NCBI RefSeq assembly: GCF_001610895.1
Contig: NZ_CP011273.1
Coordinates: 3,038,001-3,102,000, forward strand
Direction: 5' to 3'
Source: Planctomyces sp. SH-PL62
GTDB lineage: Bacteria > Planctomycetota > Planctomycetia > Isosphaerales > Isosphaeraceae
Length of the DNA stretch: 64,000 bases
Of the stretch, positions 1 to 64,000 are shown in pieces. How positions within the stretch are numbered: the stretch's first letter is position 1; each line of letters opens with the position of its first letter. Made by a program: the position numbers and the translations under genes. The notes under the pieces are model-generated. The model saw only the letters and a list, made by a program, of their open reading frames with translations, did no database searches and was not told the DNA's origin.

Positions 1-34
1 GCCTCCCCGGAACGAATTCTTGCGTCGCGATCCG

Positions 35-72
35 GCCGACGATCCCGATCGCGCCGCCGGCCGATCGTCGGC
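35..72. other. Perfect 10-bp inverted repeat
   Basis: GCCGACGATC at 35-44 is matched exactly by GATCGTCGGC at 63-72 with an 18-base GC-rich loop. It lies before the first gene and has no T-tract, so it could be the terminator of a gene to the left of the window or a protein-binding site. Only the symmetry is certain. Confidence 0.4.
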
Positions 73-136
73 ACGGCCTCAGGGCGGCGTCGGAAATCAA
101 TCTCGATAAAACCTGTAGGAATTGTCGATATTGGTC

Positions 137-165
137 TTGCTCGGTCGAGGCGAGTCTTGCATAAT
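137..165 (+). promoter_or_regulatory. Candidate sigma-70 promoter for the DUF2292 gene
   Basis: TTGCTC (137-142) and CATAAT (160-165) are separated by 17 bases and lie about 80 bases before the likely start at 246. The -10 matches the consensus at five of six bases; the -35 only at TTG. GTCTTGC occurs twice with 20-base spacing (134-140 and 154-160), which puts the two copies on the same DNA face and could mark an activator site. Confidence 0.35.
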
Positions 166-245
166 CCGACCGACAGATGCGGTGTATGCCGTCGTCGACG
201 TCCGGGACGTCGACCCGCGGCCAGGGAATGTCCCGGGAGGTGATC

Positions 246-431
246 ATGGCAGAGCGTAGGCTTCCCGTCGGGAACGGCGAGCGTTCGAGACTCCCGATCG
301 CGACGAGCGAACTCGACCTCGATCGGGTCCGCGCCGCGGTGCGGGACATCCGCTACGGCGAGGTCCGCGTGATCATCCAGGACGGCCTGATCGTGCAGAT
401 CGAGCGTCTGGAGAAGCAACGGCTCCGCTGA
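246..431 (+). CDS. Small DUF2292 (YezD-like) protein
   Basis: A 61-residue protein whose second half, about residues 18-57, has the DUF2292 pattern: a helix (LDRVRAAVRDIRYGEVRVII) followed by a short strand segment, QDGLIVQIERLEK. The family includes Bacillus YezD, encoded near sulfur-assimilation genes; its biochemical role is unknown. I chose the ATG at 246 because GGGAGG (235-240) sits five bases upstream; in-frame starts at 177 and 228 would add a low-complexity leader without such a site. It is followed after about 115 bases by a DUF1559 gene on the same strand with no visible functional link. The family call is by pattern and fairly safe; no function is implied. Confidence 0.7.
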   Translation: MAERRLPVGNGERSRLPIATSELDLDRVRAAVRDIRYGEVRVIIQDGLIVQIERLEKQRLR

Positions 432-548
432 CGGCGTCCCCGCCCCAATCCCGCCGACTCGACCACGAGAGGCGTGTCGAATCTTCCCTTTGACGCGGGC
501 CGTCCACCGGAACGACCGGAGACGCCCCGCACGAATCTGGAGGATGGC

Positions 549-1706
549 ATGTCTCATTCCCGACGCCAGGGCCGGCGCGTCCCGACCCCGGCATCCCGCC
601 GCGCGATCCGCGGGTTCACGCTGATCGAGCTGCTGGTGGTGATCGCGATCATCGCGGTCCTGATCGCCCTGCTCCTGCCCGCCGTCCAGGCCGCCCGCGA
701 GGCCGCCAGGCGGATCTCCTGCACGAACAACCTCAAGCAGATCGGCCTGGGGCTGCTCAATTACGAGAGCTCCAACGGCTCGTTCCCGCCCGGGGCGCTG
801 GCCTACTTCCAGAACGGGGACGTCTCCTCGTCGACGTTCTACAACAACCACGGGCCCAGCGTGCACGCCCGGATCCTCAACCACGTCGAGCAATCGGCGC
901 TGCACAACGCGCTGAATTTCTCGGTGAGCATCTTCAACGCCCCCGACGAGGACGCGATGAACCTGACGGTCACCCGGACCGTCGTGGCGACTTACGTCTG
1001 CCCCTCCAGCACGCCGCCGAGCTGGAATTTCCAGGGGACCAACGGTCCGCTCCTGAGCGTCAAGGCGCCGGGCAACAGCTACTTCGCCTCGACGGGCTCG
1101 TCGCTGGAGTTCGCCGGGCAGCAGACGGGGGGGCCGCCGAACGGCCCGTTCCAGTATGTGGGGACGAAGGGCAAGGTCACGACGATCGGGGGCGTCACCG
1201 ACGGCCTGAGCAACACCCTGGCCTTCGGCGAGTGGCGCATCGGGACCGGGAACGCGAACCAGCCGGCGATCCAGGACGTCGTCTTCGTCGGCTCCTTCCC
1301 CGCCGGGACCAGGCGGAACGACGGCTCCCTCAACATGGCGCACCCCGCGCTGGTGGCGGGCTTCCAGACCTGGCTCAACGAATGCACGAGCCTCTGGGAG
1401 GGCGGCGGCGGACGCAAGGGCAAGACCTCGACGCTGGGGGAGGCCTGGCCGCTGGGCCTCACCGGCTACACCCTGGGCAACGTCCTGATCGCCCCCAACT
1501 CCAGGCACCCCAACTGCAACGTCAACGGCAACGGGACCATCATGAGCCCCGGCGTCTTCGGCCTCAGCTCGTTCCACCCGGGCGGCGCCAACATCCTGCT
1601 GCTCGACGGCTCCGTCCGCTTCCTGAAAGACTCCGTCTCCAACCCGACGGTCTGGGCCCTCGGCTCCATCGCCCAGGGAGAGATCGTCACCTCCGACAGC
1701 TACTGA
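549..1706 (+). CDS. DUF1559 pseudopilin-type exported protein (copy 1)
   Basis: A 385-residue protein of the large planctomycete DUF1559 family. A type IV prepilin-like N-terminus is present: basic residues, then G22/F23 as the processing site, Glu at position +5 (E27), and a hydrophobic helix to about residue 45. The family signature H-X9-DG is at H343 to G354, and the protein ends in the usual T-S-D-S-Y tail. Such proteins are expected to be cleaved by a prepilin peptidase and exported through a type II/IV pilus-like system; their role is unknown. I chose the ATG at 549, preceded by GGAGG about five bases away, over a GTG at 474. It is one of three copies in the window (also at 20022 and 36823) with nearly identical N-termini and divergent bodies. 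Confidence 0.93.
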
Positions 1707-1722
1707 TCCAGAGGCCGACAGG

Positions 1723-1744
1723 CTCCCCCCGCCGAGGGGGGGAG
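1723..1744. terminator. Hairpin after DUF1559 copy 1
   Basis: CTCCCCCC (1723-1730) pairs with GGGGGGAG (1737-1744) across a six-base loop. It lies 17 bases after the stop codon and 55 bases before the next gene, so it may terminate or attenuate read-through. There is no U-tract. Confidence 0.4.
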
Positions 1745-1798
1745 TCGCGAATCAAGGGCGCCCCGAGGCGGGCGCACAGATCAGAAGGATAAGCTCTC

Positions 1799-4441
1799 AT
1801 GTCGACGCGTTTGCTCCTAATCTCCGCCGCCGTCCTGGCGCCGTTGGGCGCGGGGGCGGCCTTGGGCGGCGACCCCCCGCCGGCTTCCTCGCCGGACGCG
1901 GCGAAGGTCGAGTTCTTCGAGAAGAAGATCCGGCCCCTGCTGGTCGCCGAGTGCTACAACTGCCACTCCGCGAACACCAAGGCGGCGAGCGGCCTCCGGG
2001 TCGACGACCTCAACGGGCTGGTCCAGGGGGGCGATCGGGGCGAGGCGGTCGTCCCGGGCAAGCCGGAGGAAAGCCTGCTGCTGCAATCGGTGGCCCACCT
2101 CGACGACGCCCCCCGGATGCCCCCCAAGAAGAAGCTCTCCGACGAGCAGGTCGCCGACCTCACTCGCTGGGTGGCCGAAGGGGCCGCCTGGCCGGCCGAG
2201 GCCGTGGCCGCCTCCCAGAGCACCTCCAACGAGGAATACGCCAGGCTCCGCGCCGAACACTGGGCCTGGCAGCCCCTGAAGGACGCGGCACCCCCCGACG
2301 TCCGCGACGCCGCCTGGCCGCGCGGGGACGTGGACCGCTACATCCTGGCGAGCCTGGAGCGAGAGAGCCTCGCGCCGGTCGGCGACGCGGATCGGACGAC
2401 GCTGATTCGTCGGGTCTCCTTCGACCTGACCGGCCTGCCGCCGACGCCCGAGGAGATCTCGGCTTTCCTGGCCGACGACGCCTCCGACGCCTTCGCGAAG
2501 GTCGTCGACCGCCTGCTGGCCTCACCGGCCTTCGGCGAGCGCTGGGGGCGGCACTGGCTGGACGTCGCCCGCTACGCCGAGTCGACCGGCGCGTCGCGGA
2601 ACCTGCCGTATCCCCACGCCTGGCGGTATCGCGACTACGTCGTCGACGCCTTCAACCGCGACAAGCCGTTCGACCAGTTCGTCCGCGAGCAGATCGCCGG
2701 CGACCTGCTGCCGGCCTCGTCGAAGGCCGAGAGGGATGAGCACGCCATCGCGACCGGATTCCTGGCGATCGGCCAGAAGGACGTCAACCAGCGGTTCAAG
2801 GTCCGGTTCGTCATGGACAACGTCGACGAGCAGATCGACGCCGTCTCCCGCGGATTCCTCGGCGTCACGGCGAGCTGCGCCCGCTGCCACGACCACAAGT
2901 TCGACCCGATCCCGACCAGCGATTACTACGCGCTCGCCGGCATCTTCCGCAGCACCGACCTCTGCGCCGGGGTCCGCAACAAGATGGGAGGGGGCGGGCT
3001 CGACTACTACGATTCCGCGATGCTGATACCCCTGGGCGAGACCGCCGAGAGGAAGGACGACCCCGCGCTCGCCGAGAAGGTCGCCGCCGCGACGAAGGCG
3101 TTCGAGGACGCCCGCAAGGAGTTCCAGAAGATCCGAGGCACGCCCGAGGGCCTGGCGGTCCAGCCCAACGGCCGTCCGAAGCAGTTCCAGTATCGCCAGA
3201 AGATGGTCAGGCTCCAGAACGAGCTGCTGGAGCTGACCGACCCGGCCGCCACGGGCCAGGTCGCGATCGGGGTCCGCGACTCCAGGGAGATCGCCGACAC
3301 CGAGGTGCGCATCCGGGGCGAGGCCGAGAAGCTCGGCCCGGTGGTCCCCCGCGGCGTCCTGGGCGTGGTGCCGATCAAGGCCCCGGAGATCCCCTCGAAC
3401 CAGAGCGGGCGGCTGGAGCTGGCGGAATGGATCGCCAGCCCGGACAACCCGCTCACCTCGCGGGTGTTCGTCAACCGCACGTGGCGGCACCTGTTCGGCC
3501 GGGGGATCGTCAAGACGGTGGACAACCTCGGCGTCAACGGCGACGTCCCCTCGCATCCCGAGCTTCTCGACCACCTGGCGGCGAAGTTCGTCGCCGACGG
3601 CTGGTCGGTCAAGACGCTGGTGCGGAGCCTCGTGCTCTCGCGGGCCTACGGCCTCTCGTCCGAGGCGAGGGAGTCGAACGTCACGGCCGATCCGGCGAAC
3701 CGCCTGGTCTGGCGGCACGCCCCTCGACGGCTGACCGGCGAGGAGATCCGGGACGCCACGCTCGCCGCGGCCGGATCGCTCGACCCGTCGCGGCCCACGG
3801 CCTCGCCGGCGAAGGCGCTCAAGGTGATGGAACTTCCGAACAACGGCCCGGTCGCCCGCGAGATCCTCGAAACGGCCCGCGGCAGCGCCTCGCGGAGCGT
3901 CTACCTTCCCTTGCTTCGCGGCCTGACGCCGACCTCGCTGGAGGTCTTCGATTTCGCCGAGCAGGGGATGGTCACGGGCGACCGCGATACGACGACCGTC
4001 GCCACGCAGGCCCTCTACTTCCTCAACGATCCTCTGGTCCGTCGCGAGTCTCTGCGGCTGGCCGAACGTCTCCTGGCCCGCGCCGAGCTTGACGACGCCG
4101 CCCGCGTCGACCTGGCCTATCGCCTGACCCTGGGACGTTCGCCCTCGGCCGCCGAGGCCGATCGCGGCCGAGGCTTCCTGGCCGATTACGAGGCGCTGGC
4201 CGCCGCCGAGCCGGAGCCGACTCCCGAGCCGGAGCCCGAACCGAAGCCGGCCGCCGTCGCGGCGGCCGACGCGGCTGGCGCGGCCAAGCCTCCGGCGCAG
4301 GTGATCGACCCGGACCAGGTCATCCCCGTCGACACGCCTCTCCGCGAGGAGGTCGTCCGCGCCTCCTCCCCCCGCGCCGCCGCCTGGGCCGGCTTCTGCC
4401 AGGCCCTGATCGGCTCGGCGGAATTCCGCTACGTGCGGTGA
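1799..4441 (+). CDS. Planctomycete cytochrome protein: PSCyt1 + DUF1549 + DUF1553
   Basis: An 880-residue exported protein. It has a signal peptide (about 1-23), then a PSCyt1 c-type haem domain with C52-Y-N-C55-H56. The DUF1549 domain follows (from about 175, with the typical FDLTGLPPTPEE stretch and a second C-A-R-C-H motif near 360), and then DUF1553 (from about 540, containing LTSRVFVNRTWRHLFGRG). These proteins are almost always encoded beside a DUF1501 protein, as here (gene at 4948). They are thought to act in the periplasm, possibly in polymer degradation or electron transfer, but no reaction is proven. An unusual Glu-Pro-rich linker (about 801-840) is inserted in the C-terminal part of DUF1553. 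The ATG at 1799 gives a clean signal peptide. Confidence 0.93.
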   Translation: MSTRLLLISAAVLAPLGAGAALGGDPPPASSPDAAKVEFFEKKIRPLLVAECYNCHSANTKAASGLRVDDLNGLVQGGDRGEAVVPGKPEESLLLQSVAHLDDAPRMPPKKKLSDEQVADLTRWVAEGAAWPAEAVAASQSTSNEEYARLRAEHWAWQPLKDAAPPDVRDAAWPRGDVDRYILASLERESLAPVGDADRTTLIRRVSFDLTGLPPTPEEISAFLADDASDAFAKVVDRLLASPAFGERWGRHWLDVARYAESTGASRNLPYPHAWRYRDYVVDAFNRDKPFDQFVREQIAGDLLPASSKAERDEHAIATGFLAIGQKDVNQRFKVRFVMDNVDEQIDAVSRGFLGVTASCARCHDHKFDPIPTSDYYALAGIFRSTDLCAGVRNKMGGGGLDYYDSAMLIPLGETAERKDDPALAEKVAAATKAFEDARKEFQKIRGTPEGLAVQPNGRPKQFQYRQKMVRLQNELLELTDPAATGQVAIGVRDSREIADTEVRIRGEAEKLGPVVPRGVLGVVPIKAPEIPSNQSGRLELAEWIASPDNPLTSRVFVNRTWRHLFGRGIVKTVDNLGVNGDVPSHPELLDHLAAKFVADGWSVKTLVRSLVLSRAYGLSSEARESNVTADPANRLVWRHAPRRLTGEEIRDATLAAAGSLDPSRPTASPAKALKVMELPNNGPVAREILETARGSASRSVYLPLLRGLTPTSLEVFDFAEQGMVTGDRDTTTVATQALYFLNDPLVRRESLRLAERLLARAELDDAARVDLAYRLTLGRSPSAAEADRGRGFLADYEALAAAEPEPTPEPEPEPKPAAVAAADAAGAAKPPAQVIDPDQVIPVDTPLREEVVRASSPRAAAWAGFCQALIGSAEFRYVR

Positions 4442-4484
4442 GGGGGCGACCAGCACGAAGACCCTCGGAATCCGAGCCCGGACC

Positions 4485-4820
4485 ATAAAGCCCTTCCCCC
4501 CTGGCGGGGGAAGGTGGCCCGCAGGGCCGGATGAGGGGGGGACGAGCACGACGGCCGTCGGATTTCGCCGTGGCTTCTCACAAACCGTCGCATCCTCGGC
4601 TCGTCCGCGATGATGATCCCCCTCATCCGGCCTTCGGCCACCTTCCCCCACCAGGGGGGAAGGCATGAATGCGGCGGCAGGGTGAAGGGGGGGGCGAGCT
4701 TGAAAACCGCCGGCCTTTCGATCGGACGTATCGCGAATCCCGTCGGCTCCCCGGCTCGTCACCCCCTCATCTGACCCCTTCGGGGTCTGTCTTCCCCCGC
4801 GAGGGGGGAAGACCGTCAAG
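4485..4820. repeat. Palindromic repeat nest A, in the 506-base gap before the DUF1501 gene
   Basis: The gap 4442-4947 holds no convincing gene. It contains three copies of a composite palindromic element: 4492-4540 (forward), 4617-4663 (reverse) and 4761-4813 (reverse). Each has a stem-loop made of C-run/G-run arms, a short linker, a second stem-loop (for example GACCCC-TTC-GGGGTC at 4773-4787) and an ATGAGGGG flank. A 14-base distal motif, CCGTCGGATTTCGC at 4555-4568, recurs in reverse as GCGAATCCCGTCGG at 4733-4746. Related nests lie at 48.7 kb and 63.2 kb. The arrangement resembles REP/BIME elements. Confidence 0.8.
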
Positions 4821-4947
4821 AGGAGGCCGCGGGCTTCAAGGCCCACGCCGGGCCGGGGATGCGACGGCGGTGAAGGGGAGGGGCCCAGGCCCCTCGGATC
4901 GCCGAATCTCAAACTGATATCAAGAATCAAGCATAAGGAATATCGAT

Positions 4948-6336
4948 ATGCCAAAATTCCCCGATCTCCCCATCGTCGACGGCCTCTCGCGCCGACAGGT
5001 CCTCAAGAGCGCCGGGACCGGCTTCGGGATGCTGGCCCTGGCCGGGCTGCTCGGCGAAGCCGCGCCGAGGGTCCGCGCCGGCGACGCGGCTCCCGGCCCG
5101 CTCATCCCGAAGGCTCCGCATTTCCCGGCGAAGGCCAAGAGGATCATCTTCCTGTTCATGAACGGGGCGATGTCCCAGATGGACACGTTCGACTACAAGC
5201 CGAAGCTCCAGGCGGACGACGGCAAGGTCGGGCCGGGGGGAGGCTCGCTGACGGCCTCGAAGTTCAAGTTCGCCCAGCACGGCGAGACCGGGACGTGGGT
5301 CTCCGAGCTTTACCCGAACGTGGCGCGTTACGTCGACAAGCTCTGCTTCATCCGGGGCCTGCACACCGACACCCCGGCGCACCCGGAAGCCGTCATCCAG
5401 CTTCACACCGGCGCGGCGTTGTCGTCGTTGACGCGGCCGTCGCTCGGCGCGTGGTTGCTTTACGGCCTGGGGACCGAGAACCAGGACGTCCCGGGCTACG
5501 TCACGATCAACCCGCCGGCGAACTTCGGCGGCTCGGTCAACTACGGCAGCGCCTTCCTCCCGGCCCACTTCCAGGGGACGCGGATCAGCGACGTCGGCTA
5601 CCTGCCGAACATCCAGGCGCACGCCGCCTCGTCGCTCCAGCGTCGGCAGATCGACCTCGTCCAGGCCATGAACCGCGACCTCGGCGCGACCCCGGGCGCG
5701 CCGGACCAGCTCGACGGCGTGATCGCGTCTTATGAGCTGGCGTTCAAGATGCAGGGGAAGGTCCCCGAGCTGCTGGACATTTCGAAGGAGCCGCAGTCGG
5801 TCCTGGACGCCTACGGCGTGCAGCCCGGCCCGGCCGGCAGCTTCGCCCGCCAGTGCCTGATGGCGCGTCGGCTCAGCGAGGCCGGCGTCCGGTTCGTCGA
5901 GGTCGCCCAGCCCGGCTGGGACCACCACACCAACCTGCACAACGGCCTGATCGCCAACAGCAAGGCCACCGACCAGCCCACGGCCGCCCTGCTCGCCGAC
6001 CTGGACCAGCGCGGCCTGCTCGAAGACACCCTGGTCCTGTTCGGCAGCGAGTTCGGCCGCCAGCCGACGAGCCAGGGGGCCGACGGCCGCGACCACAACA
6101 TCACCGGCTATCCGATGTGGCTCGCCGGCGCGGGGGTCAAGCCGGGCTTCTCCTACGGCGGGACCGACGAGTACGGCCTCAACGCCGTCGAGGGTCGGAT
6201 GCACACCAACGACCTGCACGCCACCCTGCTCGCCCTGATGGGCCTCGATCACACGAAGCTCACCTACCGCTACGCCGGCCGCGACTTCCGCCTCACCGAC
6301 GTCGCCGGGCAGGTGGCCACCGAAATCTTCGCCTGA
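4948..6336 (+). CDS. DUF1501 family protein (sulfatase-fold), partner of the PSCyt1 gene
   Basis: A 462-residue DUF1501 protein. The N-terminus carries a twin-arginine-like leader (R15-R16-Q-V-L-K, then a Gly/Ala/Leu-rich segment to about residue 45), so Tat export is likely. The body shows family landmarks: FLFMNGAMSQMDTFDYKP (around 70), the VAQPGWDHHTN segment (around 325) and FGSEFGRQP (around 368), which resemble the metal-site region of alkaline phosphatase/sulfatase folds. DUF1501 genes typically sit with PSCyt/DUF1549/DUF1553 genes, here 506 bases upstream across a repeat nest. The partner relationship is established family knowledge; the substrate is not known. A second DUF1501 gene is at 34361. 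Confidence 0.93.
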   Translation: MPKFPDLPIVDGLSRRQVLKSAGTGFGMLALAGLLGEAAPRVRAGDAAPGPLIPKAPHFPAKAKRIIFLFMNGAMSQMDTFDYKPKLQADDGKVGPGGGSLTASKFKFAQHGETGTWVSELYPNVARYVDKLCFIRGLHTDTPAHPEAVIQLHTGAALSSLTRPSLGAWLLYGLGTENQDVPGYVTINPPANFGGSVNYGSAFLPAHFQGTRISDVGYLPNIQAHAASSLQRRQIDLVQAMNRDLGATPGAPDQLDGVIASYELAFKMQGKVPELLDISKEPQSVLDAYGVQPGPAGSFARQCLMARRLSEAGVRFVEVAQPGWDHHTNLHNGLIANSKATDQPTAALLADLDQRGLLEDTLVLFGSEFGRQPTSQGADGRDHNITGYPMWLAGAGVKPGFSYGGTDEYGLNAVEGRMHTNDLHATLLALMGLDHTKLTYRYAGRDFRLTDVAGQVATEIFA

Positions 6337-6393
6337 TCCGACCCGGGCCGGGGCTCGCCCGCCGCGACCGCGGCGGTCGGGCCTTCGCCGTGG

Positions 6394-6612
6394 TCAGGCC
6401 GGCTTGGCCTCGGCGGTCTTGGAGCATTCGAGGTCGGCGATCGACTTGACGCCGGCGGGGAGCTCGGCCTCCTCGTACAGCATGTTCGGGATGCCGTCGT
6501 TGATGGCGTAGCGGAGGCCGCAGCGGGTGCAGACGAGGGATTCGCCCTCCAACCGCAGCGGAGCGCGGCCCAGCGGGCAGACCAGCAGGGCCAGCAATTC
6601 TTCTTTGATCAT
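6394..6612 (-). CDS. Trm112-like (UPF0434) small zinc-ribbon protein
   Basis: A 72-residue protein that starts MIKEELLALLVCP and contains the LRYAINDGIPNML segment typical of the Trm112/YcaR family. In eukaryotes Trm112 activates methyltransferases; the bacterial proteins are poorly characterised. The zinc ribbon is incomplete: the first knuckle has one Cys (C12-P-L-G instead of C-P-x-C) while the second has C28 and C31; an extra C63 lies near the end. I chose the start at 6612 because the upstream in-frame Met adds only a basic, low-complexity leader. The gene is divergent from the RicT gene at 6792. The family call is good; metal binding is uncertain. Confidence 0.85.
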   Translation of the reverse strand: MIKEELLALLVCPLGRAPLRLEGESLVCTRCGLRYAINDGIPNMLYEEAELPAGVKSIADLECSKTAEAKPA

Positions 6613-6791
6613 GGTCGAGCGTCCTGTCCTCGGCTTCCTCGACGCCGGCCTCGCCGCGCCGAATCCCATCCCTTTCCAGAGCGGGTATTATGTCGATTCG
6701 GGCCGAAGCTTAGAAGAGGGATGCCCCGTCCGGGCGGGCTCGGCGGGTTCTGATCTTTCGTCGCGGTCGGCGGACGGTCATAATTCGGGGC

Positions 6792-7667
6792 ATGAGCTAC
6801 GTCGTACGCTACGGCCGGATGCGGATCCTGGGCGCCTGCCAGCCCGCGCCGGGGATGGAGCATCCGCGCGGCCAGCGGGTGGTCGTCCGCAGCGACCGGG
6901 GGCTGGAGCTGGGGGAGATCCTCTGCCCCCTGACCGACCGCGCGGCCAAGGCCCTGGAACGCCGCGACCCCGGCGAGATCATCCGCGAGGCCGACGGCCC
7001 CGACCTCGAACACGAGCGGACGCTCCCCCCGCTGGAGAAGCTGGCGTTCGCCGTCTGTCAGGAGCTTATCGCCAAGCGGAAGCTCCAGATGAACCTGGTC
7101 GACGTCGAGATCCTCTTCGGCCGCGAGCGGATCATCTTCTACTACCTGGCCGAGAAGCGGGTCGACTTCCGCGAACTCGTGCGGGACCTCGCCCGCGCCC
7201 TGCGGACCCGGATCGAAATGCGCCAGATCGGCGTCCGCGACGAGGCCAAGCTGCTGGCCGACTACGGCGACTGCGGTAAGCCGGTCTGCTGCAACACGCA
7301 CCTGACCCAGATGCCGCCGGTCTCGATGAAGATGGCCAAGCTCCAGAAGACGACCCTCGACCCCTCCAAGATCTCGGGCCGCTGCGGCCGGCTCAAGTGC
7401 TGCCTCCGCTACGAGTACGACGCCTATCGCGAGGCCGCGAAGGAACTCCCTCCCAGCGGTTCGCTGGTCGAGACCGTCAAGGGCCGGGGCCGGGTCATGG
7501 CCCAGGACGTCCTGGCGGGGAAGCTCGTGGTCGAGTTCGAGGACGGCCGCCGGATCATCATCGGCCGAGACGACGTCCTCTCCTTCGAGCCCCGTTCCCG
7601 AGGGCCCCGGCGTCACGGCGGCCCTGACGACGATCCGGACGATTCCGACCCGGGGCCCTACGAGTGA
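6792..7667 (+). CDS. ricT: PSP1 domain protein, RicT/YaaT-like
   Basis: A 291-residue cytoplasmic protein with the PSP1 domain (about residues 80-190) and the two conserved cysteine groups of RicT/YaaT: C161-G-K-P-V-C166-C167 and S-G-R-C198-G-R-L-K-C203-C204. In Bacillus, RicT works with RicA and RicF, binds iron-sulfur clusters and influences RNA processing through RNase Y. RicA and RicF homologues are not seen here. The C-terminus (from about 265) is a charged disordered tail. The ATG at 6792 starts MSYVVRYGRMRIL, matching the family N-terminus. A Minf_1886-type gene follows 63 bases later on the same strand and may be co-transcribed. Confidence 0.92.
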   Translation: MSYVVRYGRMRILGACQPAPGMEHPRGQRVVVRSDRGLELGEILCPLTDRAAKALERRDPGEIIREADGPDLEHERTLPPLEKLAFAVCQELIAKRKLQMNLVDVEILFGRERIIFYYLAEKRVDFRELVRDLARALRTRIEMRQIGVRDEAKLLADYGDCGKPVCCNTHLTQMPPVSMKMAKLQKTTLDPSKISGRCGRLKCCLRYEYDAYREAAKELPPSGSLVETVKGRGRVMAQDVLAGKLVVEFEDGRRIIIGRDDVLSFEPRSRGPRRHGGPDDDPDDSDPGPYE

Positions 7668-7730
7668 CCCGACCGCCCGGCCCGGCCCGGCCCGGCCTCG
7701 AACCCGGCTCCCGCACCCAGGACGACGTCC

Positions 7731-8210
7731 ATGAGCTTCCGCGACGAGATCAGCCGCGTCATCGCCACCGACCCCCGCTACTCGCTGGAGGCCTACGCCT
7801 TCGTGCTGGAGTCCCTGCACGTCGCGCGCAACCGCAAGATCCGCGAGGCGCGCCGACTGGAGCGGGAACGAGAACGCGATCGCGCCTCCCGCCCAGTCAA
7901 GGGCCGGGGCGCCCGCAAGGCCAAGTCCGAAGCCGTCTCGGGACACGTCTCCGGCCGGCAGGTCTGCCTGGCGGCGCGTCGGCTGGCGCTCCGCGAATAC
8001 GGCATGCTGGCCCTCCCGGTCCTCGCCCGATGGGGCCTGCACTCGACGTCCGACATCGGCGAGATCATCTACAACCTGATCGCCTCCGGCGACCTTGACA
8101 AGACCCCCAACGACCGCCGCGAGGACTTCGACGACGTCTTCGACTTCGAGGTCGACTTCCGCCCCGCGCCGCTCCACGAGGACGACCCCGAAGCCCAGGA
8201 GGACGACTGA
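7731..8210 (+). CDS. Minf_1886 family protein
   Basis: A 159-residue protein with the Minf_1886 family layout: an N-terminal helix (DEISRVIATDPRYSLEAYAFVLESL), a charged variable linker (about 35-75), a conserved block HVSGRQVCLAARRLALREYG, and a C-terminal helix ending in an acidic FDDVFDFEVDF segment. The family is common in planctomycetes and verrucomicrobia and has no known function. It lies between RicT and a small membrane protein whose ATG starts three bases after this stop codon, so the three genes are probably one transcript. No signal peptide or membrane segment is visible, so it is probably cytoplasmic. Confidence 0.85.
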   Translation: MSFRDEISRVIATDPRYSLEAYAFVLESLHVARNRKIREARRLERERERDRASRPVKGRGARKAKSEAVSGHVSGRQVCLAARRLALREYGMLALPVLARWGLHSTSDIGEIIYNLIASGDLDKTPNDRREDFDDVFDFEVDFRPAPLHEDDPEAQEDD

Positions 8211-8213
8211 ATC

Positions 8214-8408
8214 ATGCCCATCGAGACCGAGACCGTCCCCTCGACCGAGACCGTCCCCTCACCCCGCGCCCGCCGGCGCTTCTACGCCGCCCTCGCGCTC
8301 TTTTTCTCCTGGATCGCCTTCCTCGCCTTCCTCGCCCTCACCGACGCCCACCGCCCCATGGAACGCGCCGGCGTCGAACCCGGCCTCGAGCGACCGGCCG
8401 CCGACTGA
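8214..8408 (+). CDS. Small single-TM protein, unrecognised
   Basis: A 64-residue protein. It has a polar Thr/Glu-rich N-terminus, one hydrophobic helix at about residues 23-42 (FYAALALFFSWIAFLAFLAL), preceded by basic residues, and a short polar tail. This predicts a cytoplasmic N-terminus and an outside C-terminus. The ATG is only three bases after the preceding stop codon, which favours a real, translationally coupled gene. I do not recognise a family. The region 8409-8507 after it holds nothing clear. Confidence 0.6.
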   Translation: MPIETETVPSTETVPSPRARRRFYAALALFFSWIAFLAFLALTDAHRPMERAGVEPGLERPAAD

Positions 8409-8507
8409 CCTCTCCCGCCGTTCGACGATGCGACGCCCTTCCCGACGCGAGCCGGGGGGGCGAGGCGGCCAGGTCGCCGATCGTGGCGGTTTGGGGGCGA
8501 CCTGCGA

Positions 8508-8536
8508 TTGACGAGCTTCGGGCTTTGCCCTAGATT
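8508..8536 (+). promoter_or_regulatory. Strong candidate promoter of the HTTM pair
   Basis: TTGACG (8508-8513) and TAGATT (8531-8536) have the ideal 17-base spacing and lie about 58 bases before the TTG start at 8594. Both hexamers match the housekeeping consensus well (five and four of six). Confidence 0.5.
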
Positions 8537-8593
8537 TCCGCGCGCTGGATCGCCGGGGATTCCCCCGGGGCGGCGGATCGAAAGGAGGCGGCC

Positions 8594-9139
8594 TTGGCTC
8601 GGCGATGGACTGCCTGGAAGCTGGTGATCTCGGCGTTCGTGCTGTTCCACATGGCGGGTACGCTCGTCTGGGTGACGCCCGAATCGCCGCTCCGCCGCGA
8701 GTTGCTCCCGTGGTTCCGGAGTTACATGGTCCCGCTGGGCCTCTGGCAGGGCTGGGGGATGTTCGCGCCCGACCCGGTGCAGAGCACCTACACGCTGGAG
8801 GCCGAGGTGAGCGACGTCCGGGGGCTCGGCCGGATCCACGAGTTCGCCAAGGTGGCCGACCTTCCCTTCTGGCGGAAGATGCCGGGCTTCCGCCACCCGA
8901 AGCTGGCGGCGAACCTCCTGGCGGACGAGTACGTCCCCCAGCGCGAGATGGCGGCCCGCCACGTCGTCCGCACGCTCGGGATCGCTCCCGACGCGTTCCC
9001 GGTCTACGTCCGGCTCTATTATCAGGTCGCCGAGACCCCGCCCCCCGGCTCGTCGCAGGCCGATCCGATGGCCCCGAAGACGATCCACAATCTGGCCGCC
9101 TTCCAATTCGAGTCCTGGGACGAGGTCCATCGCCGATGA
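8594..9139 (+). CDS. HTTM-associated membrane/exported protein
   Basis: A 181-residue protein with an N-terminal hydrophobic helix (about residues 8-28) and the stretch W-Q-G-W-G-M-F-A-P-D-P near residues 52-62, which resembles a motif found in proteins linked to HTTM (vitamin K gamma-carboxylase-like) families. The rest is predicted to be a soluble mixed domain outside the membrane. The start is a TTG at 8594, chosen because AAAGGAGG (8581-8588) lies five bases upstream and no ATG comes before residue 20. The stop codon overlaps the start of the HTTM gene (ATGA at 9136-9139), so the two are translationally coupled. The function is unknown; a complex of the two proteins is inferred. Confidence 0.75.
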   Translation: MARRWTAWKLVISAFVLFHMAGTLVWVTPESPLRRELLPWFRSYMVPLGLWQGWGMFAPDPVQSTYTLEAEVSDVRGLGRIHEFAKVADLPFWRKMPGFRHPKLAANLLADEYVPQREMAARHVVRTLGIAPDAFPVYVRLYYQVAETPPPGSSQADPMAPKTIHNLAAFQFESWDEVHRR

Positions 9140-10161
9140 ACCCCCTGCGCGCCTGGAACCGCTTCTGGTTCGCCCCGATCTCGGCCAAGCCGCTGGGCGT
9201 CCACCGGATCCTCTTCGGTCTGTTCGTCCTGTCCCACCTGGCCCTGATCTCGGTGGACCTCGACTTCTGGTACTCCGACGTCGGGCTCCTCCAGGGGGAC
9301 GAGGCGGCCGTCACCGCCGGCCCTCTGCGGCCGACGCTCCTGGCCCATTATCAAGACCCGGCCTCGGTCCGGGCGATGCTGGCGGCCACGGCCGGCGTGG
9401 CCGTCGCGTTCACGCTGGGCTGGCGTACGAAGATCATGAGCGTCCTGCTGTACCTGGGCCTGATGACTTTCTACAACCGCAACCTGCTGACGAACTGCGG
9501 GCCCGACCAGGTGATGATGATCACCGCGTTCTACATGATGCTCGCCCCCTGCGGCGCGGCGTTCTCGCTGGACGCCCGCCGCGAGGCCCGCCGTCGCGGC
9601 ACGCCCGCGGAGCCGCTGATCCTGCCCTGGGCGCAGCGTCTGATCCAGCTCCAGCTCTGCCTGATCTATTTCGTCACGGCCTTCTTGAAGTGCAACGGCC
9701 GGGCCTGGCTGGGCGGGACGGCGGTCCATTACGTCCTGTTCAACCACGAGGTCGGCCAGTTCAACCTGGAATGGCTGGGGGGCTATCCGCTGGTCGTCAA
9801 CCTCATGACGACGACGGCGCTGGTCGTGGAGTTCTCGCTGGCGTTCCTGCTCTGGTTCCGCCCCACGCGGCGCTGGGTCGCCTTGCTGGGCGTGGGCCTG
9901 CACGCCGGCATCTGGCCGATGGTCAACGTGCCGCTGTTCGGCGAGCAGATGACGGCGTTCTACCTGCTGTTCCTCGATCCCGACGAGCTGGCCTCGCTGG
10001 GCGCGTTCTTCCGCCCCTCGCGATGGTTCGGCCGCCGCGCCCCGGCCGCCGCCGACGCCGAAGCGCGGGTCGACGCCGGCTCGACGGGTCGCGGTTGGCG
10101 TCAGTTGGAGCTGGCCTTCGCGCCGGCCGCCGCGACGCGGACGGCCTCCGGGAATTCCTGA
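9136..10161 (+). CDS. HTTM domain membrane protein
   Basis: A 341-residue polytopic membrane protein of the HTTM family, related to the membrane part of vitamin K-dependent gamma-carboxylase. Landmarks are the N-terminal WFAPISAKPLGVHRILFGL, the F-Y-N-R-N-L-L-T-N-C-G-P-D segment and the later QRLIQLQLCLIYFVTAFLKCNG helix; I count about seven to eight membrane segments. The start at 9136 overlaps the preceding stop by ATGA. The same frame is open further upstream but reads Arg/Pro-rich there, so that part is not coding. The soluble partner domain is probably supplied by the preceding gene. Enzyme activity cannot be stated from sequence. Confidence 0.85.
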   Translation: MNPLRAWNRFWFAPISAKPLGVHRILFGLFVLSHLALISVDLDFWYSDVGLLQGDEAAVTAGPLRPTLLAHYQDPASVRAMLAATAGVAVAFTLGWRTKIMSVLLYLGLMTFYNRNLLTNCGPDQVMMITAFYMMLAPCGAAFSLDARREARRRGTPAEPLILPWAQRLIQLQLCLIYFVTAFLKCNGRAWLGGTAVHYVLFNHEVGQFNLEWLGGYPLVVNLMTTTALVVEFSLAFLLWFRPTRRWVALLGVGLHAGIWPMVNVPLFGEQMTAFYLLFLDPDELASLGAFFRPSRWFGRRAPAAADAEARVDAGSTGRGWRQLELAFAPAAATRTASGNS

Positions 10162-10258
10162 CGGCGGTCGACGGCCTCGGGCGGATCGGGCCTGGCTGTG
10201 TTAACATTTCAGCCCGCCGCCTTCGACGACCGTCATTCAGCCTCGCCGAGCCGACACC

Positions 10259-11899
10259 ATGACGACACTGAAACGCCCCGCCCGCGCGGCCCTCGCGTCG
10301 GCCATCGTGATGCTCGCCGCCCTGTCCGGGGCGGCCCTCCCCGCGCGGGCCGCGAAGCCGCCGAACGTGGTGATGATCCTGGCCGACGACCTCGGCTTCT
10401 CGGACGTGGGCGTCTACGGCGGGGAGATCGCCACGCCGAACCTCGACCGCCTCGCGGCCGGCGGAGTGCGGTTCACCCAGTTCTACAACACGGCCCGCTG
10501 CTGGCCGTCGCGTGCGGCGCTGCTGACCGGGTATTACCCGCAGCAGGTGAACCGCGACCCGGCCCGCCGACGGCCGACCTGGGCCGCGCTCCTGCCCGAT
10601 CTGCTCAGGCCGGCCGGATACCGTTCGTACCACTCGGGCAAGTGGCACGTCGACGGCCCGGTGCTCGAAGGGGGCTTCGCCCGCTCCTACTCGCTCGACG
10701 ACCTGGGAGACTACTTCGCGCCCGTCGCGCACCGCCTGGACGATGAGCCGTTGCCCAGGCCGGGGCCCGACGACGGATATTACTCGACGACCGCCATCGC
10801 CTCGCACGCGATCGACTGGCTCGACGGCCATCATGCCGAGCACCCCGGCGAGCCTTTCTTCCTCTACGTCGCGTTCACCGCGCCCCACTTCCCCCTCCAG
10901 GCGCTCCCGGAGGACTTCGCCCGCTATCGCGGACGCTACGCCGAGGGCTGGGACGTGATCCGTGAACGCCGATGGAATCGCCAGCGCGAGCTGGGGATCG
11001 TCGACGGCCCGCTCTCGCCGAGGGACCCGGAGACGGTCCCGCCCTGGAATCTGTCCGAGGAGGAGCTGCAACGTCGGATCGGCCCCGGCGAGGTGGGGCG
11101 CGCCCTCGCCTGGGAGTCGCTCACGGCCGAGCAGAAGGCCTTTCAGGCGGACAAGATGGCCGTCCACGCGGCGATGGTCGACCGGATGGATCGCGAGATC
11201 GGCCGGATCCTGGAACGCCTGGAGGCCGTCGGAGCCCTCGACGACACGCTGATCCTCTTCGCCTCCGACAACGGCGCGAGCGCCGAGCAGCTCATCCGAT
11301 CCGGCGGCCACGACCCGTCCGCCCCGATGGGCTCCGCCCGGACGTATCTGGGCGTCGGGCCGGGATGGTCGACGGCCGCGAACACCCCGTATCGGCTCCA
11401 CAAATACTGGAACTACGAGGGGGGCGTCTCCACGCCCTTGATCGCCCACTGGCCCGCCGGCATCAAGGCCCGAGGCGAGATCCGCCGCACGCCGGGACAC
11501 CTGATCGACGTCGCCCCCACGCTGCTGGAACTGGCCGGGCTGGAATTCCCGAAAGCCTGGAAGGGAGCGGACCGGCCCACGCCCCCCGGCCGCAGCCTCG
11601 CGCCGGTCTTCGCGGCGGACGCGGCCGTCGATCGCCCGTTCCTCTACTTCCACCACGAGGGGAATCGCGGCCTGCGGGTCGGCGACTGGAAGATCGTCGC
11701 CCCCGCCCGTCCCGCCGACGCCCCCTGGCAGCTCTACGACCTGGCGAACGACCGCGCCGAGGCCCACGACCTGGCCGCCGAGCATCCCGAAAAGGTCCAG
11801 GAGATGGCCGAACTCTGGAGCCGCCAGGACGAGGAATTCCGACGCCAGCGCGCCGCCGGCCCCCTCCTGCCGGAGCTGGAACCCGGCACCCCGCGGTAG
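10259..11899 (+). CDS. Secreted sulfatase (type I, formylglycine)
   Basis: A 546-residue exported hydrolase. A signal peptide runs to about residue 32 (ends A-R-A-A). The type I sulfatase landmarks are all visible: N-V-V-M-I-L-A-D43-D44-L-G for metal binding, the C81-W-P-S-R85 signature whose Cys becomes formylglycine, H-S-G-K-W-H (125-130), and A-S-D-N-G near residue 338. The C-terminal subdomain (from about 480) ends in LYDLANDRAEAHDLAAEHP, usual for arylsulfatase A-like enzymes. Planctomycetes use such enzymes on sulfated polysaccharides; the substrate here cannot be named. Maturation needs an FGE or anSME enzyme encoded elsewhere. It is followed closely by an unrecognised secreted protein. 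Confidence 0.95.
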   Translation: MTTLKRPARAALASAIVMLAALSGAALPARAAKPPNVVMILADDLGFSDVGVYGGEIATPNLDRLAAGGVRFTQFYNTARCWPSRAALLTGYYPQQVNRDPARRRPTWAALLPDLLRPAGYRSYHSGKWHVDGPVLEGGFARSYSLDDLGDYFAPVAHRLDDEPLPRPGPDDGYYSTTAIASHAIDWLDGHHAEHPGEPFFLYVAFTAPHFPLQALPEDFARYRGRYAEGWDVIRERRWNRQRELGIVDGPLSPRDPETVPPWNLSEEELQRRIGPGEVGRALAWESLTAEQKAFQADKMAVHAAMVDRMDREIGRILERLEAVGALDDTLILFASDNGASAEQLIRSGGHDPSAPMGSARTYLGVGPGWSTAANTPYRLHKYWNYEGGVSTPLIAHWPAGIKARGEIRRTPGHLIDVAPTLLELAGLEFPKAWKGADRPTPPGRSLAPVFAADAAVDRPFLYFHHEGNRGLRVGDWKIVAPARPADAPWQLYDLANDRAEAHDLAAEHPEKVQEMAELWSRQDEEFRRQRAAGPLLPELEPGTPR

Positions 11900-11946
11900 C
11901 AGGCTCTCCGAATCGCGCCTCTCGAACTCTCGCGAGATGATCAACC

Positions 11947-12723
<777 letters not shown>

Positions 12724-12805
12724 GCTCGCGGGACGCCGGCCGGATCGAACCGGACTCGACCCGACGCTTCGGGCCGTCGTGAGGCGGTCGACCGGAGATC
12801 GAATC

Positions 12806-13771
12806 ATGAATCGGCGAAGTTTCGTGGCGGCGTTGACTGTGATCGGGCTCGGGCTCGGGCTCGGGTTCGGCGTTCCTTCGGCCCGGCCCGACGAGCCTGT
12901 CCGGGTCGTCATCGACGCCGATTCGGCCAACGAGATCGACGACCTCTACGCCATCGTTCGAGCCCTGGTCGCGCCGGAGTACAAGGTCGTGGGCGTGACC
13001 TCGGCCCACTGGATGCGCTCGACCGAGCCCAACGCGACGGTCCACCGGAGCCAGGAGCTTCACGAGCGGCTCCTCGACCGGATGGGCCTGCGGGAGACGG
13101 TCCCCCATCCTCTCGGGGCCGACCGCTCGATGCCCGATCCGGCCACCCCGATCGATTCGCCCGCCGCCCGGCACATCATCGCCCTCGCCCACGCCGGCGG
13201 CCCCGACGACAAGCTGCTCGTCATGGCCCTCGGCGCGCCTACGAACCTCGCTTCGGCCCTGCTGCTGGACCCCTCGATCGAGCCGAAGGTCACCTTCGCC
13301 TTCATCGACGGCGACTACAAGAACGGTCGATGGGGGCCGGGCATCTTCAACTGGAAGAACGACATCCACGCCGTCCGGGCGATCTTCGAATCGAAGGTGG
13401 ACTACTTCCACATGCCGGCCAAGTCGGTCAGCGTGGAGATGGTGCTGACGAAGCAGGACGTGGACGAGCATCTGAAGGGGCGGGGCGGCGCCTGGGACTT
13501 CCTTGTGGAGCGCTGGGAGACGTTCCCCCGGACCGCCGGCAAGCCCAGGAAGGTGATGTGGGACGTCGCCCTGGTCGAGGCGATGCTGCGCCCGGACCTC
13601 GCGACTCGCGTGGTCGTCGGCGCCCCGATCATCCGCGACGCCGAGACCGTCGAGCAGCATCCCGACAATCCCCGGCGGGTGACGGTCTTCGAGGCGATCG
13701 ACGCCGAAGGCATGGCGCGAGATTTCTGGAAAGCGCTCGACGCCGCCGTGGCCGGGCATCGCTCCCCTTGA
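12806..13771 (+). CDS. Exported nucleoside hydrolase-like protein
   Basis: A 321-residue protein with a signal peptide (MNRRSFVAALTVIGLGLGLG, cleavage probably near residue 27) and the N-terminal calcium-site motif of inosine-uridine hydrolases in a variant form: V-I-D37-A-D39-S-A-N-E-I-D45-D46. Later segments LLVMALGAPTNLASALLLDP and FNWKNDIHAVRAIFES also fit this fold. The N-E-I-D-D spelling is closer to the DUF1593-like extracellular branch than to classical nucleoside hydrolases, so the substrate may be another glycoside. I chose the ATG at 12806 because it gives the signal peptide; upstream in-frame sequence is Arg-rich. Confidence 0.85.
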   Translation: MNRRSFVAALTVIGLGLGLGFGVPSARPDEPVRVVIDADSANEIDDLYAIVRALVAPEYKVVGVTSAHWMRSTEPNATVHRSQELHERLLDRMGLRETVPHPLGADRSMPDPATPIDSPAARHIIALAHAGGPDDKLLVMALGAPTNLASALLLDPSIEPKVTFAFIDGDYKNGRWGPGIFNWKNDIHAVRAIFESKVDYFHMPAKSVSVEMVLTKQDVDEHLKGRGGAWDFLVERWETFPRTAGKPRKVMWDVALVEAMLRPDLATRVVVGAPIIRDAETVEQHPDNPRRVTVFEAIDAEGMARDFWKALDAAVAGHRSP

Positions 13772-13838
13772 GCCAGCTTCGGCCCCGCGCCGGGTCGGAT
13801 CAGACCGGACCGCATCGCCCGACCCCCAGCGCCTGGCT

Positions 13839-14351
13839 TCAAACCCGAGTCAGCTTGCGGATCAGCGCGGCGGCTTCGGGATAGCGGGCGACGAGGTCGG
13901 CTTCCTCGCCCTGTTCGTAGTCGGCGAAGTCGAAGCCGGGGGCCATCGTGGCGCCCAGCAGGATGAAGTCGACGCCCGGCTCCAGCAGGGTCCCCTGCCA
14001 GACGTTCGGAGGGACGACGACCTGCGGGCGCTGGCCGCCGAGCACGTCCGCGCCCAGGATCAACTCGCGATGGGTCCCGTCGGGGTCGATCTGGAGCATC
14101 CGGGCCGGGCCTCCCAGATAGACGTGGAAAACCTCCTCGGTGGGGAGCCGGTGCATCTCGGAGAACGTCTCGGCGGTCAGCAGGTAATAGATCGACGTCC
14201 CCAGCGACCGCTCCCCCTTGCCGCGATAACCGGCCGGGAGATGGGCGTCCGGGACCGCGCCGGTGGATCGGTAGGTCTCGCGGAAGAACCCTCCCTCGAT
14301 CGGGTGGGGCTGGAGTTGCAGGGCGTCGATGATTTCCTGGGCCTTGCTCAT
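13839..14351 (-). CDS. DUF985 family cupin
   Basis: A 170-residue single-domain cupin of the DUF985 (cupin_5) family. The hallmark N-terminus H-P-I-E-G-G-F-F-R-E-T-Y-R-S is at residues 16-29, followed by SIYYLLTAETFSEMHRLPTEEVFHVYLGGP, where H67, E72/E73 and H76 are candidate metal ligands, and a C-terminal LLGATMAPGFDFADYEQGE segment. Family members are small metal-binding beta-barrels, some related to sugar isomerases or epimerases; the reaction is not known. It is tail-to-tail with the nucleoside hydrolase gene (67 bases apart) and divergent from the gene at 14519. Length and start (MSKAQEIIDAL) are normal. Confidence 0.9.
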   Translation of the reverse strand: MSKAQEIIDALQLQPHPIEGGFFRETYRSTGAVPDAHLPAGYRGKGERSLGTSIYYLLTAETFSEMHRLPTEEVFHVYLGGPARMLQIDPDGTHRELILGADVLGGQRPQVVVPPNVWQGTLLEPGVDFILLGATMAPGFDFADYEQGEEADLVARYPEAAALIRKLTRV

Positions 14352-14518
14352 GCGGGCTTCCTTCGGGGGGGCCGTGCGACTGTCCGAAAACGCAGGACCC
14401 AGAATAACGGATTCGCCCGGGCCGAGAAAAACGCATGCGGTCCCGCCCCCGCATCCGATGATTCGAGATGATCCACCACGGCTTATCCGTTCGGCCCGTT
14501 CATGAAGGCGGGGAAAGC

Positions 14519-15259
14519 ATGGCGCGAAGCATCGTGCTCGGGACCGTCGGCCTCCTCGCGCTGGGGGCCGTCCCGATTGACGCTCAGGAGCCCCCGGCGC
14601 TGGAGGCTCCGGCCCAGGCGGCGGCCGACGCTCCGCCCATCCCCCCGGCGGCCGAGCCTCCCCGCACGCCGCCGCCGAGTCGGCCCCTGCTGGTGATCCC
14701 GGGGGTCACGGCCCCGGCCTCCCCCCACACCGCGCGCAAGCCGGCGCTCGACGCGGTCGAGACGCCGGCCGCCCGCTCGACCCTCCCGGCGCTCGACGGT
14801 CCCGACGCGGGCCTGGACATCCCCCTGCGCCTGGAGTCCATCCCGGACGGCCCGAAAGGCGACCGATCGGAAGCGTCGCCCCGACGCCCGGCGACCTCGC
14901 CGACGCCGCGCGAGGATCCCTCGGAGGCCGAATCCTCCTCCTCGGGATGGCGCCGCCCCAACGTCAACTTCGGCCGCCTCCGTGGAGCCTCGGAGAGCGT
15001 CCAGGCGGGGCGTGACGGCCTCACCGTCGAGTCGCAAGGCGACCCGGCCGTCGAGGCGGCGGTCAAGCGCCGGGTCGAGAAGCAGGTGAGGGAGTCGCTC
15101 GGCGATCGCGTCAAGGACGTTCGGGTGCGCGTCTCCGGCCGGAGCGTCGTCATCCAGGCCCGCCCCTCGCGGTTCTGGTATCGCTGGAGCGCCCGGCGGG
15201 CGCTGGACGCCCTCACCATCCCCGCCGGCTATCGCGCCCATGTGGACCTGATCGACTGA
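14519..15259 (+). CDS. Secreted Pro/Ala-rich protein with BON-like C-terminus
   Basis: A 246-residue protein. A signal peptide (MARSIVLGTVGLLALGAVPIDAQ) is followed by a long Pro/Ala/Arg-rich disordered region (about 25-160) and a folded C-terminal segment of about 80 residues (VEAAVKRRVEKQVRESLGDR, then VRVRVSGRSVVIQA) whose helix-strand pattern resembles a BON domain, a fold that binds envelope surfaces. The BON reading is tentative. The start at 14519 follows a G-rich ribosome site; an in-frame ATG at 14468 would spoil the signal peptide. It is divergent from the cupin gene and ends at a strong hairpin (15281-15334). Confidence 0.75.
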   Translation: MARSIVLGTVGLLALGAVPIDAQEPPALEAPAQAAADAPPIPPAAEPPRTPPPSRPLLVIPGVTAPASPHTARKPALDAVETPAARSTLPALDGPDAGLDIPLRLESIPDGPKGDRSEASPRRPATSPTPREDPSEAESSSSGWRRPNVNFGRLRGASESVQAGRDGLTVESQGDPAVEAAVKRRVEKQVRESLGDRVKDVRVRVSGRSVVIQARPSRFWYRWSARRALDALTIPAGYRAHVDLID

Positions 15260-15280
15260 CGCCGGAACCGACAGGACGCC

Positions 15281-15334
15281 CCAACGCCGAACGGCCCGTC
15301 GACGCGACTGCGTCGACGGGCCGTTCGGCGTTGG
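15281..15334. terminator. Bidirectional 25-bp perfect hairpin
   Basis: The arm at 15281-15305 is exactly complementary to 15310-15334, with the four-base loop GACT. It lies between two convergent genes (stops at 15259 and 15396), the place expected for a terminator serving both strands. No U-tract follows on either side. Confidence 0.8.
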
Positions 15335-15395
15335 GGATGGACCGGAGTGAAGGCGGCTCGATCGAGGCGCCTTCCCCCGGTGCTTAGGGATTGGA

Positions 15396-16754
15396 TTACT
15401 GAGGCTTGGTGGCGGAGCCGATCCCACGCCGATCGCGAAGGCTGGATCCGCGGCCGGCGGGAGCCGCCTTGGGCGTCTCGGCCTTGGCCGCGTCGGCCGT
15501 CGGGGCCGTGGCGTTCGCGCCGCCCGCCGGGGCCGCCGCCGGAGCACCGGGGCCGCCAGGACCGCCAGGACCAGCGGGGCCGCCAGGGCCGGCGAACATC
15601 CCGCGCATCATGGCGTTGGTGTCGAACTTCTGGCCGAGCATCTGCTTGTACTTGGACGCCTGGCCGCGGTCGAGGGCCTTGAAGACGCGGGAGTAGCTCT
15701 GGTCCCTCAGCTCGTTCTCCCGCTCGCCCATCTTGTCGATCTGGGACTTGTTCTCCGGCTGTTCCATGAACTTGCGCATGGCGTCGCGGTCGAAGTTCGG
15801 GCGTCCCCCGCGACCGTTGCCGCCGTCCGCGTTCGGGGCCTGGGGCTGGCTCTCGCGGAACTTCTGGAAGATCGTCCGCATCGCCTCGCCGTTCGACCGG
15901 CGCGCCTCGTTGGCCTTGCGCTCGACGTCCTGGATCTCGGCGTACTGTTCCTCGGTGATGCCGAGCTTCTGGGCGAGTTCCTGGTTTCGGAGGACGGCGA
16001 ACGGCCCCTCCATCTGGAGCGAGATCTCGCGGAGCCGCTTCACCTGCTTGGCGTCGAGGATCTTGCCGAGGGCGGCCTCGTCGTCCTTGCGCAGCTTCTG
16101 CATGGTCTGCATCATCTCGTTCATGCCCTGCATGCGCTGGAAGTTGCGCTGTTGTTGCTCCAGGGTCTGCTGCTGGTTCCGCAACTGCTGCTGAATGACG
16201 GCGGGGTCGACGCCCTGCTGCTGCTGGGGCGCGTAGGGCGAGTCGCCGAATCCCCCTAACGACTGGCCGAAGCCGCCATAGCCGCCGTCCTGCGGATAGG
16301 AGACGCGGCGGATCACGCCGGTCGTCGCGCGGGACGGGGTGACGGCGCCCTGCTGGTTCTGCCGGTTCTGCTGACGCTGCTGCCGCTCCCGAAGCTGCTG
16401 CATCGCCTTGTCTCGCCTGGCGCGAGATTCCTCGGAGAGCTTCTTGATCTTGTCCTTCTGCTCATCGGTGAGCTTCAGCTCCTCCTGAACCGGCCCACGC
16501 GTGGCGAGATCCACGAGCGAACCACCGCCGAAGCCGCCGAAGCCGCCCGGCCCGCCGCGACCGAATCCACCGCCGCCCCGACCCCCCGGGCCTCCCGGTC
16601 CGCCAGGTCCTCCCGGTCCGCCAGGCCCGCCGCCGAAGCCGCCGCGGCCTCCGCGACCGACCCGGCCCTGATCCTGTGCCATCGCGGAAACGGAAGCGAT
16701 CGCCATGGCGAAAGCGATCCCTCCCACGATCACGCCGAGACGACGTCGCGTCAT
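15396..16754 (-). CDS. Exported Gly/Pro-rich LTXXQ-type protein
   Basis: A 452-residue exported protein. A signal peptide (about 1-27, ends S-A-M-A) is followed by a collagen-like Gly-Pro-Gly tract (about 33-78). Then comes the motif ELKLTDEQKDKIKKLSEE (around 90-107), an LTXXQ-type segment as in CpxP/Spy-like proteins. The middle (150-240) is Gln-rich with long helices, and a second helical module (KLGITEEQYAEIQDVERKA) resembles the first. The tail is again Gly/Ala/Pro-rich. A periplasmic chaperone or stress role is possible by analogy only. I chose the ATG at 16754, with GAGGAG eight bases upstream. It ends at the strong hairpin 15281-15334. Confidence 0.8.
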   Translation of the reverse strand: MTRRRLGVIVGGIAFAMAIASVSAMAQDQGRVGRGGRGGFGGGPGGPGGPGGPGGPGGRGGGGFGRGGPGGFGGFGGGSLVDLATRGPVQEELKLTDEQKDKIKKLSEESRARRDKAMQQLRERQQRQQNRQNQQGAVTPSRATTGVIRRVSYPQDGGYGGFGQSLGGFGDSPYAPQQQQGVDPAVIQQQLRNQQQTLEQQQRNFQRMQGMNEMMQTMQKLRKDDEAALGKILDAKQVKRLREISLQMEGPFAVLRNQELAQKLGITEEQYAEIQDVERKANEARRSNGEAMRTIFQKFRESQPQAPNADGGNGRGGRPNFDRDAMRKFMEQPENKSQIDKMGERENELRDQSYSRVFKALDRGQASKYKQMLGQKFDTNAMMRGMFAGPGGPAGPGGPGGPGAPAAAPAGGANATAPTADAAKAETPKAAPAGRGSSLRDRRGIGSATKPQ

Positions 16755-16951
16755 GTTCGAGGCTCCTCTCATGCGAGTGTGGACGACGGCATGCTTCAAT
16801 GCGCGAGGCGGATCGTCTACGTCCGTGCTCGGGCTTCACCTCCTCATCTTAGCGGTTTCCGCCGCGCCGATGGCCGAGGAACTCGGACGAGCTTTCGCGA
16901 AATGACGGGAGCGTCGACACGGCGTCGTCGTGAGGCCTCGCGAGGGGCGGT

Positions 16952-17719
16952 TCAGGGCCGGGCCGACCAGAGCCAGGCGGCCAGGCCGATCATGGCGGTG
17001 AGGGTGCTCAACCGCACCAGGGCCCGGTACAGGGCGAAGCGGCGGGGAGTGAGGAAGGTGGAGCCCTCGCGCGGCCCCCCCTCGACGGCCAGGCTCAGGC
17101 CCTCGGTCTGGCGTTCGAAGCCGGCGAGGACGGACATGCCGACCAGGTGGACGAGCCAGAGGATCAGGAAGCCGACCCCCTGATCCAGCCAGGCGCGCCA
17201 GGGAATGGGGGGGATGCCGGGCTTCCACCAGGCGGGGGTGCTCAGGGGGACGTCGCTCTGGTAGACCACCAGGCGAAGCGCCCCGACCGCGATCGCCTCG
17301 CCGTCGCTGACCCGCAGGGCCAGTTCGAGCGGCTTCGGCGTCCCGGCCGTCGGCGTCCCTTTCAACAGGCCCGAATCGCCGTCGAACGCCAGCCCCTCGG
17401 GCAACGGGCCGTCGAGCGACCAGTGCAACGGCCCGCGACCGCCGTCGGCGGCCAGCGCGATGGTGTAGGGCCGACCGGCGATCGCCTCGGGGAGTTCCGA
17501 GGGCGTCGCGATCCGAAGCGGCCGGGCCTCGGCCGCAGCCTGCGGCCCCGCCGACCCCACGTCCACGGCCTTGGGCAAGAGGGCCATGATGACCATGGTC
17601 AGCAGCAGGATGAAGAGCAGGGCGCCGGTGAGCTTGGTCACCACGACGGCGACGAACGAATCCTCGCCCGAGCCGCCGAATTCCAGGCCGCCGCCGCCGC
17701 CTCGCCGATTCCGTCGCAT
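16952..17719 (-). CDS. Three-TM protein with periplasmic Ig-like (He_PIG) domain, partner of the MotA/ExbB-like gene
   Basis: A 255-residue membrane protein. Residues 1-21 are basic/Gly-rich and end in G-S-G-E-D-S; TM1 is about 22-48. An extracytoplasmic Ig-like domain follows (about 70-165), with the He_PIG pattern WSLDGPLPEGLAFDGDSGLL-K-G-T-P. Two further TM helices are at about 178-200 and 230-251, with a short basic loop between them. TM1 and its acidic approach resemble the single TM of ExbD/MotB-type stators, although the usual Asp inside the helix is absent (E19/D20 lie just before it). It begins 55 bases after the stop of the MotA/ExbB-like gene on the same strand, so the two are probably one operon. 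The function is unknown. Confidence 0.75.
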   Translation of the reverse strand: MRRNRRGGGGGLEFGGSGEDSFVAVVVTKLTGALLFILLLTMVIMALLPKAVDVGSAGPQAAAEARPLRIATPSELPEAIAGRPYTIALAADGGRGPLHWSLDGPLPEGLAFDGDSGLLKGTPTAGTPKPLELALRVSDGEAIAVGALRLVVYQSDVPLSTPAWWKPGIPPIPWRAWLDQGVGFLILWLVHLVGMSVLAGFERQTEGLSLAVEGGPREGSTFLTPRRFALYRALVRLSTLTAMIGLAAWLWSARP

Positions 17720-17774
17720 GGATCGCGCCTCCCGCCCTCTCAGCTTCAGTCAGGATCGACCGGAGAAACCGTCC

Positions 17775-19127
17775 TCAGGCGGCGCGGGTCGAATCGCCGC
17801 CGCCGCGCCCGCTCCGCTCGTCGAACATCCGCTTGACGATGTTGCGGTAGAGGGAGTTGCCCTGCTCGATGCTGACGTTGATCAGGTCGAGGGCGTCCTT
17901 CAGGTTGCTCATGGTCTTGGCGAGCTGCTCCTGGGTCGTCCGGCTCGACTTCTCGTAGGCCGAGGCCCACGACGAGGCCATGCTCTCGACGGCCGCCGTG
18001 TTGCGGTCGAGCGCCCGCTTGATCTCCTGGAGCTGGGGATCGGGCTCGTCGCTCCGGGTGAGCGAATCCTCGATCCGCGAGAGCGACGCCGCCGACCGCC
18101 GGGAAGACTCGCCGAACGTCTCCAGGACCTCGAACTCGCCGCCGATCCGGCCGATCGCGTCGGCCCCCTCGCGGAAGGCCGCCAGCGACTCCGGCAGCCG
18201 GTCGACGGCCTTCGCAAGCTGCTCCACCGGGGCGTTCAGGCTCAGGCCGATCTTCTCGGCCTCCCCCTGCAAGGCCCTCGCGGCGGGCTCCAGGATCGTC
18301 GCCAACTCGCTCCGGAGTCGATCGACGTGGGGGGCGATCAGGTCGTCGAGCCGGTCGCCCAGCGGGTCGCGGGCGGCCACGCCGGGGAGGACGTTCTCCA
18401 CCACCCAGCGATCCACCCGCGCCAGGTGCCGCTCCGCCAGGCGATAGACCAGGGTCTGCACCAGCATCAGCGCGGCGCTCAGGAACAGGGCCAGCAACGT
18501 GCTGTCGAAGGCGATCTGCAAGGCCGAGGTCACGCCGGTCAGGTTCCCCAGGAACGCGTCCAGATCCTTGACCAGGGGGAGGACCTTGCTGATGTTCATG
18601 AGGGCCTTCGAGATGCCCTCGACCGTGCCGATGAAGCCGATCACCGGCAGGAGATAGAGGATGTACCGCGTGAGCGTGAACCGCCCGGCGGCGTGTTCCT
18701 GGTCCAGCCCCGAGGCCTCGCGGTTCACCTCCATGAGCTGGCTCGCCGAACCCGAGCGGGACTCGCGGGCGTGCCCGGCGAGCTGACGGACCCGCACGGG
18801 CAAGACCCGGCCGTCGGCCGCGATCGCCTGGGCCTCCGCCGTCGGCGCTTCCGTCGCGTTGCTTCGAAGCATCGCGGCGACGTATCGGAGTAACGCGGGA
18901 GCCTCGTCGAACGCCCGTTCATCCCGCCAGAGCCGGCGAAGCTCGACGGCGAGCGTGGCCACCGCCCAGAAGTAGATGCCGGTCCCGACGTACTGCTCCC
19001 AACCTCGCTCGAACATGAGCGTGGGGTCGAAGATCATCAGGGCGATCGGGAACAGGATCGCCAGCGTCAACATCGCCGACGCCGCAACATAGGCCGCCTT
19101 CGGAGAATCCGACGATTCCTTCGCCAT
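17775..19127 (-). CDS. MotA/TolQ/ExbB-like channel protein with long C-terminal coiled coil
   Basis: A 450-residue membrane protein. TM helices are at about 12-33 and 48-62, with a cytoplasmic segment between 65 and 150. The MotA/ExbB core then follows: L-P-V-I-G-F-I-G-T-V-E-G-I-S (160-173, TM3) and TSALQIAFDSTLLALFLSAA (200-219, TM4). Residues 235-450 form a long helical tail without TM. The core motifs are those of proton-channel motor proteins, which normally pair with a one-TM ExbD/MotB/TolR subunit. Here the neighbour is instead the three-TM Ig-like protein at 16952. I chose the start at 19127, which leaves out an upstream Arg-rich stretch. The cargo or force target of the tail is unknown. 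Confidence 0.85.
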   Translation of the reverse strand: MAKESSDSPKAAYVAASAMLTLAILFPIALMIFDPTLMFERGWEQYVGTGIYFWAVATLAVELRRLWRDERAFDEAPALLRYVAAMLRSNATEAPTAEAQAIAADGRVLPVRVRQLAGHARESRSGSASQLMEVNREASGLDQEHAAGRFTLTRYILYLLPVIGFIGTVEGISKALMNISKVLPLVKDLDAFLGNLTGVTSALQIAFDSTLLALFLSAALMLVQTLVYRLAERHLARVDRWVVENVLPGVAARDPLGDRLDDLIAPHVDRLRSELATILEPAARALQGEAEKIGLSLNAPVEQLAKAVDRLPESLAAFREGADAIGRIGGEFEVLETFGESSRRSAASLSRIEDSLTRSDEPDPQLQEIKRALDRNTAAVESMASSWASAYEKSSRTTQEQLAKTMSNLKDALDLINVSIEQGNSLYRNIVKRMFDERSGRGGGDSTRAA

Positions 19128-19567
19128 CCTGGGACGTCCCCTTCCTTGGGAGGTCGGCCGTCGCTCGCGCCGTCGAGGGGACGATGCGGGGCGGCAGTTC
19201 GCGACGAAGCGCCCCGTTCCCGGCCTGACCGCCCCGGAAATCGGCGCTTCCCCTATCACCTCTCTCATCGGCGCGGCCCATGCCGGACTTGAGCTTTCGA
19301 CGCCGGACGCCACTCCGAACTATTTAGGAGTTCATTGTGGGAAATAGGTTATATCGGTGGTGTCTCATTGACATGTTCCGCTACTACTTGATAATTTTCC
19401 CATGTGCGGGGTTCGCAGAACATTCACTATCTCGCTTCCTCGCCTTCAAGCAGTCATCCGCGTACTCGTGTCATCTCATCGGCATCGGATCCTGGTGCGG
19501 CGGTGGTTGGAGTGCGATCTCACCCCATCCCCCCGGGATCGCCTCTCCAACTTCGGATGCATCAAAC
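19128..19567. promoter_or_regulatory. AT-richer divergent spacer with a near-consensus promoter
   Basis: This 440-base spacer separates the MotA/ExbB-like gene (minus) from a lipoprotein gene (plus) and contains no convincing gene. Its centre is distinctly AT-richer than the surroundings. TTGACA (19368-19373) and GATAAT (19390-19395) with a 16-base spacer match the housekeeping promoter at eleven of twelve bases, pointing to the plus strand. The expected transcript would have a leader of about 165 bases before 19568. Confidence 0.65.
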
Positions 19568-19852
19568 ATGATCGTTTCGCGAAAGGCTCGTGCGGCCCAT
19601 TGGCTGCTGGGGACGTTCCTGCTCGGCGCGCTGGCCGCCGGTTGCGACAACAGCACCGGCACGGCCCCGGTCCAGACCGAGGCCGAGATCAAGGCTCAGC
19701 AGGACCGGGAGATGGAAGCCCGTCGGAAAGCCTACGGCGGTCGGGGCGTCCCCACGGGGAAGAACCCCAACAAGGCCGCGGGCAAGGCGGCTGAGAAGCC
19801 GGCCGAGCCCGCCGAGAAGCCGGCCGACGCCGCCGAGAAGGCCGCGCCCTGA
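19568..19852 (+). CDS. Small lipoprotein upstream of DUF1559 copy 2
   Basis: A 94-residue lipoprotein. The signal peptide ends in a lipobox L-A-A-G-C (Cys at about 26). The mature part has a charged helix (EAEIKAQQDREMEARRKAY), a Gly-rich turn, and a Lys/Ala/Pro/Glu repeat tail (AEKPAEPAEKPADAAEKAAP) likely to span or contact the cell wall matrix. No known family beyond planctomycete small lipoproteins. It is followed after 169 bases by a DUF1559 gene; a similar lipoprotein-DUF1559 order occurs at 36554/36823. It probably shares the promoter at 19368. The start is the ATG at 19568. Confidence 0.75.
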   Translation: MIVSRKARAAHWLLGTFLLGALAAGCDNSTGTAPVQTEAEIKAQQDREMEARRKAYGGRGVPTGKNPNKAAGKAAEKPAEPAEKPADAAEKAAP

Positions 19853-20021
19853 ACAGCCGACGCCCTCACGAATCCACGGGCGCGCCGAGTCGACGAGTGA
19901 AGTGACTCGGCGTGGCGGATGCGAACTTCCCAGATCGGCGTCGGACCTCGTCCTCGGCGAGCCGTCGCCTGCTCGCTCTTTTCCTTTCCCTCCTCCCTCC
20001 CACTGATTGGAGTCGTGCTCA

Positions 20022-21164
20022 ATGGAGTACCGCAAGCGAGCGGGGTTCACCCTGATTGAACTCCTCGTCGTCATCGCCATCATCGCCGTCTTGATCGCCC
20101 TGCTGCTTCCGGCCGTGCAGTCGGCGCGCGAGGCCGCTCGTCGTTCCCAGTGCGTCAACAACCTCAAGCAGATCGGCCTGGGGTTGCACAACTATCACCA
20201 GGCCGTGGGCTCGTTCCCGCCGGGACAGCTGCAGGCGACCAACCAGATGAGCTACCCGGGCTACGCCGGGTGGACCGAGTGGAGCGCCCAGGCGATGATC
20301 CTGCCCTACATGGAGCAGACGCCGCTTTACAACTCGATCAACTTCGCCTTCTGCGGCGGCTATGACGACGGCGCCAACATCAACGGCACCTCGTGGACGA
20401 CCGTCGTCAACGGCTTCCTCTGCCCCTCCGACGGCAACGCGGCCAAGGGCGCCGTCCCCCGCGGGACCGGCTCGCCCAACACCAACAGCTACCGCGGCAG
20501 CATCGGCACCACCAGCGCCCGCTGGGAGCAGTGGCCCGGCTACGCCAACTGCCGCCCCGACCCGTTCAACAAGAGCGGCGGCCCCCCGAACTGCAACCCC
20601 TACTCCACGGGCATGTTCGTCTACTGGGCCGTCAACGGGATCCGCGACATCACCGACGGCAGCTCGAACACCATCGCCTTCTCCGAGTCGCTCGTCGGCG
20701 ACCCCGCCGGCGTCTCGGTGGCCCGTCCCAACAACTCGGTGACCGGCGTGAGCGGCGCCACCAACCTGGTGCAGGACGCCTCCTCGCTGTCCGACGCCGT
20801 CCTGATCGCCTCGATCCAGGCCTGCACGACCGCCTACAAGGCCGGCCTCACCAACGGCAACACCAACATCAGCAACGCCAACGGCAACCGCTGGGGCTGG
20901 GGCGCCATGACGATGACCCTGTTCAACACGATCGTCCCCCCCAACTCCAAGCAGCACAGCTTCAACTCCTGCCGCCCCGACTGCGCCGGCTGCGGCCCTG
21001 ACGACTCGGCCTACTCCAACGCCCAGAGCCACCACTCCGGCGGCGTCAACGTCCTGATGGGCGACGGCTCCGTGAAGTTCGTCAAGGACTCCATCAACAT
21101 GCGGACCTGGATGGCCCTCGGCACCAAGGCCGGCGGCGAGGTCGTCAGCTCCGACTCCTACTGA
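20022..21164 (+). CDS. DUF1559 pseudopilin-type exported protein (copy 2)
   Basis: A 380-residue DUF1559 protein with a very short leader: G8/F9 processing site and E13 at +5, then the hydrophobic helix to about residue 30 and the conserved [20 protein letters not shown] stretch. H-X9-DG is at H338 to G349, with the same SDSY ending as copy 1. The middle (170-310) is rich in Asn, Gly and Cys (for example [18 protein letters not shown]), which suggests a disulfide-bonded extracellular domain. I chose the ATG at 20022, with GGAG nine bases upstream; an in-frame TTG at 20007 is less likely. It is probably expressed with the lipoprotein at 19568. Confidence 0.93.
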
Positions 21165-21200
21165 GTCGCTCGAGCCTGACTCCCCGATCGGTTAGAATCC

Positions 21201-21240
21201 CCAAGACCCGGCCCGGCGTTCGCGCCCGGCCGGGTCTTGG
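21201..21240. terminator. Hairpin with UUCG tetraloop after DUF1559 copy 2
   Basis: The 13-base arm 21201-21213 is exactly complementary to 21228-21240. Inside it, GGCG-TTCG-CGCC (21215-21226) forms a second helix capped by the very stable UUCG loop, with one C/C mismatch between. It begins 36 bases after the stop codon and ends 58 bases before the next gene. Confidence 0.75.
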
Positions 21241-21298
21241 CGTTCCCTGACGGCATGGATCCGACCCGATCCGACCTGACCGACGAGCCGAGCACCCC

Positions 21299-24193
21299 AT
21301 GCGACGTCGCCTCCCCGTGATCCTCCCCGTGCTGGTCGGCCTCGCGGCCCTCGGCTGGTTCGCCCTCCGCGTCCGCGACGATGGGCGGATCGCCGAGGCG
21401 CTCCGGCTCGCCCGGATCGACCTGGAGGCCGGTCGTCCCGGGCTTGCCCGCGATCGGCTCGCACCCATCGCCGCGAGCCGGCCGGATCGGGCGGACCTCG
21501 CCTACTGGCTGGGGGTCTCCGCCTGGGAGGCCGGGGACCAGGCCGCGGGAGCCGAGGCCCTGCGTCGCATCCCCGACGCCGACCCCCTGGCGCGGGACGC
21601 CGCACTGACGCTCGGCCGCCTGGAGTTGGAAGCCGGCCGACTTCGACCGGCCGAGGAGGCGCTCGACCGGGCCGCGAAGGGGGGCGGGCCGGTCGCCGAC
21701 CAGGCGTGGGACGCCCTCGGCCGCCTCTACGCCCTGGCGGGCCGGCCCCGAGACCAGCGCCGGCTGCTCCTCCGTCAGGCCGGTCGCACCAACGATCCGA
21801 GCGACTCGCTTCGCGCCCTCTGGGCGCTCGACGGCGTCGCCTATCCGGTCGACGGCGTCCGCCGGGCTCTCGAAGACGCCCACGCCAGGAACCCGGACGA
21901 CGACCGGACGTGGCTCGCCCTGGCCGACCTGGAACTCCGCGCCGGGGCCCTCGACGCGGCCGACCGATGGCTCTCGAAGTGCGAGGCCGCCACGCCCGAC
22001 GACACCCTGGTCGCTCGCTCGCGACTGCTCTGGAGCAAGGCCGCCGACCGCCCGGAGGTCGCCGTCAAGGCCGCGCGACTCGTCCCCGCCGACGCCCTCT
22101 CGCCCGGCGAGCGCGACGCCCTCCGCGCCTGGCTCGACGCCCGCGCCGGCGACCGCGAAGCCGAACGCGCGACGCTGGAAGGCTGGCTGGAACGGGAGCC
22201 CGGCGCCCTCGTCCCGCTGGAACGTCTGGCCGGTCTGGAGGCCGAGTCCGGCCGGGTCGAGCCCGCCGCCGAGCTTCGCCGCCGCAAGGCCGCGGTCGAG
22301 GCCGCCCGCGAACGCCGACGCGCCCTTTTGAGCCAGCCCGACCCGGCGTCGCGCGCGGCCGAGATCGCCCGCGCCTCGGAAGCCGCCGGTGCGCTCGAAG
22401 AGGCCGCCCTCTGGTGGCGGCTGGCCGCCCGCAAGGCCGCCGACGCGACCGCCCGCGACGAGGCGGAGGCGAAGGCCCGCGCCCTCTCGGAGAAGCCCGC
22501 CGCCCCCGCCCCGATCGGCCTCGTCTCCGACTGGCTGGGACCGCTCGCCGACCGCTTCGCCTCGTCGGAAGGCGAGACGCCCGCCGGATCGGTCCCGACG
22601 TACGTCGACGACGCGGAGGCTCGCGGCCTGCGCTTCACGTTCGACAACGGCCGGAGCGAGGCTCGACAGCTCCCCGAGACGATGAGCGGCGGCCTCGCGG
22701 TCTTCGATTACGACGGCGACGGTCGGCTCGACGTCTACGCGGTGCAGGGGGGGACGTTCCCCCCGCCCCCCTCCGCCCCCTTCGGCGACCGCCTGTTCCG
22801 CAACCGGGGCGACGGCACGTTCGAGGACGCCACCGAGGCCGCCGGCCTGGCGAAACTCCCCGGCGGCTACGGCCACGGCGTCGCCGTGGGGGACTTCGAC
22901 GGCGACGGCCACGCCGACGTCTTCGTCACCCGTTGGCGGCGCTACGCCCTCTACCGCAACCGGGGCGACGGCACGTTCGAGGACGCCACCGAGGCCGTCG
23001 GACTGGGGGGCGATCGCGACTGGCCGACGTCCGCCGCCTTCGCCGACCTCGACGGCGACGGCGACCTGGACCTCTATGTCTGCCACTACCTGCGCTGGGA
23101 CGAGGCGAACCCGCAGTTCTGCCCCGACGCATCCGGCAAGGGGGCGTCCTACTGCGACCCCCGCCTCTTCCCGGCGATCGGCGACCGCCTGTATCGCAAC
23201 GACGGCGGCCGATTCATCGATGCGACCGAGGAGGCGGGGATCGTCGACCCGGACGGTCGGGGCCTGGGGGTCGTCGCCGCCGACCTGGACGACGACGGGC
23301 TCGTCGACCTGTTCGTCGCCAACGACACCACGTCGAACCTGTTCTTCCGCAACCAGGGTGGCCTGAAGTTCGCCGAGCAGGCGATGGAGGCCGGGCTGGC
23401 GGCGTCGGCCGGGGGCGGGTTCCTGGCGGGGATGGGGATCGCCTGCGGCGACCTCGACGGCGACGGCCTCCTGGACCTGGCGGTCACCAACTTCTACGGC
23501 GAGTCCACCACGCTCTATCACAACCACGGCGGGGGCCTGTTCAGCGACCGCTCGGCCGCCGCCGGGCTCGCCTCGGCCACGCGCTACGTCCTGGGCTTCG
23601 GCCTCGCCGCGCTCGACGCCGATTGCGACGGCCTTCTCGATTTGGCGCAGGCCAACGGCCACGTCAACGACTACAGCCCGGCGACCCGCTACGCGATGCC
23701 CGCCCAGCTCTTCCTCGGCGACGTCCGGGGCCGGCTCCGCGACGTCTCCGCCCAGGCCGGGCCCCCCTGGTCCGTCCCCCGCGTGGGCCGGGGCCTCGCG
23801 ATCGGCGACCTCGACGACGACGGCCGCCCGGAGATCCTGATGGTCGCCGACGGCGAGTCCCTCGCCTGTTTCCACCAGGCGAGTTCCCCCGGCCGATCCG
23901 TCGGCCTCCAACTCGTCGGCACGAAGTCCAACCGCGACGCCGTGGGCGCGAAGGTCACGCTCCTGGCCGGGGGCCGTCGCCAGGTCGCCGTCCGCTTCGG
24001 CGGCGGCAGCTACCAGTCCGCCGTCTCCCCGCGCCTCCACTTCGGCCTCGGCGCCGCCCCCAGGATCGACCGAATCGAAGTCGCCTGGCCCTCCGGCCGT
24101 CTCGACACCTTCGAGGATCTCGACCCCGACCGCGTCTATCGCCTCGTCGAAGGTGAATCCAGGCCCGAGCCGCTGCCCGGCAAGGGCCCGTGA
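21299..24193 (+). CDS. TPR + FG-GAP/VCBS + ASPIC/UnbV protein
   Basis: A 964-residue protein. A short hydrophobic N-terminus (about 5-22) acts as a signal or anchor. Residues 25-400 form a TPR-like helical solenoid (Ala/Leu/Arg-rich). From about 440 a beta-propeller of FG-GAP/VCBS repeats begins, with calcium loops such as D-Y-D-G-D-G-R-L-D, D-F-D-G-D-G-H-A-D and D-L-D-D-D-G-L-V-D. The C-terminal 80 residues form the ASPIC/UnbV domain (VGAKVTLLAGGRRQVAVRFGGGSYQSA region, then WPSGRLDTFEDL). This CRTAC-type architecture is widespread in planctomycetes and acidobacteria and is extracellular; the role is unknown. A 44-base exact repeat (22798-22841 and 22954-22997) encodes the same blade segment twice. 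Confidence 0.92.
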   Translation: MRRRLPVILPVLVGLAALGWFALRVRDDGRIAEALRLARIDLEAGRPGLARDRLAPIAASRPDRADLAYWLGVSAWEAGDQAAGAEALRRIPDADPLARDAALTLGRLELEAGRLRPAEEALDRAAKGGGPVADQAWDALGRLYALAGRPRDQRRLLLRQAGRTNDPSDSLRALWALDGVAYPVDGVRRALEDAHARNPDDDRTWLALADLELRAGALDAADRWLSKCEAATPDDTLVARSRLLWSKAADRPEVAVKAARLVPADALSPGERDALRAWLDARAGDREAERATLEGWLEREPGALVPLERLAGLEAESGRVEPAAELRRRKAAVEAARERRRALLSQPDPASRAAEIARASEAAGALEEAALWWRLAARKAADATARDEAEAKARALSEKPAAPAPIGLVSDWLGPLADRFASSEGETPAGSVPTYVDDAEARGLRFTFDNGRSEARQLPETMSGGLAVFDYDGDGRLDVYAVQGGTFPPPPSAPFGDRLFRNRGDGTFEDATEAAGLAKLPGGYGHGVAVGDFDGDGHADVFVTRWRRYALYRNRGDGTFEDATEAVGLGGDRDWPTSAAFADLDGDGDLDLYVCHYLRWDEANPQFCPDASGKGASYCDPRLFPAIGDRLYRNDGGRFIDATEEAGIVDPDGRGLGVVAADLDDDGLVDLFVANDTTSNLFFRNQGGLKFAEQAMEAGLAASAGGGFLAGMGIACGDLDGDGLLDLAVTNFYGESTTLYHNHGGGLFSDRSAAAGLASATRYVLGFGLAALDADCDGLLDLAQANGHVNDYSPATRYAMPAQLFLGDVRGRLRDVSAQAGPPWSVPRVGRGLAIGDLDDDGRPEILMVADGESLACFHQASSPGRSVGLQLVGTKSNRDAVGAKVTLLAGGRRQVAVRFGGGSYQSAVSPRLHFGLGAAPRIDRIEVAWPSGRLDTFEDLDPDRVYRLVEGESRPEPLPGKGP

Positions 24194-24212
24194 TCCCAGG
24201 GCGGAACCGCCC

Positions 24213-26981
24213 CTACTTCGCGCCCACGGTCGCCGTCTCGACGCCGTGGAGCTGGAAGGTGACGGTTTCGCCTTCGGTTCCGAAGTAGCCGCCCCAGCCG
24301 ACGCGGATCTCGGCGACGCGGGAGGGGTCCAGGACCTCGTCGCCGACATGGGACCAGCCGGCCTTGGCGAAGCTGGACCAGGGGACGAAGACGCGAGCGG
24401 AGCCGGGGGTGCCCAGCGAGCGCGAGGTCGAGGCGAGGAAGTCGCCCCCGTCGGCCTCGCGCACGACCACCAGGAGTTGCGTCGCCGCGCGCTGGCCGGG
24501 CGGGATGGTCGCGTCGACGACCAGGCTGTCGGCCGAGGCGAGATCGAGCGGCGAGGGGAAGGGGAAGGCGGCGAACAGGTGCGTGTCGACCGCCCCCTTC
24601 GTCAGCGTCGCGCGGAAGGTCCACGCGCCGTCGCGGACCTCGGTCGCCTCGCGGACGAACTCGCCGCGACCGACGATCGGGTCGGGGAGCGAAATCTTCG
24701 CGAGCGAGACGTTCGGCAGGGCCCCGGTCGTGAGCCGGGCGCGGGCGCGAGGTCGGACCTCGTCCGCGCGGACGAATACCGCGTCGTACGGCCCCAGCGC
24801 GATCGGGACCGCGCCGCCGTCGCCGACGACGGCCGGGAGGATGGAGCCGGTCGCCGGGTCCCACGTCTCGATCGTCGCGCCGGGATCGAGGGGGAGTCGG
24901 ACGGCCTCGGAGTGGGCCTCGCCGGAATCGTTGGCGATCAGGTACAGATCATGGTCGTCGATCCGTCGATGGGTGGCCCGCAGGGGCGAATCGCGCCGGG
25001 AGGCCGCGACGTCGGGCGCGAGGACGGCGTCGATCACCAGGGGCAGGAGCGGGGCCGAATCGTCGGGGAGCGCCACGACACCGCCCCCGGCTTCGTTCGC
25101 CGCGACGTGGGGTTCGTCGCCCGAGGCTTCGGGGCCGACCCACCGCGCGGCCGCCGCCTGGACGGCCGGGTCGGGGAAGCGGACGTCGCTGTTCTCGGGC
25201 CGCGCGCCGATCGCCACGACCACGCCGCCGGCCTCGACGAACTCTTCGAGCTTCGCCCAGGCCGCCGTCGGCAAAGTGTCCACGCCCGGCAGTACGACGA
25301 CCCGCCACCGCAGCGAGCCGTGGACCAGCGCGTCCCCCTCGACGGTCGACTCGGCCAGCGCGCGGGCGTCGAGGATGGTCGGGTCGCGGCGGGCGCGGAA
25401 CAGCCGGTCCAGGGCCTCGCGGTAGATCGTCTCGATCCGATTCGCGGCGTCGGCGTCGCGGGTCATGTGCCGCGACGGTTGGAACCTCGCCCAGAGCGAC
25501 TCGATCGGGTAGACGACGGCCACGTCGGCGACCTGGTTCCCGCCCCGGATCATCAGCCCGGCCCGTCCGACGTGGGCGTTGAGCCGGCGAAGCGCGTCGT
25601 CGTCCAGGCCGTCGAAGCGGTAATAGCTGGTGATGCAATTCACGCCGCCGAGCATCAGGCGGTGGATCGTCCCTCGGATCTCGGCCTCGGTCACGACCCG
25701 GCGGGGACGGTCGTCCCCCTTCGGCCGGTGCTGCTGGACGTGGTCCGAGGTCTCGGACATCACCAGCGTACGCCCCTCCAGTTCGGCGGCGCTCGCGGCC
25801 AGCCGGGCGACGAACCAGGGGGCCTCGGCCGGGATGCTCGTCAGGCAGTCGATGCTCGGCGCATCCATCCGGCGGAGGCAGCGGAAGAGGTCGCCGTAGT
25901 TCGCGACGTGCGAGGCGATCGGCTCCTCCAGCAGCAGGTGCCCGCCCGAAGGGATGCCGTGATTGCGACACCATGTCTGGATCTGGCCGAAATAATTCTC
26001 CGAGATCAACTCGGCGACCGTCAGCCAGAAGTCGTGGCGATGGCGGGCGGCGTCCGGCCCGGCGTCGACGATCAGGTCGGCGACGAATGGCTCCAACTCG
26101 TAACCCCGGCGCTCGCGGAACTCGCGCGGCAAGGCCGGCGCCCAGGGCAAGACCCGATAGGGCATCGGCTTGAGGAAGAAGCTCATCAGCGACGGTTCGT
26201 CGGTGAAGGTCGCCTCGAAGGTCTTGCCCAGGTCGGTCCCCAGGCGATCGAAGTACGCCTGATAGGTCAGTTTCAGGAATTTCTTCGTCGGCTCGGGGCT
26301 GAGCAGGTTCGGGTACGGGACGTGGCTGAAGAGGTTGGAGTCGGCGTGGGTGCCGTCGAACAGGCGGCTTTTCGTGACCAGCAGGACCCGCCAGGCCCCG
26401 GCGGCGGGGGGCGTCCAGGCGTCGCGGCCGTCGCGGACGGCGTCGGCGAGGTCGACCTTCGCGGCCCAGTCGAGGCGGCCTTCGCGCTCGGGGAAGGCCG
26501 AGGCGAGGACCAACTCGCCCGGCGGCGGGGTGAGCGGGACGGGCGGGCCTTCGGTGCGAGCCTCGGCGATCAGGAGGCCGCTCGCCTCCCACTCGGGATC
26601 GTCTCGGAGCACGAGGCCCCCGGCGTTGCCCGAAGGATAACCCTTCTCGTCGTAGAGCCACTGCGTGAAGCCCGCCTCGCGAGCCTTCTCGACCCCTCGC
26701 CGGAAGGCGGCCCATTTGGCCTCGCTCTCCAGGTAGTCGTCGAACGCGACGTTGGAGACGACGCCCCCGAACCCCTGGGCCTTCAGCCGCTCGATGAGCG
26801 CGTCCTGGTCCTCGGGGCGGTCCGGCCAGTTGTGGATGATTTTGAGGACGCGAGTCGATCGGGGAGACTCCGCGAATCGCTTCGCCAGCGGCTCGTCCGC
26901 CATCGCATCGACGGTTGTGATCGCGATCGAAACCGCCGCGACGAGGGCCGCGGACATCCGCGCGTGACGGGGGGGATTCAT
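24213..26981 (-). CDS. Exported GH106-like glycoside hydrolase (probable alpha-L-rhamnosidase)
   Basis: A 922-residue exported enzyme. A signal peptide (about 1-28, ending V-D-A-M-A) is followed by a TIM-barrel-like half with landmarks GFGGVVSNVAFDDYLES, W-L-Y-D-E-K-G-Y-P-S-G-N-A-G-G and F-T-D-E-P-S, a pattern close to family GH106. Later segments include ELISENYFGQIQTWCRNHGI and a glutamine-amidotransferase-like flap (VVLPGVDTLPTAAWAKLEEF). The C-terminus (from about 700) is beta-rich, likely carbohydrate binding. The acidic residues in F-T-D-E-P-S and L-L-L-E-E are catalytic candidates. Rhamnose release is inferred from the family. It is tail-to-tail with the FG-GAP gene (19 bases apart). 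The start is at 26981; MSAALV at 26957 is an alternative. Confidence 0.8.
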   Translation of the reverse strand: MNPPRHARMSAALVAAVSIAITTVDAMADEPLAKRFAESPRSTRVLKIIHNWPDRPEDQDALIERLKAQGFGGVVSNVAFDDYLESEAKWAAFRRGVEKAREAGFTQWLYDEKGYPSGNAGGLVLRDDPEWEASGLLIAEARTEGPPVPLTPPPGELVLASAFPEREGRLDWAAKVDLADAVRDGRDAWTPPAAGAWRVLLVTKSRLFDGTHADSNLFSHVPYPNLLSPEPTKKFLKLTYQAYFDRLGTDLGKTFEATFTDEPSLMSFFLKPMPYRVLPWAPALPREFRERRGYELEPFVADLIVDAGPDAARHRHDFWLTVAELISENYFGQIQTWCRNHGIPSGGHLLLEEPIASHVANYGDLFRCLRRMDAPSIDCLTSIPAEAPWFVARLAASAAELEGRTLVMSETSDHVQQHRPKGDDRPRRVVTEAEIRGTIHRLMLGGVNCITSYYRFDGLDDDALRRLNAHVGRAGLMIRGGNQVADVAVVYPIESLWARFQPSRHMTRDADAANRIETIYREALDRLFRARRDPTILDARALAESTVEGDALVHGSLRWRVVVLPGVDTLPTAAWAKLEEFVEAGGVVVAIGARPENSDVRFPDPAVQAAAARWVGPEASGDEPHVAANEAGGGVVALPDDSAPLLPLVIDAVLAPDVAASRRDSPLRATHRRIDDHDLYLIANDSGEAHSEAVRLPLDPGATIETWDPATGSILPAVVGDGGAVPIALGPYDAVFVRADEVRPRARARLTTGALPNVSLAKISLPDPIVGRGEFVREATEVRDGAWTFRATLTKGAVDTHLFAAFPFPSPLDLASADSLVVDATIPPGQRAATQLLVVVREADGGDFLASTSRSLGTPGSARVFVPWSSFAKAGWSHVGDEVLDPSRVAEIRVGWGGYFGTEGETVTFQLHGVETATVGAK

Positions 26982-27560
26982 GGCATCGGCTCCTTCCGGG
27001 GATGCCGCAAGCGTGGGCGGCGAGCCTCGGATGATCGGGAGGGAATTGCGGGAGACGAGCGGGCGCTCGACCCGGATCTTAACCAGCCCCGAGGTCGCGA
27101 CCAAGCGTGGACCGCCGCCGGGGTGCGGGGGTGCCCGCGCGTCCCGGCCCGATCGCGCAGCTCCGAACCGACCGGCGATCGGGGCCGCTTGGAGTCGTCC
27201 TGGGCCGCAAAAGTTCGGGAAACGGTCGCGGCCCCTGGTTTCCGGATCGGACCTTCCTAGAATCCTTTTGACGGATGGCGCGCCGGCGGCGCGCCATCCG
27301 TGTTGCGTTCGAAGGGGCCGGCCTGAAGGTCGGCCGCGCCCTGTCTGGAGGCGTCCAGGGCGGCCGTCGCCGCCGAGAGATCGCATGCGGACGCCCGACG
27401 TCGCCGTCGCAACACGACGACCCAGCCCGGCGCCGGCCGGTCCCATCGCCGAGGGGCCTCGCGCACGCCGTGCGGCCTGGCGCCTCCTCGGGAGACGGGG
27501 GACCGGCCGGGGCGGGGCGCGTCCGATCCTGCGGCCTGAAGAACACGGAGCAGACATTCG
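26982..27560. promoter_or_regulatory. Divergent 579-base spacer with a 14-bp palindrome
   Basis: No convincing gene lies between the GH106-like gene (minus) and the EmrA-like gene (plus). The notable element is a perfect inverted repeat at 27271-27284 / 27288-27301 with loop GGC, eight bases after TAGAAT (27258-27263), a possible -10. It could be a leader hairpin or a regulator site for the export genes. A weaker GGCCGGCC...GGTCGGCC symmetry follows near 27317-27336. The rest is GC-rich and featureless. Confidence 0.5.
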
Positions 27561-29126
27561 ATGAGCGAGGAAGGCGGGAACGGCGGAGAATCGCCCCAAC
27601 CCGAGAAACCAGGCCCGACGGTCACCACCGCGGCCCCGACGCCTCCCCCTCCCCGCGCGGCGGCGGCCGCCTCCCCCCTGGCGCTGGACCTCGACGACGA
27701 GTCGGCGGCCGAGCTGGCGGAGAGGTTGCCTCGGATGCGGCAGGTGGCGTCGGAGCATCGCCGAGTGGCCCGGTGGGGGATCTGGGCCGTCGGGGCGGTC
27801 GGGATCGTGGTGGGCGCCGTGGTGCTCGGCCAGTTCGCGTACTACCGCTTCACGATGTCGATGACGAACGACGCATTCCTGGAATCGCACATCGTCCATC
27901 TGGCGTTCCAGGAGAGCGGTGTGGTGGCCAGGGTCCACGTCGAGGAGCGCGACGCGGTCAAGGCGGGCCAGATCCTCGCCGAGATCGACATGGTCCCGCT
28001 GACCCGCGTGGTCGACGAGGCCGTCGCGCGGCGCAGGGCCGCCGAGGCCATGCTGGAGTATGAGAAGGCGACGCTCGAACGGCTGGTGCAGGAACACCCC
28101 CGCCGCGTGGCCGTCGCCCAGAAAGAGGAGGCGTCGGCCGAGGCCGCCGTCGCCGAGGCCGAGGCGCTTTTGAAGATGACGACGATCGACGTCGACAAGG
28201 CCGTCAACGAGGCCAAGGCCGACACCGCGGCCCTCCTGGCGGCCCTGGTCAACGCGAAGGAGGAGCACGATCGCGAGTCGGCGCTCTTCGCCAGGGAGGC
28301 GACCACCGAGCGCCGGCTCCAGGACGCGACGCGGGTCCTGCGGGCCGCCCAGGCCAAGGTGGACGCGGGCCAGGCGAAGGTCGAGCGGGCCGAGGCCGAC
28401 CGCGCGCAGGTCGAGATCGCCCGGCGGGCGCTCGACCAGCGGCTGCGGGCGAAGGAAAAGGCCGAGGAGTCGGTCCGGCTGGCCGAGTTGGGGGACCTGG
28501 AGATCGAGGTCCAGAAGCGTCAGGTCCTGCTCCGGGCGGAGGAGGTGGCCGAGGCCGAGCGGGCCGAAGCGACCGCCAAGACCAGGCGGCAGAACGCGCG
28601 GATCGTCGCCCCGTTCGACGGCGTGGTCGTCCGTCGCTACCGCAACCCGGGCGACCACGCGCCGCTGGGCTCGCCGGTCCTGAGCATGTACGACCCGGAG
28701 CTGGTGTACGTCACGGCCTACCTGGAGGAGGACCGGCTGGAGGGGGTCGCGCCGGGCAACGACGTGAGCATCTGGGCGGACGCCTTCCCGGACAAGCTCC
28801 GGGGTCGGGTCGTCTGGATCGGCCAGGCCACCGGCGCGAACTTCTCGCTATTGCCGCGCGACGTCACGGCCGGCGAGTTCACCAAGGTCACTCAGCGGGT
28901 GCCGGTGCGGATCGCCGTCGAGCGCGGCCCGCGGTGGGGGCAGCTCCGGCCGGGCCTGTCGGTCACGGTGGCCATCTCGCACGTCCCCGGCGACGTCGAA
29001 TGGGCGCGCCAGGAGGCGGAGCGCCAGCGGACCCGCGGCGAGCTCGGCGTCAGCCCGACCTCGATCCCCGAGACGGCCGCCGAGGTCGCCGCGCCGAGGT
29101 CGACGCCCGAGGAGGCCCGGCCATGA
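27561..29126 (+). CDS. HlyD/EmrA-type membrane fusion protein
   Basis: A 521-residue periplasmic adaptor. A disordered Pro/Ala N-terminus (1-45) precedes one TM helix (about 73-95). The lipoyl half-motif VVARVHVEERDAVKAGQILAEID comes next, then a very long Ala/Glu-rich coiled-coil hairpin (about 150-340), the return lipoyl segment IVAPFDGVVVRRYRNPGDHA, and a beta-barrel (to about 480). This is the layout of EmrA/HlyD proteins that bridge an inner-membrane exporter to a TolC channel. The gene overlaps the MFS gene by ATGA (29123-29126), and a TolC-like gene faces it downstream. The substrate (drug, siderophore or lipid) is unknown. Confidence 0.92.
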   Translation: MSEEGGNGGESPQPEKPGPTVTTAAPTPPPPRAAAAASPLALDLDDESAAELAERLPRMRQVASEHRRVARWGIWAVGAVGIVVGAVVLGQFAYYRFTMSMTNDAFLESHIVHLAFQESGVVARVHVEERDAVKAGQILAEIDMVPLTRVVDEAVARRRAAEAMLEYEKATLERLVQEHPRRVAVAQKEEASAEAAVAEAEALLKMTTIDVDKAVNEAKADTAALLAALVNAKEEHDRESALFAREATTERRLQDATRVLRAAQAKVDAGQAKVERAEADRAQVEIARRALDQRLRAKEKAEESVRLAELGDLEIEVQKRQVLLRAEEVAEAERAEATAKTRRQNARIVAPFDGVVVRRYRNPGDHAPLGSPVLSMYDPELVYVTAYLEEDRLEGVAPGNDVSIWADAFPDKLRGRVVWIGQATGANFSLLPRDVTAGEFTKVTQRVPVRIAVERGPRWGQLRPGLSVTVAISHVPGDVEWARQEAERQRTRGELGVSPTSIPETAAEVAAPRSTPEEARP

Positions 29127-30742
29127 CGAGTCCCTCGGAGGGGGGGGCGCCGCGGCTCGCCAACCGCTCGCTCGACCCCGTGCTGCCCGACGTCCGCTCC
29201 TGGCACGGCGTCCAGCGCCGGGAGCTGGTGTTCCTGGCGATGATGCCCGCGCTCCTGGTGTGCGGGATGTCCTCGACGTTCACCGACCTGGCCCGGCCGT
29301 TCGTCATGACCGAGCTGGCGTCGGACCGCTATCGCTACCAGTGGGTGCCGGCCTGCACGCTGCTGGGCTCGGTCGCCGGGATGTCGCTCATCGCCTGGGC
29401 CCGCAACCATTTCGGGCTCAAGAACACCTACGTGGCCGGGCTGGTCGTCTTTATGTTCGGCAGCCTGGCCTGCGCGACGGCGCCGAACATGGAGCTGCTG
29501 GGAGCGGCCCGGTTCGTCCAGAGCTTCGGCAACGGCCTGGTCGTGACGACCGTCCTGGCGGTCTTCTGGCGGGAGTTCCCCGACCACCGCGACGGCGCCA
29601 TCGCCGCCTACGTCCTGGGCCTGTACTTCGGACGGATCATCGCGCCCAGCGTCGCCGGCTACCTGATCAACGCCCCGTCCTGGCGGTCGATCTTCTACTT
29701 CATCGTCCCGATCGTCGGCATCTGCGCCGTGCTGAACTTCCACCTGCTCCAGCCCGACGAGCCCCGCGACGAGGAGCTCGAGCCGTTCGACTTCGAGGGG
29801 CTCGTCCTGCTGCTCTCCTTCGTGATCTGCCTGGAGTTCGGCCTCTTCCGGTTCCAGAAGTGGGGCTGGTGGACGGCCGACGAGTTCTGGATGGTCGCCG
29901 GCCTGGGAGGGGGGTTGTTCGCCTGGTTCCTGGCCCACGAATGGACGTGCCCGCACCCGCTCCTGGACCTCCGCCTGTTCCGGCGGCGGCGGTTCACCCT
30001 GTCGGTCGCGATCAAGGCGATGTGCGACATGACGTTCTTCAGCGTGATCTCGATCCTGGTCCGCTACATGTCGGTGACCCGGGACTACGAGCGGCTGACG
30101 ACCGGCCTGGTGCTCGTGCCGGGGGTGCTGGCGATGTCGACGGCCCTGGCCCTGACGTCGTGGCTGGGGCGTCGGTCCGACCGCAAGGCCCGGCTGATCG
30201 CCGGCGTGTGCGGGCTGATCGTGGGCACCTGGCTGCTCTCGTCGATCGACCTGTACACGGACAAGTTCTGGACGGGCCTCTACGTCATGTTTTGGGCGGC
30301 GTCGGCGGGAATGGTGGCCTCGCCCTTGATCTGCATCTCGCAGGAGGAGATGACTCCGGCCCAGATCGCGTCGTCGGCGGGGATCAAGAACCTGATGCTG
30401 GTCCTGCCGGCGTTCGTGGGCGGGAACGTCGCATCGATCCTCATCGAGCGCCGGGGGGACGCCCACTTCGACGCCATGCGCCAGAGCATGCTGCCGAACC
30501 GTCCCCCGACCGAGGACGTCCTCCGCCGGGTGGTCGACTATTTCACGCTCCACGGCCTGGACCCGATCGAGGCCGCGGAGCAAGCGAGGCGCCTGCTGGG
30601 CCGCTACACCCACGCCCACGCCACGGTCTACGCATATCAGTCGGTGCTCCAGATGATCGCCCTGGTGATGCTCGGGGCGCTCGTCCTCGCCTGGCTTCTT
30701 GAGCCCCTGCCGCCCCACGCCCCGGGGCCGCGTCGCGGGTGA
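29123..30742 (+). CDS. MFS exporter, DHA2/EmrB-like
   Basis: A 539-residue inner-membrane transporter with about 14 TM helices, as in the DHA2 (EmrB/QacA) family. Landmarks are the N-terminal RRELVFLAMMPALLVCGMSS helix, the EFPDHRDGAIAAYVLGLYFGRIIAPSVAGYLI region equivalent to motif C, and the central long helices LVLLLSFVICLEFGLF and FFSVISILVRYMS. It would use the proton gradient to move substrates into the EmrA-like adaptor encoded just upstream; the start overlaps the previous stop (ATGA) with GGAGG at 29111-29115. The C-terminus ends 24 bases from the stop of the convergent TolC-like gene. The substrate cannot be predicted. Confidence 0.92.
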   Translation: MTSPSEGGAPRLANRSLDPVLPDVRSWHGVQRRELVFLAMMPALLVCGMSSTFTDLARPFVMTELASDRYRYQWVPACTLLGSVAGMSLIAWARNHFGLKNTYVAGLVVFMFGSLACATAPNMELLGAARFVQSFGNGLVVTTVLAVFWREFPDHRDGAIAAYVLGLYFGRIIAPSVAGYLINAPSWRSIFYFIVPIVGICAVLNFHLLQPDEPRDEELEPFDFEGLVLLLSFVICLEFGLFRFQKWGWWTADEFWMVAGLGGGLFAWFLAHEWTCPHPLLDLRLFRRRRFTLSVAIKAMCDMTFFSVISILVRYMSVTRDYERLTTGLVLVPGVLAMSTALALTSWLGRRSDRKARLIAGVCGLIVGTWLLSSIDLYTDKFWTGLYVMFWAASAGMVASPLICISQEEMTPAQIASSAGIKNLMLVLPAFVGGNVASILIERRGDAHFDAMRQSMLPNRPPTEDVLRRVVDYFTLHGLDPIEAAEQARRLLGRYTHAHATVYAYQSVLQMIALVMLGALVLAWLLEPLPPHAPGPRRG

Positions 30743-30766
30743 GCCCGGCCGGCGCCCCCCTCGGGC

Positions 30767-32634
30767 TCAGGGCCTGGTCCCGTAGGGCGAGTTCGACTCG
30801 TAGGGCGGCCGGGCGAGCGACGACGGCGGCCCGAACAGGCCGGGCTCGCCGGCGGGCTGGGGGCCGCGCGTGGGGCTCGTCGGCGCGGGGGTCGTGGGGG
30901 CCGGCTCGGTCGACGGCAGGGTGAACGAGGGCGCGTCGGGGAGGCCGGGGAGGCCGCCGCCGGGGCGGGAGCGGAACGGCGACTCGCCGGGGGCGGCGCG
31001 GGGGCCCGGTCCGGGCCGGTCTCGACGGGCGCCGCGGCCGGGATCGGCTCCGCGGAGACGGGCAGGGGGCCGCCGACGGCGTACTCCAGCCGCGCCAGGG
31101 CCCGCTGGTACTGGTAGAAGGCCGCGTTGAACGTCTGCTCCGACTTCGTCTCCGAGGCCCGCGCCTCGACGACCTCGGCGGGGGTGGCGTCGCCGGCCTC
31201 GTACCGGCTGGCGACCAGCCGCTGGTTCTCGACCGCCTGCAGGTAGACCGCGCGGGCCGCCTCGATCCGGGCGTGGGCGTCCTCGAGGTAGCGGTAGGCG
31301 GCGTTGACCTCGAAGGCGATCAGGTCGCAGACCTGCTGCGCCTGGGCCTCGGCCGAGCGCACGCCGGCCTCCGCCGAGCGGAGCTGGCCGCGACGCTTGC
31401 CGCCGGCGTAGAGCTCCTGCGTCAGGAAGATGCCGCCGGCCCCGACGTTGGCGTTCTGGATCCCCGTCCCCGTCACGTTCGAGTACCCGGCCTGGATCGA
31501 GACGATCGGCAGGAACTCGGCGCGGGCGAACGAGACACCTTCCTGGGCGATGGCGATGCCTCGCAGGACGACCGGGATCTCCGGGCGGCTTGCCACCGAC
31601 AACTCCAGCGCGTCCTTCAGCTCCATCTCCAGGCGGGGGGCCGCCCGCCGCTCGGCGACGCGGGTCGGGGCGTCGACCTTGATCCCCATCGTCTGGTTCA
31701 GCGCGGCGACGGCCACCTCCTCCTCGCTCTTGGCGTCGGACTGGAGCTGCCGCGCGCCCGCCAGGTCGGCGTCGACCCGCAAGAGTTGCTCGCGGGTGAT
31801 CGCGCCCCGGCGCAGCAGGTCGCCGGCCTCGCGGCGGTAGGCCTCGGCGCGATCCACGGCCCGGTCGGCGATCCGCCGCGTCGACTCGGCTTCGAGCACT
31901 TGGAAGTAGGTCCGCGCCACCTCGTAGCCGACGGTCTGTTGCGACCGATCGGCCTCCAGCTTGGCGACCTCGGTCTTGAACCGGGCCTGGCGCTCCTTCG
32001 AGAGCAGGCGGCCGAACTGGTAGATCGACCACTTCATCTGGACTTCGGAGATGTGGAAGTTTTGCATGCCGGGGCCGAAGCCCCGCACCGGCAGCACCGG
32101 GAACCGTCCCCGGTCGCCGACGAACCCCACGTCCGATGTGAAGGCCTGGTAGGCGTAATTTCCCAGGAACGTCGGCTTGAACCCGGACTGGACGACCTCC
32201 AGGTCGCCGAGCGACGAATCGACGGCCGCGACCGACCCCCGCAGGATCGGGCTGTACCGCATCGCCAGCTCGCGGGCCCGTTCCAGCGTCAGGGGCTCGG
32301 CGAGGGCCTCGGCCTCGGCCTCGCCTTCCTTCGGCTTCTCCCCGCCAGCCTCGATCCCGGCGGCCGAGCGCGCCTCGGCCGCGACCCCCGGCCCGGCGTC
32401 GGGGATCGGCTCGCGGCCCTCGGCGTCCTTCGTCGCCTCCTCGGCCGATGCGCGCACGATCGAGCCGTCCGACGAGGCCGACCGGCGATCCGTCCCGCGG
32501 GGGAGGTTCTCGCCGTTGACCCGCGCGATCAGGTCGGGGCGTTCATACGTCGTCGGCCGATGCAAGCATCCTGCGAGGCCGAAGGCGAGCGCCATGCTCA
32601 CGACCAGAGACAGTACGCGTTCATGGGATTTCAT
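30767..32634 (-). pseudogene. TolC-like outer-membrane efflux lipoprotein, interrupted by a one-base shift
   Basis: This encodes a TolC/OprM-type channel of about 622 residues. The lipobox is L-A-G-C23. A polar linker follows, then two OEP repeats with helices such as LTLERARELAMRYSPILRG, FQVLEAESTRRIADRAVDRA and VNAAYRYLEDAHARIEAARA. The 1868-base span is not a multiple of three. The coding character moves to another frame near 30985-31010. The original frame turns Arg/Pro-rich and runs into the MFS gene; the shifted frame gives a tidy tail (GLPGLPDAPSFTLPSTEPAP, ending PYESNSPYGTRP) and stops at 30767. One missing G in a five-G run (30989-30993 or 31000-31004) would restore a single reading frame. 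It is probably a sequencing error, so the gene is likely intact in the cell. It would complete the EmrAB-type exporter. Confidence 0.8.
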
Positions 32635-32913
32635 GCGACGGTTGATCCTGAACGGTCCCCGGTCAGGCGTCCTTGCCCGCCGCGCGCCGTTTCCCCCGGG
32701 CGTGCCGGGCGTTTTGCGGCAAAACGGACGGCCGGTCAAGGGCAATGGGCTTCGGTTCGCCGCAAACTCGACGCGGCCGAGCCGCCGAGGCGGGCGACGG
32801 GAGCCTGGGGCGGGTCGGACTCGCCGAGTCCTTGATCGATCCGCTACGATGAGGGCGGGACGACCTCGGACGCATCCTTATTTCATTTCGACGCTTCCTT
32901 TTCGCGAGCCTGT

Positions 32914-34257
32914 ATGACCTTCATCCCCGCACGCCGAATCGCCTGGGCCCTGGGTTCGACCGCCTGCCTGCTGGGGCTGATGGTCGTCACGGCCCCGGCC
33001 CGCCCGCCCTACGACGTCGTCACCGCCTGGGCCTCCGGGCCGCTGGAAGTCGTCGTCTCCCTGCCGCAACCCGCCGAGCCGGACGCGGTCGCCGGGCTCG
33101 TCGGGCGGTCGATCCCTTACTATTCTCACGAGGCGGACGCCCCGTTCCCCGACCCCTCGGCCGAACCCCTGGGCGTGCTGAAGATCGGCGGCGCCCGCGC
33201 CGAGGACGAAGGCCGGATCCTCGTCCTGGCGACCGACCCGCACCCCGTCCCGGCGATGTACGTCCTGGACCTGGAAGGCGTCTCCCGGCACGTCCGGGTC
33301 GGCTACACGCTCGACGGGGTCGAGGCCTCCTGGTTCGAGGGCGCCGAGCCGGGCGCCGAGCCGAACTGGACGGGCTGGATGCGAACCCTCAGCCTCCGGG
33401 GGGTCCGCTTGCTGGCCCAGCTCAATCAAAACCCCCGGCACGAGCGATGGGCGAACGACCTGGCCAAGCCGGGCCGGCTGCGCCTGGATACGCAGGTGCG
33501 GTTCCCGGTCTCCGGGAAGGTCGAGGCGACGATCACGTCTCCGGTGCCGGTCGTCGAATGCCTCTTCGGCGACGGCGAGCCCGAAGGGGGCGTCGTCAAG
33601 GCCGAGGACGGCTCCTGGAAGATGACGACCGCGATCGAGGACGCGTCCCAGCCGGTCTTCCTGTCGCTGACGGTCGAGACCGGGGTCGACGGGGTGGGCG
33701 CGGCCATGAAGATCGACTACAAGGTCGACGGCGAGGCACCCACGGACCGGAAGCCCGTGCGGTTCCTGCTCCCCTGGGCCTCGCCGGCGCTGGCGGCCTC
33801 CGCGCCGGAGCCGCTGGCCATCCCCGACCTCTCGGGGGGCGATCCCGCGAGGGGGGAGCAGGTCTTCTTCAGCAAGGAGGCCCTCTGCTCGCAGTGCCAC
33901 GTCGTCCGGGGCAGGGGGGGGCCGGTGGGGCCGGACCTCACGGACGTCGGCCGCAAGGGGAGCGAGTACCTGTACCGCAGCCTCGCGCTCCCGAGCGAGA
34001 CGATCGTCCCGGACTTCGTCACCTACACCGTGTCGATGAAGGACGGCCGGGTCGCCGCCGGAGTCGTCCGCGCCGAGGGTGCCGACGCCGTCCGCGTGAC
34101 CGACACCGAAGCCAAGGTCACCGTCATCCCCCGCGACGAGATCGAGGAGATCCGCGCCGGGACGACATCCATCATGCCCGTCGGGCTCGTCCCCGTGCTC
34201 GGCGAGGACCGCCTTCGCGACCTCGTCGCCTATCTGATCGAGACGGCGAAGAAGTGA
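32914..34257 (+). CDS. c-type cytochrome with Pirellula/Verrucomicrobium-type haem domain
   Basis: A 447-residue exported protein. A signal peptide (about 1-30) is followed by a beta-rich N-terminal region (about 35-290) that I do not recognise. The C-terminal haem domain (about 305-447) has C325-S-Q-C328-H329, then RGRGGPVGPDLTDVGRKGSEYLYRSLALP and the Met/Val-rich end typical of the putative haem-binding domain TIGR02603. It lies 103 bases upstream of a DUF1501 gene on the same strand, replacing the usual PSCyt1/DUF1553 partner. A role in periplasmic redox reactions is likely; the reaction is unknown. The 279-base gap before it (32635-32913), shared with the TolC-like gene, has no other feature I can name. 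Confidence 0.85.
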   Translation: MTFIPARRIAWALGSTACLLGLMVVTAPARPPYDVVTAWASGPLEVVVSLPQPAEPDAVAGLVGRSIPYYSHEADAPFPDPSAEPLGVLKIGGARAEDEGRILVLATDPHPVPAMYVLDLEGVSRHVRVGYTLDGVEASWFEGAEPGAEPNWTGWMRTLSLRGVRLLAQLNQNPRHERWANDLAKPGRLRLDTQVRFPVSGKVEATITSPVPVVECLFGDGEPEGGVVKAEDGSWKMTTAIEDASQPVFLSLTVETGVDGVGAAMKIDYKVDGEAPTDRKPVRFLLPWASPALAASAPEPLAIPDLSGGDPARGEQVFFSKEALCSQCHVVRGRGGPVGPDLTDVGRKGSEYLYRSLALPSETIVPDFVTYTVSMKDGRVAAGVVRAEGADAVRVTDTEAKVTVIPRDEIEEIRAGTTSIMPVGLVPVLGEDRLRDLVAYLIETAKK

Positions 34258-34316
34258 GCCGGCGCCTCGCCCGGCCGGTTTGCGGTGGCCCCGATCGCGG
34301 CGCATCGGTTAAACTC

Positions 34317-34327
34317 CTGTTGAACAG
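34317..34327. other. Odd palindrome upstream of the second DUF1501 gene
   Basis: CTGTTGAACAG reads the same on both strands around a central base and follows TTAAACTCC, a possible -10 region, 34 bases before the start at 34361. It may be a regulator site; the evidence is only symmetry and position. Confidence 0.3.
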
Positions 34328-34360
34328 TGTCGGGATTGAACGACGGACGAGGGATTGGAT

Positions 34361-35761
34361 ATGAAGGCGAGCCACACTCACACGCGCGGGTTCGTCCGCC
34401 GCGAGGTCCTGCAAGTCGGCTTCTCCGGGTTCCTGGGGATGAGCCTGCCCCAGGTCCTCGCCGCGCGGGACGTGGCGGACCCGTCGCCGCGAGGGGCGGG
34501 GAAGCGGCCGGGGTCCGCGCCCCGGGCCAAGTCGATGATCGTCGCCTTCATGTCGGGCGGGCTCAGCCACATCGACTCGGTCGACATGAAGCCCGACGCC
34601 CCCGAGGGGATTCGCGGCGAGTTCAACCCGATCGACACGGCGGTCCCCGGCATCCAGTTCTGCGAGCACCTGCCGCTGCTGGCCCAGCGGGCCGGCGACC
34701 TCGCCGTCGTCCGCTCGCTCGCCCACAAGTACACGAACCACCTGAACGCCACCCACGAGATCCTGACCGGCACTTCCCAGCCCGGCGCGTTCTTCGACAA
34801 GGTCGCCTCGCGCGACGACTACCCCTGCTACGCCTCCGCCCTGGACTACCTGAGGCCCCGCACCGACGGCATCCCCACCGGCGTCATGCTGCCGACCTTC
34901 CTGATGGAAGGCCCGCTCACCTGGCCGGGCCAGCACGCCGGCTTCCTCGGCCCCCGCCACGACCCCTGGCAGATCCGCCAGGACCCCAACAAGGAAGGCT
35001 TCCGCGTCGAGAGCCTGGCGCTCCCGGTCGGCTTCAGCGTCGAACGCCTGGGACGACGGCAGGCCCTCCTGGACCAGGTCAACGAGTCCATGCTGCCGGG
35101 GACCGACCTGTCCCGCGACCCGATGAGCGACCAGCGGGAGCGGGCGATGTCGCTGCTGCTCTCGGGCCGGGTCTCCGGCGCGTTCGATCTCGACCGGGAA
35201 GACCCGGCCGTCCGCGACCGCTACGGCCGCCACATGTTCGGCCAGTCGCTCCTCCTGGCCCGCCGACTGGTCGAGGCCGGCGTGCCGATCGTCCAGGTCA
35301 ACCTCGGCCGGGTCCAGCAGTGGGACACCCATTCGGCCAACTTCAAGAGCCTCAAGGACCACCTGCTCCCCCCCACCGACCGCGGCCTGGCCGCGCTGCT
35401 GGACGACCTGAAGGCTCGCGGCCTGCTCGACGAGACCCTGGTCGTGATCGCCGGCGAGTTCGGCCGGACGCCCCGGATCGGCTCCAGCACGGGGAACAAC
35501 AACTCGCCCGACGGCCGCGACCACTGGGCCGCCGTCTTCTCCGCGCTCTTCGCCGGCGGCGGCGTCCGGGGGGGCCAGGTCATCGGCGCGTCCGACCGGA
35601 TCGGCGCCTATCCCGCCAGCCCCCCGTACTCCCCCGGCGACTTCGCCGCCACCCTGTACCACGCCCTGGGCGTCGACCCCGCCTCCGAACTCCGCGACCG
35701 CTTCGGCCGCCCCATCCAGCTCTGCAACGGCCAGCCCATCGCCCCCCTCTTCGGAGCCTGA
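34361..35761 (+). CDS. DUF1501 family protein (copy 2)
   Basis: A 466-residue DUF1501 protein. The twin-arginine leader is R13-R14-E-V-L-Q followed by a Gly/Ser/Phe/Leu stretch to about residue 36, so Tat export is likely. Core landmarks are M-S-G-G-L-S-H-I-D-S-V-D near residues 62-73, SLAHKYTNHLNATHEILTG near 121-139, and VIAGEFGRTPRIG near 363-375 with DGRDHW behind it. The upstream neighbour is the Pirellula-type haem protein, so the pair forms a second, differently composed DUF1501 module. I chose the ATG at 34361 rather than the TTG six bases upstream. Function is unresolved for the family. Confidence 0.93.
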   Translation: MKASHTHTRGFVRREVLQVGFSGFLGMSLPQVLAARDVADPSPRGAGKRPGSAPRAKSMIVAFMSGGLSHIDSVDMKPDAPEGIRGEFNPIDTAVPGIQFCEHLPLLAQRAGDLAVVRSLAHKYTNHLNATHEILTGTSQPGAFFDKVASRDDYPCYASALDYLRPRTDGIPTGVMLPTFLMEGPLTWPGQHAGFLGPRHDPWQIRQDPNKEGFRVESLALPVGFSVERLGRRQALLDQVNESMLPGTDLSRDPMSDQRERAMSLLLSGRVSGAFDLDREDPAVRDRYGRHMFGQSLLLARRLVEAGVPIVQVNLGRVQQWDTHSANFKSLKDHLLPPTDRGLAALLDDLKARGLLDETLVVIAGEFGRTPRIGSSTGNNNSPDGRDHWAAVFSALFAGGGVRGGQVIGASDRIGAYPASPPYSPGDFAATLYHALGVDPASELRDRFGRPIQLCNGQPIAPLFGA

Positions 35762-35872
35762 GCGGACGGCGCCGGGCGGCGTTGACCCCGCCGCCGCCCG
35801 GCGACTACCATCGATCGGGAGACGCCGCCCACACCGGGCCGGTTCGATCCTCATCGAGAGCGACCTTGCATC

Positions 35873-36079
35873 ATGAGCCCATTCGCCTCCCTGGCGCGTC
35901 GCCGCGCCGGACTGCGCCTCGTCCTGTGCGGCTTCCTGATCGCCGCGACCGGCTGCGAGGAACCCGACGACTCGCTCCGCGGCGCCGGCTCGATCCACGT
36001 CCCGGCGGACGACCTGCGATTCCAGCCCTCTCCCGTCGAGGTCGACGACGCCGCCCCGCAACCCGCCCCCGATCTCTGA
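35873..36079 (+). CDS. Tiny lipoprotein with RGAGSI motif (twin 1)
   Basis: A 68-residue lipoprotein. The signal peptide ends in L-I-A-A-T-G-C, giving a mature part of about 40 residues. The mature part begins EEPDDSLRGAGSIHVPADDL-R-F-Q-P, which is shared (15 of 23 positions from DDS to QPSP) with the twin at 36554. The acidic Pro-rich tail is divergent. No known family is recognised. The gene is 112 bases after the DUF1501 gene. Equal length and a shared motif in two separate reading frames make a real gene likely. Confidence 0.75.
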   Translation: MSPFASLARRRAGLRLVLCGFLIAATGCEEPDDSLRGAGSIHVPADDLRFQPSPVEVDDAAPQPAPDL

Positions 36080-36553
36080 GCCGCACCACCCTTCGTCGCG
36101 TCGAGGCCGACGCCGCCGGTGATGTGATTCCGCCTCGAAACCCGCGCCCGGCGATCTCGGATTTCCTCGCCGGCGACAGATGTGATTGACCGGGTCGCGC
36201 TCGGGGAATTAAGATCTATTCCCAGAGCGACGCGGCTCGAACCATCCCCGCCCGCTCGGGAAGTCGCGAGGAGACGCTTCGAGTCGATCCATTCGGCTGG
36301 GCGGTGGAGACCGCCGCCTTCGCATATCGAGACGAGATCTCTCCTTTCACGACCTCTCGGGCCATCAGGCCCGACCCGATCCAACTTGATCCGCCCCTTC
36401 GTCCTGCCCCCCTCCCATCAGGGCGATGAAGCGGTGACTCGAAGTCGACTCGCCGTCGAATCCTCACCAGAACGCTCATGATGCTCGCCGTTCCACGGCC
36501 CGCGCGCCGCGACCGATCGACGGTCCGGGCCGCGACGGAGGTGTAATCCCCCC
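36080..36553. promoter_or_regulatory. 474-base spacer with a promoter enclosed by an inverted repeat
   Basis: TTGACC (36186-36191) and TAAGAT (36210-36215) are 18 bases apart, pointing to the second tiny lipoprotein. The -10 is framed by GGGAAT (36204-36209) and ATTCCC (36218-36223), a perfect inverted repeat that a repressor could bind. The transcript would have a leader of about 330 bases. I see no convincing gene in the spacer. Confidence 0.45.
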
Positions 36554-36760
36554 ATGAATCCTCACGCCCTTCTCTCGCGTCGCGCGGCGTTCGTCCTCCT
36601 GGCCGGAGCCTGCCTGGCGCCGGGCGTCGGCTGTCAACGAGACGACACGGTCCGCGGGGCCGGGTCGATCGACGTCCCGGTCGAGAACCTGAAGTTCCAG
36701 CCCACCCCCAAGGGGAACGCGAAGGGGAAATCCAGGGCCAGGCCCGTGAACAAACCCTGA
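36554..36760 (+). CDS. Tiny lipoprotein with RGAGSI motif (twin 2)
   Basis: A 68-residue lipoprotein, paralogue of the gene at 35873. The signal peptide ends L-A-P-G-V-G-C; the mature part is [20 protein letters not shown], then F-Q-P-T-P and a basic Lys/Arg tail, in contrast to the acidic tail of twin 1. The opposite tail charges suggest different partners or a charge-based interaction, but this is speculation. A DUF1559 gene starts 63 bases downstream, so this lipoprotein may be co-expressed with it, as in the pair at 19568/20022. The start is the ATG at 36554. Confidence 0.78.
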
Positions 36761-36822
36761 TCGCGCCCCGTCTTTCGTCATCGGTAGGTCATCCGAATCG
36801 AGTCGCTCCTGTGGAGTCGGAA

Positions 36823-37854
36823 ATGGAAACGAGCCGTCTTCCGCGTCGAGGGTTCACCCTCATCGAACTTCTGGTCGTGATCGCCATCATCGCGGTCCTG
36901 ATCGCCCTCTTGCTCCCGGCCGTGCAGTCGGCCCGCGAGGCCGCCCGTCGCGCCCAGTGCACGAACAATCTCAAGCAGATCGCCCTGGGGGCCGTGAACT
37001 ACGAGTCGGCCAACGGCGTCTTCCCGGCCACGTTCCTCCCCAACGGCACCCGGCCCACGAACGTCGGCTTCTCCTCGCTGCTGCGGATCTGCCCGTTCCT
37101 GGAGCAGTCCGCCGTCTTCAACGCGGCGAATTTCTCGCAGGCGTTCTTCATGCCCGAGAACTGGACGATCCCCGGCGTCGCGATCTCCACGTTCGCCTGC
37201 CCGAGCGACCCCTCGGCCCTGAAGATCGAGCCCCTTTCCTTCGGGCCGCCGACGTTCAACCAGGCCCATTCCCACTACTCGGGGGTCGTCGGCCCGTGGC
37301 ACACCAACACGGGCATCCTGTTCGGGCCCAATGGGATGGAATTCGACCCCCAGATTCCGCAGTACGCCAAGGGCGTGATCATCCTCGGCAACATGACCCA
37401 GGCCTCCATCACCGACGGCACCAGCAACACGATGCTCTACGCCGAGAACGGCCACGGCGTCTTCAGCGAAACGACCCAGAAGTCGATCCACATCTGGAGC
37501 GGGTCCGACCCCAGCTCCACCGCGCTGGAGACCCGGTTCGCCCCCAACTGGGGCCGCAAGTACTCCGACCCCGCCGGCGATCCCGGCAACGACGCCCTGC
37601 GGCAGTGGGCCATCTACGACGCCATGAGCTTCCACCCCGGCGGCGTCAACGTCGCCCTCTGCGACGGCTCGGTGCGGTTCCTCAAGGACAGCATCGACTC
37701 CTGGACCATCGCCAGCCCGCAGATCAACGGCATGCCCACCGGCGCCACCATCGGCACCCCCTACGGCCTGAACCTCAACGGCGCCAAGGTCGGCGTCTAT
37801 CAGGCCCTCTCCACCCGAAACGGCGGCGAGATCATCAGCGCCGACCAGTATTGA
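36823..37854 (+). CDS. DUF1559 pseudopilin-type exported protein (copy 3)
   Basis: A 343-residue DUF1559 protein. The leader is [10 protein letters not shown]10/F11 with E15 at +5, then the hydrophobic helix and [22 protein letters not shown]9-DG is at H271 to G282. Unlike the other two copies, about 60 residues follow this motif, including a Gly/Thr/Asn-rich loop ([20 protein letters not shown]), and the end is SADQY rather than SDSY. I chose the ATG at 36823, with GGAG six bases upstream; a GTG at 36811 is a possible alternative. It is probably in one transcript with the tiny lipoprotein at 36554. Confidence 0.93.
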
Positions 37855-38284
37855 TGTGGGTTGAAGCCGATCCTGCGACCACCGCGCCGATTCGTATGGA
37901 TATGGATTGGAGCCGATCCCGCGACCGCTCCCGGCCGGCCTCCGCGATCACGCGGCGGCCGGCCGGTTCGCATCTCGCGCCGCCGTCGACGGATTCCGTT
38001 GCAAACATTGAACGCCTGTCGGCTGAAACGCGGAAAAATCGCCAAGCTTTTAAGAACATTATTGAATTCGAGGTGCGCCGCCTCTCAAATAGCGATCCTG
38101 TGCGCGTTCGCACAGCTCAACCGATCCTTTCGGGACGTGGAGAATCCACCCCGACGACCGGATGGGATGACCTCGGCGCCGCCGTCATTCTCCGCCGTCG
38201 GACCGGAATCGGGATGCGTAACGGGCGGGGTCGCGCTTCGGCGGCGAAAGCTGACGCGTTTGTGAACGGACAGGAGTCCTCACC
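37855..38284. other. 430-base spacer with a 20-base imperfect direct repeat
   Basis: No convincing gene. Two 20-base units, 37861-37880 and 37907-37926, differ at two positions, and TATGGA is repeated in tandem just before the second. The central part (about 38030-38095) is AT-richer than its surroundings and may hold the promoter of the beta-helix gene, but I see no good hexamer pair. Confidence 0.5.
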
Positions 38285-39586
38285 GTGTCGTACACCGTCT
38301 CTCGCTCATCGCGGCGAACCGCGCACCCACTCTTCTTGAGCCATGCCGCGACCAACCGCCGGCACGTCTTCCGGCCCCGAGTGGTGGTCCTGGAAGACCG
38401 TTGCGTCCCCTCCACCCTGACGGTGACGAGCAGCGCCGACATCGCGACTCAGGATCACACCCTGCGCTACGCCGTCGCCCACGCCCAGAGCGGGGACACC
38501 ATCCTGCTGACGGCCGCCGTCCGGGCCCCCATCGTGCTGACGCAGGGTGAGCTGATCCTCAGCCGAGACGTGACGATCATGAGCGTCCCCTCTCGAACCC
38601 CGACCATCAGCGGCGGCGGGGCCTCGCGGGTCTTCGAGGTCGCCGCAGGCGCTCACGTCAACCTGGTCAACCTCAACCTCATCGGCGGCAACGGCCTGGC
38701 CGGCGCGACCGCCGGCTCCTCGCCCGCCGACGGCAACGGCGGGGCCGTCCTCAACTTCGGCGCCCTCACGGTCGATGGCTGCACCCTCTCCGGCAACGCC
38801 GCGAACGCCTCCTTCGGCTTCGGCGGCGCGATCCTCAACGACAACGGGACCCTGACGGTGATCGACAGCACCCTCTCAGGCAATTCCGCCGCCAACGGCG
38901 GCGCCATCGCCGACTTCGGCTCGCTGACGGTGAGCGACAGCACGCTCGAGTCCAATTCCGCCGCCAACGGCGGCGCCATCTCCATCACCGGCTCGGCGAC
39001 CGTGACCGACGCCACGGTGTCGAACAACTCGTCCGTCGGCGTGGGGGGCGGCATCTTCTGCTTCTCCGGGTCCCTGACGCTGAGCGACAGCGTCGTGGCC
39101 GGCAATTCGTCGTCGCTGGGGGGCGGCCTCGTCAACCAGTTCGGGACGATGATCGTCACCGACAGCGTGATCGCGGGAAACCGCGCGGGCGTCGGCGGCG
39201 GCGGGATCTTCACGTTCGACACCAGCTCGACGTTCATCTCGCGCAGCTTGCTCCAGAGCAACACCGCGGGGTTCGGCGGCGCCATCTCCAACGCCGGCTA
39301 CTTGCAGGTCGGCGAGAGCCTCGTCGTCGGCAATACCGCCCTGAGCGCCAGCGGCGGCGGCATCGACTCGATCGGCGTGGTGGTGATCAACGACACCCTC
39401 TTCAAGCGGAATCGCGCGGCCGCCTTCGGCGGCGCCCTCTCGAGCGCCGGGGTCCTGTTCGTCAGCGCCAGCACGTTCGTCGAGAATTCCGCCGCGCAGG
39501 GGGGCGCCATCGCCAACTTCGCCTTCCTGTGGATGAGCGCCAACGACTTCCACGATAACAGCCCGGACGACATCCTCGGCGGATAG
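38285..39586 (+). CDS. Beta-helix surface protein with LEDR-type N-terminus
   Basis: A 433-residue protein. The N-terminus has no classical signal peptide but contains R-P-R-V-V-V-L-E-D-R-C-V-P-S-T-L (about 31-46), like the LExR/LEPR-type leaders of planctomycete exported proteins. The rest (about 75-425) is a right-handed parallel beta-helix built from about 20-residue turns of the form GGAI-x-N-x-G-x-L-T-V-x-x-S-T-L-S-G-N-S-A, similar to polymorphic outer-membrane protein repeats. It may be a surface adhesin or fibre; no catalytic motif is visible. The start is a GTG at 38285, supported by AGGAG (38272-38276) eight bases upstream. Confidence 0.8.
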   Translation: MSYTVSRSSRRTAHPLFLSHAATNRRHVFRPRVVVLEDRCVPSTLTVTSSADIATQDHTLRYAVAHAQSGDTILLTAAVRAPIVLTQGELILSRDVTIMSVPSRTPTISGGGASRVFEVAAGAHVNLVNLNLIGGNGLAGATAGSSPADGNGGAVLNFGALTVDGCTLSGNAANASFGFGGAILNDNGTLTVIDSTLSGNSAANGGAIADFGSLTVSDSTLESNSAANGGAISITGSATVTDATVSNNSSVGVGGGIFCFSGSLTLSDSVVAGNSSSLGGGLVNQFGTMIVTDSVIAGNRAGVGGGGIFTFDTSSTFISRSLLQSNTAGFGGAISNAGYLQVGESLVVGNTALSASGGGIDSIGVVVINDTLFKRNRAAAFGGALSSAGVLFVSASTFVENSAAQGGAIANFAFLWMSANDFHDNSPDDILGG

Positions 39587-39815
39587 GCCGGCCCGCCGAC
39601 GACGGCGACCTCACGTTTCCAGGATCGATCGATCCCCCCCCACCCGAAGCCGCGACCCGTCAGGGCCGGAACAGGGCGCCGCGCGTCCAGGGAACTCGCG
39701 GCGCCGTCCGGATTCTCACCCCTCTTGACGCGATGATTCTATTTTTATAGAAAGCGAATCGCGGGGCGTAGGCCCGGTTCGTTCCAGGAGCGTCCGAGGA
39801 GGAAGGAGGCCCGTG
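39587..39815. promoter_or_regulatory. Promoter/operator region of the BlaI-M56 pair
   Basis: TTGACG (39725-39730) is followed by the perfect inverted repeat TTCTAT-TTTT-ATAGAA (39737-39752). This palindrome overlaps a possible -10, TATAGA at 39746-39751 (spacing 15) or TAGAAA at 39748 (spacing 17). It is the only AT-rich stretch in the area and sits 64 bases before the BlaI-like gene. BlaI/MecI repressors bind palindromes over their own promoters, so this is a good operator candidate. Confidence 0.6.
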
Positions 39816-40232
39816 ATGGCCCGGCAGTCGAGCGGCCAGCCGACGGATGCGGAGCTGGCGATCTTGCAGGTGCTCTGGGAGGGGGGGCCGTCGGGGCTGG
39901 GCAAGGTCCACGAGGCCCTGCGGGCGACGCGGCCGGTCGCGCTGACGACGGTGGCGACGACGCTCAAGGTCATGCTCACGAAAAAACTCGTCCGTCGCGA
40001 CGACGGGCCGAAGGGCTACGTCTGGGCCGCCGAGACCACGCGCGGCGCGGCGGCTTCCGGGTTGCTGGGCAAGCTCGTCCGCAACGTCTTCGACGGCTCC
40101 GCGCGGGGCCTCGTCGCCCACCTGATCGAGCAGGGAGACCTCGACGACCGCGACCGCGAGGCCATCCGCGCCTTGCTCGACCAGGCCGACGACGCCGGAC
40201 GCCCCCGAGAGCGAAAGGGGGGAGGCGCATGA
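39816..40232 (+). CDS. BlaI/MecI/CopY family repressor
   Basis: A 138-residue winged-helix regulator. The family N-terminus PTDAELAILQVLWEGGPSGLGKVHEAL is clear, followed by the recognition region (ALTTVATTLKVMLTKKLVRR) and wing (DDGPKGYVWAA). The C-terminal half is helical and would dimerise. In this family the repressor is inactivated by proteolysis when a linked M56 sensor is triggered; that sensor overlaps this gene by ATGA (40229-40232). I chose the ATG at 39816 with GGAGG six bases upstream. Self-regulation through the palindrome at 39737-39752 is likely. The regulon is unknown and need not involve beta-lactams. Confidence 0.93.
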   Translation: MARQSSGQPTDAELAILQVLWEGGPSGLGKVHEALRATRPVALTTVATTLKVMLTKKLVRRDDGPKGYVWAAETTRGAAASGLLGKLVRNVFDGSARGLVAHLIEQGDLDDRDREAIRALLDQADDAGRPRERKGGGA

Positions 40233-43200
40233 CTCCACTCGTCGCTTCGCCCTCGCCCGCCTGGACGGCCCTGGGCTGGACCTTCCTGCACATGCTCTGG
40301 GTCGGCGCGGTCGTCGGCTTGGGCGCCTCGCTCGCGCGGCGGGTGCTCCGGCGCGCGTCCGCCGAGATCCGCCACGCGGCGGCGCTGGCGAGCCTGGTCG
40401 TCCTGGCGGTCGGGCCGTTCGCCGCCTTCACCGTCGTCTACACCCCGTCCCCGCCGACGCCCGCGCCGAGGCCGACGGCGGCCCCGACGCCCGCCTTCGC
40501 CATCGACGCGAACTCCCGCGTCGCTTACGAGTCGGCCCCGTCCCGGATTCGTCCGGGCGCGTCCCTCGAATCGAAGAGAAGGTTTCGATTCCTGGATCCG
40601 TGGATTGGGATCCTACCCGGGGTCTGGCTCGGCGGCTCGGCCCTGACGCTGGCCTGGCTGGCGGCGGGGCTGGTCGGCGTCGAGCGGCTCCGGCGCTCGG
40701 GGCTCCCGCTCGAATCGGGCCCGGTCGCCGAGCGCTGTCGGGCGCTCGCGCGGTCGCTGGGAATCGCCCGCGAGGTCGGGGTCGCCGTCTGCGACCGGAT
40801 CGCCGCGCCGGTCCTGATCGGGATCGTCCGCCCCCTGATCCTGCTGCCGACCGCGGCCCTGACCGGCTGGGCCCCCGACCAGGTCGAGATGGCCCTGCTC
40901 CACGAGCTGGCCCACCTGCGCCGCCGCGACAACCTCGTCAGCCTCTTTCAGAAAATTATGGAGGCGCTTTTATTCTTCCATCCGACGACGTGGTGGCTCT
41001 CGGCCTGGGTCCGCCTGGAGCGAGAGACCTGCTGCGACCGCCTCGTCGTCGCCCGCACCGGCCGTCCCCGCGCCTATGCGGAGCTGCTCGCCGTTCTGGC
41101 GTCTGCCCGCCCCGCGCCGGCGGCCGCGCTCTCCCTGGCCGAACGCCCGATCACGACACGGATCCGTCGCATCCTGCTCATGGAGGACCGCCCGATGACG
41201 ATGAAGCCCACCGCCCCCGAAGCCTTCGCCCTCTGCGCCGCGACCCTGCTCGCCGCCGCGCTCGCGCTGCCCACCCGCGCCGAACCCCCGGCCGCCAGGC
41301 CGAAGGCCGACGCCCGCGCCGACCTGAAGCGGCTGGCCGAGGCCGTCGCCGCACTCCCCGCCCCCCCGAATCCCCAGGGGCCCGATGAGCGATCGAAAGC
41401 CCTGATGGACATCGCCCGTAAGCAGGTCGACCAAGGCGATCGCGCGGGGGCGTTGAAGGCGATTGAATATGTGAGGATCGCGGCACCCATCGGTAAGGAC
41501 CTCTGGCGCGACGACCTGGCGTCCATGGACGCCGCCGGCCTGCTGCAAATTGCCGCGATCCGCTACGACGCGGGCGACGTGGAGACCGGCCGGGCCCAGT
41601 TCCGCCAGGTCGTCGACCTGGTGTGCAAGCCGGACCCCGCCCAGGACGCCGCGATGATGCGCCTCGTGACGCGGGCCCTCGGCCTCCTGGTCCAAGACGA
41701 GGGGCACGGCGCCGACGGCACGCCGGTGGTCGTTTCCGTGCAGGTCCAGGGTGGCGACGCCGAGAAGGCGGATGCGACGGAAGGTCCCATTGCGATCCCG
41801 GTGAAGCTGGAAGTCCTCGACCACCTGAGCCGTATCCTCGCGGAACGCCGCGAGATCGAGCCGCTGCGCCAGGTCGCCGCCTACACCACGGGGCTGGCCG
41901 AGCCGCTGCGGAACCCCCTCCTCTCGTCGTTCCTGTGCGGCGGCCTGGGCGGTCGGCTCGTCCTTGCGGGCGACGTGGCGGGCGGACGCACGCTGATCGC
42001 GAAGGTGCGAAAGCTCATCGAGGAGACGCCCGACCGCGAGTTGAAGGAGGAGGCCGTCCTGCTGCTCGCGACCAGCCTCGGAGAGTCCGACCCCGAGGCC
42101 GCGCTGGAGCTGTTCGCGGCCGTGCCGCCGGCCCGGCGCAACGTCGCGCTGCGGAAGATCCTCGAAAACCTGTGTACATTCGAGGCCGCGGACTGGCTCG
42201 ACTCGGGCGGGATCAAGATCACGATCGGCGATCCCGGTCTGGCCCCGAAGGACGGCGTCCGCGCCCGCGCGGCGCTGTCGAAGTTCGCGGCGGTCGCGGC
42301 GACGATCGAGGGCGACGCGGCTCGGGCCCGGACGCTCGCGGTGCTGGCCCACCTCCAGGCCCGCGCTAGCGACCTCGCCGGGGCCCTCGCGACGGCCGAG
42401 GCGATCCCGGATCTCCGCCGCGACGGCCGTCCCGAGCCCAACGACGGCTTCCACGACTCCATCAAGCCCGCGACGTTCGCCCTCATCGGCTGGCGACGCG
42501 CCCAGGCCGGGGACGAGGCCGGCGCGGCCGCCGCGTTCGCCCGATCGAAGGACCTGGCCCGCGCCGTGACGCACGACGCCGAGCGGCTCATTGCCTGGAT
42601 CGTCCTGGCCGGGAAGCTCGAAGCGACGGGCCGACCCGACGAGGCGGCGGAGGTGCTGTCCGAGGCCGTCCCCCAGGCCCTCGCCCAGCCCGAGCCCCGC
42701 CGGTCGCGGATGCTCGCCATGCTCGCCGAGATCCAGCTCGGGGCGGTCGGCGTCGCCGAGTCCTCGAAGATCGTCGACGCGATCCGCGACGAGCCCGGCC
42801 TTGAAAAAGCCCGCGCCCTGAACGCCGTCGCACGCCGGCTCCACGAGGACGGCGACGCCGAGGCCGCCCGAGCCCTCGCCCGCCGGGCGCTCGCCCACCT
42901 CCAGCCCAGGGCGTCCGATCCGAGGTTGATCCCGGGCGATCGCCTCAGCAGCACCCGGGACGGGTTCATCGATTACGACCTGGAGACGCCCATGACCTGG
43001 GTCGCGCTCCACCGCTCCTCGATGCGGCCCGCCCTCCGCACGCTGGCCGGCGAGCCCGACGCCGACCTCGCCGCCCCGGTCCCCATGCCGCAAGGCGACC
43101 ACTCCGCGAAGGTCGGTGCGGCCTTCCGCCGAGGCGGCCTTGACGAGGCCCTGAAGGCGGCCGAGGCCATCGAATCGCCGGCCGAGAAGGCCGCCGCCCT

Positions 43201-43246
43201 CTGGAGCCTGGCCTACACCGTCGCGATCGACGCCGAGCGAAAGTGA
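40229..43246 (+). CDS. BlaR1-like M56 metalloprotease fused to a large helical-repeat domain
   Basis: A 1005-residue membrane sensor-protease. TM helices lie at about 14-35, 52-72 and 126-150. The M56 protease has H225-E-L-A-H229 for zinc, the following RRRDNLVSLFQK, HPTTWWLSAWVRLERE and E-T-C-C-D (266-270). A further TM (about 330-350) leads outside. Instead of the penicillin-binding domain of BlaR1, the rest (360-1005) is an Ala/Leu/Arg-rich alpha-solenoid like TPR or HEAT repeats (for example EAALELFAAVPPARRN, EAAEVLSEAVPQALAQ). It probably cleaves the BlaI-like repressor upon an unknown envelope signal. The start overlaps the repressor stop by ATGA. Confidence 0.88.
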   Translation: MTPLVASPSPAWTALGWTFLHMLWVGAVVGLGASLARRVLRRASAEIRHAAALASLVVLAVGPFAAFTVVYTPSPPTPAPRPTAAPTPAFAIDANSRVAYESAPSRIRPGASLESKRRFRFLDPWIGILPGVWLGGSALTLAWLAAGLVGVERLRRSGLPLESGPVAERCRALARSLGIAREVGVAVCDRIAAPVLIGIVRPLILLPTAALTGWAPDQVEMALLHELAHLRRRDNLVSLFQKIMEALLFFHPTTWWLSAWVRLERETCCDRLVVARTGRPRAYAELLAVLASARPAPAAALSLAERPITTRIRRILLMEDRPMTMKPTAPEAFALCAATLLAAALALPTRAEPPAARPKADARADLKRLAEAVAALPAPPNPQGPDERSKALMDIARKQVDQGDRAGALKAIEYVRIAAPIGKDLWRDDLASMDAAGLLQIAAIRYDAGDVETGRAQFRQVVDLVCKPDPAQDAAMMRLVTRALGLLVQDEGHGADGTPVVVSVQVQGGDAEKADATEGPIAIPVKLEVLDHLSRILAERREIEPLRQVAAYTTGLAEPLRNPLLSSFLCGGLGGRLVLAGDVAGGRTLIAKVRKLIEETPDRELKEEAVLLLATSLGESDPEAALELFAAVPPARRNVALRKILENLCTFEAADWLDSGGIKITIGDPGLAPKDGVRARAALSKFAAVAATIEGDAARARTLAVLAHLQARASDLAGALATAEAIPDLRRDGRPEPNDGFHDSIKPATFALIGWRRAQAGDEAGAAAAFARSKDLARAVTHDAERLIAWIVLAGKLEATGRPDEAAEVLSEAVPQALAQPEPRRSRMLAMLAEIQLGAVGVAESSKIVDAIRDEPGLEKARALNAVARRLHEDGDAEAARALARRALAHLQPRASDPRLIPGDRLSSTRDGFIDYDLETPMTWVALHRSSMRPALRTLAGEPDADLAAPVPMPQGDHSAKVGAAFRRGGLDEALKAAEAIESPAEKAAALWSLAYTVAIDAERK

Positions 43247-43627
43247 GGGGAGGACTGGCGCGCGATCGTCGATCCTGATGCATGGTCACTGTAGGCGACG
43301 CCCCGCGCGGAGCAGCCCGCGAGCCGATCGGCGGGGCCGTCGCGGGATGTCGCGATGAGTCGAGAACGGGCGAACAAAGCCAATTTCGGGGGCTGGAATG
43401 CGGGTTTAACCCATTGTAGCAATCGGGCTTGGGGCGATTGGCTTCGTTTTTGGGCGGGGCCGAGCGAACCCAAATCGCCGACCGGGGTTCGTCGGCCGGC
43501 TCGTTCGTCGACTTGAGGAAATCCGGCTTCCCGGCCCGGGGACGCTGGGCTACCATGCCGCGGACCGTCTGGGGAGAGTCCGCGCACGAGGCGCGGAGGC
43601 CTGGGAAAAGGACATGGAGGGACACGC
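43247..43627. promoter_or_regulatory. 381-base spacer with adjacent palindromes
   Basis: I see no gene here. GGGTTTAACCC (43402-43412) is an odd perfect palindrome, and CAATCG (43420-43425) pairs with CGATTG (43435-43440) across nine bases. They lie about 190-225 bases before the CvpA-like gene and may be regulator sites; no good promoter hexamers are visible. Confidence 0.4.
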
Positions 43628-44833
43628 ATGACGATTTACGACATGGCCATGGCGGCCGTCCTGATCGCGGGGATGGTCCGCGGCGCCTGGCGAGGCATCA
43701 CCTGGCAGCTGGCGAGCATCGGGTCGCTGGTGCTGGGATATCTGTTCTCCTATCCGGTCTCGGCGATGATCGCGCCCCACCTGCCGGGGACGCCCGAGGC
43801 GGCCCGCGCGATGTCGATGGCCGGGGCCTATCTCACGGTCTCGGGCGCCGTGTTCGGCGCGGCCTGGATGGTCCGCAACGTCATCCGCAAGATGAAGTTC
43901 GAGGCCTATGACCGACACCTGGGCATGATGCTGGGCGGCGTCGAGGGAGTCGCGGTGGGGATCCTGGGGACGATGCTGGTCGTCAGCGTCGCGCCCGCAA
44001 CCCGCCAGCCGATCTTCGCCAGCCCGACCGGCAAGGTGGTCAACGGCGTCGTCAGCCACGTCGGGCCGGTCCTGCCGGCCGAGGTCCGCAACGCGCTGGC
44101 CCCGTTCTGGAACGGCGCGGGCCCGGTCGCCGCCGACTCGGACGGTGCCGAAGTCGACGCCGTCGCGGACGACTCCGACGCGAACTTCGCCGATGCGACC
44201 GAGGCGGCGCCCCTCCGCGACCCGAACGTCCGCGCCGTCGCCTCACGCGCCGCCTCCCGGCTCGACGCCGAGGTCGGCCGCCGCCTCGAATCGGGCGCGA
44301 CCGCCGACGCCGAAGCCCTCGCCCCCGAGACGGCCGAGTTGCCGTCGGCCCGCGAGGTCATGAGTCGGCTCGTCGAGCAGGGCAAGCGCAAGGCCGAGGA
44401 GGCCGTGGTGCAGTCGCTCGACGTCGACCCCGACGGCAAGGCGTCCACGATCCGCGACCTGATCGAGAAGGACAAGGCCCGCCTCCAGGACGCCGTCTCG
44501 GGCGCGGTCGACGAGACCCGACGCAACCTGACCGGCCAGGTCACGGACGCGGTCGACGAGACCCGACGCAACGTGACCGACCAGCTCCAGGGCCGGGCCG
44601 GGCAGCTTCAAGGCAAGGCCGGCGACGTCCAGCGCCGCATCGGCGAGGCCCGCTCGCGGCTCGACCGCACGCAGGAGCAGGTCGTCAAGGCCCGCCAGCG
44701 GCTGGAGCAGGGGGCCGACGGCGCGATCGACCAGGGCCGCCGCAAGATCGAGCAGTCCCTCACCGACGCCATCGGCAAGGGGCTCGACCGCCTGGGCCTC
44801 CCCGATCCCGCCCCGGAGAAGGCCCCCCGATGA
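43628..44833 (+). CDS. CvpA-like membrane protein with long helical tail
   Basis: A 401-residue protein. The N-terminal 130 residues are a CvpA-type domain with about four TM helices, including the family-like start MAAVLIAGMVRGAWRGITWQ and a later MMLGGVEGVAVGILGTMLVVS helix. From about 150 the protein is hydrophilic: a Ser/Ala/Asp linker, then a long amphipathic helix region with 15-residue repeats (AVDETRRN-L/V-T-x-Q-x), encoded by 45-base DNA units starting at 44504 and 44549. CvpA proteins affect colicin V production or envelope stability; the tail is unusual and may act as a spacer or coiled coil. GGAGGG lies six bases before the ATG. The S4 gene overlaps its end. Confidence 0.82.
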   Translation: MTIYDMAMAAVLIAGMVRGAWRGITWQLASIGSLVLGYLFSYPVSAMIAPHLPGTPEAARAMSMAGAYLTVSGAVFGAAWMVRNVIRKMKFEAYDRHLGMMLGGVEGVAVGILGTMLVVSVAPATRQPIFASPTGKVVNGVVSHVGPVLPAEVRNALAPFWNGAGPVAADSDGAEVDAVADDSDANFADATEAAPLRDPNVRAVASRAASRLDAEVGRRLESGATADAEALAPETAELPSAREVMSRLVEQGKRKAEEAVVQSLDVDPDGKASTIRDLIEKDKARLQDAVSGAVDETRRNLTGQVTDAVDETRRNVTDQLQGRAGQLQGKAGDVQRRIGEARSRLDRTQEQVVKARQRLEQGADGAIDQGRRKIEQSLTDAIGKGLDRLGLPDPAPEKAPR

Positions 44834-45066
44834 GCGACGCCGATCGCCAGGAGATCCACCTGGACGTGGGGGACCGCCCCATCAACCTGATCCAGGTCCT
44901 GAAGCGGGCCGGCTGCGTGCTGAGCGGCGGCGAGGCCAAGAACCTCGTCGCCGAAGGGCTCGTCCTCGTCAACGGCGAGCCCGAATCCCGCAAGCGCCGG
45001 CAGATGGCCCGCGGCGACGTCGTCGACCTCGACGTCGAGGACGGCCCGAGGATCATCCTCGACTGA
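44830..45066 (+). CDS. S4-like RNA-binding protein (YbcJ type)
   Basis: A 78-residue protein consisting of a single S4 domain: INLIQVLKRAGCVLSGGEAK, then LVAEGLVLVNGEPESRKRRQ and a D-V-V-D-L-D strand. Stand-alone S4 proteins like YbcJ bind RNA and are tied to ribosome biogenesis or stalled-ribosome handling. The start overlaps the preceding CvpA-like gene by ATGA, implying translational coupling. The length is normal. The stop is 16 bases from the stop of the convergent SDR gene. Its cytoplasmic role is likely unrelated to the CvpA-like membrane domain, though co-expression is clear. Confidence 0.92.
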   Translation: MSDADRQEIHLDVGDRPINLIQVLKRAGCVLSGGEAKNLVAEGLVLVNGEPESRKRRQMARGDVVDLDVEDGPRIILD

Positions 45067-45081
45067 CGCCGCGCCGGGCGG

Positions 45082-45831
45082 TCAGCGGAAACCTCCGGCG
45101 ACGTCCAGGGTCTCGCCCGTGATCCAGTCGGCATCCGACGAGGCCAGGAACGCGACGGCGGGGGCGACGTCGTCGGGCCGTCCGATGCGGCCGAGGGGCG
45201 AGTCGGCCTCGAACCGCCTTTGAAAATCGCTCTCAGCCAGGCCGGCGGCGTGCACCCCCTCGGTCTCGACCATGCCGGGATTGACCGAGTTGACGCGGAT
45301 CTTCCTGGGGCCCAGCTCCTTGGCCAGCGACCGCGTGACGGCGTCCACGGCGGCCTTGCTGGCGTTGTAGACCGTGCCCATGGCGGGGGTGGAGGTCGCG
45401 ACGACCGAGCTGATGTTGATGATGGAGCCCCCCTCGGGGCCGAACCGCTTGACGGCCTCGCGGCAGGCGAGGATCACGCCCAGGACGTTGAGGTCGAACA
45501 TCCGCCGGAACGACTCGACGCCCGCCTCCTCGATCGGGAAGAACTCGTAAACGCCGGCGTTGTTGACCAGGACGTCCACCGCGCCGAAGGCCCGCATCGC
45601 CTCGTCGAAGAGTGGAGGGACCTCCGCCGGGTCGGCCAGGTTCGCTCGCACGGCGACGGCCCGGCCGCCGGCCTCGGCGATCGCGGCGACGACCCGATCG
45701 GCCGCCTCCTTGCTGGAGGCGTAGTTCACGACCACCGCCGCCCCATCGGCCGCCAGCCGTCGTGCGATCGCCGCCCCGATCCCCTTCGACGCTCCCGTCA
45801 CCACCGCCACCTTGCCGTCGAGCTTCGCCAT
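45082..45831 (-). CDS. SDR family oxidoreductase
   Basis: A 249-residue classical short-chain dehydrogenase/reductase. The cofactor motif T-G-A-S-K-G-I-G is at residues 13-20; the N-N-A-G motif is at 88-91; the catalytic Ser is in INISSVVAT, and Y-N-A-S-K follows (Tyr near 153, Lys near 157). The N-terminal Rossmann strand (KVAVVTGASKG) followed by V-V-N-Y-A-S-S-K suggests NADP(H). The substrate is unknown. It is divergent from the HxlR-type regulator gene at 45948, a common arrangement in which the regulator controls a redox enzyme. I chose the start at 45831 (MAKLDGKVAVVTG); the frame is open further upstream. Confidence 0.94.
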   Translation of the reverse strand: MAKLDGKVAVVTGASKGIGAAIARRLAADGAAVVVNYASSKEAADRVVAAIAEAGGRAVAVRANLADPAEVPPLFDEAMRAFGAVDVLVNNAGVYEFFPIEEAGVESFRRMFDLNVLGVILACREAVKRFGPEGGSIINISSVVATSTPAMGTVYNASKAAVDAVTRSLAKELGPRKIRVNSVNPGMVETEGVHAAGLAESDFQRRFEADSPLGRIGRPDDVAPAVAFLASSDADWITGETLDVAGGFR

Positions 45832-45907
45832 CGAATGGCCTCCGGTTGGAATACCCGCAAACGTGGACGACGGGTATCGTAGGAGGGCCTTTCGAGGCGG
45901 CAAGTAC

Positions 45908-45925
45908 GCACTATTTGGTAAGTGC
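45908..45925. promoter_or_regulatory. Candidate HxlR operator between the SDR and HxlR genes
   Basis: GCACT (45908-45912) and AGTGC (45921-45925) form an inverted repeat with an eight-base AT-rich core. The site lies in the only AT-rich part of the 116-base divergent spacer, 23 bases before the HxlR start. HxlR regulators bind such short palindromes; the assignment is by position. Confidence 0.45.
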
Positions 45926-45947
45926 CCCAGGCTGAGGAGATACGGCC

Positions 45948-46289
45948 ATGACGCGACCTGCCGGCGGCTGCGGCCTGGAAGCCGCGCTCGCGGTGATCGG
46001 CGGCAAATGGAAGCCGATCGTACTCTGGCGCCTCGCGCCCGGGCCGCGCCGGTTCGGCGAGCTGCGGCGGCTGGTGACGGGCGTCAGCGAGAAGATGCTG
46101 GCCCAGCAGCTCCGCGAGATGGAGGCCGACGGGATCGTCTCGCGCAAGGACTACCGAGAGGTCCCCCCGCGCGTGGAGTACGCGCTGACCGATCTCGGGG
46201 CGACGCTCCCCGAAGTCCTGCGGCCCCTCTGCGAGTGGGGCCTGCACCTTCAAGCCCGCATCGACGGGGCCCAATCCGAGGCCGGTTGA
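45948..46289 (+). CDS. HxlR family transcriptional regulator
   Basis: A 113-residue winged-helix regulator of the HxlR family. The hallmark C8-G-L-E-A-A-L-A-V-I-G-G-K-W-K is at residues 8-22, and the recognition region GVSEKMLAQQLREMEADGIV and the wing (SRKDYREVPPRVEYALT) follow. The conserved N-terminal Cys is used as a redox sensor in relatives such as YodB and QorR, so oxidant or aldehyde sensing is possible. The gene is divergent from an SDR oxidoreductase gene, its most likely target, with a palindrome between them. The length is normal and the start at 45948 is natural. Confidence 0.94.
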   Translation: MTRPAGGCGLEAALAVIGGKWKPIVLWRLAPGPRRFGELRRLVTGVSEKMLAQQLREMEADGIVSRKDYREVPPRVEYALTDLGATLPEVLRPLCEWGLHLQARIDGAQSEAG

Positions 46290-46359
46290 GCTCCGGCCGT
46301 TCCCGGGGGTGGTCCCGACGTCCTCGTCCGGGCCGCCCTGATTCGCCGCAAGTCTTGAG

Positions 46360-46442
46360 TACCGAAGGTGGGACTTGAACCCACACGGGTGTTACCCCAA
46401 CGGATTTTGAATCCGTCGCGTCTGCCATTCCGCCACTTCGGC
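46360..46442 (-). tRNA. tRNA-Leu (CAA)
   Basis: On the minus strand GCCGAAG at the 5-prime end pairs with CTTCGGT near the 3-prime end. The anticodon stem-loop is ACGGA-TTCAAAA-TCCGT, giving anticodon CAA for the codon UUG. A variable arm (class II tRNA) and a T-arm with GGTTCAAGTCC are visible. The discriminator base is A, as expected for leucine. No CCA is encoded; ACTCA follows. Its 5-prime end is 77 bases from the TadG-like stop codon. Confidence 0.95.
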
Positions 46443-46518
46443 CCGGTACGAACAGCATGAGGGGGAAGCCGGCGGCTGTCAACCCCGGCTTGCGGAGACC
46501 GATCGGGCGGGCGAGGGG

Positions 46519-47802
46519 TCACTCGACGAGATGGTAAGTGACCTTGGCGGGGCCGGCCCACTGGGGGATGGTGACGACGGCGTTGTTCGACAGGTTCAGC
46601 TTGTTGACGATCAACTGAGTGCCGTACTTGTTGTTCGAGCCCCCCGCGAAGTTCGCCGCCGCGCCGGGGGCGTAGATCACCCCTCCGATCTGGTTGTTCG
46701 TCCCGTTCGCGATCGAGATCGTCCGGGGCGTGTAGTCGCCGGTGACCGGGTTCTTATCCGATCGCTGGAAGATGGAGATGCCCTCATAGGGGCCGCTGGT
46801 GGGGGGATTCAGGGTGGTCCCGTTCCCCCCCTGGATGCTGAGGTTGCCGTTGTCCAGGTAGATCATCACCCCGTTCCCCGTCGCGCGGACCCCGTTGCTG
46901 ACGACGAAGTCGCCGTTGCGGATGTAGTAGACCCCCGGATTCAGGGTGTAGTTCATACCGCCGGAGCTGAGGTTCAGGCCGTTCTCGTAGACGCCGGGGT
47001 CGATCGGGAAGGGGTTCGTCGGATTCCAGCCCGAGGGGGCCTGGCGGGTGGCCAGGCCCGAGGTGGTCGGCCGGGCGAGGCTCGCCCGGGGGTCGACGAT
47101 GGCGGCCGGGTCGCTCCAGGGCTGGACCGAGCCGACCTTGTCGGTGTTGCTGCCGCTGTAGAGGTCCAGACCCCCCCCGATCCGGAGGACCGGCGCCTCG
47201 ACGTATCCCATGTTGTTGATGGTCGCGGCCTTGAGGTGGTTCGACTTCACCTGGACCTCGCCCGGGGCGATGATCCGGGCGCTGCCGGCCACCGAGAGGC
47301 TCGCCTGGTCCTTCGCGTTCAGGAGGACGACCGCGGGGGGGGCGTTGGGCTTGAGGTAGGAGACCGCGCGGGCGGAGACGTCGATCGGGGCGCCGCCCCA
47401 GATCGCGCTGAAGAACCGGGGCTGGTGGGAGACGATTACGACCTCGAAGGCCCCGGTCCTGCCTGCGTACCGGCTCGGCGATATCGGGGATCGGACGGTC
47501 ACCGTGGCACCTGGGCCGGCCGAGAAGCCGTTGGCCGCCGCGTAGTCCTGGGCCGCGGCGACGGCCGCCGCCTGGGGGGACTGGCCGTTGTTCGCCACGA
47601 CCGCCGCCTGGTAGGCGCAGATGGCCGCGAACGACGCCGAGTCGGCCGCCGCCTGCGCCCGGCGGCATTCGGCCATCAGCAGGCCGGCGTCGAAGACCAG
47701 CGCCAGGACCCCGATCAGGGGGATCAGGCAGAACGCCGCCACGACGGCGACGGCCCCGCGCCGGGCGCCGCGTCGGTTCACGATCGCATCGCGGATCATC
47801 AT
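46519..47802 (-). CDS. TadG-like pilus-locus protein with beta-rich C-terminus
   Basis: A 427-residue protein. The N-terminus has the TadG/TadE-type helix RRGAVAVVAAFCLIPLIGVL, then ALVFDAGLLMAECRRAQAAA-D-S-A (about 15-56). The region to about 130 is typical of putative Flp-pilus assembly TadG-like proteins. From about 150 it is a long Asn/Gly-rich beta domain (for example GVYENGLNLSSGGMNYTLNP, TLNPGVYYIRNGDFVVSNGV, IGGVIYAPGAAANFAGGSNN) without a VWA MIDAS motif, which may form a beta-helix or adhesin-like fold. It follows two TadE-type genes on the same strand, 40 bases after the nearer one. It probably anchors or decorates the Tad pilus. Confidence 0.82.
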   Translation of the reverse strand: MMIRDAIVNRRGARRGAVAVVAAFCLIPLIGVLALVFDAGLLMAECRRAQAAADSASFAAICAYQAAVVANNGQSPQAAAVAAAQDYAAANGFSAGPGATVTVRSPISPSRYAGRTGAFEVVIVSHQPRFFSAIWGGAPIDVSARAVSYLKPNAPPAVVLLNAKDQASLSVAGSARIIAPGEVQVKSNHLKAATINNMGYVEAPVLRIGGGLDLYSGSNTDKVGSVQPWSDPAAIVDPRASLARPTTSGLATRQAPSGWNPTNPFPIDPGVYENGLNLSSGGMNYTLNPGVYYIRNGDFVVSNGVRATGNGVMIYLDNGNLSIQGGNGTTLNPPTSGPYEGISIFQRSDKNPVTGDYTPRTISIANGTNNQIGGVIYAPGAAANFAGGSNNKYGTQLIVNKLNLSNNAVVTIPQWAGPAKVTYHLVE

Positions 47803-47842
47803 CGGTCGCCTCGCTTCCAGATCCAGCTCGACCGCCCCCGAC

Positions 47843-48247
47843 TCAGTACGAGATCGGCGAGGTCGCGGTGCTCCTGAACGTGACGGCCGGAAGATAAGCC
47901 TCCGGCACCCACTGATACCGAAGCGTCACGGTCGCCGTGCTCGACGTCATGAGGAGCTCGCCGGTCAGCGCGGTCGCGTCCATCCCGACCGCCTTGTCCC
48001 TGGCGAATTGCAGCATTGTGGCGCTCGTCGGCGCCGGCTGTTTCGCCTCCGCCTGGAACTCCTTCCCCCGCACGGAGGCCCACCGCGCGGCCTCGCAGGC
48101 CAGGTAAGTGACCTGGTGGTAGCGGAAGATCCCGAGGCCGAGGACGAAGGTCCCCAGGAGGAGCGTCAGGAGGACCGGATAGACGACGGCGGCCTCCACG
48201 AGCACGATTCCCCGACGACCCCGGCCTTGACGGTTTCGCCTCATCAT
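47843..48247 (-). CDS. TadE-like minor pseudopilin (second of two)
   Basis: A 134-residue TadE-type protein. After a basic leader (MMRRNRQGRGRRG) comes the pseudopilin-like helix IVLVEAAVVYPVLLTLLLGTFVLG with the invariant Glu (E of L-V-E-A-A-V), then YHQVTYLACEAARWASVRGK and a beta-rich C-terminus. TadE-like proteins are processed by the TadV peptidase and needed for pilus assembly. I prefer the ATG at 48247; a TTG at 48256 overlaps the preceding stop codon but has poor ribosome-site spacing. The gene lies between the other TadE-type gene and the TadG-like gene. Confidence 0.85.
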   Translation of the reverse strand: MMRRNRQGRGRRGIVLVEAAVVYPVLLTLLLGTFVLGLGIFRYHQVTYLACEAARWASVRGKEFQAEAKQPAPTSATMLQFARDKAVGMDATALTGELLMTSSTATVTLRYQWVPEAYLPAVTFRSTATSPISY

Positions 48248-48252
48248 CGCCT

Positions 48253-48678
48253 TCAAGCTCCTGGGTTCGGGTCACCAGGGGGGCGCCTCATCCGGACGGT
48301 CCGGGTGATGGAGATCGAATCGGGGACCCCCGGATACGGGAACAGGGGGTGGAGGGTGTAACGCGCCGCCACCTCGACGTAGGCCCCCCCCGCGAGGTCC
48401 GTCCCCTGGCGGAGCTCGATGGTCGGGGGCGTCTCCAGGTCGACGGCCCGGGCCAGCGCGTCCGCCTGCACCTCCCCGTACGACACCGGCTTGTCGGTGC
48501 GCGTCGCGCCGCGAATCGCCCCGACGCGGGCGCACTCGGCCAACGTCATGACGTCGGCGAAGGCGCGGGCGAAGTCGATCGTGATCACGCAGAGGAAGCA
48601 GAGCGGCGGGAGCAGCAAGGCCAGCTCGAGCGCCGCCGCGCCCCGACGACTCGACTTCCCGGACCTCACGCGACGCAT
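48253..48678 (-). CDS. TadE-like minor pseudopilin (first of two)
   Basis: A 141-residue TadE-type protein. Leader MRRVRSGKSSRRG is followed by AAALELALLLPPLCFLCVIT, with the conserved Glu in A-L-E-L-A, then IDFARAFADVMTLAECARVGAIRGA and a beta-rich C-terminus ending in a basic RMRRPPGD tail. It is the first gene of the minus-strand TadE-TadE-TadG block. I chose the start at 48678, with a GAGGGGAG site about seven bases upstream; the frame stays open upstream through repeat DNA and is not coding there. Processing by the TadV-like peptidase at 49982 is expected. Confidence 0.87.
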   Translation of the reverse strand: MRRVRSGKSSRRGAAALELALLLPPLCFLCVITIDFARAFADVMTLAECARVGAIRGATRTDKPVSYGEVQADALARAVDLETPPTIELRQGTDLAGGAYVEVAARYTLHPLFPYPGVPDSISITRTVRMRRPPGDPNPGA

Positions 48679-49394
48679 GGCGAGACTCCCCTCTGAACGT
48701 CTGAACGATCGTCCCAACAGGCCGAAAAGCGGCCGTCGCGTTCGTGCCCTCCCCCCGCGAGGGGGGAAGGACGTTATGGACCAGGCCCGGACCGCCGACG
48801 ACCTCCTCAACCGTCTTCCCCCCTCGCGGGGGAAGACAGACCCCGAAGGGGTCAGATGAGGGGGAGGACCAGCACGGGAACCGTCGGGATTCGCGATCCG
48901 GCGGCCCGCAACGCCGACGGCCTTCGTGCGGGTCTCCCTCTCATCCGGCCCTGCGGACCGTCGAACCAGCGGGCTTCCCACGCTCCCTCTGAAGAACTCC
49001 TAGCTCACGAAGGCTCGCGAGGCGAATCTCCGTCTCACGAAGGCCACGTCCCCGCGCCATGCGCCCGCGAGGGGGGCCGGGGGGCGTCCATGAGGGCTTC
49101 CTCATGAAAGTTCACGGCGATTTTTGACAAGGACGCGGACGTGACCTTGTATTCCCCTGTAGGCCGACACGAACACGTCGGCCGCCGACGGAGGAGACGG
49201 ACGCGAGCCGGTCGGATCATCGGGCGTTTCCCGGGCCCTTTCGGGCCTGACGCCGTCCGCCCCGCTCGCGACGAAGGGCTTCGACTCGATCGCCCCACCG
49301 CCCGGCCCCGCCCGCCGTGACGAACCACCGACGACCGGCCGAGGATGCCGTCGTCGCCGGCCTCCACCCCCCCTGACCTCAAGGAGAGACTCCG
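48679..49394. repeat. Palindromic repeat nest B and Flp promoter region
   Basis: This 716-base divergent spacer holds no gene. Repeat copies lie at 48748-48770 (partial), 48812-48866 (full, hairpin GACCCC-GAA-GGGGTC at 48839-48853) and 48935-48962 (reverse, partial), with the distal motif CCGTCGGGATTCGC at 48881-48894. Nearer the pilin gene are a hairpin CATGAGG-GCTT-CCTCATG (49089-49106) and a perfect -35, TTGACA (49134-49139); a weak -10, TGTAGG, is at 49158-49163. The Flp leader would then be about 225 bases long. Confidence 0.75.
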
Positions 49395-49571
49395 ATGCGC
49401 AATTTCCTGAACCGCCTGATGACCGAAGAAGACGGCGCCACGATGGTCGAGTACGCCCTGATGGTCGCCCTGATCGCCGTCGTCGTCATGGCCGGCGCCG
49501 CCGCCCTGGGGACGGCCATCAACAGCAAGTTCGACACCGTCAAGACCTCGGTGTCCACCGCGGGCAACTAA
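49395..49571 (+). CDS. flp: Flp-type major pilin
   Basis: A 58-residue Flp/type IVb pilin. Sequence starts MRNFLNRLMTEEDGATMVEY, with G14/A15 as the processing site, E19-Y20 as the Flp motif, and a hydrophobic helix A-L-M-V-A-L-I-A-V-V-V-M-A-G-A-A-A-L to about residue 38; the mature pilin is about 44 residues. AGGAGAG lies about seven bases upstream. This is the likely main subunit of the Tad pilus. It is followed by a second Flp-like gene and the rest of the assembly genes on the same strand, so it heads the plus-strand block. Confidence 0.93.
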   Translation: MRNFLNRLMTEEDGATMVEYALMVALIAVVVMAGAAALGTAINSKFDTVKTSVSTAGN

Positions 49572-49671
49572 GCTAAAACTCCGTCGCCGTTGGGCCGACG
49601 ACTGATCGTCTTCGCCGGGGGCGGGCTCTGGACGTGGGGGCCCGCCCGGTCGACTTCACGGGGAGTGCGAC

Positions 49672-49932
49672 ATGTTTCCACTCCTGAAGCGTTCCGCGAC
49701 GCCGTCGGACTCCGTCGACGGCGACGCGAGGAAACATGGTTTCGGCCGATTCGTCGCCGCCGAAGTGGGGGCGACGATGGCCGAGTACGGCCTCATGCTC
49801 GGCCTGATCGCCGCCGTCCTGATCCTGACCGTGAGCCAGATCGGGACCGTTACGGCCGCGAAGCTTCAACTGGCGGTGGCCGGATTCGCCGACGCCGGGC
49901 CCGCCGACGCTGGGCCGCCGATGCCCCAGTGA
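49672..49932 (+). CDS. Second Flp-like pilin with extended leader and tail
   Basis: An 86-residue Flp-like pilin. The leader is longer than usual (about 33 residues), ending A-A-E-V-G-A-T-M-A-E-Y-G-L-M with the processing site at G/A and the E-Y pair; then the helix LGLIAAVLILTVSQIGTVTA. The end is an Ala/Pro/Asp-rich tail (FADAGPADAGPPMPQ) absent from the first pilin. It may be a minor or tip subunit, or a pilin for other conditions. It lies 100 bases after flp and 49 bases before the prepilin peptidase start. A shorter start would remove part of the leader, but no good ribosome site supports one. Confidence 0.82.
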   Translation: MFPLLKRSATPSDSVDGDARKHGFGRFVAAEVGATMAEYGLMLGLIAAVLILTVSQIGTVTAAKLQLAVAGFADAGPADAGPPMPQ

Positions 49933-49981
49933 TTGAGCGGGCCGACTTCTCGCAGGTGACGTGGAAGGGAGCGACGGAGCC

Positions 49982-50647
49982 GTGGACCGCTGGCAAATGC
50001 TGTTCCTGTCGTCGGCGGCGGTCGCGACCTTGATCGCCGCCGCGACCGACCTCTGGAAGTTCAAGGTGTACAACGCCCTGACGTTCCCGGCGCTGCTGGG
50101 GGGGCTGGCCGCGTCGGCGTGGGTCGGCGGCTGGTCGGGGCTGGCGACGAGCGGGCTCGGGGCCCTGACCGGCTTCGGGCTGCTCATCGTCTTCTTCGCG
50201 ATGGGGGGCGTGGGGGCGGGGGACGTCAAGCTGCTGACGGCCCTCGGCGCCTGGCTCGGGCCGTCGCTGACGTTCCAGGTCTTCCTCGCCGCGTCGCTCG
50301 CGGCGGGGCTCTACGCCATAGTCCTGACGGTCCTGAGCGGCGGCCTGGCCGCGACGGCCGTCGACCTGCTGTTCCTGATCCTGCGCCTCCGCCGGGGCGA
50401 CCTCGTCGCGAAGGGAGGCCCCTCGATCCGCGAGGAGGCCGCCCGGCCCGACCGCCGCCGTCGGCTGGTGCCGTTCGCCGCCATGACCTGCCTGGGGTTC
50501 TTCGCGACGGTCGCCTGGCGCGCCGCCGATCTCGATGAATTCCGCACCCCGTTCGAGGCCCCGCCGACGATCGCGACCGCCCCGGCGTCGCGCGTCGGCG
50601 TCGCGGCCGTCCTCCCATCGCCATTCCTTGAAGGGACCACGCCATGA
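49982..50647 (+). CDS. tadV: Prepilin peptidase TadV/CpaA
   Basis: A 221-residue membrane aspartic protease of the A24 family. The two catalytic aspartates are D23 (in A-A-A-T-D-L-W) and D81 of the G78-A-G-D81 motif (G-G-V-G-A-G-D-V-K-L-L). About six TM helices precede a charged C-terminal tail. It should process the Flp pilins and TadE-like proteins, and perhaps DUF1559 leaders. The likely start is the GTG at 49982 (MDRWQM...), with AGGGAG ten bases upstream; a GTG at 49961 would add seven residues. The end overlaps the cpaB-like start by ATGA (50644-50647). The C-terminal extension (about residue 140 onwards) is longer than in typical TadV. Confidence 0.9.
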   Translation: MDRWQMLFLSSAAVATLIAAATDLWKFKVYNALTFPALLGGLAASAWVGGWSGLATSGLGALTGFGLLIVFFAMGGVGAGDVKLLTALGAWLGPSLTFQVFLAASLAAGLYAIVLTVLSGGLAATAVDLLFLILRLRRGDLVAKGGPSIREEAARPDRRRRLVPFAAMTCLGFFATVAWRAADLDEFRTPFEAPPTIATAPASRVGVAAVLPSPFLEGTTP

Positions 50648-51579
50648 GGCCGCAGACCCTGGCCGTCGTGTTGCTGGCCCTGGGCAGCGGCCTGGCCGCC
50701 GTCTGGGGCGTCCGGTCGTCCCTGAAGAAGCCGGCCGCCGAGGAGACCGTCCCCGCGGTCGTCGCCAAGCTCGACCTCAGGCGCGACGAGGTCATCGACG
50801 CGGCGGCGGTCGAGATCCGAAACGTCCCCAAGAGCCAGGCGCCCGCCGGCGGCCTCGCCGCCATCGAGGAGGCGGAGGGGCGGACCACCTACATCCCGAT
50901 GCTCCCCGGCGAGTTCGTCATCGAGCCCAAGCTGCTCCCCAAGGGGAGCCGCGCGGGGCTGGCGTCGATGATCAAGCCGGGGATGCGGGCCTTCACGATC
51001 ACGACGCCCACCTTCTCGTCGAGCCTCGCCGGCTTCCTGATGCCGGGGAACCGGGTGGACGTCCTGCTGACCCTCACCCCGTCCGGCTCCTCCTCGACCG
51101 AGGACGCGACGACCTCGACCCTCCTCCAGAACGTCGAGCTGTTGGCCGTGCATACGATGGTCGACGCCCCGGCCGACAACCGGGCCAACCCCACCGAGGC
51201 CCGGTCGGTGACCCTGTTGGTGACGCCTAAGCAGGCCTCGATCCTGGACCTCGCGCAGAACAAGGGGACGCTCCACCTCTCCTTGCGCAACAGCAAGGAC
51301 GAGACGGACGCGGAGGAGACGACCGCGACGCTGGCCGACCTGGGCCTGATCCGCCCGACTCCGCCGACGCTCGCCGAGGCGGCGCCCCCGCCCCCGCCGC
51401 CCCCGGCCCCTGATCCGGAGCCGGTCCCGGTGGTGCTCTCAATCCGAACCTTGCGAGGCACTTCCGCCGGCCGCGACGAGATCACCGTGCTCCGCCGAGG
51501 CCGGCCCCCCGCGACGGGCGCGGGTGTGACGGGCCCGCCGACCGTCGCCACCCCCGCCCCCCCGCGTCGATCGCGTTGA
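50644..51579 (+). CDS. cpaB: Tad pilus protein RcpC/CpaB
   Basis: A 311-residue periplasmic protein. An N-terminal hydrophobic anchor (about 5-23) is followed by a SAF-like domain (VVAKLDLRRDEVIDAAAVEI region, then YIPMLPGEFVIEPKLLP) and the RcpC half (MRAFTITTPTFSSSLAGFLM-P-G-N-R-V-D-V-L-L-T and VTLLVTPKQASILDLAQNKG). A Pro-rich stretch (about 240-260) leads to a basic disordered tail. CpaB proteins help position the secretin and pilus channel. The gene overlaps tadV by ATGA. The C-terminal tail after about residue 235 is specific to this group; otherwise normal. Confidence 0.92.
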   Translation: MRPQTLAVVLLALGSGLAAVWGVRSSLKKPAAEETVPAVVAKLDLRRDEVIDAAAVEIRNVPKSQAPAGGLAAIEEAEGRTTYIPMLPGEFVIEPKLLPKGSRAGLASMIKPGMRAFTITTPTFSSSLAGFLMPGNRVDVLLTLTPSGSSSTEDATTSTLLQNVELLAVHTMVDAPADNRANPTEARSVTLLVTPKQASILDLAQNKGTLHLSLRNSKDETDAEETTATLADLGLIRPTPPTLAEAAPPPPPPPAPDPEPVPVVLSIRTLRGTSAGRDEITVLRRGRPPATGAGVTGPPTVATPAPPRRSR

Positions 51580-51637
51580 ACGCGCGGCTCGCGCCGGACG
51601 TTCCAGGGAATGCCGCTCTTGATGTAAGGGATTAATC

Positions 51638-52822
51638 ATGCCTTGCTTCATCGTCGCCGACGACGAGTCGATCGCCTCCCGGATCCGGTCTGTACTGGCC
51701 TTCCACAAGCGGGACTGCCCGAAGACGAACGTCCTGCCGACCGACCAGGCGGCGGGGCGGCTGGGCCGCGAGCCGGCCGTCGGGTTGGTGGTCGCGGTCC
51801 TGCCGCCCGACCCCGCGACGGCGCTCGAGCTGCTGGCGCGGCTGGCGCCGATGGCCGACGGCGGGCTGCTGGCGGTCGGCCCGACCTCGGACGCCCGGCT
51901 CGTCGTGCAGGCCCTGCGGACCGGCGTCCGCGACTACCTGGACAGGTCCGACCTGGAGGCGGAGCTCGACGCGGCGGTCAAGCGGATGGCGGCGTCGACC
52001 CACGCCGGGGCGTCGCACGGCCGGGTGGTCGCCGTGCTGGCGCCCAGCGGCGGCTCGGGGTCGAGCACGATCGCCGCCAACCTCGCCTCGGCGATGGCGG
52101 CGGAGCACGGGTCGGCCGGGCTGTTCGACCTCAAGCTGGAGGCGGGCGACCTCGCGGCCCTGCTGGACCTCAAGCCGACGTACACCCTGGCCGACCTCTG
52201 CAAGACGGCCGCCCCGTTCGACAAGGTGATGCTCGAACGCTCGTTCGCCCGCCACGAGTCGGGCGTGAGCCTGCTCGCCGCCCCCCGGCGGCTGGCCGAT
52301 GCGCCCCTGGTCCGCCCGGAAGGGGTGGCCCGCGCGCTCGACCTGGCGCGATCGCTCTTCCCGGCCGTGGTGGTCGACGTCGACCACCACTTCCGCGACG
52401 AGCAGCTCGTGGCGATCCGCGACGCCGACGTCCTGGCGGTCGTCTTCCGCCTGGACTTCAACTCGCTGCGGAACGTCCACCGGACGATGGAGCACCTGGG
52501 CCGCCTTGGCCTGGCCGGCGACCGGGTCCGCCTGGTCGTCAATCGCTCCGGCCAGCCCGGCGAGGTGCCCCACGCCAAGGCGGAAGAGGCCCTGGGGGGC
52601 GTCATCGCGTTTTCGGTCCCGGAAGACGCCCGGACGGTGGCGCGGGCCAACAACAACGGCGTCCCCTTCGTGATCGAGGCCCCGTCCTCGAAGGTGGCGA
52701 GGAGCCTGGTCCAGCTCGCCAGGCTGCTGGTCCCGCCGTCGGCGCATGCCGGGGCGTCGGCTTCCGCCGAATCGAGGCCCGGTTGGCGGCCCTGGCGGAA
52801 GCGAAACGTCGCCGCGCTTTAG
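51638..52822 (+). CDS. tadZ: TadZ/CpaE-like localisation ATPase with altered P-loop
   Basis: A 394-residue cytoplasmic protein with an N-terminal receiver-like domain (about 1-115: VVAVLPPDPATALELLARLA region) and a MinD/ParA-like domain (about 128-375). The P-loop is A-P-S-G-G-S-G-S-S-T (135-144); both Lys residues of the ParA deviant Walker A box (K-G-G-x-G-K) are replaced by Ser, while D-L-K-L-E-A-G-D and V-V-V-D-V-D-H-H follow in their usual places. CpaE/TadZ directs Tad pilus assembly to a cell site; reduced or absent ATP hydrolysis is suspected here. TAAGGG lies seven bases before the ATG. The next gene is cpaF. Confidence 0.9.
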   Translation: MPCFIVADDESIASRIRSVLAFHKRDCPKTNVLPTDQAAGRLGREPAVGLVVAVLPPDPATALELLARLAPMADGGLLAVGPTSDARLVVQALRTGVRDYLDRSDLEAELDAAVKRMAASTHAGASHGRVVAVLAPSGGSGSSTIAANLASAMAAEHGSAGLFDLKLEAGDLAALLDLKPTYTLADLCKTAAPFDKVMLERSFARHESGVSLLAAPRRLADAPLVRPEGVARALDLARSLFPAVVVDVDHHFRDEQLVAIRDADVLAVVFRLDFNSLRNVHRTMEHLGRLGLAGDRVRLVVNRSGQPGEVPHAKAEEALGGVIAFSVPEDARTVARANNNGVPFVIEAPSSKVARSLVQLARLLVPPSAHAGASASAESRPGWRPWRKRNVAAL

Positions 52823-52929
52823 GTCCGACGACGCCCCGAAACGCGTCCTAGGGTTGGGTTGGGCCTCGGTTCGAGTCCCCGGCGGGCGGCGCGACCGCGG
52901 CCCTCGGCATCCCGGAACGGAAGAATCCG

Positions 52930-54351
52930 ATGAGCATGACTGACGTGCATCTGGACCGGCGGGGCTCCTCCCCCCCCTCGGCGGCGGAGCGGCACCTGCG
53001 GATCAAGAAAGACCTGCATGAGAAGCTGATCTCCGAGCTGGAGCTCTCGTCGATCGGCTCGATGAGCCAGGACGAGATCCGCGAGGAGATCCGCCGAGGG
53101 GCCGAGCAGCTCTGCATGCGGCACGACGACCTGCTGAGCCTCCCCGAGCGGGAGCGGCTGATCGAGGAGGTGCTCGACGAGACCTTCGGCATCGGCCCGC
53201 TCGAGGGCCTGATGCGCGACGCGACCGTCTCCGACATCCTGGTCAACGGCCCCAAGGTGGTCTACGTGGAGCGTCGGGGCCGCCTGGAGCGGACCGACGT
53301 CGTCTTCAACGACGAGAAGCACCTCCAGGAGATCGTCCGGCGGATCGTGGGCCGGGTCGGCCGGCGGATCGACGAGACCTCCCCCCTGTGCGACGCCCGG
53401 CTCCCGGACGGCTCGCGCGTCAACGCGGTGATCCCCCCCCTGGCGCTCGACGGCAGCCTGCTGTCGATCCGGCGCGCGGGGAAGTCGCCGCTCCTGACGC
53501 ACGACTTGGTCGAGAAGCGGGCCATCACGCAGGAGATGGTCGACTTCCTGGCCGCCTGCATCAGGGGGCGGGTCAACATGGTCATCTCGGGGGGGACCGG
53601 CTCCGGCAAGACGACGCTCCTGAACGCGCTCTCGGCGTTCATCCCCGAGGACGAGCGTGTGGTGACGATCGAGGACGCGGCCGAGCTGCGGCTCCAGCAG
53701 CCGCACGTCGTCCGGATGGAGACCCGGCCGCCGAACATCGAGGGGGAGGGGGCCATCTCCACGCGAGACCTCGTCAAGAACTCGTTGCGGATGCGGCCCG
53801 AGCGGATCGTCGTCGGCGAGTGCCGGGGCTCCGAGACGCTGGACATGCTCCAGGCCATGAACACCGGCCACGACGGCTCCATGACCACGATCCACGCCAA
53901 CGACACCCGCGACGCGATCGGCCGTATGGAGATGATGGTCGGCATGGCGGGCTTCGACCTGCCGATCTGGATCATCCGCCGCCAGATCGCCTCGGCCGTG
54001 CAGATCCTCGTCCAGGCGTCGCGGCTCTCCGGGGGCGTGCGGCGGATCATGAAGATCTCGGAGATCGTCGGCATGGAGGAGGACGTGGTCAGCATGCAGG
54101 ACCTCTTCGTCTTCAAGCAGACGGGGGTCGACGAGGACCGGGCCGCGCAGGGCTACCACTTCTGCACCGGGGTCCGGCCCAAGTGCCTGGAGCGGCTGGA
54201 GGAGGCGGGCATGAAGCTCCCGCCCGAGATGTTCGAGAGCCGGATCCTGACGTCGAAGCCCCTGCCGGAGCCCCCGCCCCCCGATGAGGACCCGCGCGGC
54301 GGGGAGCGGCTCTGGGGGATGTTCGGCCGGGGTCGCGGGGAGGGGGCGTGA
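52930..54351 (+). CDS. tadA: Tad pilus ATPase CpaF/TadA
   Basis: A 473-residue hexameric traffic ATPase of the GspE/VirB11 family. The N-terminal domain includes EVLDETFGIGPLEGLMRD and VSDILVNGPKVVYVERRG. The core has Walker A G221-G-T-G-S-G-K227-T-T, the Asp box (ERVVTIEDAAELRLQQ), Walker B (RPERIVVGECRGSETLDMLQ) and the His box (HDGSMTTIHANDTRDAI). All key residues are intact. The C-terminal 35 residues are Pro/Gly/Arg-rich. It powers pilin extrusion with TadB and TadC, whose genes follow with overlapping or near-adjacent frames. Start choice: ATG at 52930; a second ATG is six bases on. Confidence 0.95.
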   Translation: MSMTDVHLDRRGSSPPSAAERHLRIKKDLHEKLISELELSSIGSMSQDEIREEIRRGAEQLCMRHDDLLSLPERERLIEEVLDETFGIGPLEGLMRDATVSDILVNGPKVVYVERRGRLERTDVVFNDEKHLQEIVRRIVGRVGRRIDETSPLCDARLPDGSRVNAVIPPLALDGSLLSIRRAGKSPLLTHDLVEKRAITQEMVDFLAACIRGRVNMVISGGTGSGKTTLLNALSAFIPEDERVVTIEDAAELRLQQPHVVRMETRPPNIEGEGAISTRDLVKNSLRMRPERIVVGECRGSETLDMLQAMNTGHDGSMTTIHANDTRDAIGRMEMMVGMAGFDLPIWIIRRQIASAVQILVQASRLSGGVRRIMKISEIVGMEEDVVSMQDLFVFKQTGVDEDRAAQGYHFCTGVRPKCLERLEEAGMKLPPEMFESRILTSKPLPEPPPPDEDPRGGERLWGMFGRGRGEGA

Positions 54352-55325
54352 TGAACGACGTGATCGTCCTGGGGCTGGCGGCGGCGTCGGCCGTCGCGTT
54401 CGTGGTCGCGGTGTTCCAGGTCGCCTCGGACCTGTTCCTCCGCGACCGCGCGCGGATCAGCGACCGGGTCGACGTGGAGTTCCTCAAGAAGAAGGCGGCG
54501 GCGTCGGCCGCGAAGGCGAAGAAGGCCTCGCTGTTCAAGAACCTGGACCAGATGGACGCCGCGGTCCGGGCCGGCTCGGGCTCGCCGACCTGGAGCCAGG
54601 CGTTCGAGTCGATGGTGGAGCAGTCCGGGCTGGAGGTCACGCCGGGGCGGCTGCTGTCGATCGCCGGGGGGGCCGCCGCGGCTTTGGGCCTCGCGGCGTT
54701 CGCCGCCCGGGGCCGCCCCCTCGACGCGGCGCTCGCGGCGCTGCTGGGGGCCGTCGCGCCGATCTTCTACGTCAAGAAGGTGCGCGACGCCCGCATCGAG
54801 CGGCTCCGTTCCCAGCTCCCGGAGGCCTTCGAGCTGATGGCTCGGGTGGTCCGGGCCGGGCAGAGCCTGGGGCAGGCGGTGCTCGGCGTGGCCCAGGAAT
54901 TCCCGCAGCCGATCTCGGCGGAGTTCGCCTACTGCTACGAGCAGCAGAACCTCGGGCTCTCGCCGGAGGTCACGTTCCGCGAGCTCACCCGGCGGACCGG
55001 GATCGTGGAGCTGAAGATCTTCGTCCTGGCCGTCCTGGTGCAGCAGCAGACCGGCGGCAACCTCGCCGAGATGCTCCTGAAGCTCTCCGCGGTGGTCCGC
55101 GAGCGCTACCGGATCCGGGGGGCGGTGCAGGCCCTAACCGCCGAGGGGCGGATGCAGGGCTGGGTCCTGGCGGGGATGCCGCCGGTGATGCTCCTGGTCC
55201 TCCTGCTGATGAACCGCGACTACGCGATGATCCTGTTCGAACACTCCGAGATCCTCATGGGGACCTTCGCCATCGAGATGGTGGGCGTCCTCTGGATCCG
55301 CAAGATCGTCAACTTCGACTTCTGA
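54351..55325 (+). CDS. tadB: Tad pilus platform protein TadB
   Basis: A 324-residue inner-membrane protein of the GspF/TadB family. TM helices are near 2-22, about 100-118 and two at the C-terminus (YRIRGAVQALTAEGRMQGWV precedes TM3; LLMNRDYAMILFEHSEILMG leads to TM4). The conserved GspF domain is around 150-260, with RLRSQLPEAFELMARVVRAG-Q-S-L and GNLAEMLLKLSAVVRERYRI. It forms the assembly platform with TadC. It starts ATG at 54351, overlapping the cpaF stop (TGATG); a GTG one codon earlier is possible. The stop codon is part of a TGATCC tandem run leading to tadC. Confidence 0.93.
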   Translation: MNDVIVLGLAAASAVAFVVAVFQVASDLFLRDRARISDRVDVEFLKKKAAASAAKAKKASLFKNLDQMDAAVRAGSGSPTWSQAFESMVEQSGLEVTPGRLLSIAGGAAAALGLAAFAARGRPLDAALAALLGAVAPIFYVKKVRDARIERLRSQLPEAFELMARVVRAGQSLGQAVLGVAQEFPQPISAEFAYCYEQQNLGLSPEVTFRELTRRTGIVELKIFVLAVLVQQQTGGNLAEMLLKLSAVVRERYRIRGAVQALTAEGRMQGWVLAGMPPVMLLVLLLMNRDYAMILFEHSEILMGTFAIEMVGVLWIRKIVNFDF

Positions 55326-55346
55326 TCCTGATCCTGATCCTGATCC
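55323..55346. repeat. Four tandem TGATCC units between tadB and tadC
   Basis: TGATCC is repeated four times without change, and the first unit contains the tadB stop codon. Then CGATCG and the tadC ribosome site (GAGGAG) follow. Slippage here would alter only the spacing between the two genes. Confidence 0.85.
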
Positions 55347-55364
55347 CGATCGCGAGGAGCGGCC

Positions 55365-56339
55365 ATGGACGCGGATTCGGTCATCCTGTTCGTCGTCTTC
55401 GCGGCGACCGTCGGCCTGGCGACGCTCGCCGGCCTGGCGTTGTCGGGGAAGGGGCGGCGGCTCTCGGACCGGCTCGACGAGCTGGCCGGCAAGGCCGAGC
55501 GCGCGGAGCGGCCGGAGTCGGTCGCCAAGCTGGCGCGGGCGGCCCTGCCGAAGCTCGGCAAGGTGATCGTGCCCGATAACGAGGTCGAGCGCAACCGCCT
55601 CTCCACGAGGCTGGTGCAGGCGGGGCTCTACCACCGCCAGGCGCTCCACGTCTTCCTGGGCGTCAAGCTGTCGATCATGCTGGCCGCCCTGGTGCTGGGG
55701 GCGGGGCTGACGCTGACCGGCGCGGCCCCGCCGGCCTATACGATGGGCGCGGCGCTGGGCCTGTTCATCGCCGGCATGATCGGCCCGAGCTTCTGGCTGG
55801 ACCGCCGCCGCGGCAAGCGCCAGCTCAAGCTCCGCCGGGCCTTGCCCGACGCCCTCGACGTCTTGATCATCTGCCTGGAGGGGGGGCTGAGCTTCCAGAG
55901 CTCCCTCAAGCGGGTCGCCGAGGAGATCGTCTCGGCCCACCCGCTGCTGGGCTATGAGCTGCGGATCGCCGACCGCGAGATCCAGCTCGGCCGCTCGCCG
56001 GCCGAGGCACTCCTGCACTTCGCCCAGCGCAGCGACCTGGACGAGGCGCTGTCGCTCTCCACGGTCGTCGGCCAGTCGGAGCGGTTCGGGGCCAGCCTGG
56101 TCAAGAGCCTGAAGACCCACTCCGAGACCATCCGCGAGCGCCGCAAGGTGCAGGCCGAGGAGCGGGCGCAGAAGGCGGCGACCAAGATGCTCTTCCCCAC
56201 CCTGTTCTGCATCTTCCCGGCCATCTTCGTGATCCTGCTGGCGCCGGCCGCCTTCCAGGTCATGAAGTCGATGGGGAGCCAGGGGGACGTCAAGGGCGGG
56301 GCGGGCGCGTCGGCCCCGTCAATCGCCGCGCGTCGCTGA
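55365..56339 (+). CDS. tadC: Tad pilus platform protein TadC
   Basis: A 324-residue GspF/TadC-type membrane protein. TM1 is at about 5-26; central TMs are at about 97-118 and 122-142. The GspF domain includes RRGKRQLKLRRALPDALDVL, then LIICLEGGLSFQSSLKRVAE and SLSTVVGQSERFGASLVKSL. The last TM is MLFPTLFCIFPAIFVILLAP (about 280-300). It completes the platform with TadB. The start ATG at 55365 has GAGGAG upstream. It is the last gene of the plus-strand Tad block: the next gene, a TadD-like lipoprotein, is on the other strand with its stop eight bases away. Confidence 0.93.
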   Translation: MDADSVILFVVFAATVGLATLAGLALSGKGRRLSDRLDELAGKAERAERPESVAKLARAALPKLGKVIVPDNEVERNRLSTRLVQAGLYHRQALHVFLGVKLSIMLAALVLGAGLTLTGAAPPAYTMGAALGLFIAGMIGPSFWLDRRRGKRQLKLRRALPDALDVLIICLEGGLSFQSSLKRVAEEIVSAHPLLGYELRIADREIQLGRSPAEALLHFAQRSDLDEALSLSTVVGQSERFGASLVKSLKTHSETIRERRKVQAEERAQKAATKMLFPTLFCIFPAIFVILLAPAAFQVMKSMGSQGDVKGGAGASAPSIAARR

Positions 56340-56347
56340 GGCCCGCG

Positions 56348-57172
56348 TCAGGGCGGGGTCCGGGCGGCGCGGGGGCGGGATCGGGCCGGGATCGGAGCCG
56401 GGACGGCGGCGGCGAGGGCCTCGCCCGGGAGGAAATCCGGCGGGGCGGAGCGGGCGGCGAGGGCGGCGTCGGCGGCGCGGAGGCCTTCGCGGGCGGCGGC
56501 GGAGGCCGGCTTGGCGGCGGCGACCTCCGCGTAGATCGCCCGCGCGTCCTCCAGGCGTCCCTCCATCGCCAGCACCAACGCCAGGTTCGACTGCGCGTCG
56601 GCCCGATCGCAGCCCGCCTTCGCGAACTCGACGAGCGCGGCCTCGCGTTCCCCCTGGCGGGCCAGGACCAGGCCCAGGTTGTTGTGGCTCCGCGCGTGGC
56701 GCGAGTCTTTCTTGATCGCCTTGCGGAAGCACCCTTCGGCGTCCGCCCAGCGGCGCTGGAGGTAGTAGCTGTAGCCTCGGTCGCACAGGACGTCCGGGTC
56801 GTTGGGGGCGAGCTTGACGGCCCGATCGAAGTGCTCGTCGGCCTGCTTGCGCTCGCCCCGCTCCTCGGCCAGGACCGCCAGCCGGACCTCGGCGTCGGCG
56901 CGGCGGGGGTCCTTCTTCAGGGCGTCGCGATAGGCGGCCTCGGCCCCGGCCAGGTCGCCCGACTCCTCCTGCGAGCGGCCCAGCGCGACCTCGACGTCGG
57001 CCGCCTGCCGTCGCGAGACCTTCGACGGGCCCAGGCCGTTCAGCAGGCTCGCCGATTCGTGCTCGACGCGGCGGCCGGCGCCGCCTCGGCAGCCGGCGCC
57101 CATGGCGAGCGCCGCCGCGACGAGGGCCAACCCGAGAATCCGGCCTGCGCGAGCACCCGGTCGCATGATCAT
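56348..57172 (-). CDS. tadD: TadD-like TPR lipoprotein
   Basis: A 274-residue lipoprotein with TPR repeats. The lipobox is A-M-G-A-G-C28. TPR units are clear from about 62: EVALGRSQEESGDLAGAEAA, YRDALKKDPRRADAEVRLAV, HFDRAVKLAPNDPDVLCDRG, YYLQRRWADAEGCFRKAIKK and NNLGLVLARQGEREAALVEF. The last 50 residues are Ala/Pro/Arg-rich. TadD proteins help secretin assembly or stability. It follows the CpaD/OmpA-like gene on the same strand. I chose the start at 57172 (MIMRPGARAG), with AAGGG close upstream; 57166 is an alternative. The frame stays open far upstream but is not coding there. Confidence 0.88.
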   Translation of the reverse strand: MIMRPGARAGRILGLALVAAALAMGAGCRGGAGRRVEHESASLLNGLGPSKVSRRQAADVEVALGRSQEESGDLAGAEAAYRDALKKDPRRADAEVRLAVLAEERGERKQADEHFDRAVKLAPNDPDVLCDRGYSYYLQRRWADAEGCFRKAIKKDSRHARSHNNLGLVLARQGEREAALVEFAKAGCDRADAQSNLALVLAMEGRLEDARAIYAEVAAAKPASAAAREGLRAADAALAARSAPPDFLPGEALAAAVPAPIPARSRPRAARTPP

Positions 57173-57228
57173 CCCACCCTTCCGTTCGGTTTCATTCCGT
57201 TCAGGCCGACGATGGCGAGGCACCCCGC

Positions 57229-58042
57229 TCACTGGCCGGGGACCGCCCCGATCATCTGGTTGGTGACGCCGCTGGGGCTGTTCACGCCGTTCGCGTTGAT
57301 CGGGATCGGCGGGCCGTACTGCTGGGTCCGGTTCAGGATGTTCGCGCTGATGACCTGCGAGTTCACGCCCGACATGCCGAACGGCAGCGGCTGGCCGACG
57401 AGCACGCGGTCCTCGGCGATCGGGAACGACGCGGCGGCCAGCAGGTCCAGGACGGCCCGCCGCCGCTCGCCGGCCAGTTCCGGGTCGTTCGGCGTCCGCT
57501 CGACGATCAGCGGGTAGGGGCTCGCGGCGAGCTGGGCCGACAGCTTCTGGAGCTGGTCGCGGCCCCGCTCGTTCAGCTCGGCCGAGCCCGGGACGAAGTC
57601 GTAGTGGTGCAGGGCGAGCCGGGCCTCGGCGCCGTTGGCGGCCATCGTCCTCCCCATGGCGTGGACCGACGTCCCCAGGGGCCGGGGCTTGAACTCCTCG
57701 GGGTAGCCGAGCACCTTCCCCTGGGCCCGCCGCCAGTGCCACGACCGGATCTTCTTGAAGAAGAAGTGCGGCCCCTTCCTCTCGAGGGCGACCGGGTCGA
57801 GGGGGGGCCGATCCAGCCGGGTCTCGACGTCGTCGGGAGGGGCGTCGACGACCACGGGCGCGGGGAGGGCGACCGGGGGCCGGCGGGGCGGGGGCGGGAG
57901 GCCGGGGCGGTGGGATCACGACCGCCGCGCCGCCGCCGCCCTGCTGCGCCGAGGCCTCGCGAGCCGTCGCCGGCCCGAGCCCCAGGCCCAGGCCGAGGAT
58001 CAGGGGGGCGCACGCCTGGAAGCGTCGGAAGGTCGGCTTCAT
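57229..58042 (-). pseudogene. CpaD/OmpA-like exported Tad-locus protein, interrupted by a one-base shift
   Basis: This encodes an exported protein of about 270 residues between the secretin and TadD-like genes. The N-terminus is a signal peptide (MKPTFRRFQACAPLILGLGL, ending A-S-A-Q) and a Pro-rich stretch. The main part includes HHYDFVPGSAELNERGRDQL, KLSAQLAASPYPLIVE and GERRRAVLDLLA, which resembles an OmpA/CpaD-type domain. The 814-base span is one base too long: removing one G from the five-G run at 57875-57879 joins P-P-A-P to V-A-L-P-A-P-V-V-V-D-A-P-P. Probably a sequencing error; the gene is likely intact. CpaD-like proteins support the secretin. Confidence 0.78.
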
Positions 58043-58059
58043 CGCGGTTCGCTCCTGGT

Positions 58060-59973
58060 TCACTTCGAGTACCCCACGGGGCCGCTCAGGTATTTGCGCT
58101 CGATGAGCGCGGGGCGGACCAGATGGAGCGGGTCGTCGTACATGGTCGTCGCCCGCGCGTCGACCCCGGTGCGGCCCTCGATCCGGTTCATGAAGAAGAA
58201 CTCCAGGTCGTTGGGCTGGTCGATCTCGTCGCCGGGCGTGGGGGGGACCTGGCCCGGTCGCATCGGCTCGATGAGGTACGGGGTCACCAGCACCACCAGC
58301 TCCTTCTCGACCCGGTTGCTCGTGGTGTTGCTGAAGAAGGCGCCGATGTAGGGGAGGTCTCCCAGGCCGGGGATGCGCTGGGTCTGGCCGTCCAGGGTCA
58401 GCTGCATGAGGCCGGCGATGGCCAGCGTCTCCCCCTGCTTCAATTCGACGGTGGTGTGGGACCGCCGGATGTTCAGGCCGGGGACGGGCGTCCCGCCGGG
58501 GACGAGGGTGGTCCCCAGCGAGAAGTCGATCGAGCTGACCTCGGGGTCGACGGTCAGGCGGATGGTCTCGCCGTCCTCGACGAAGGGGAGGAACGCCAGG
58601 CGGACGCCGAAGTCCTTGAACTGCACCTGGACGTTGCCGCCGCCGACGCCCCCGCCCAGCCCCGAGTTGATCGGCACCGGGAACTGGCCGCCGGCGAGGA
58701 AGTCGGCCTGGTGGCCGTTGAGCGTCACGAGGTTCGGCTCCGCCAGGATCTTCAGCAGGTTGTTCCGCCTCAGCGCCGAGAGGACCACGTTGAATCGGGC
58801 CTGGGAGAACGTCCCGAAGACCGTGGAGCCCGCCCCCATGGCGATGTTCCGCGGGTCGACCTTCGAGATGTCGGGATTGAAGGTCGACCGGCCGATCCGC
58901 CCCGGCTCGAACGACGAACCGCCGATCTGGGTCCCGAACAGGCTGCCGAACTGGGGGATGGAGGCCAGGAAGTCGGCGCCGATCTCGCGGAACGCCGTCC
59001 GGTTCAGCTCGGCGACCCGGACCTTGAGCAGCACCTGCTGCGAGGTCGGCACGCGGATCAGGTTGACGACCTGGGTCTGGTTGGTGGCGATCTGGTTGGC
59101 CGTGATCGACCCCGGCGTGGACGGCGGCGCGATCGGGCCCCCTCCCATCCCTCCGGCCATCCCGCCGAGATCGCCGGCGAACCCGACAGGGCCGAGGCGG
59201 TCGTTCACGGGGGTCGGCGTCGCGGCGGGGGGTGTCATCGGGGAGCCGCTTTCGGGGGCGTCCGGGTCGGCCTCCTCGATCGCGTTCCGGGCGTTGCCGA
59301 CCTGACCCTGGATCACGACCCGCTGGGCGTTGCGGATGTATCCGTCGATGGCCAGGACGATCCGCGAGACCTGGCTGACGTCGCGGGCCTGGCCCTCGAC
59401 GACGACCTTGTCGCGGAGCGGCGACAGGCTGAGGCTGGCGTCCGGGAACAGCCGCTTCAGCTCCGCCTCCAGCGCCGGGAGGTCGGGGATGATCCGCAGC
59501 TCGTACTCGAACGTCCGCCCGGAGGCCGCGGTGATCATCAGGTCGGTGATCCCCAGCCGCTTCCCCATCAGCCGGATCTGCCTCGGCCCAATCTGGAAGA
59601 AGTCCGCCACCATCGGGTCGCCGACGGCCAGGAACGGGGCGGGCTTGCCGGGCTGCGCGAGATCCTCGGGGAAGGTCAGGAATCGGCCCTGGCCGACCTT
59701 GATCTCGATGACCGACGACGGCGAGGCCCCCGAGAGGACCGGGGCCGTGGGACCGTCCGGAAGCGCGGGGATCGCGAGCCCGCCCGAATCGGCCTCGGCG
59801 TCGAGTTCGGCCTCGACCCGGGGAGGGGGGGGCAGGGGGATCATCGGCGGCGCGGGCGAGGCGTCCTGGGCGGCAAGGCCCGACGCCGACAGCATCAGCG
59901 CCGTCGCGAGGAGCGACCTCGCGAAGGCCCCGCCCCGGTCCGTCCCTCGGCTCGTCGTGCGCGAATCCTTCAT
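58060..59973 (-). CDS. cpaC: Tad pilus secretin RcpA/CpaC
   Basis: A 637-residue outer-membrane secretin. A signal peptide (about 1-35) and a Pro/Ala/Asp-rich linker precede an N-terminal pilus-type domain (PSSVIEIKVGQGRFLTFPED to about 170), BON-like segments (LEAELKRLFPDASLSLSPLR), and the secretin domain (about 330-580), with LLKVRVAELNRTAFREIGAD, LAEPNLVTLNGHQADFLAGG and VEKELVVLVTPYLIEP as landmarks. A Gly/Met/Pro-rich insertion lies at about 235-285. It forms the pilus exit channel. It heads the minus-strand block cpaC, CpaD/OmpA-like, tadD. Start MKDSRTTSR at 59973 gives a good signal peptide. Confidence 0.94.
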   Translation of the reverse strand: MKDSRTTSRGTDRGGAFARSLLATALMLSASGLAAQDASPAPPMIPLPPPPRVEAELDAEADSGGLAIPALPDGPTAPVLSGASPSSVIEIKVGQGRFLTFPEDLAQPGKPAPFLAVGDPMVADFFQIGPRQIRLMGKRLGITDLMITAASGRTFEYELRIIPDLPALEAELKRLFPDASLSLSPLRDKVVVEGQARDVSQVSRIVLAIDGYIRNAQRVVIQGQVGNARNAIEEADPDAPESGSPMTPPAATPTPVNDRLGPVGFAGDLGGMAGGMGGGPIAPPSTPGSITANQIATNQTQVVNLIRVPTSQQVLLKVRVAELNRTAFREIGADFLASIPQFGSLFGTQIGGSSFEPGRIGRSTFNPDISKVDPRNIAMGAGSTVFGTFSQARFNVVLSALRRNNLLKILAEPNLVTLNGHQADFLAGGQFPVPINSGLGGGVGGGNVQVQFKDFGVRLAFLPFVEDGETIRLTVDPEVSSIDFSLGTTLVPGGTPVPGLNIRRSHTTVELKQGETLAIAGLMQLTLDGQTQRIPGLGDLPYIGAFFSNTTSNRVEKELVVLVTPYLIEPMRPGQVPPTPGDEIDQPNDLEFFFMNRIEGRTGVDARATTMYDDPLHLVRPALIERKYLSGPVGYSK

Positions 59974-60009
59974 GAGCGGGCCGCCGCCGAATAAACGAGA
60001 TAATCGTCA

Positions 60010-60027
60010 AAGTCCGTTATTGGACTT
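60010..60027. promoter_or_regulatory. Inverted repeat upstream of the secretin gene
   Basis: AAGTCC (60010-60015) and GGACTT (60022-60027) are perfect complements across GTTATT. The site is 37 bases before the secretin start on the minus strand, within the AT-richer part of the 245-base spacer, and may be a regulator site or leader hairpin. Confidence 0.4.
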
Positions 60028-60173
60028 CTTCGGCGCGTTCGCTCCGGCGACTTGAGCTTAATCGCCGCTCGACGGTGGGTCCGCGAAAAGTTTCCCCCCT
60101 TCTTAGGCCGTGCCGGCGGCGCAGCCCGTTCCTCGACGTCCCGCCAAGTCTGGGCGTCCTTGGCGAGACGCCG

Positions 60174-60198
60174 GCCGGGGCCCGCGGCGGGCCCCGGC
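60174..60198 (-). terminator. GC hairpin after the small acidic protein gene
   Basis: The 10-base arm 60174-60183 is exactly complementary to 60189-60198 around GCGGC. It lies 20 bases beyond the stop codon of the minus-strand gene at 60219. No U-tract is visible. Confidence 0.6.
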
Positions 60199-60218
60199 TC
60201 CGGTCCTGGCTTCGGGCG

Positions 60219-60497
60219 TCAGGAAGGCTTGGCCTCGCGTTCGATCTGTTCCTCGATGGACTTGTCGCCGGGGACGCCGGCGACCGATCCGGCGGAGAGG
60301 TCGCCGCTCGGCGAGCCGCTCGCGCCGGGGATCGGGCCGGTCCCGGAACCGCGTTCCTCCTCCTCCAAGTCGTCCCCGCCCCCCGCCCGCAGGTCGCGAG
60401 GGTCGTCGCTGGGCTGGCCGCCCATGCCGAGGGCCCCGTGGCCGCTGCTGGTCGGGCCGCGATTCTTCTCGCCCTTGTTGGATCCCACGTTGGGCAT
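60219..60497 (-). CDS. Small acidic, probably disordered protein
   Basis: A 92-residue protein, rich in Gly, Ser, Asp and Glu and with no TM helix. It starts MPNVGSNKGEKNRGPTSSGH, has an acidic cluster GGGDDLEEEERGSGTG in the middle and ends with a predicted helix DKSIEEQIEREAKPS. I do not recognise the family; such small hydrophilic proteins are often stress- or desiccation-related, but nothing here proves that. AGGAGAG lies six bases before the start at 60497, and a GC hairpin follows the stop, which supports a real monocistronic gene. It is divergent from the FG-GAP gene at 60734. Confidence 0.65.
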   Translation of the reverse strand: MPNVGSNKGEKNRGPTSSGHGALGMGGQPSDDPRDLRAGGGDDLEEEERGSGTGPIPGASGSPSGDLSAGSVAGVPGDKSIEEQIEREAKPS

Positions 60498-60733
60498 GAC
60501 GTCTCTCCTGGATGAGGGGCCTGGTGGCGGCGCGATCCGCTCGCGTCGGGTTTCGACGAATTTCTCCACACGCAAGACCCATGCCCGCGGGACGATGTTC
60601 GAGGCCGCATGGTTTCCCCGACCGGGCCAGGCCCCCACTTGTCGATTCCGGGCGGGGGTCGTAGTCTGGGGGCCGGAGAAGGCCGAAGCGTCGGCCGTTC
60701 CGCCCTCAGCCGCCGTACGTCGGGAACCGTTCG

Positions 60734-63121
60734 ATGATCACACCGCTCAGGATTCGCGGGATCGTTCTCGTTTGGGCCTGCCTCGGGATCGGGGCGGGGG
60801 GCGCGGGACGCGCCTTCGCGGAAGAGGCCCCGGCGCCGTCCGGCAAGCCCAGGTTGGCCGACTACTTCGGGTTCCTGCCGCTGGAGATCTACAAGCTCGA
60901 ATACCGGATCAGCAACCTGACGCTCGCGGACGTCGACGGCGACAAGGTCGACGACGTGATCGTCGCCGACAACGCCCGGTCGCGGATCGACCTCCTCCTC
61001 TCCTCCCAGAAGCCCGCCGGCGCGGCCGACTCCCGGCCCTTCCGCAAGGAGGTCAACGACCTGGAGTCCGACAAGCGGATGCGGTCCGCCAACCTCCCGG
61101 TCGATCGCGAGATCGTCAGCCTGGGCGCCGGCGACTTCAACGGCGACGGCAAGCCCGACCTGATCTTCTACGGCTCCCCGGCCGAGATCGTCATCCTCCA
61201 CAACGAGGGGGCGGGCAAGTTCGGGCCCCCCAGGCGGATCAAGTGCGGCGACGCCGTGGAGGCCCCCAACGCCCTGGCCGTCGGCGATTTCGACCAGGAC
61301 GGCCGCGACGACGTGGCGCTGCTGGCGGAGGGCGAACTGGTCCTGATCCGCCAGCCCGAGCCCGGCGTCCTCTCCGAGCCCGAACGGGTCCCGCACACGG
61401 CGACCAACCCCCGGATGGTCAAGATCCACGACCTCGACGGCGACGGCGCGGCCGATCTCGTCATCATGGACGGCGACCCCGAGCACCCGATCCACGTCCG
61501 CTTCGCCACGGCCGACAAGAAGCTCGGGCCCGAGCGCCGGTTCGCCCTGGCGACCCCCCGGGCCCTGGCGTTCGGCCAGATCGACGGCAAGGGGGGCGTC
61601 GAGCTGCTGACGGTCGAGGAGCAGTCCGGCCGGGGCAAGGTCTACACGCTCGACGAGTCGGCGCCCGACTCCGACGACCGCTGGGGCCGCCTGGTCTTCT
61701 TCGGCTTCCCCAGGGGGAACGAACGCGGCCGCAGCCTGGCCGTGGGAGACCTCGACGGCGACAAGCGCAAGGACGTGGTCGTCACCGACCCGGCCAACGC
61801 CCAGGTCTGGGTCTACCGCCAGGCCGGCGAGGCGGGCCTCAGCACCGGCGAGTCGTTCCCCGGCCTGCTGGGGGGCAAGGGGACCGTCCTGGCCGACCTC
61901 GACGGCGACGGCCGAGACGAGGTCTACGTCCTCTCCGAGCAGGAGAAGCAGATCGGCCGGAGCCGATTCGAGGAGAACCGTCTGACCTTCCCCGCCGCCC
62001 TGCCGATCAAGGGCGAACCCGTCGCCATGGCCCTGGCCGACGTCGACGAATCGGGCAAGCCCGCCCTGGTCTACGCGGCCAGGTCCAAGCCGGGGGCCGA
62101 CTCCTTCGAACTGCGGGCGATCCGCGCCGACGGGCCCGGCGGGTTCGCCGAGGTCAAGTTCGGCGCGACCGAGTCCGCGCCCCTCGCGGGCCTCTCCGGG
62201 GCCCCCACGGCGATCCAGGCCTTCGATGTGAACCACGACGGCGAGACCGATTTCCTGGTCTTCAGCGCCTTTGGCTCGCCGATCCTGCTGCTGGGCCAGA
62301 AGGACGAGGCCCTGAAGCCGTTCACCGGCGGCCTCGGCCCGCTCGGCGGCGCGACCCCCGCCGCCCTGACCGTGGCGGACCTGGACGGGCCCGCCCTGAT
62401 GGTCGCCCAGAACACCTTCGCCCGCCGCGTCCAGCTCGACGACCAGGGCCAGTGGCAGATCAAGGACCAGTTCAACGCCGCCCGAGGCACGGCCCAGATC
62501 CAGGGCGCCGCTGCGCTCGACCTCGACGGCGAGGGCCGCAAGGACGTCGTCCTCCTCGACCGCAGCACCAAGTCGCTCCTGTTCCTGACCCCCAAGGACG
62601 GCGTCTACCGCCAGGCCGGCAGCCTCTCCGTGGGGGCGGTCAACTTCGACGGCCTGCACGTCGGCGACTTCGACGGCGACGGACGCGACGACCTCCTGAT
62701 CGCCGGGACCGACCGCTTCGCCGTGCTCCAGACCGGGGGACGCGGCCGCCGCCTCAAGGTCATCGCCAGCTACGAGCCTCGCACCGTCGAGGGACGGCTC
62801 GGCGACCTCATCGCCGGCGACTTCAACGCCGACGGCGTCGCCGACGTGATCTTCACCGACGTCGCCGAACAGGCCCTGGACGTCGCCACCTTCGACGGCG
62901 GCGAGGACCTCCTCCACGCCCTCACCTTCAAGCTCTACGAGCGCAAGTCGTTCCGGGGCGGCGGCGCCTCGTTCGAGCCCCGGGAAATGGCCGCCGGCGA
63001 CGTCGACGGCGACGGCCGCACCGACCTCGTCGTCATCCTCCACGACCGCGTCGTCATCCTCCGCCAGGACCCCGGCCCCGACGAGAAGAAGCCCCCCGAG
63101 ACCGCCGCCGCCCCCCAGTAA
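60734..63121 (+). CDS. Secreted FG-GAP/VCBS repeat protein
   Basis: A 795-residue exported protein. A signal peptide (about 1-32, ending G-R-A-F-A) is followed by at least eleven FG-GAP/VCBS-type units with calcium loops such as D-V-D-G-D-K-V-D-D, D-F-N-G-D-G-K-P-D, D-L-D-G-D-G-A-A-D, D-F-D-G-D-G-R-D-D and D-V-D-G-D-G-R-T-D, enough for one or two seven-bladed beta-propellers (about 45-780). No TPR or ASPIC/UnbV domain is present, unlike the protein at 21299. The C-terminus (GPDEKKPPETAAAPQ) is disordered. Such proteins are extracellular, and adhesion or ligand binding is usual; the role is unknown. Confidence 0.9.
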   Translation: MITPLRIRGIVLVWACLGIGAGGAGRAFAEEAPAPSGKPRLADYFGFLPLEIYKLEYRISNLTLADVDGDKVDDVIVADNARSRIDLLLSSQKPAGAADSRPFRKEVNDLESDKRMRSANLPVDREIVSLGAGDFNGDGKPDLIFYGSPAEIVILHNEGAGKFGPPRRIKCGDAVEAPNALAVGDFDQDGRDDVALLAEGELVLIRQPEPGVLSEPERVPHTATNPRMVKIHDLDGDGAADLVIMDGDPEHPIHVRFATADKKLGPERRFALATPRALAFGQIDGKGGVELLTVEEQSGRGKVYTLDESAPDSDDRWGRLVFFGFPRGNERGRSLAVGDLDGDKRKDVVVTDPANAQVWVYRQAGEAGLSTGESFPGLLGGKGTVLADLDGDGRDEVYVLSEQEKQIGRSRFEENRLTFPAALPIKGEPVAMALADVDESGKPALVYAARSKPGADSFELRAIRADGPGGFAEVKFGATESAPLAGLSGAPTAIQAFDVNHDGETDFLVFSAFGSPILLLGQKDEALKPFTGGLGPLGGATPAALTVADLDGPALMVAQNTFARRVQLDDQGQWQIKDQFNAARGTAQIQGAAALDLDGEGRKDVVLLDRSTKSLLFLTPKDGVYRQAGSLSVGAVNFDGLHVGDFDGDGRDDLLIAGTDRFAVLQTGGRGRRLKVIASYEPRTVEGRLGDLIAGDFNADGVADVIFTDVAEQALDVATFDGGEDLLHALTFKLYERKSFRGGGASFEPREMAAGDVDGDGRTDLVVILHDRVVILRQDPGPDEKKPPETAAAPQ

Positions 63122-63586
63122 CCCCGGGTCGCCCGCCGCGAGCGGGGAAGAGCCGTAGGCCGGATGAGGGCGACGGCCGCCGTCGCATCCCCAGGCCGGC
63201 GCGGGCCTCCGATCGCGCATCACGGTCTCCCACCCTCGCGGGGGAAGACGAGCGCGAGAGCCGTCGGGATTCGCAACCCGGCCGCTTGAAACGCCGACGG
63301 TTTTGGTGCTCAAAATGGTCTTCCCCCTGGCGGGGTAAGACAGACGCCGGAGGCGTCAGATGAGGGGGAGGACGAGCACGGAAGCCGTCGGGATTCGCGG
63401 TCCGTCCGCTCGTACCACCGTCGGTCTTCGTGCTGGTCTTCCCCCTCATCCGGCCCTGCGGGCCACCTTCCCCCGCGAGGGGGGAAGGACTTCATGCTTC
63501 CGATCGGAGCGCCCGGGGCTTCGAAACGCGAGCGGCCCCGCCGAATTGGGCGGGGCCGTGTCGCGATCGCGGGAGGGCGGATCCGA
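63122..63586. repeat. Palindromic repeat nest C
   Basis: This 465-base gap has no gene. Copies of the composite palindromic element are at 63139-63170 (degraded), 63225-63249 (partial), 63318-63370 (full, hairpin GACGCC-GGA-GGCGTC at 63343-63357) and 63438-63488 (reverse), with the distal motif CCGTCGGGATTCGC at 63261-63274 and 63385-63398. The last two copies face each other and form a roughly 170-base imperfect palindrome. Confidence 0.82.
63533..63558 (-). terminator. Hairpin after the partial minus-strand gene
   Basis: CGGCCCCGCC (63533-63542) pairs exactly with GGCGGGGCCG (63549-63558) around GAATTG. It lies 29 bases beyond the stop codon of the gene that enters from the right edge. No clear U-tract. 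Confidence 0.65.
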
Positions 63587-64000
63587 TCAGGGATTGGCCT
63601 GCTTGACCTCGATCACGCCGACGTCGATGTACTGGCCTCCCTTGTCCTGGCGGCAGGAGACGGCGATGACGTTGCGGCCGGCCTTGAGGGCCTGGGCGGC
63701 GTCGGGGCCGAGGGGGACGAGTTCGTAGTTCGACACCCACCGGCCGAGCTTGGCGACGGACTGGCCGTTGAGGAAGATCTCGGCCTCGTCGTCGTGGTGG
63801 ATCGAGAGCCAGATCTGGCCGGTCGGCGCCTCGGCGAGGTCGATTTCCTTGCGGATGCGGATCTCGGGGGTCGTCCACTCGGTGTTGACGACGGTGTTGG
63901 GGGTCTCCTTCGTGCCGAACCCGGAGAGGCCGGACGCCCAGCCGGAGTCGTCGAAGTCGGGCTGGTTCCAGCCCTCGGCGGCGACGTCGTCGGTCGTGTA
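63587..64000 (-). CDS. 3-prime end of a gene with a galactose-binding-like C-terminal domain (partial)
   Basis: The last 137 residues of a protein whose start lies beyond the right edge. The fragment is a beta-sandwich of the galactose-binding type: E-G-W-N-Q-P-D-F-D-D-S-G-W-A-S-G, G-F-G-T-K-E-T-P, then EIRIRKEIDLAEAPTGQIWL and IHHDDEAEIFLNGQSVAKLG, ending D-V-G-V-I-E-V-K-Q-A-N-P. Such domains sit at the end of planctomycete glycoside hydrolases and glutaminase/DUF4965-type proteins; which one cannot be told from this end. A terminator-like hairpin follows the stop. No start codon for this frame exists inside the window. Confidence 0.8.
   Translation of the reverse strand, partial: YTTDDVAAEGWNQPDFDDSGWASGLSGFGTKETPNTVVNTEWTTPEIRIRKEIDLAEAPTGQIWLSIHHDDEAEIFLNGQSVAKLGRWVSNYELVPLGPDAAQALKAGRNVIAVSCRQDKGGQYIDVGVIEVKQANP

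Follow-up and report, generated by a model that had tools for sequence, protein, structure and literature searches.

An Asp in the axle helix of MotB, ExbD, TolR and ZorB binds the ion, and to our knowledge this residue is regarded as the heart of every motor of the MotB/ExbD/TolR/ZorB kind. GldM contains Ig-like folds. In TolQ the axle Asp is received by a polar ring of the residues T145 and T178 (PMC12583513), and ZorB retains its Asp (PMC11890865). In GldL the acid (E49) is on the ring protein and not on the axle helix (PMC8986121); the ring proteins GldL and PorL have a long cytoplasmic tail (PMC8986121, PMC9389320), and the turnstile model of 5:2 motors allows the ion site on either part (PMC9389320). 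In TolQ-vWA pairs the axle helix carries an outer domain other than ExbD, and neither tolR nor exbD lies beside them (PMC12204202).

The window analysed here, a stretch of 64,000 nucleotides from Planctomyces sp. SH-PL62 (contig NZ_CP011273.1, positions 3,038,001 to 3,102,000), carries a gene pair that resembles these systems in part, with the following features:

17775..19127, - strand: gene for a MotA/TolQ/ExbB-like channel (ring) protein of 450 aa, with a core of 4 TM helices and a cytoplasmic coiled-coil tail of ~200 aa
18432..18677, - strand: pore helices TM3-TM4 (residues 151-232), with T168 and T210 invariant, E170 clade-specific, and an AFDST motif with D208
18618..18620, - strand: codon (GAG) of E170, Glu in 48/48 Isosphaeraceae rows (some genomes contributing more than one row) and an acid in 0/69 other planctomycete relatives
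17835..17954, - strand: C-terminal end of the tail (residues 392-431), conserved in sequence, the mid-tail being variable
16952..17719, - strand: gene for the partner (putative axle) of 255 aa, with TM1, a He_PIG Ig domain, TM2 and TM3
17573..17683, - strand: nearly frozen TM1 segment (residues 13-49), with E19-D20, A24/V25 at the canonical Asp site, and K29
17264..17524, - strand: He_PIG Ig-like domain (~residues 66-152), from Pfam, AlphaFold2 and structure comparison
16964..17200, - strand: two C-terminal TM helices (residues 174-252), from the ORF translation and AlphaFold2

The pair shares with TolQR, ExbBD and MotAB the channel fold, the pore-helix motif, a conserved Thr in both pore helices, and a putative axle TM1 with a cytoplasmic N-terminus. 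Unlike in those systems, the axle here is Asp-less, an Ig domain replaces the ExbD/OmpA-like domain, two extra TMs are present, and the ring protein carries E170 and a long tail. By sequence alone, the pair is like GldLM and PorLM in having an acid on the ring (E170), none at the axle site and a long tail on the ring protein, whereas GldL has two TM helices and lacks clear sequence homology, and the partner here has three TMs; no type IX secretion genes were recognised beside the pair, and no Gld match appeared in the Pfam or NCBIfam scans. TolQ-vWA transpore-helix pairs likewise combine the axle helix with a new outer domain, but their axles keep the Asp and form heterologous pairs, in contrast to the single gene, Ig domain and Asp-less helix seen here. 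Like the ZorAB proteins of Zorya, the channel joins a MotA-like core to a long coiled-coil tail, and it gives weak ZorA profile matches (E 0.0025). A comparison of the tail with ZorA had been proposed by a sequence-only reading of this DNA; ZorA profiles reached at most 14.6 bits (PADLOC) and 9.2 bits against a 100-bit cut-off (NCBIfam), no ZorB profile matched, and neither ZorC nor ZorD was recognised beside the pair. Zorya also differs in that ZorB has a presumed peptidoglycan-binding domain, whereas the pair described here is found in nearly every genome of its family.

The MotA/TolQ/ExbB core and long cytoplasmic helical tail that had been read from the letters at 17775 were borne out. The reading frame starts with an ATG at 19127 and stops at 17775, and its product matched Pfam MotA_ExbB (PF01618) at 25.9 bits, above the curated cut-off of 22.9, and contains the motif GFIGTV...AFDST. 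The AlphaFold2 model (mean pLDDT 82, pTM 0.58) consists of a 4-TM MotA-like core, a short cytoplasmic domain and a long helical tail. Structure comparison of the core returned only TolQ, ExbB, ZorAB and MotAB/PomAB at ranks 1-29 (Z 13.7 to 10.2), led by TolQ 8vlw (Z 13.7, rmsd 3.6, 205 aligned); since unrelated helical bundles are intermixed with the rows at Z ~10, the fold argument rests on the TolQ/ExbB lead together with the sequence motif. Searched against solved structures, the full-length channel gave matches swamped by its tail, and the core alone gave only weak matches to ZorA (E 0.079) and TolQ. Matches of the tail to apolipoproteins and designed helices among solved structures were set aside as low-complexity helix and uninformative, and a WXG100 match in the tail was rejected as coiled-coil resemblance (NCBIfam 16.7 vs a cut-off of 44.85).

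The partner gene follows the channel gene after a gap of 55 nt. A codon-usage gene caller recovered both; the genes upstream of them lie on the + strand and the one downstream on the - strand. Pfam matched He_PIG in the partner at 30.3 bits (curated cut-off 24) and showed no other domain, so that no ExbD or OmpA-like periplasmic domain was found, and the NCBIfam, PADLOC and Pfam scans gave no ExbD, MotB or ZorB match. In the AlphaFold2 model (pLDDT 78) a helix at 19-51 is followed by a beta sandwich at ~66-152 (pLDDT 93-96) and by helices at 174-211 and 225-252; the best structural matches of the sandwich were Ig domains of putative Bacteroides alpha-galactosidases and of the staphylococcal adhesin SraP (Z 10.0-11.5). 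Both the Ig-like He_PIG domain and the two additional TM helices proposed earlier are therefore present. The TM1 segment (residues 13-49, EFGGSGEDSFVAVVVTKLTGALLFILLLTMVIMAL) is 96.9% identical to the window's protein across 42 orthologues, compared with 52-57% in other parts, and four-fold degenerate sites differ at comparable rates, 0.43 in this segment vs 0.51-0.53 elsewhere in the partner. Judged from these alignments, a TM1 protein identity of 97% despite 43% of four-fold sites differing is a real test against chance, and near-identity of TM1 is as would be expected for a helix packed within a ring. In 43/43 partner orthologues Ala24/Val25 stand in place of the canonical axle Asp, and Lys29 is invariant. 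The claim that the first helix is ExbD-like and lacks the acidic residue thus stands for the canonical site, but TM1 is not free of acids: Asp20 is invariant and Glu19 nearly so, both at the helix start and outside the canonical Asp position.

The sequence-only reading had allowed for a standard ExbD/MotB gene elsewhere in the genome as the true partner. The window's genome contains six MotA_ExbB loci and seven ExbD genes, and all seven adjoin the four other ExbB genes; no leftover ExbD-like gene is present that could serve as a hidden partner. Neither kind of axle helix seen in related planctomycete systems, Asp-bearing or Asp-less, was present in this genome at E 0.5, and no second Asp-bearing axle was found either near the pair or elsewhere in the genome. 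In genus g23 the same axle profile did recover unlinked copies, with E values of 1e-17 or better. In that genus (G087 C1:571704, G274 C1:7113142 and others) the Asp-bearing second axle of the FPFLS system is apparently encoded far from its channel. A separate observation concerns locus L005 (G000 C1:2359092), where another ExbB-like gene of the window's genome has no ExbD neighbour and the downstream gene encodes a long proline-rich membrane protein.

Searched family-wide, the channel and the partner each occur in 43/45 Isosphaerales genomes, the same 43, and the two genomes without the pair are fragmented assemblies. In 34 of the 43 the two genes are immediate neighbours on the same strand; in 7 they lie ~2 to 15 kb apart, and in 2 they are on different contigs. 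The expectation that the pair would be conserved across Isosphaeraceae was thereby borne out, and partner homologues were not, as had been entertained, usually encoded without the channel gene. Because both genes are near-universal, co-occurrence is weak evidence by itself, and adjacency and the frozen TM1 carry more weight for the pairing. A scan with the partner alignment across 84,980 species, each represented by one genome, yielded 33 loci; those with informative titles are Isosphaeraceae (Paludisphaera, Singulisphaera acidiphila, Tautonia, Aquisphaera), and the unit is restricted to this family, being found nowhere else in the scan. Three MAG records titled Candidatus Kuenenia stuttgartiensis (L269, L270, L273) carry the Isosphaeraceae gene; they appear to match genomes grouped with the window's family, and the titles are probably wrong.

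Within the pore helices, T168 and T210 are Thr in 117/117 aligned sequences and are taken as equivalents of the TolQ polar ring residues T145 and T178, the T210-T178 match being tentative. Position 170, two residues past T168, is I, L, M, V, R, Q or H in the 69 relatives and never acidic, and is Y, V, W or A in the other four ExbB proteins of the window's genome. E170 is the sole charged TM residue that is invariant in Isosphaeraceae and without counterpart in the relatives, although its invariance alone says little in a channel core that hardly varies across the family. These comparisons suggest that E170 may replace the lost axle Asp; being two residues from T168, it may also point away from the axle. 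D208 is invariant in Isosphaeraceae and is D, N, E, H or another residue in relatives. A simple swap of the acid onto D208 was considered and rejected, as AF[DENH]TT also occurs where the axle keeps its Asp.

TM1 of the partner aligns with axle helices of related systems, e.g., EFGSDSFLDIVANIVGILIILIV. Against a profile of Asp-bearing axle helices it scored a modest 5.6 bits, a value reached by 15/3000 shuffles. In the motif alignment (DSF..x..TG) DSF falls on D20 and the Asp of FLD on Ala24 (Val25 if a one-residue gap is placed otherwise); Lys29 has no counterpart in the relatives. TM1 also aligns with the Ig axles of two planctomycete genomes outside Isosphaeraceae, G095 (SIFIDPLFGAFGAFLFIFLM) and G590 (TSFLDVLANTIGGLAFLLVL). 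As here, a MotA-like channel gene is followed in both by a gene for TM1 and He_PIG domains, that of G095 also with a C-terminal TM; unlike here, both axles keep the Asp and have at least three He_PIG (Ig) domains, the G590 protein being interrupted by a contig end. Given these TM1 alignments, a rebuilt axle of the ExbD/MotB type is the better description of the partner, and its earlier description as standing in place of ExbD/MotB gives way in this respect.

Queries with the Ig axle in 198 genomes of G095's class, and with the channel in 161 genomes of its order and 392 of the phylum, together added only G590 to the Ig-axle systems among the top matches listed. In the channel tree a long stem leads to a clade of Isosphaeraceae alone (100/100), and the other Planctomycetia channel types branch elsewhere; a clade with G095 and G590 has a p-AU of 0.47, and their common origin is neither shown nor rejected. 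Other Planctomycetia typically have a channel, an Asp-less axle (FPFLS/FPFLA, with a long coiled coil) and an Asp-bearing second axle (DSLLD/DSFLD), the second sometimes unlinked; short-tailed channels accompany FQD-type axles. Across loci L074-L101 and L152-L191, long coiled-coil tails of the channel tend to accompany an Asp-less first axle and short tails the FQD type. Three-gene channel systems with two unlike axles, one Asp-less and one Asp-bearing, were also seen at L192, L194, L200, L203-L205 and L207-L210. The three-gene organisation in many Planctomycetia suggests a heterodimeric axle with a single ion site. The Asp-less axles (FPFLS/FPFLA) were rejected as a parent state for the partner, as many of these systems also carry an Asp-bearing second axle and the Isosphaeraceae channel branches apart from them.

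Downstream of the pair lies a further gene:

15396..16754, - strand: gene for an exported LTXXQ (Spy/CpxP-like) protein, from Pfam, with family-wide linkage to the Ig partner

In the window this Pfam match clears its cut-off only narrowly (24.5 vs 24.3). An LTXXQ gene is present within the locus in 23/34 species loci and immediately after the partner in 20, often with another LTXXQ gene following, and it still accompanies the partner at loci from which the channel gene has moved. The gene pair proposed from the letters was confirmed, with the correction that a third conserved gene follows it. Elsewhere in the window, positions 49672-56339 hold an apparent Flp/Tad pilus cluster, with a Flp-like pilin at 49672 and then CpaB/CpaF/TadB-like genes, a call made from gene order and sequences only.

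We consider the chances about evenly balanced that the pair is a variant 5:2 motor of the MotA/TolQ/ExbB type, with its acid on the ring and an Ig-bearing, membrane-anchored axle. Five channel copies would form a ring in the inner membrane, with TM1 of two partner copies as the axle inside; since only TM1 fits in the ring, TM2 and TM3 would lie outside with the Ig domain bridging over, and the axle would reach outward through the Ig domain while being pinned in the membrane by its own TM2-TM3 and not by peptidoglycan. With the ion-binding Asp of the axle lost, the protonatable group would now be Glu170 on the ring, beside the conserved Thr ring. As TM1 runs from inside to outside, K29 would lie ~1.5 turns higher than the former Asp position, with E170 ~half a turn higher than T168, and these heights make an E170-K29 contact plausible; Glu170 would be about level with the invariant axle Lys29, much like in GldLM with GldL Glu49. 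Ion flow would then alter the contacts between ring and axle, and the movement may be passed to the cytoplasmic coiled-coil tail or, via the Ig domain, to the LTXXQ neighbour. Assembly in a 5:2 stoichiometry, ion coupling and the direction of force are all putative, as is the force-generating or signalling role proposed at the outset. The fuller account, in which the acid shifted to the ring (Ile/Leu/Met to Glu170) from an axle that exchanged its Asp for Ala/Val and gained a Lys, the anchored three-TM axle bears the Ig domain and the LTXXQ protein is the client, is possible, and we hold it only tentatively.

The loss of the Asp may instead be a loss of coupling, the complex being derived from a motor but no longer using ions and acting as a scaffold, static or switching, for sensing the envelope and signalling to the cytoplasm through the tail. 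The missing Asp in 43/43 orthologues, the conserved end of the cytoplasmic tail, extra TM helices that could pin the axle, and an exported Spy-like gene that stays linked to the Ig partner even with the channel gene elsewhere are consistent with such a scaffold. We nevertheless regard it as rather unlikely, because the conducting Thr residues stay invariant and a dead channel would have no need of a buried Glu that is new in this clade only. An ion-driven motor could also couple through another acid, with two candidates: ring residue D208, and axle residue D20, the homologue of the leading Asp in DSFLD. Although D20 is invariant, E19 nearly so, and the DSF motif of Asp-bearing axles aligns at D20, this residue lies near the helix start and precedes the canonical site by four to five residues, and its equivalent in relatives coexists with the canonical Asp; D208, invariant in the family, varies (D, N, E, H and others) in relatives, and coupling through either acid seems improbable. 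That the partner is an unrelated membrane protein merely encoded beside a channel that uses one of the genome's ExbD proteins would agree with the lack of direct adjacency in 9/43 genomes, but is made very improbable by the occurrence of both genes in the same 43 genomes, by a frozen and axle-like TM1, and by the placement of every ExbD gene next to another ExbB gene.

Since almost all Isosphaeraceae have the unit, the cultured Singulisphaera acidiphila among them, it probably serves a core envelope task, of which we found no published description. For the motor variant with its acid on the ring, a clade in which the axle Asp was lost, the Thr ring kept and one ring Glu gained provides a clean test of ion-site placement, and the transfer of the acid, if true, would be a natural charge-swap experiment on the mechanism of 5:2 motors.
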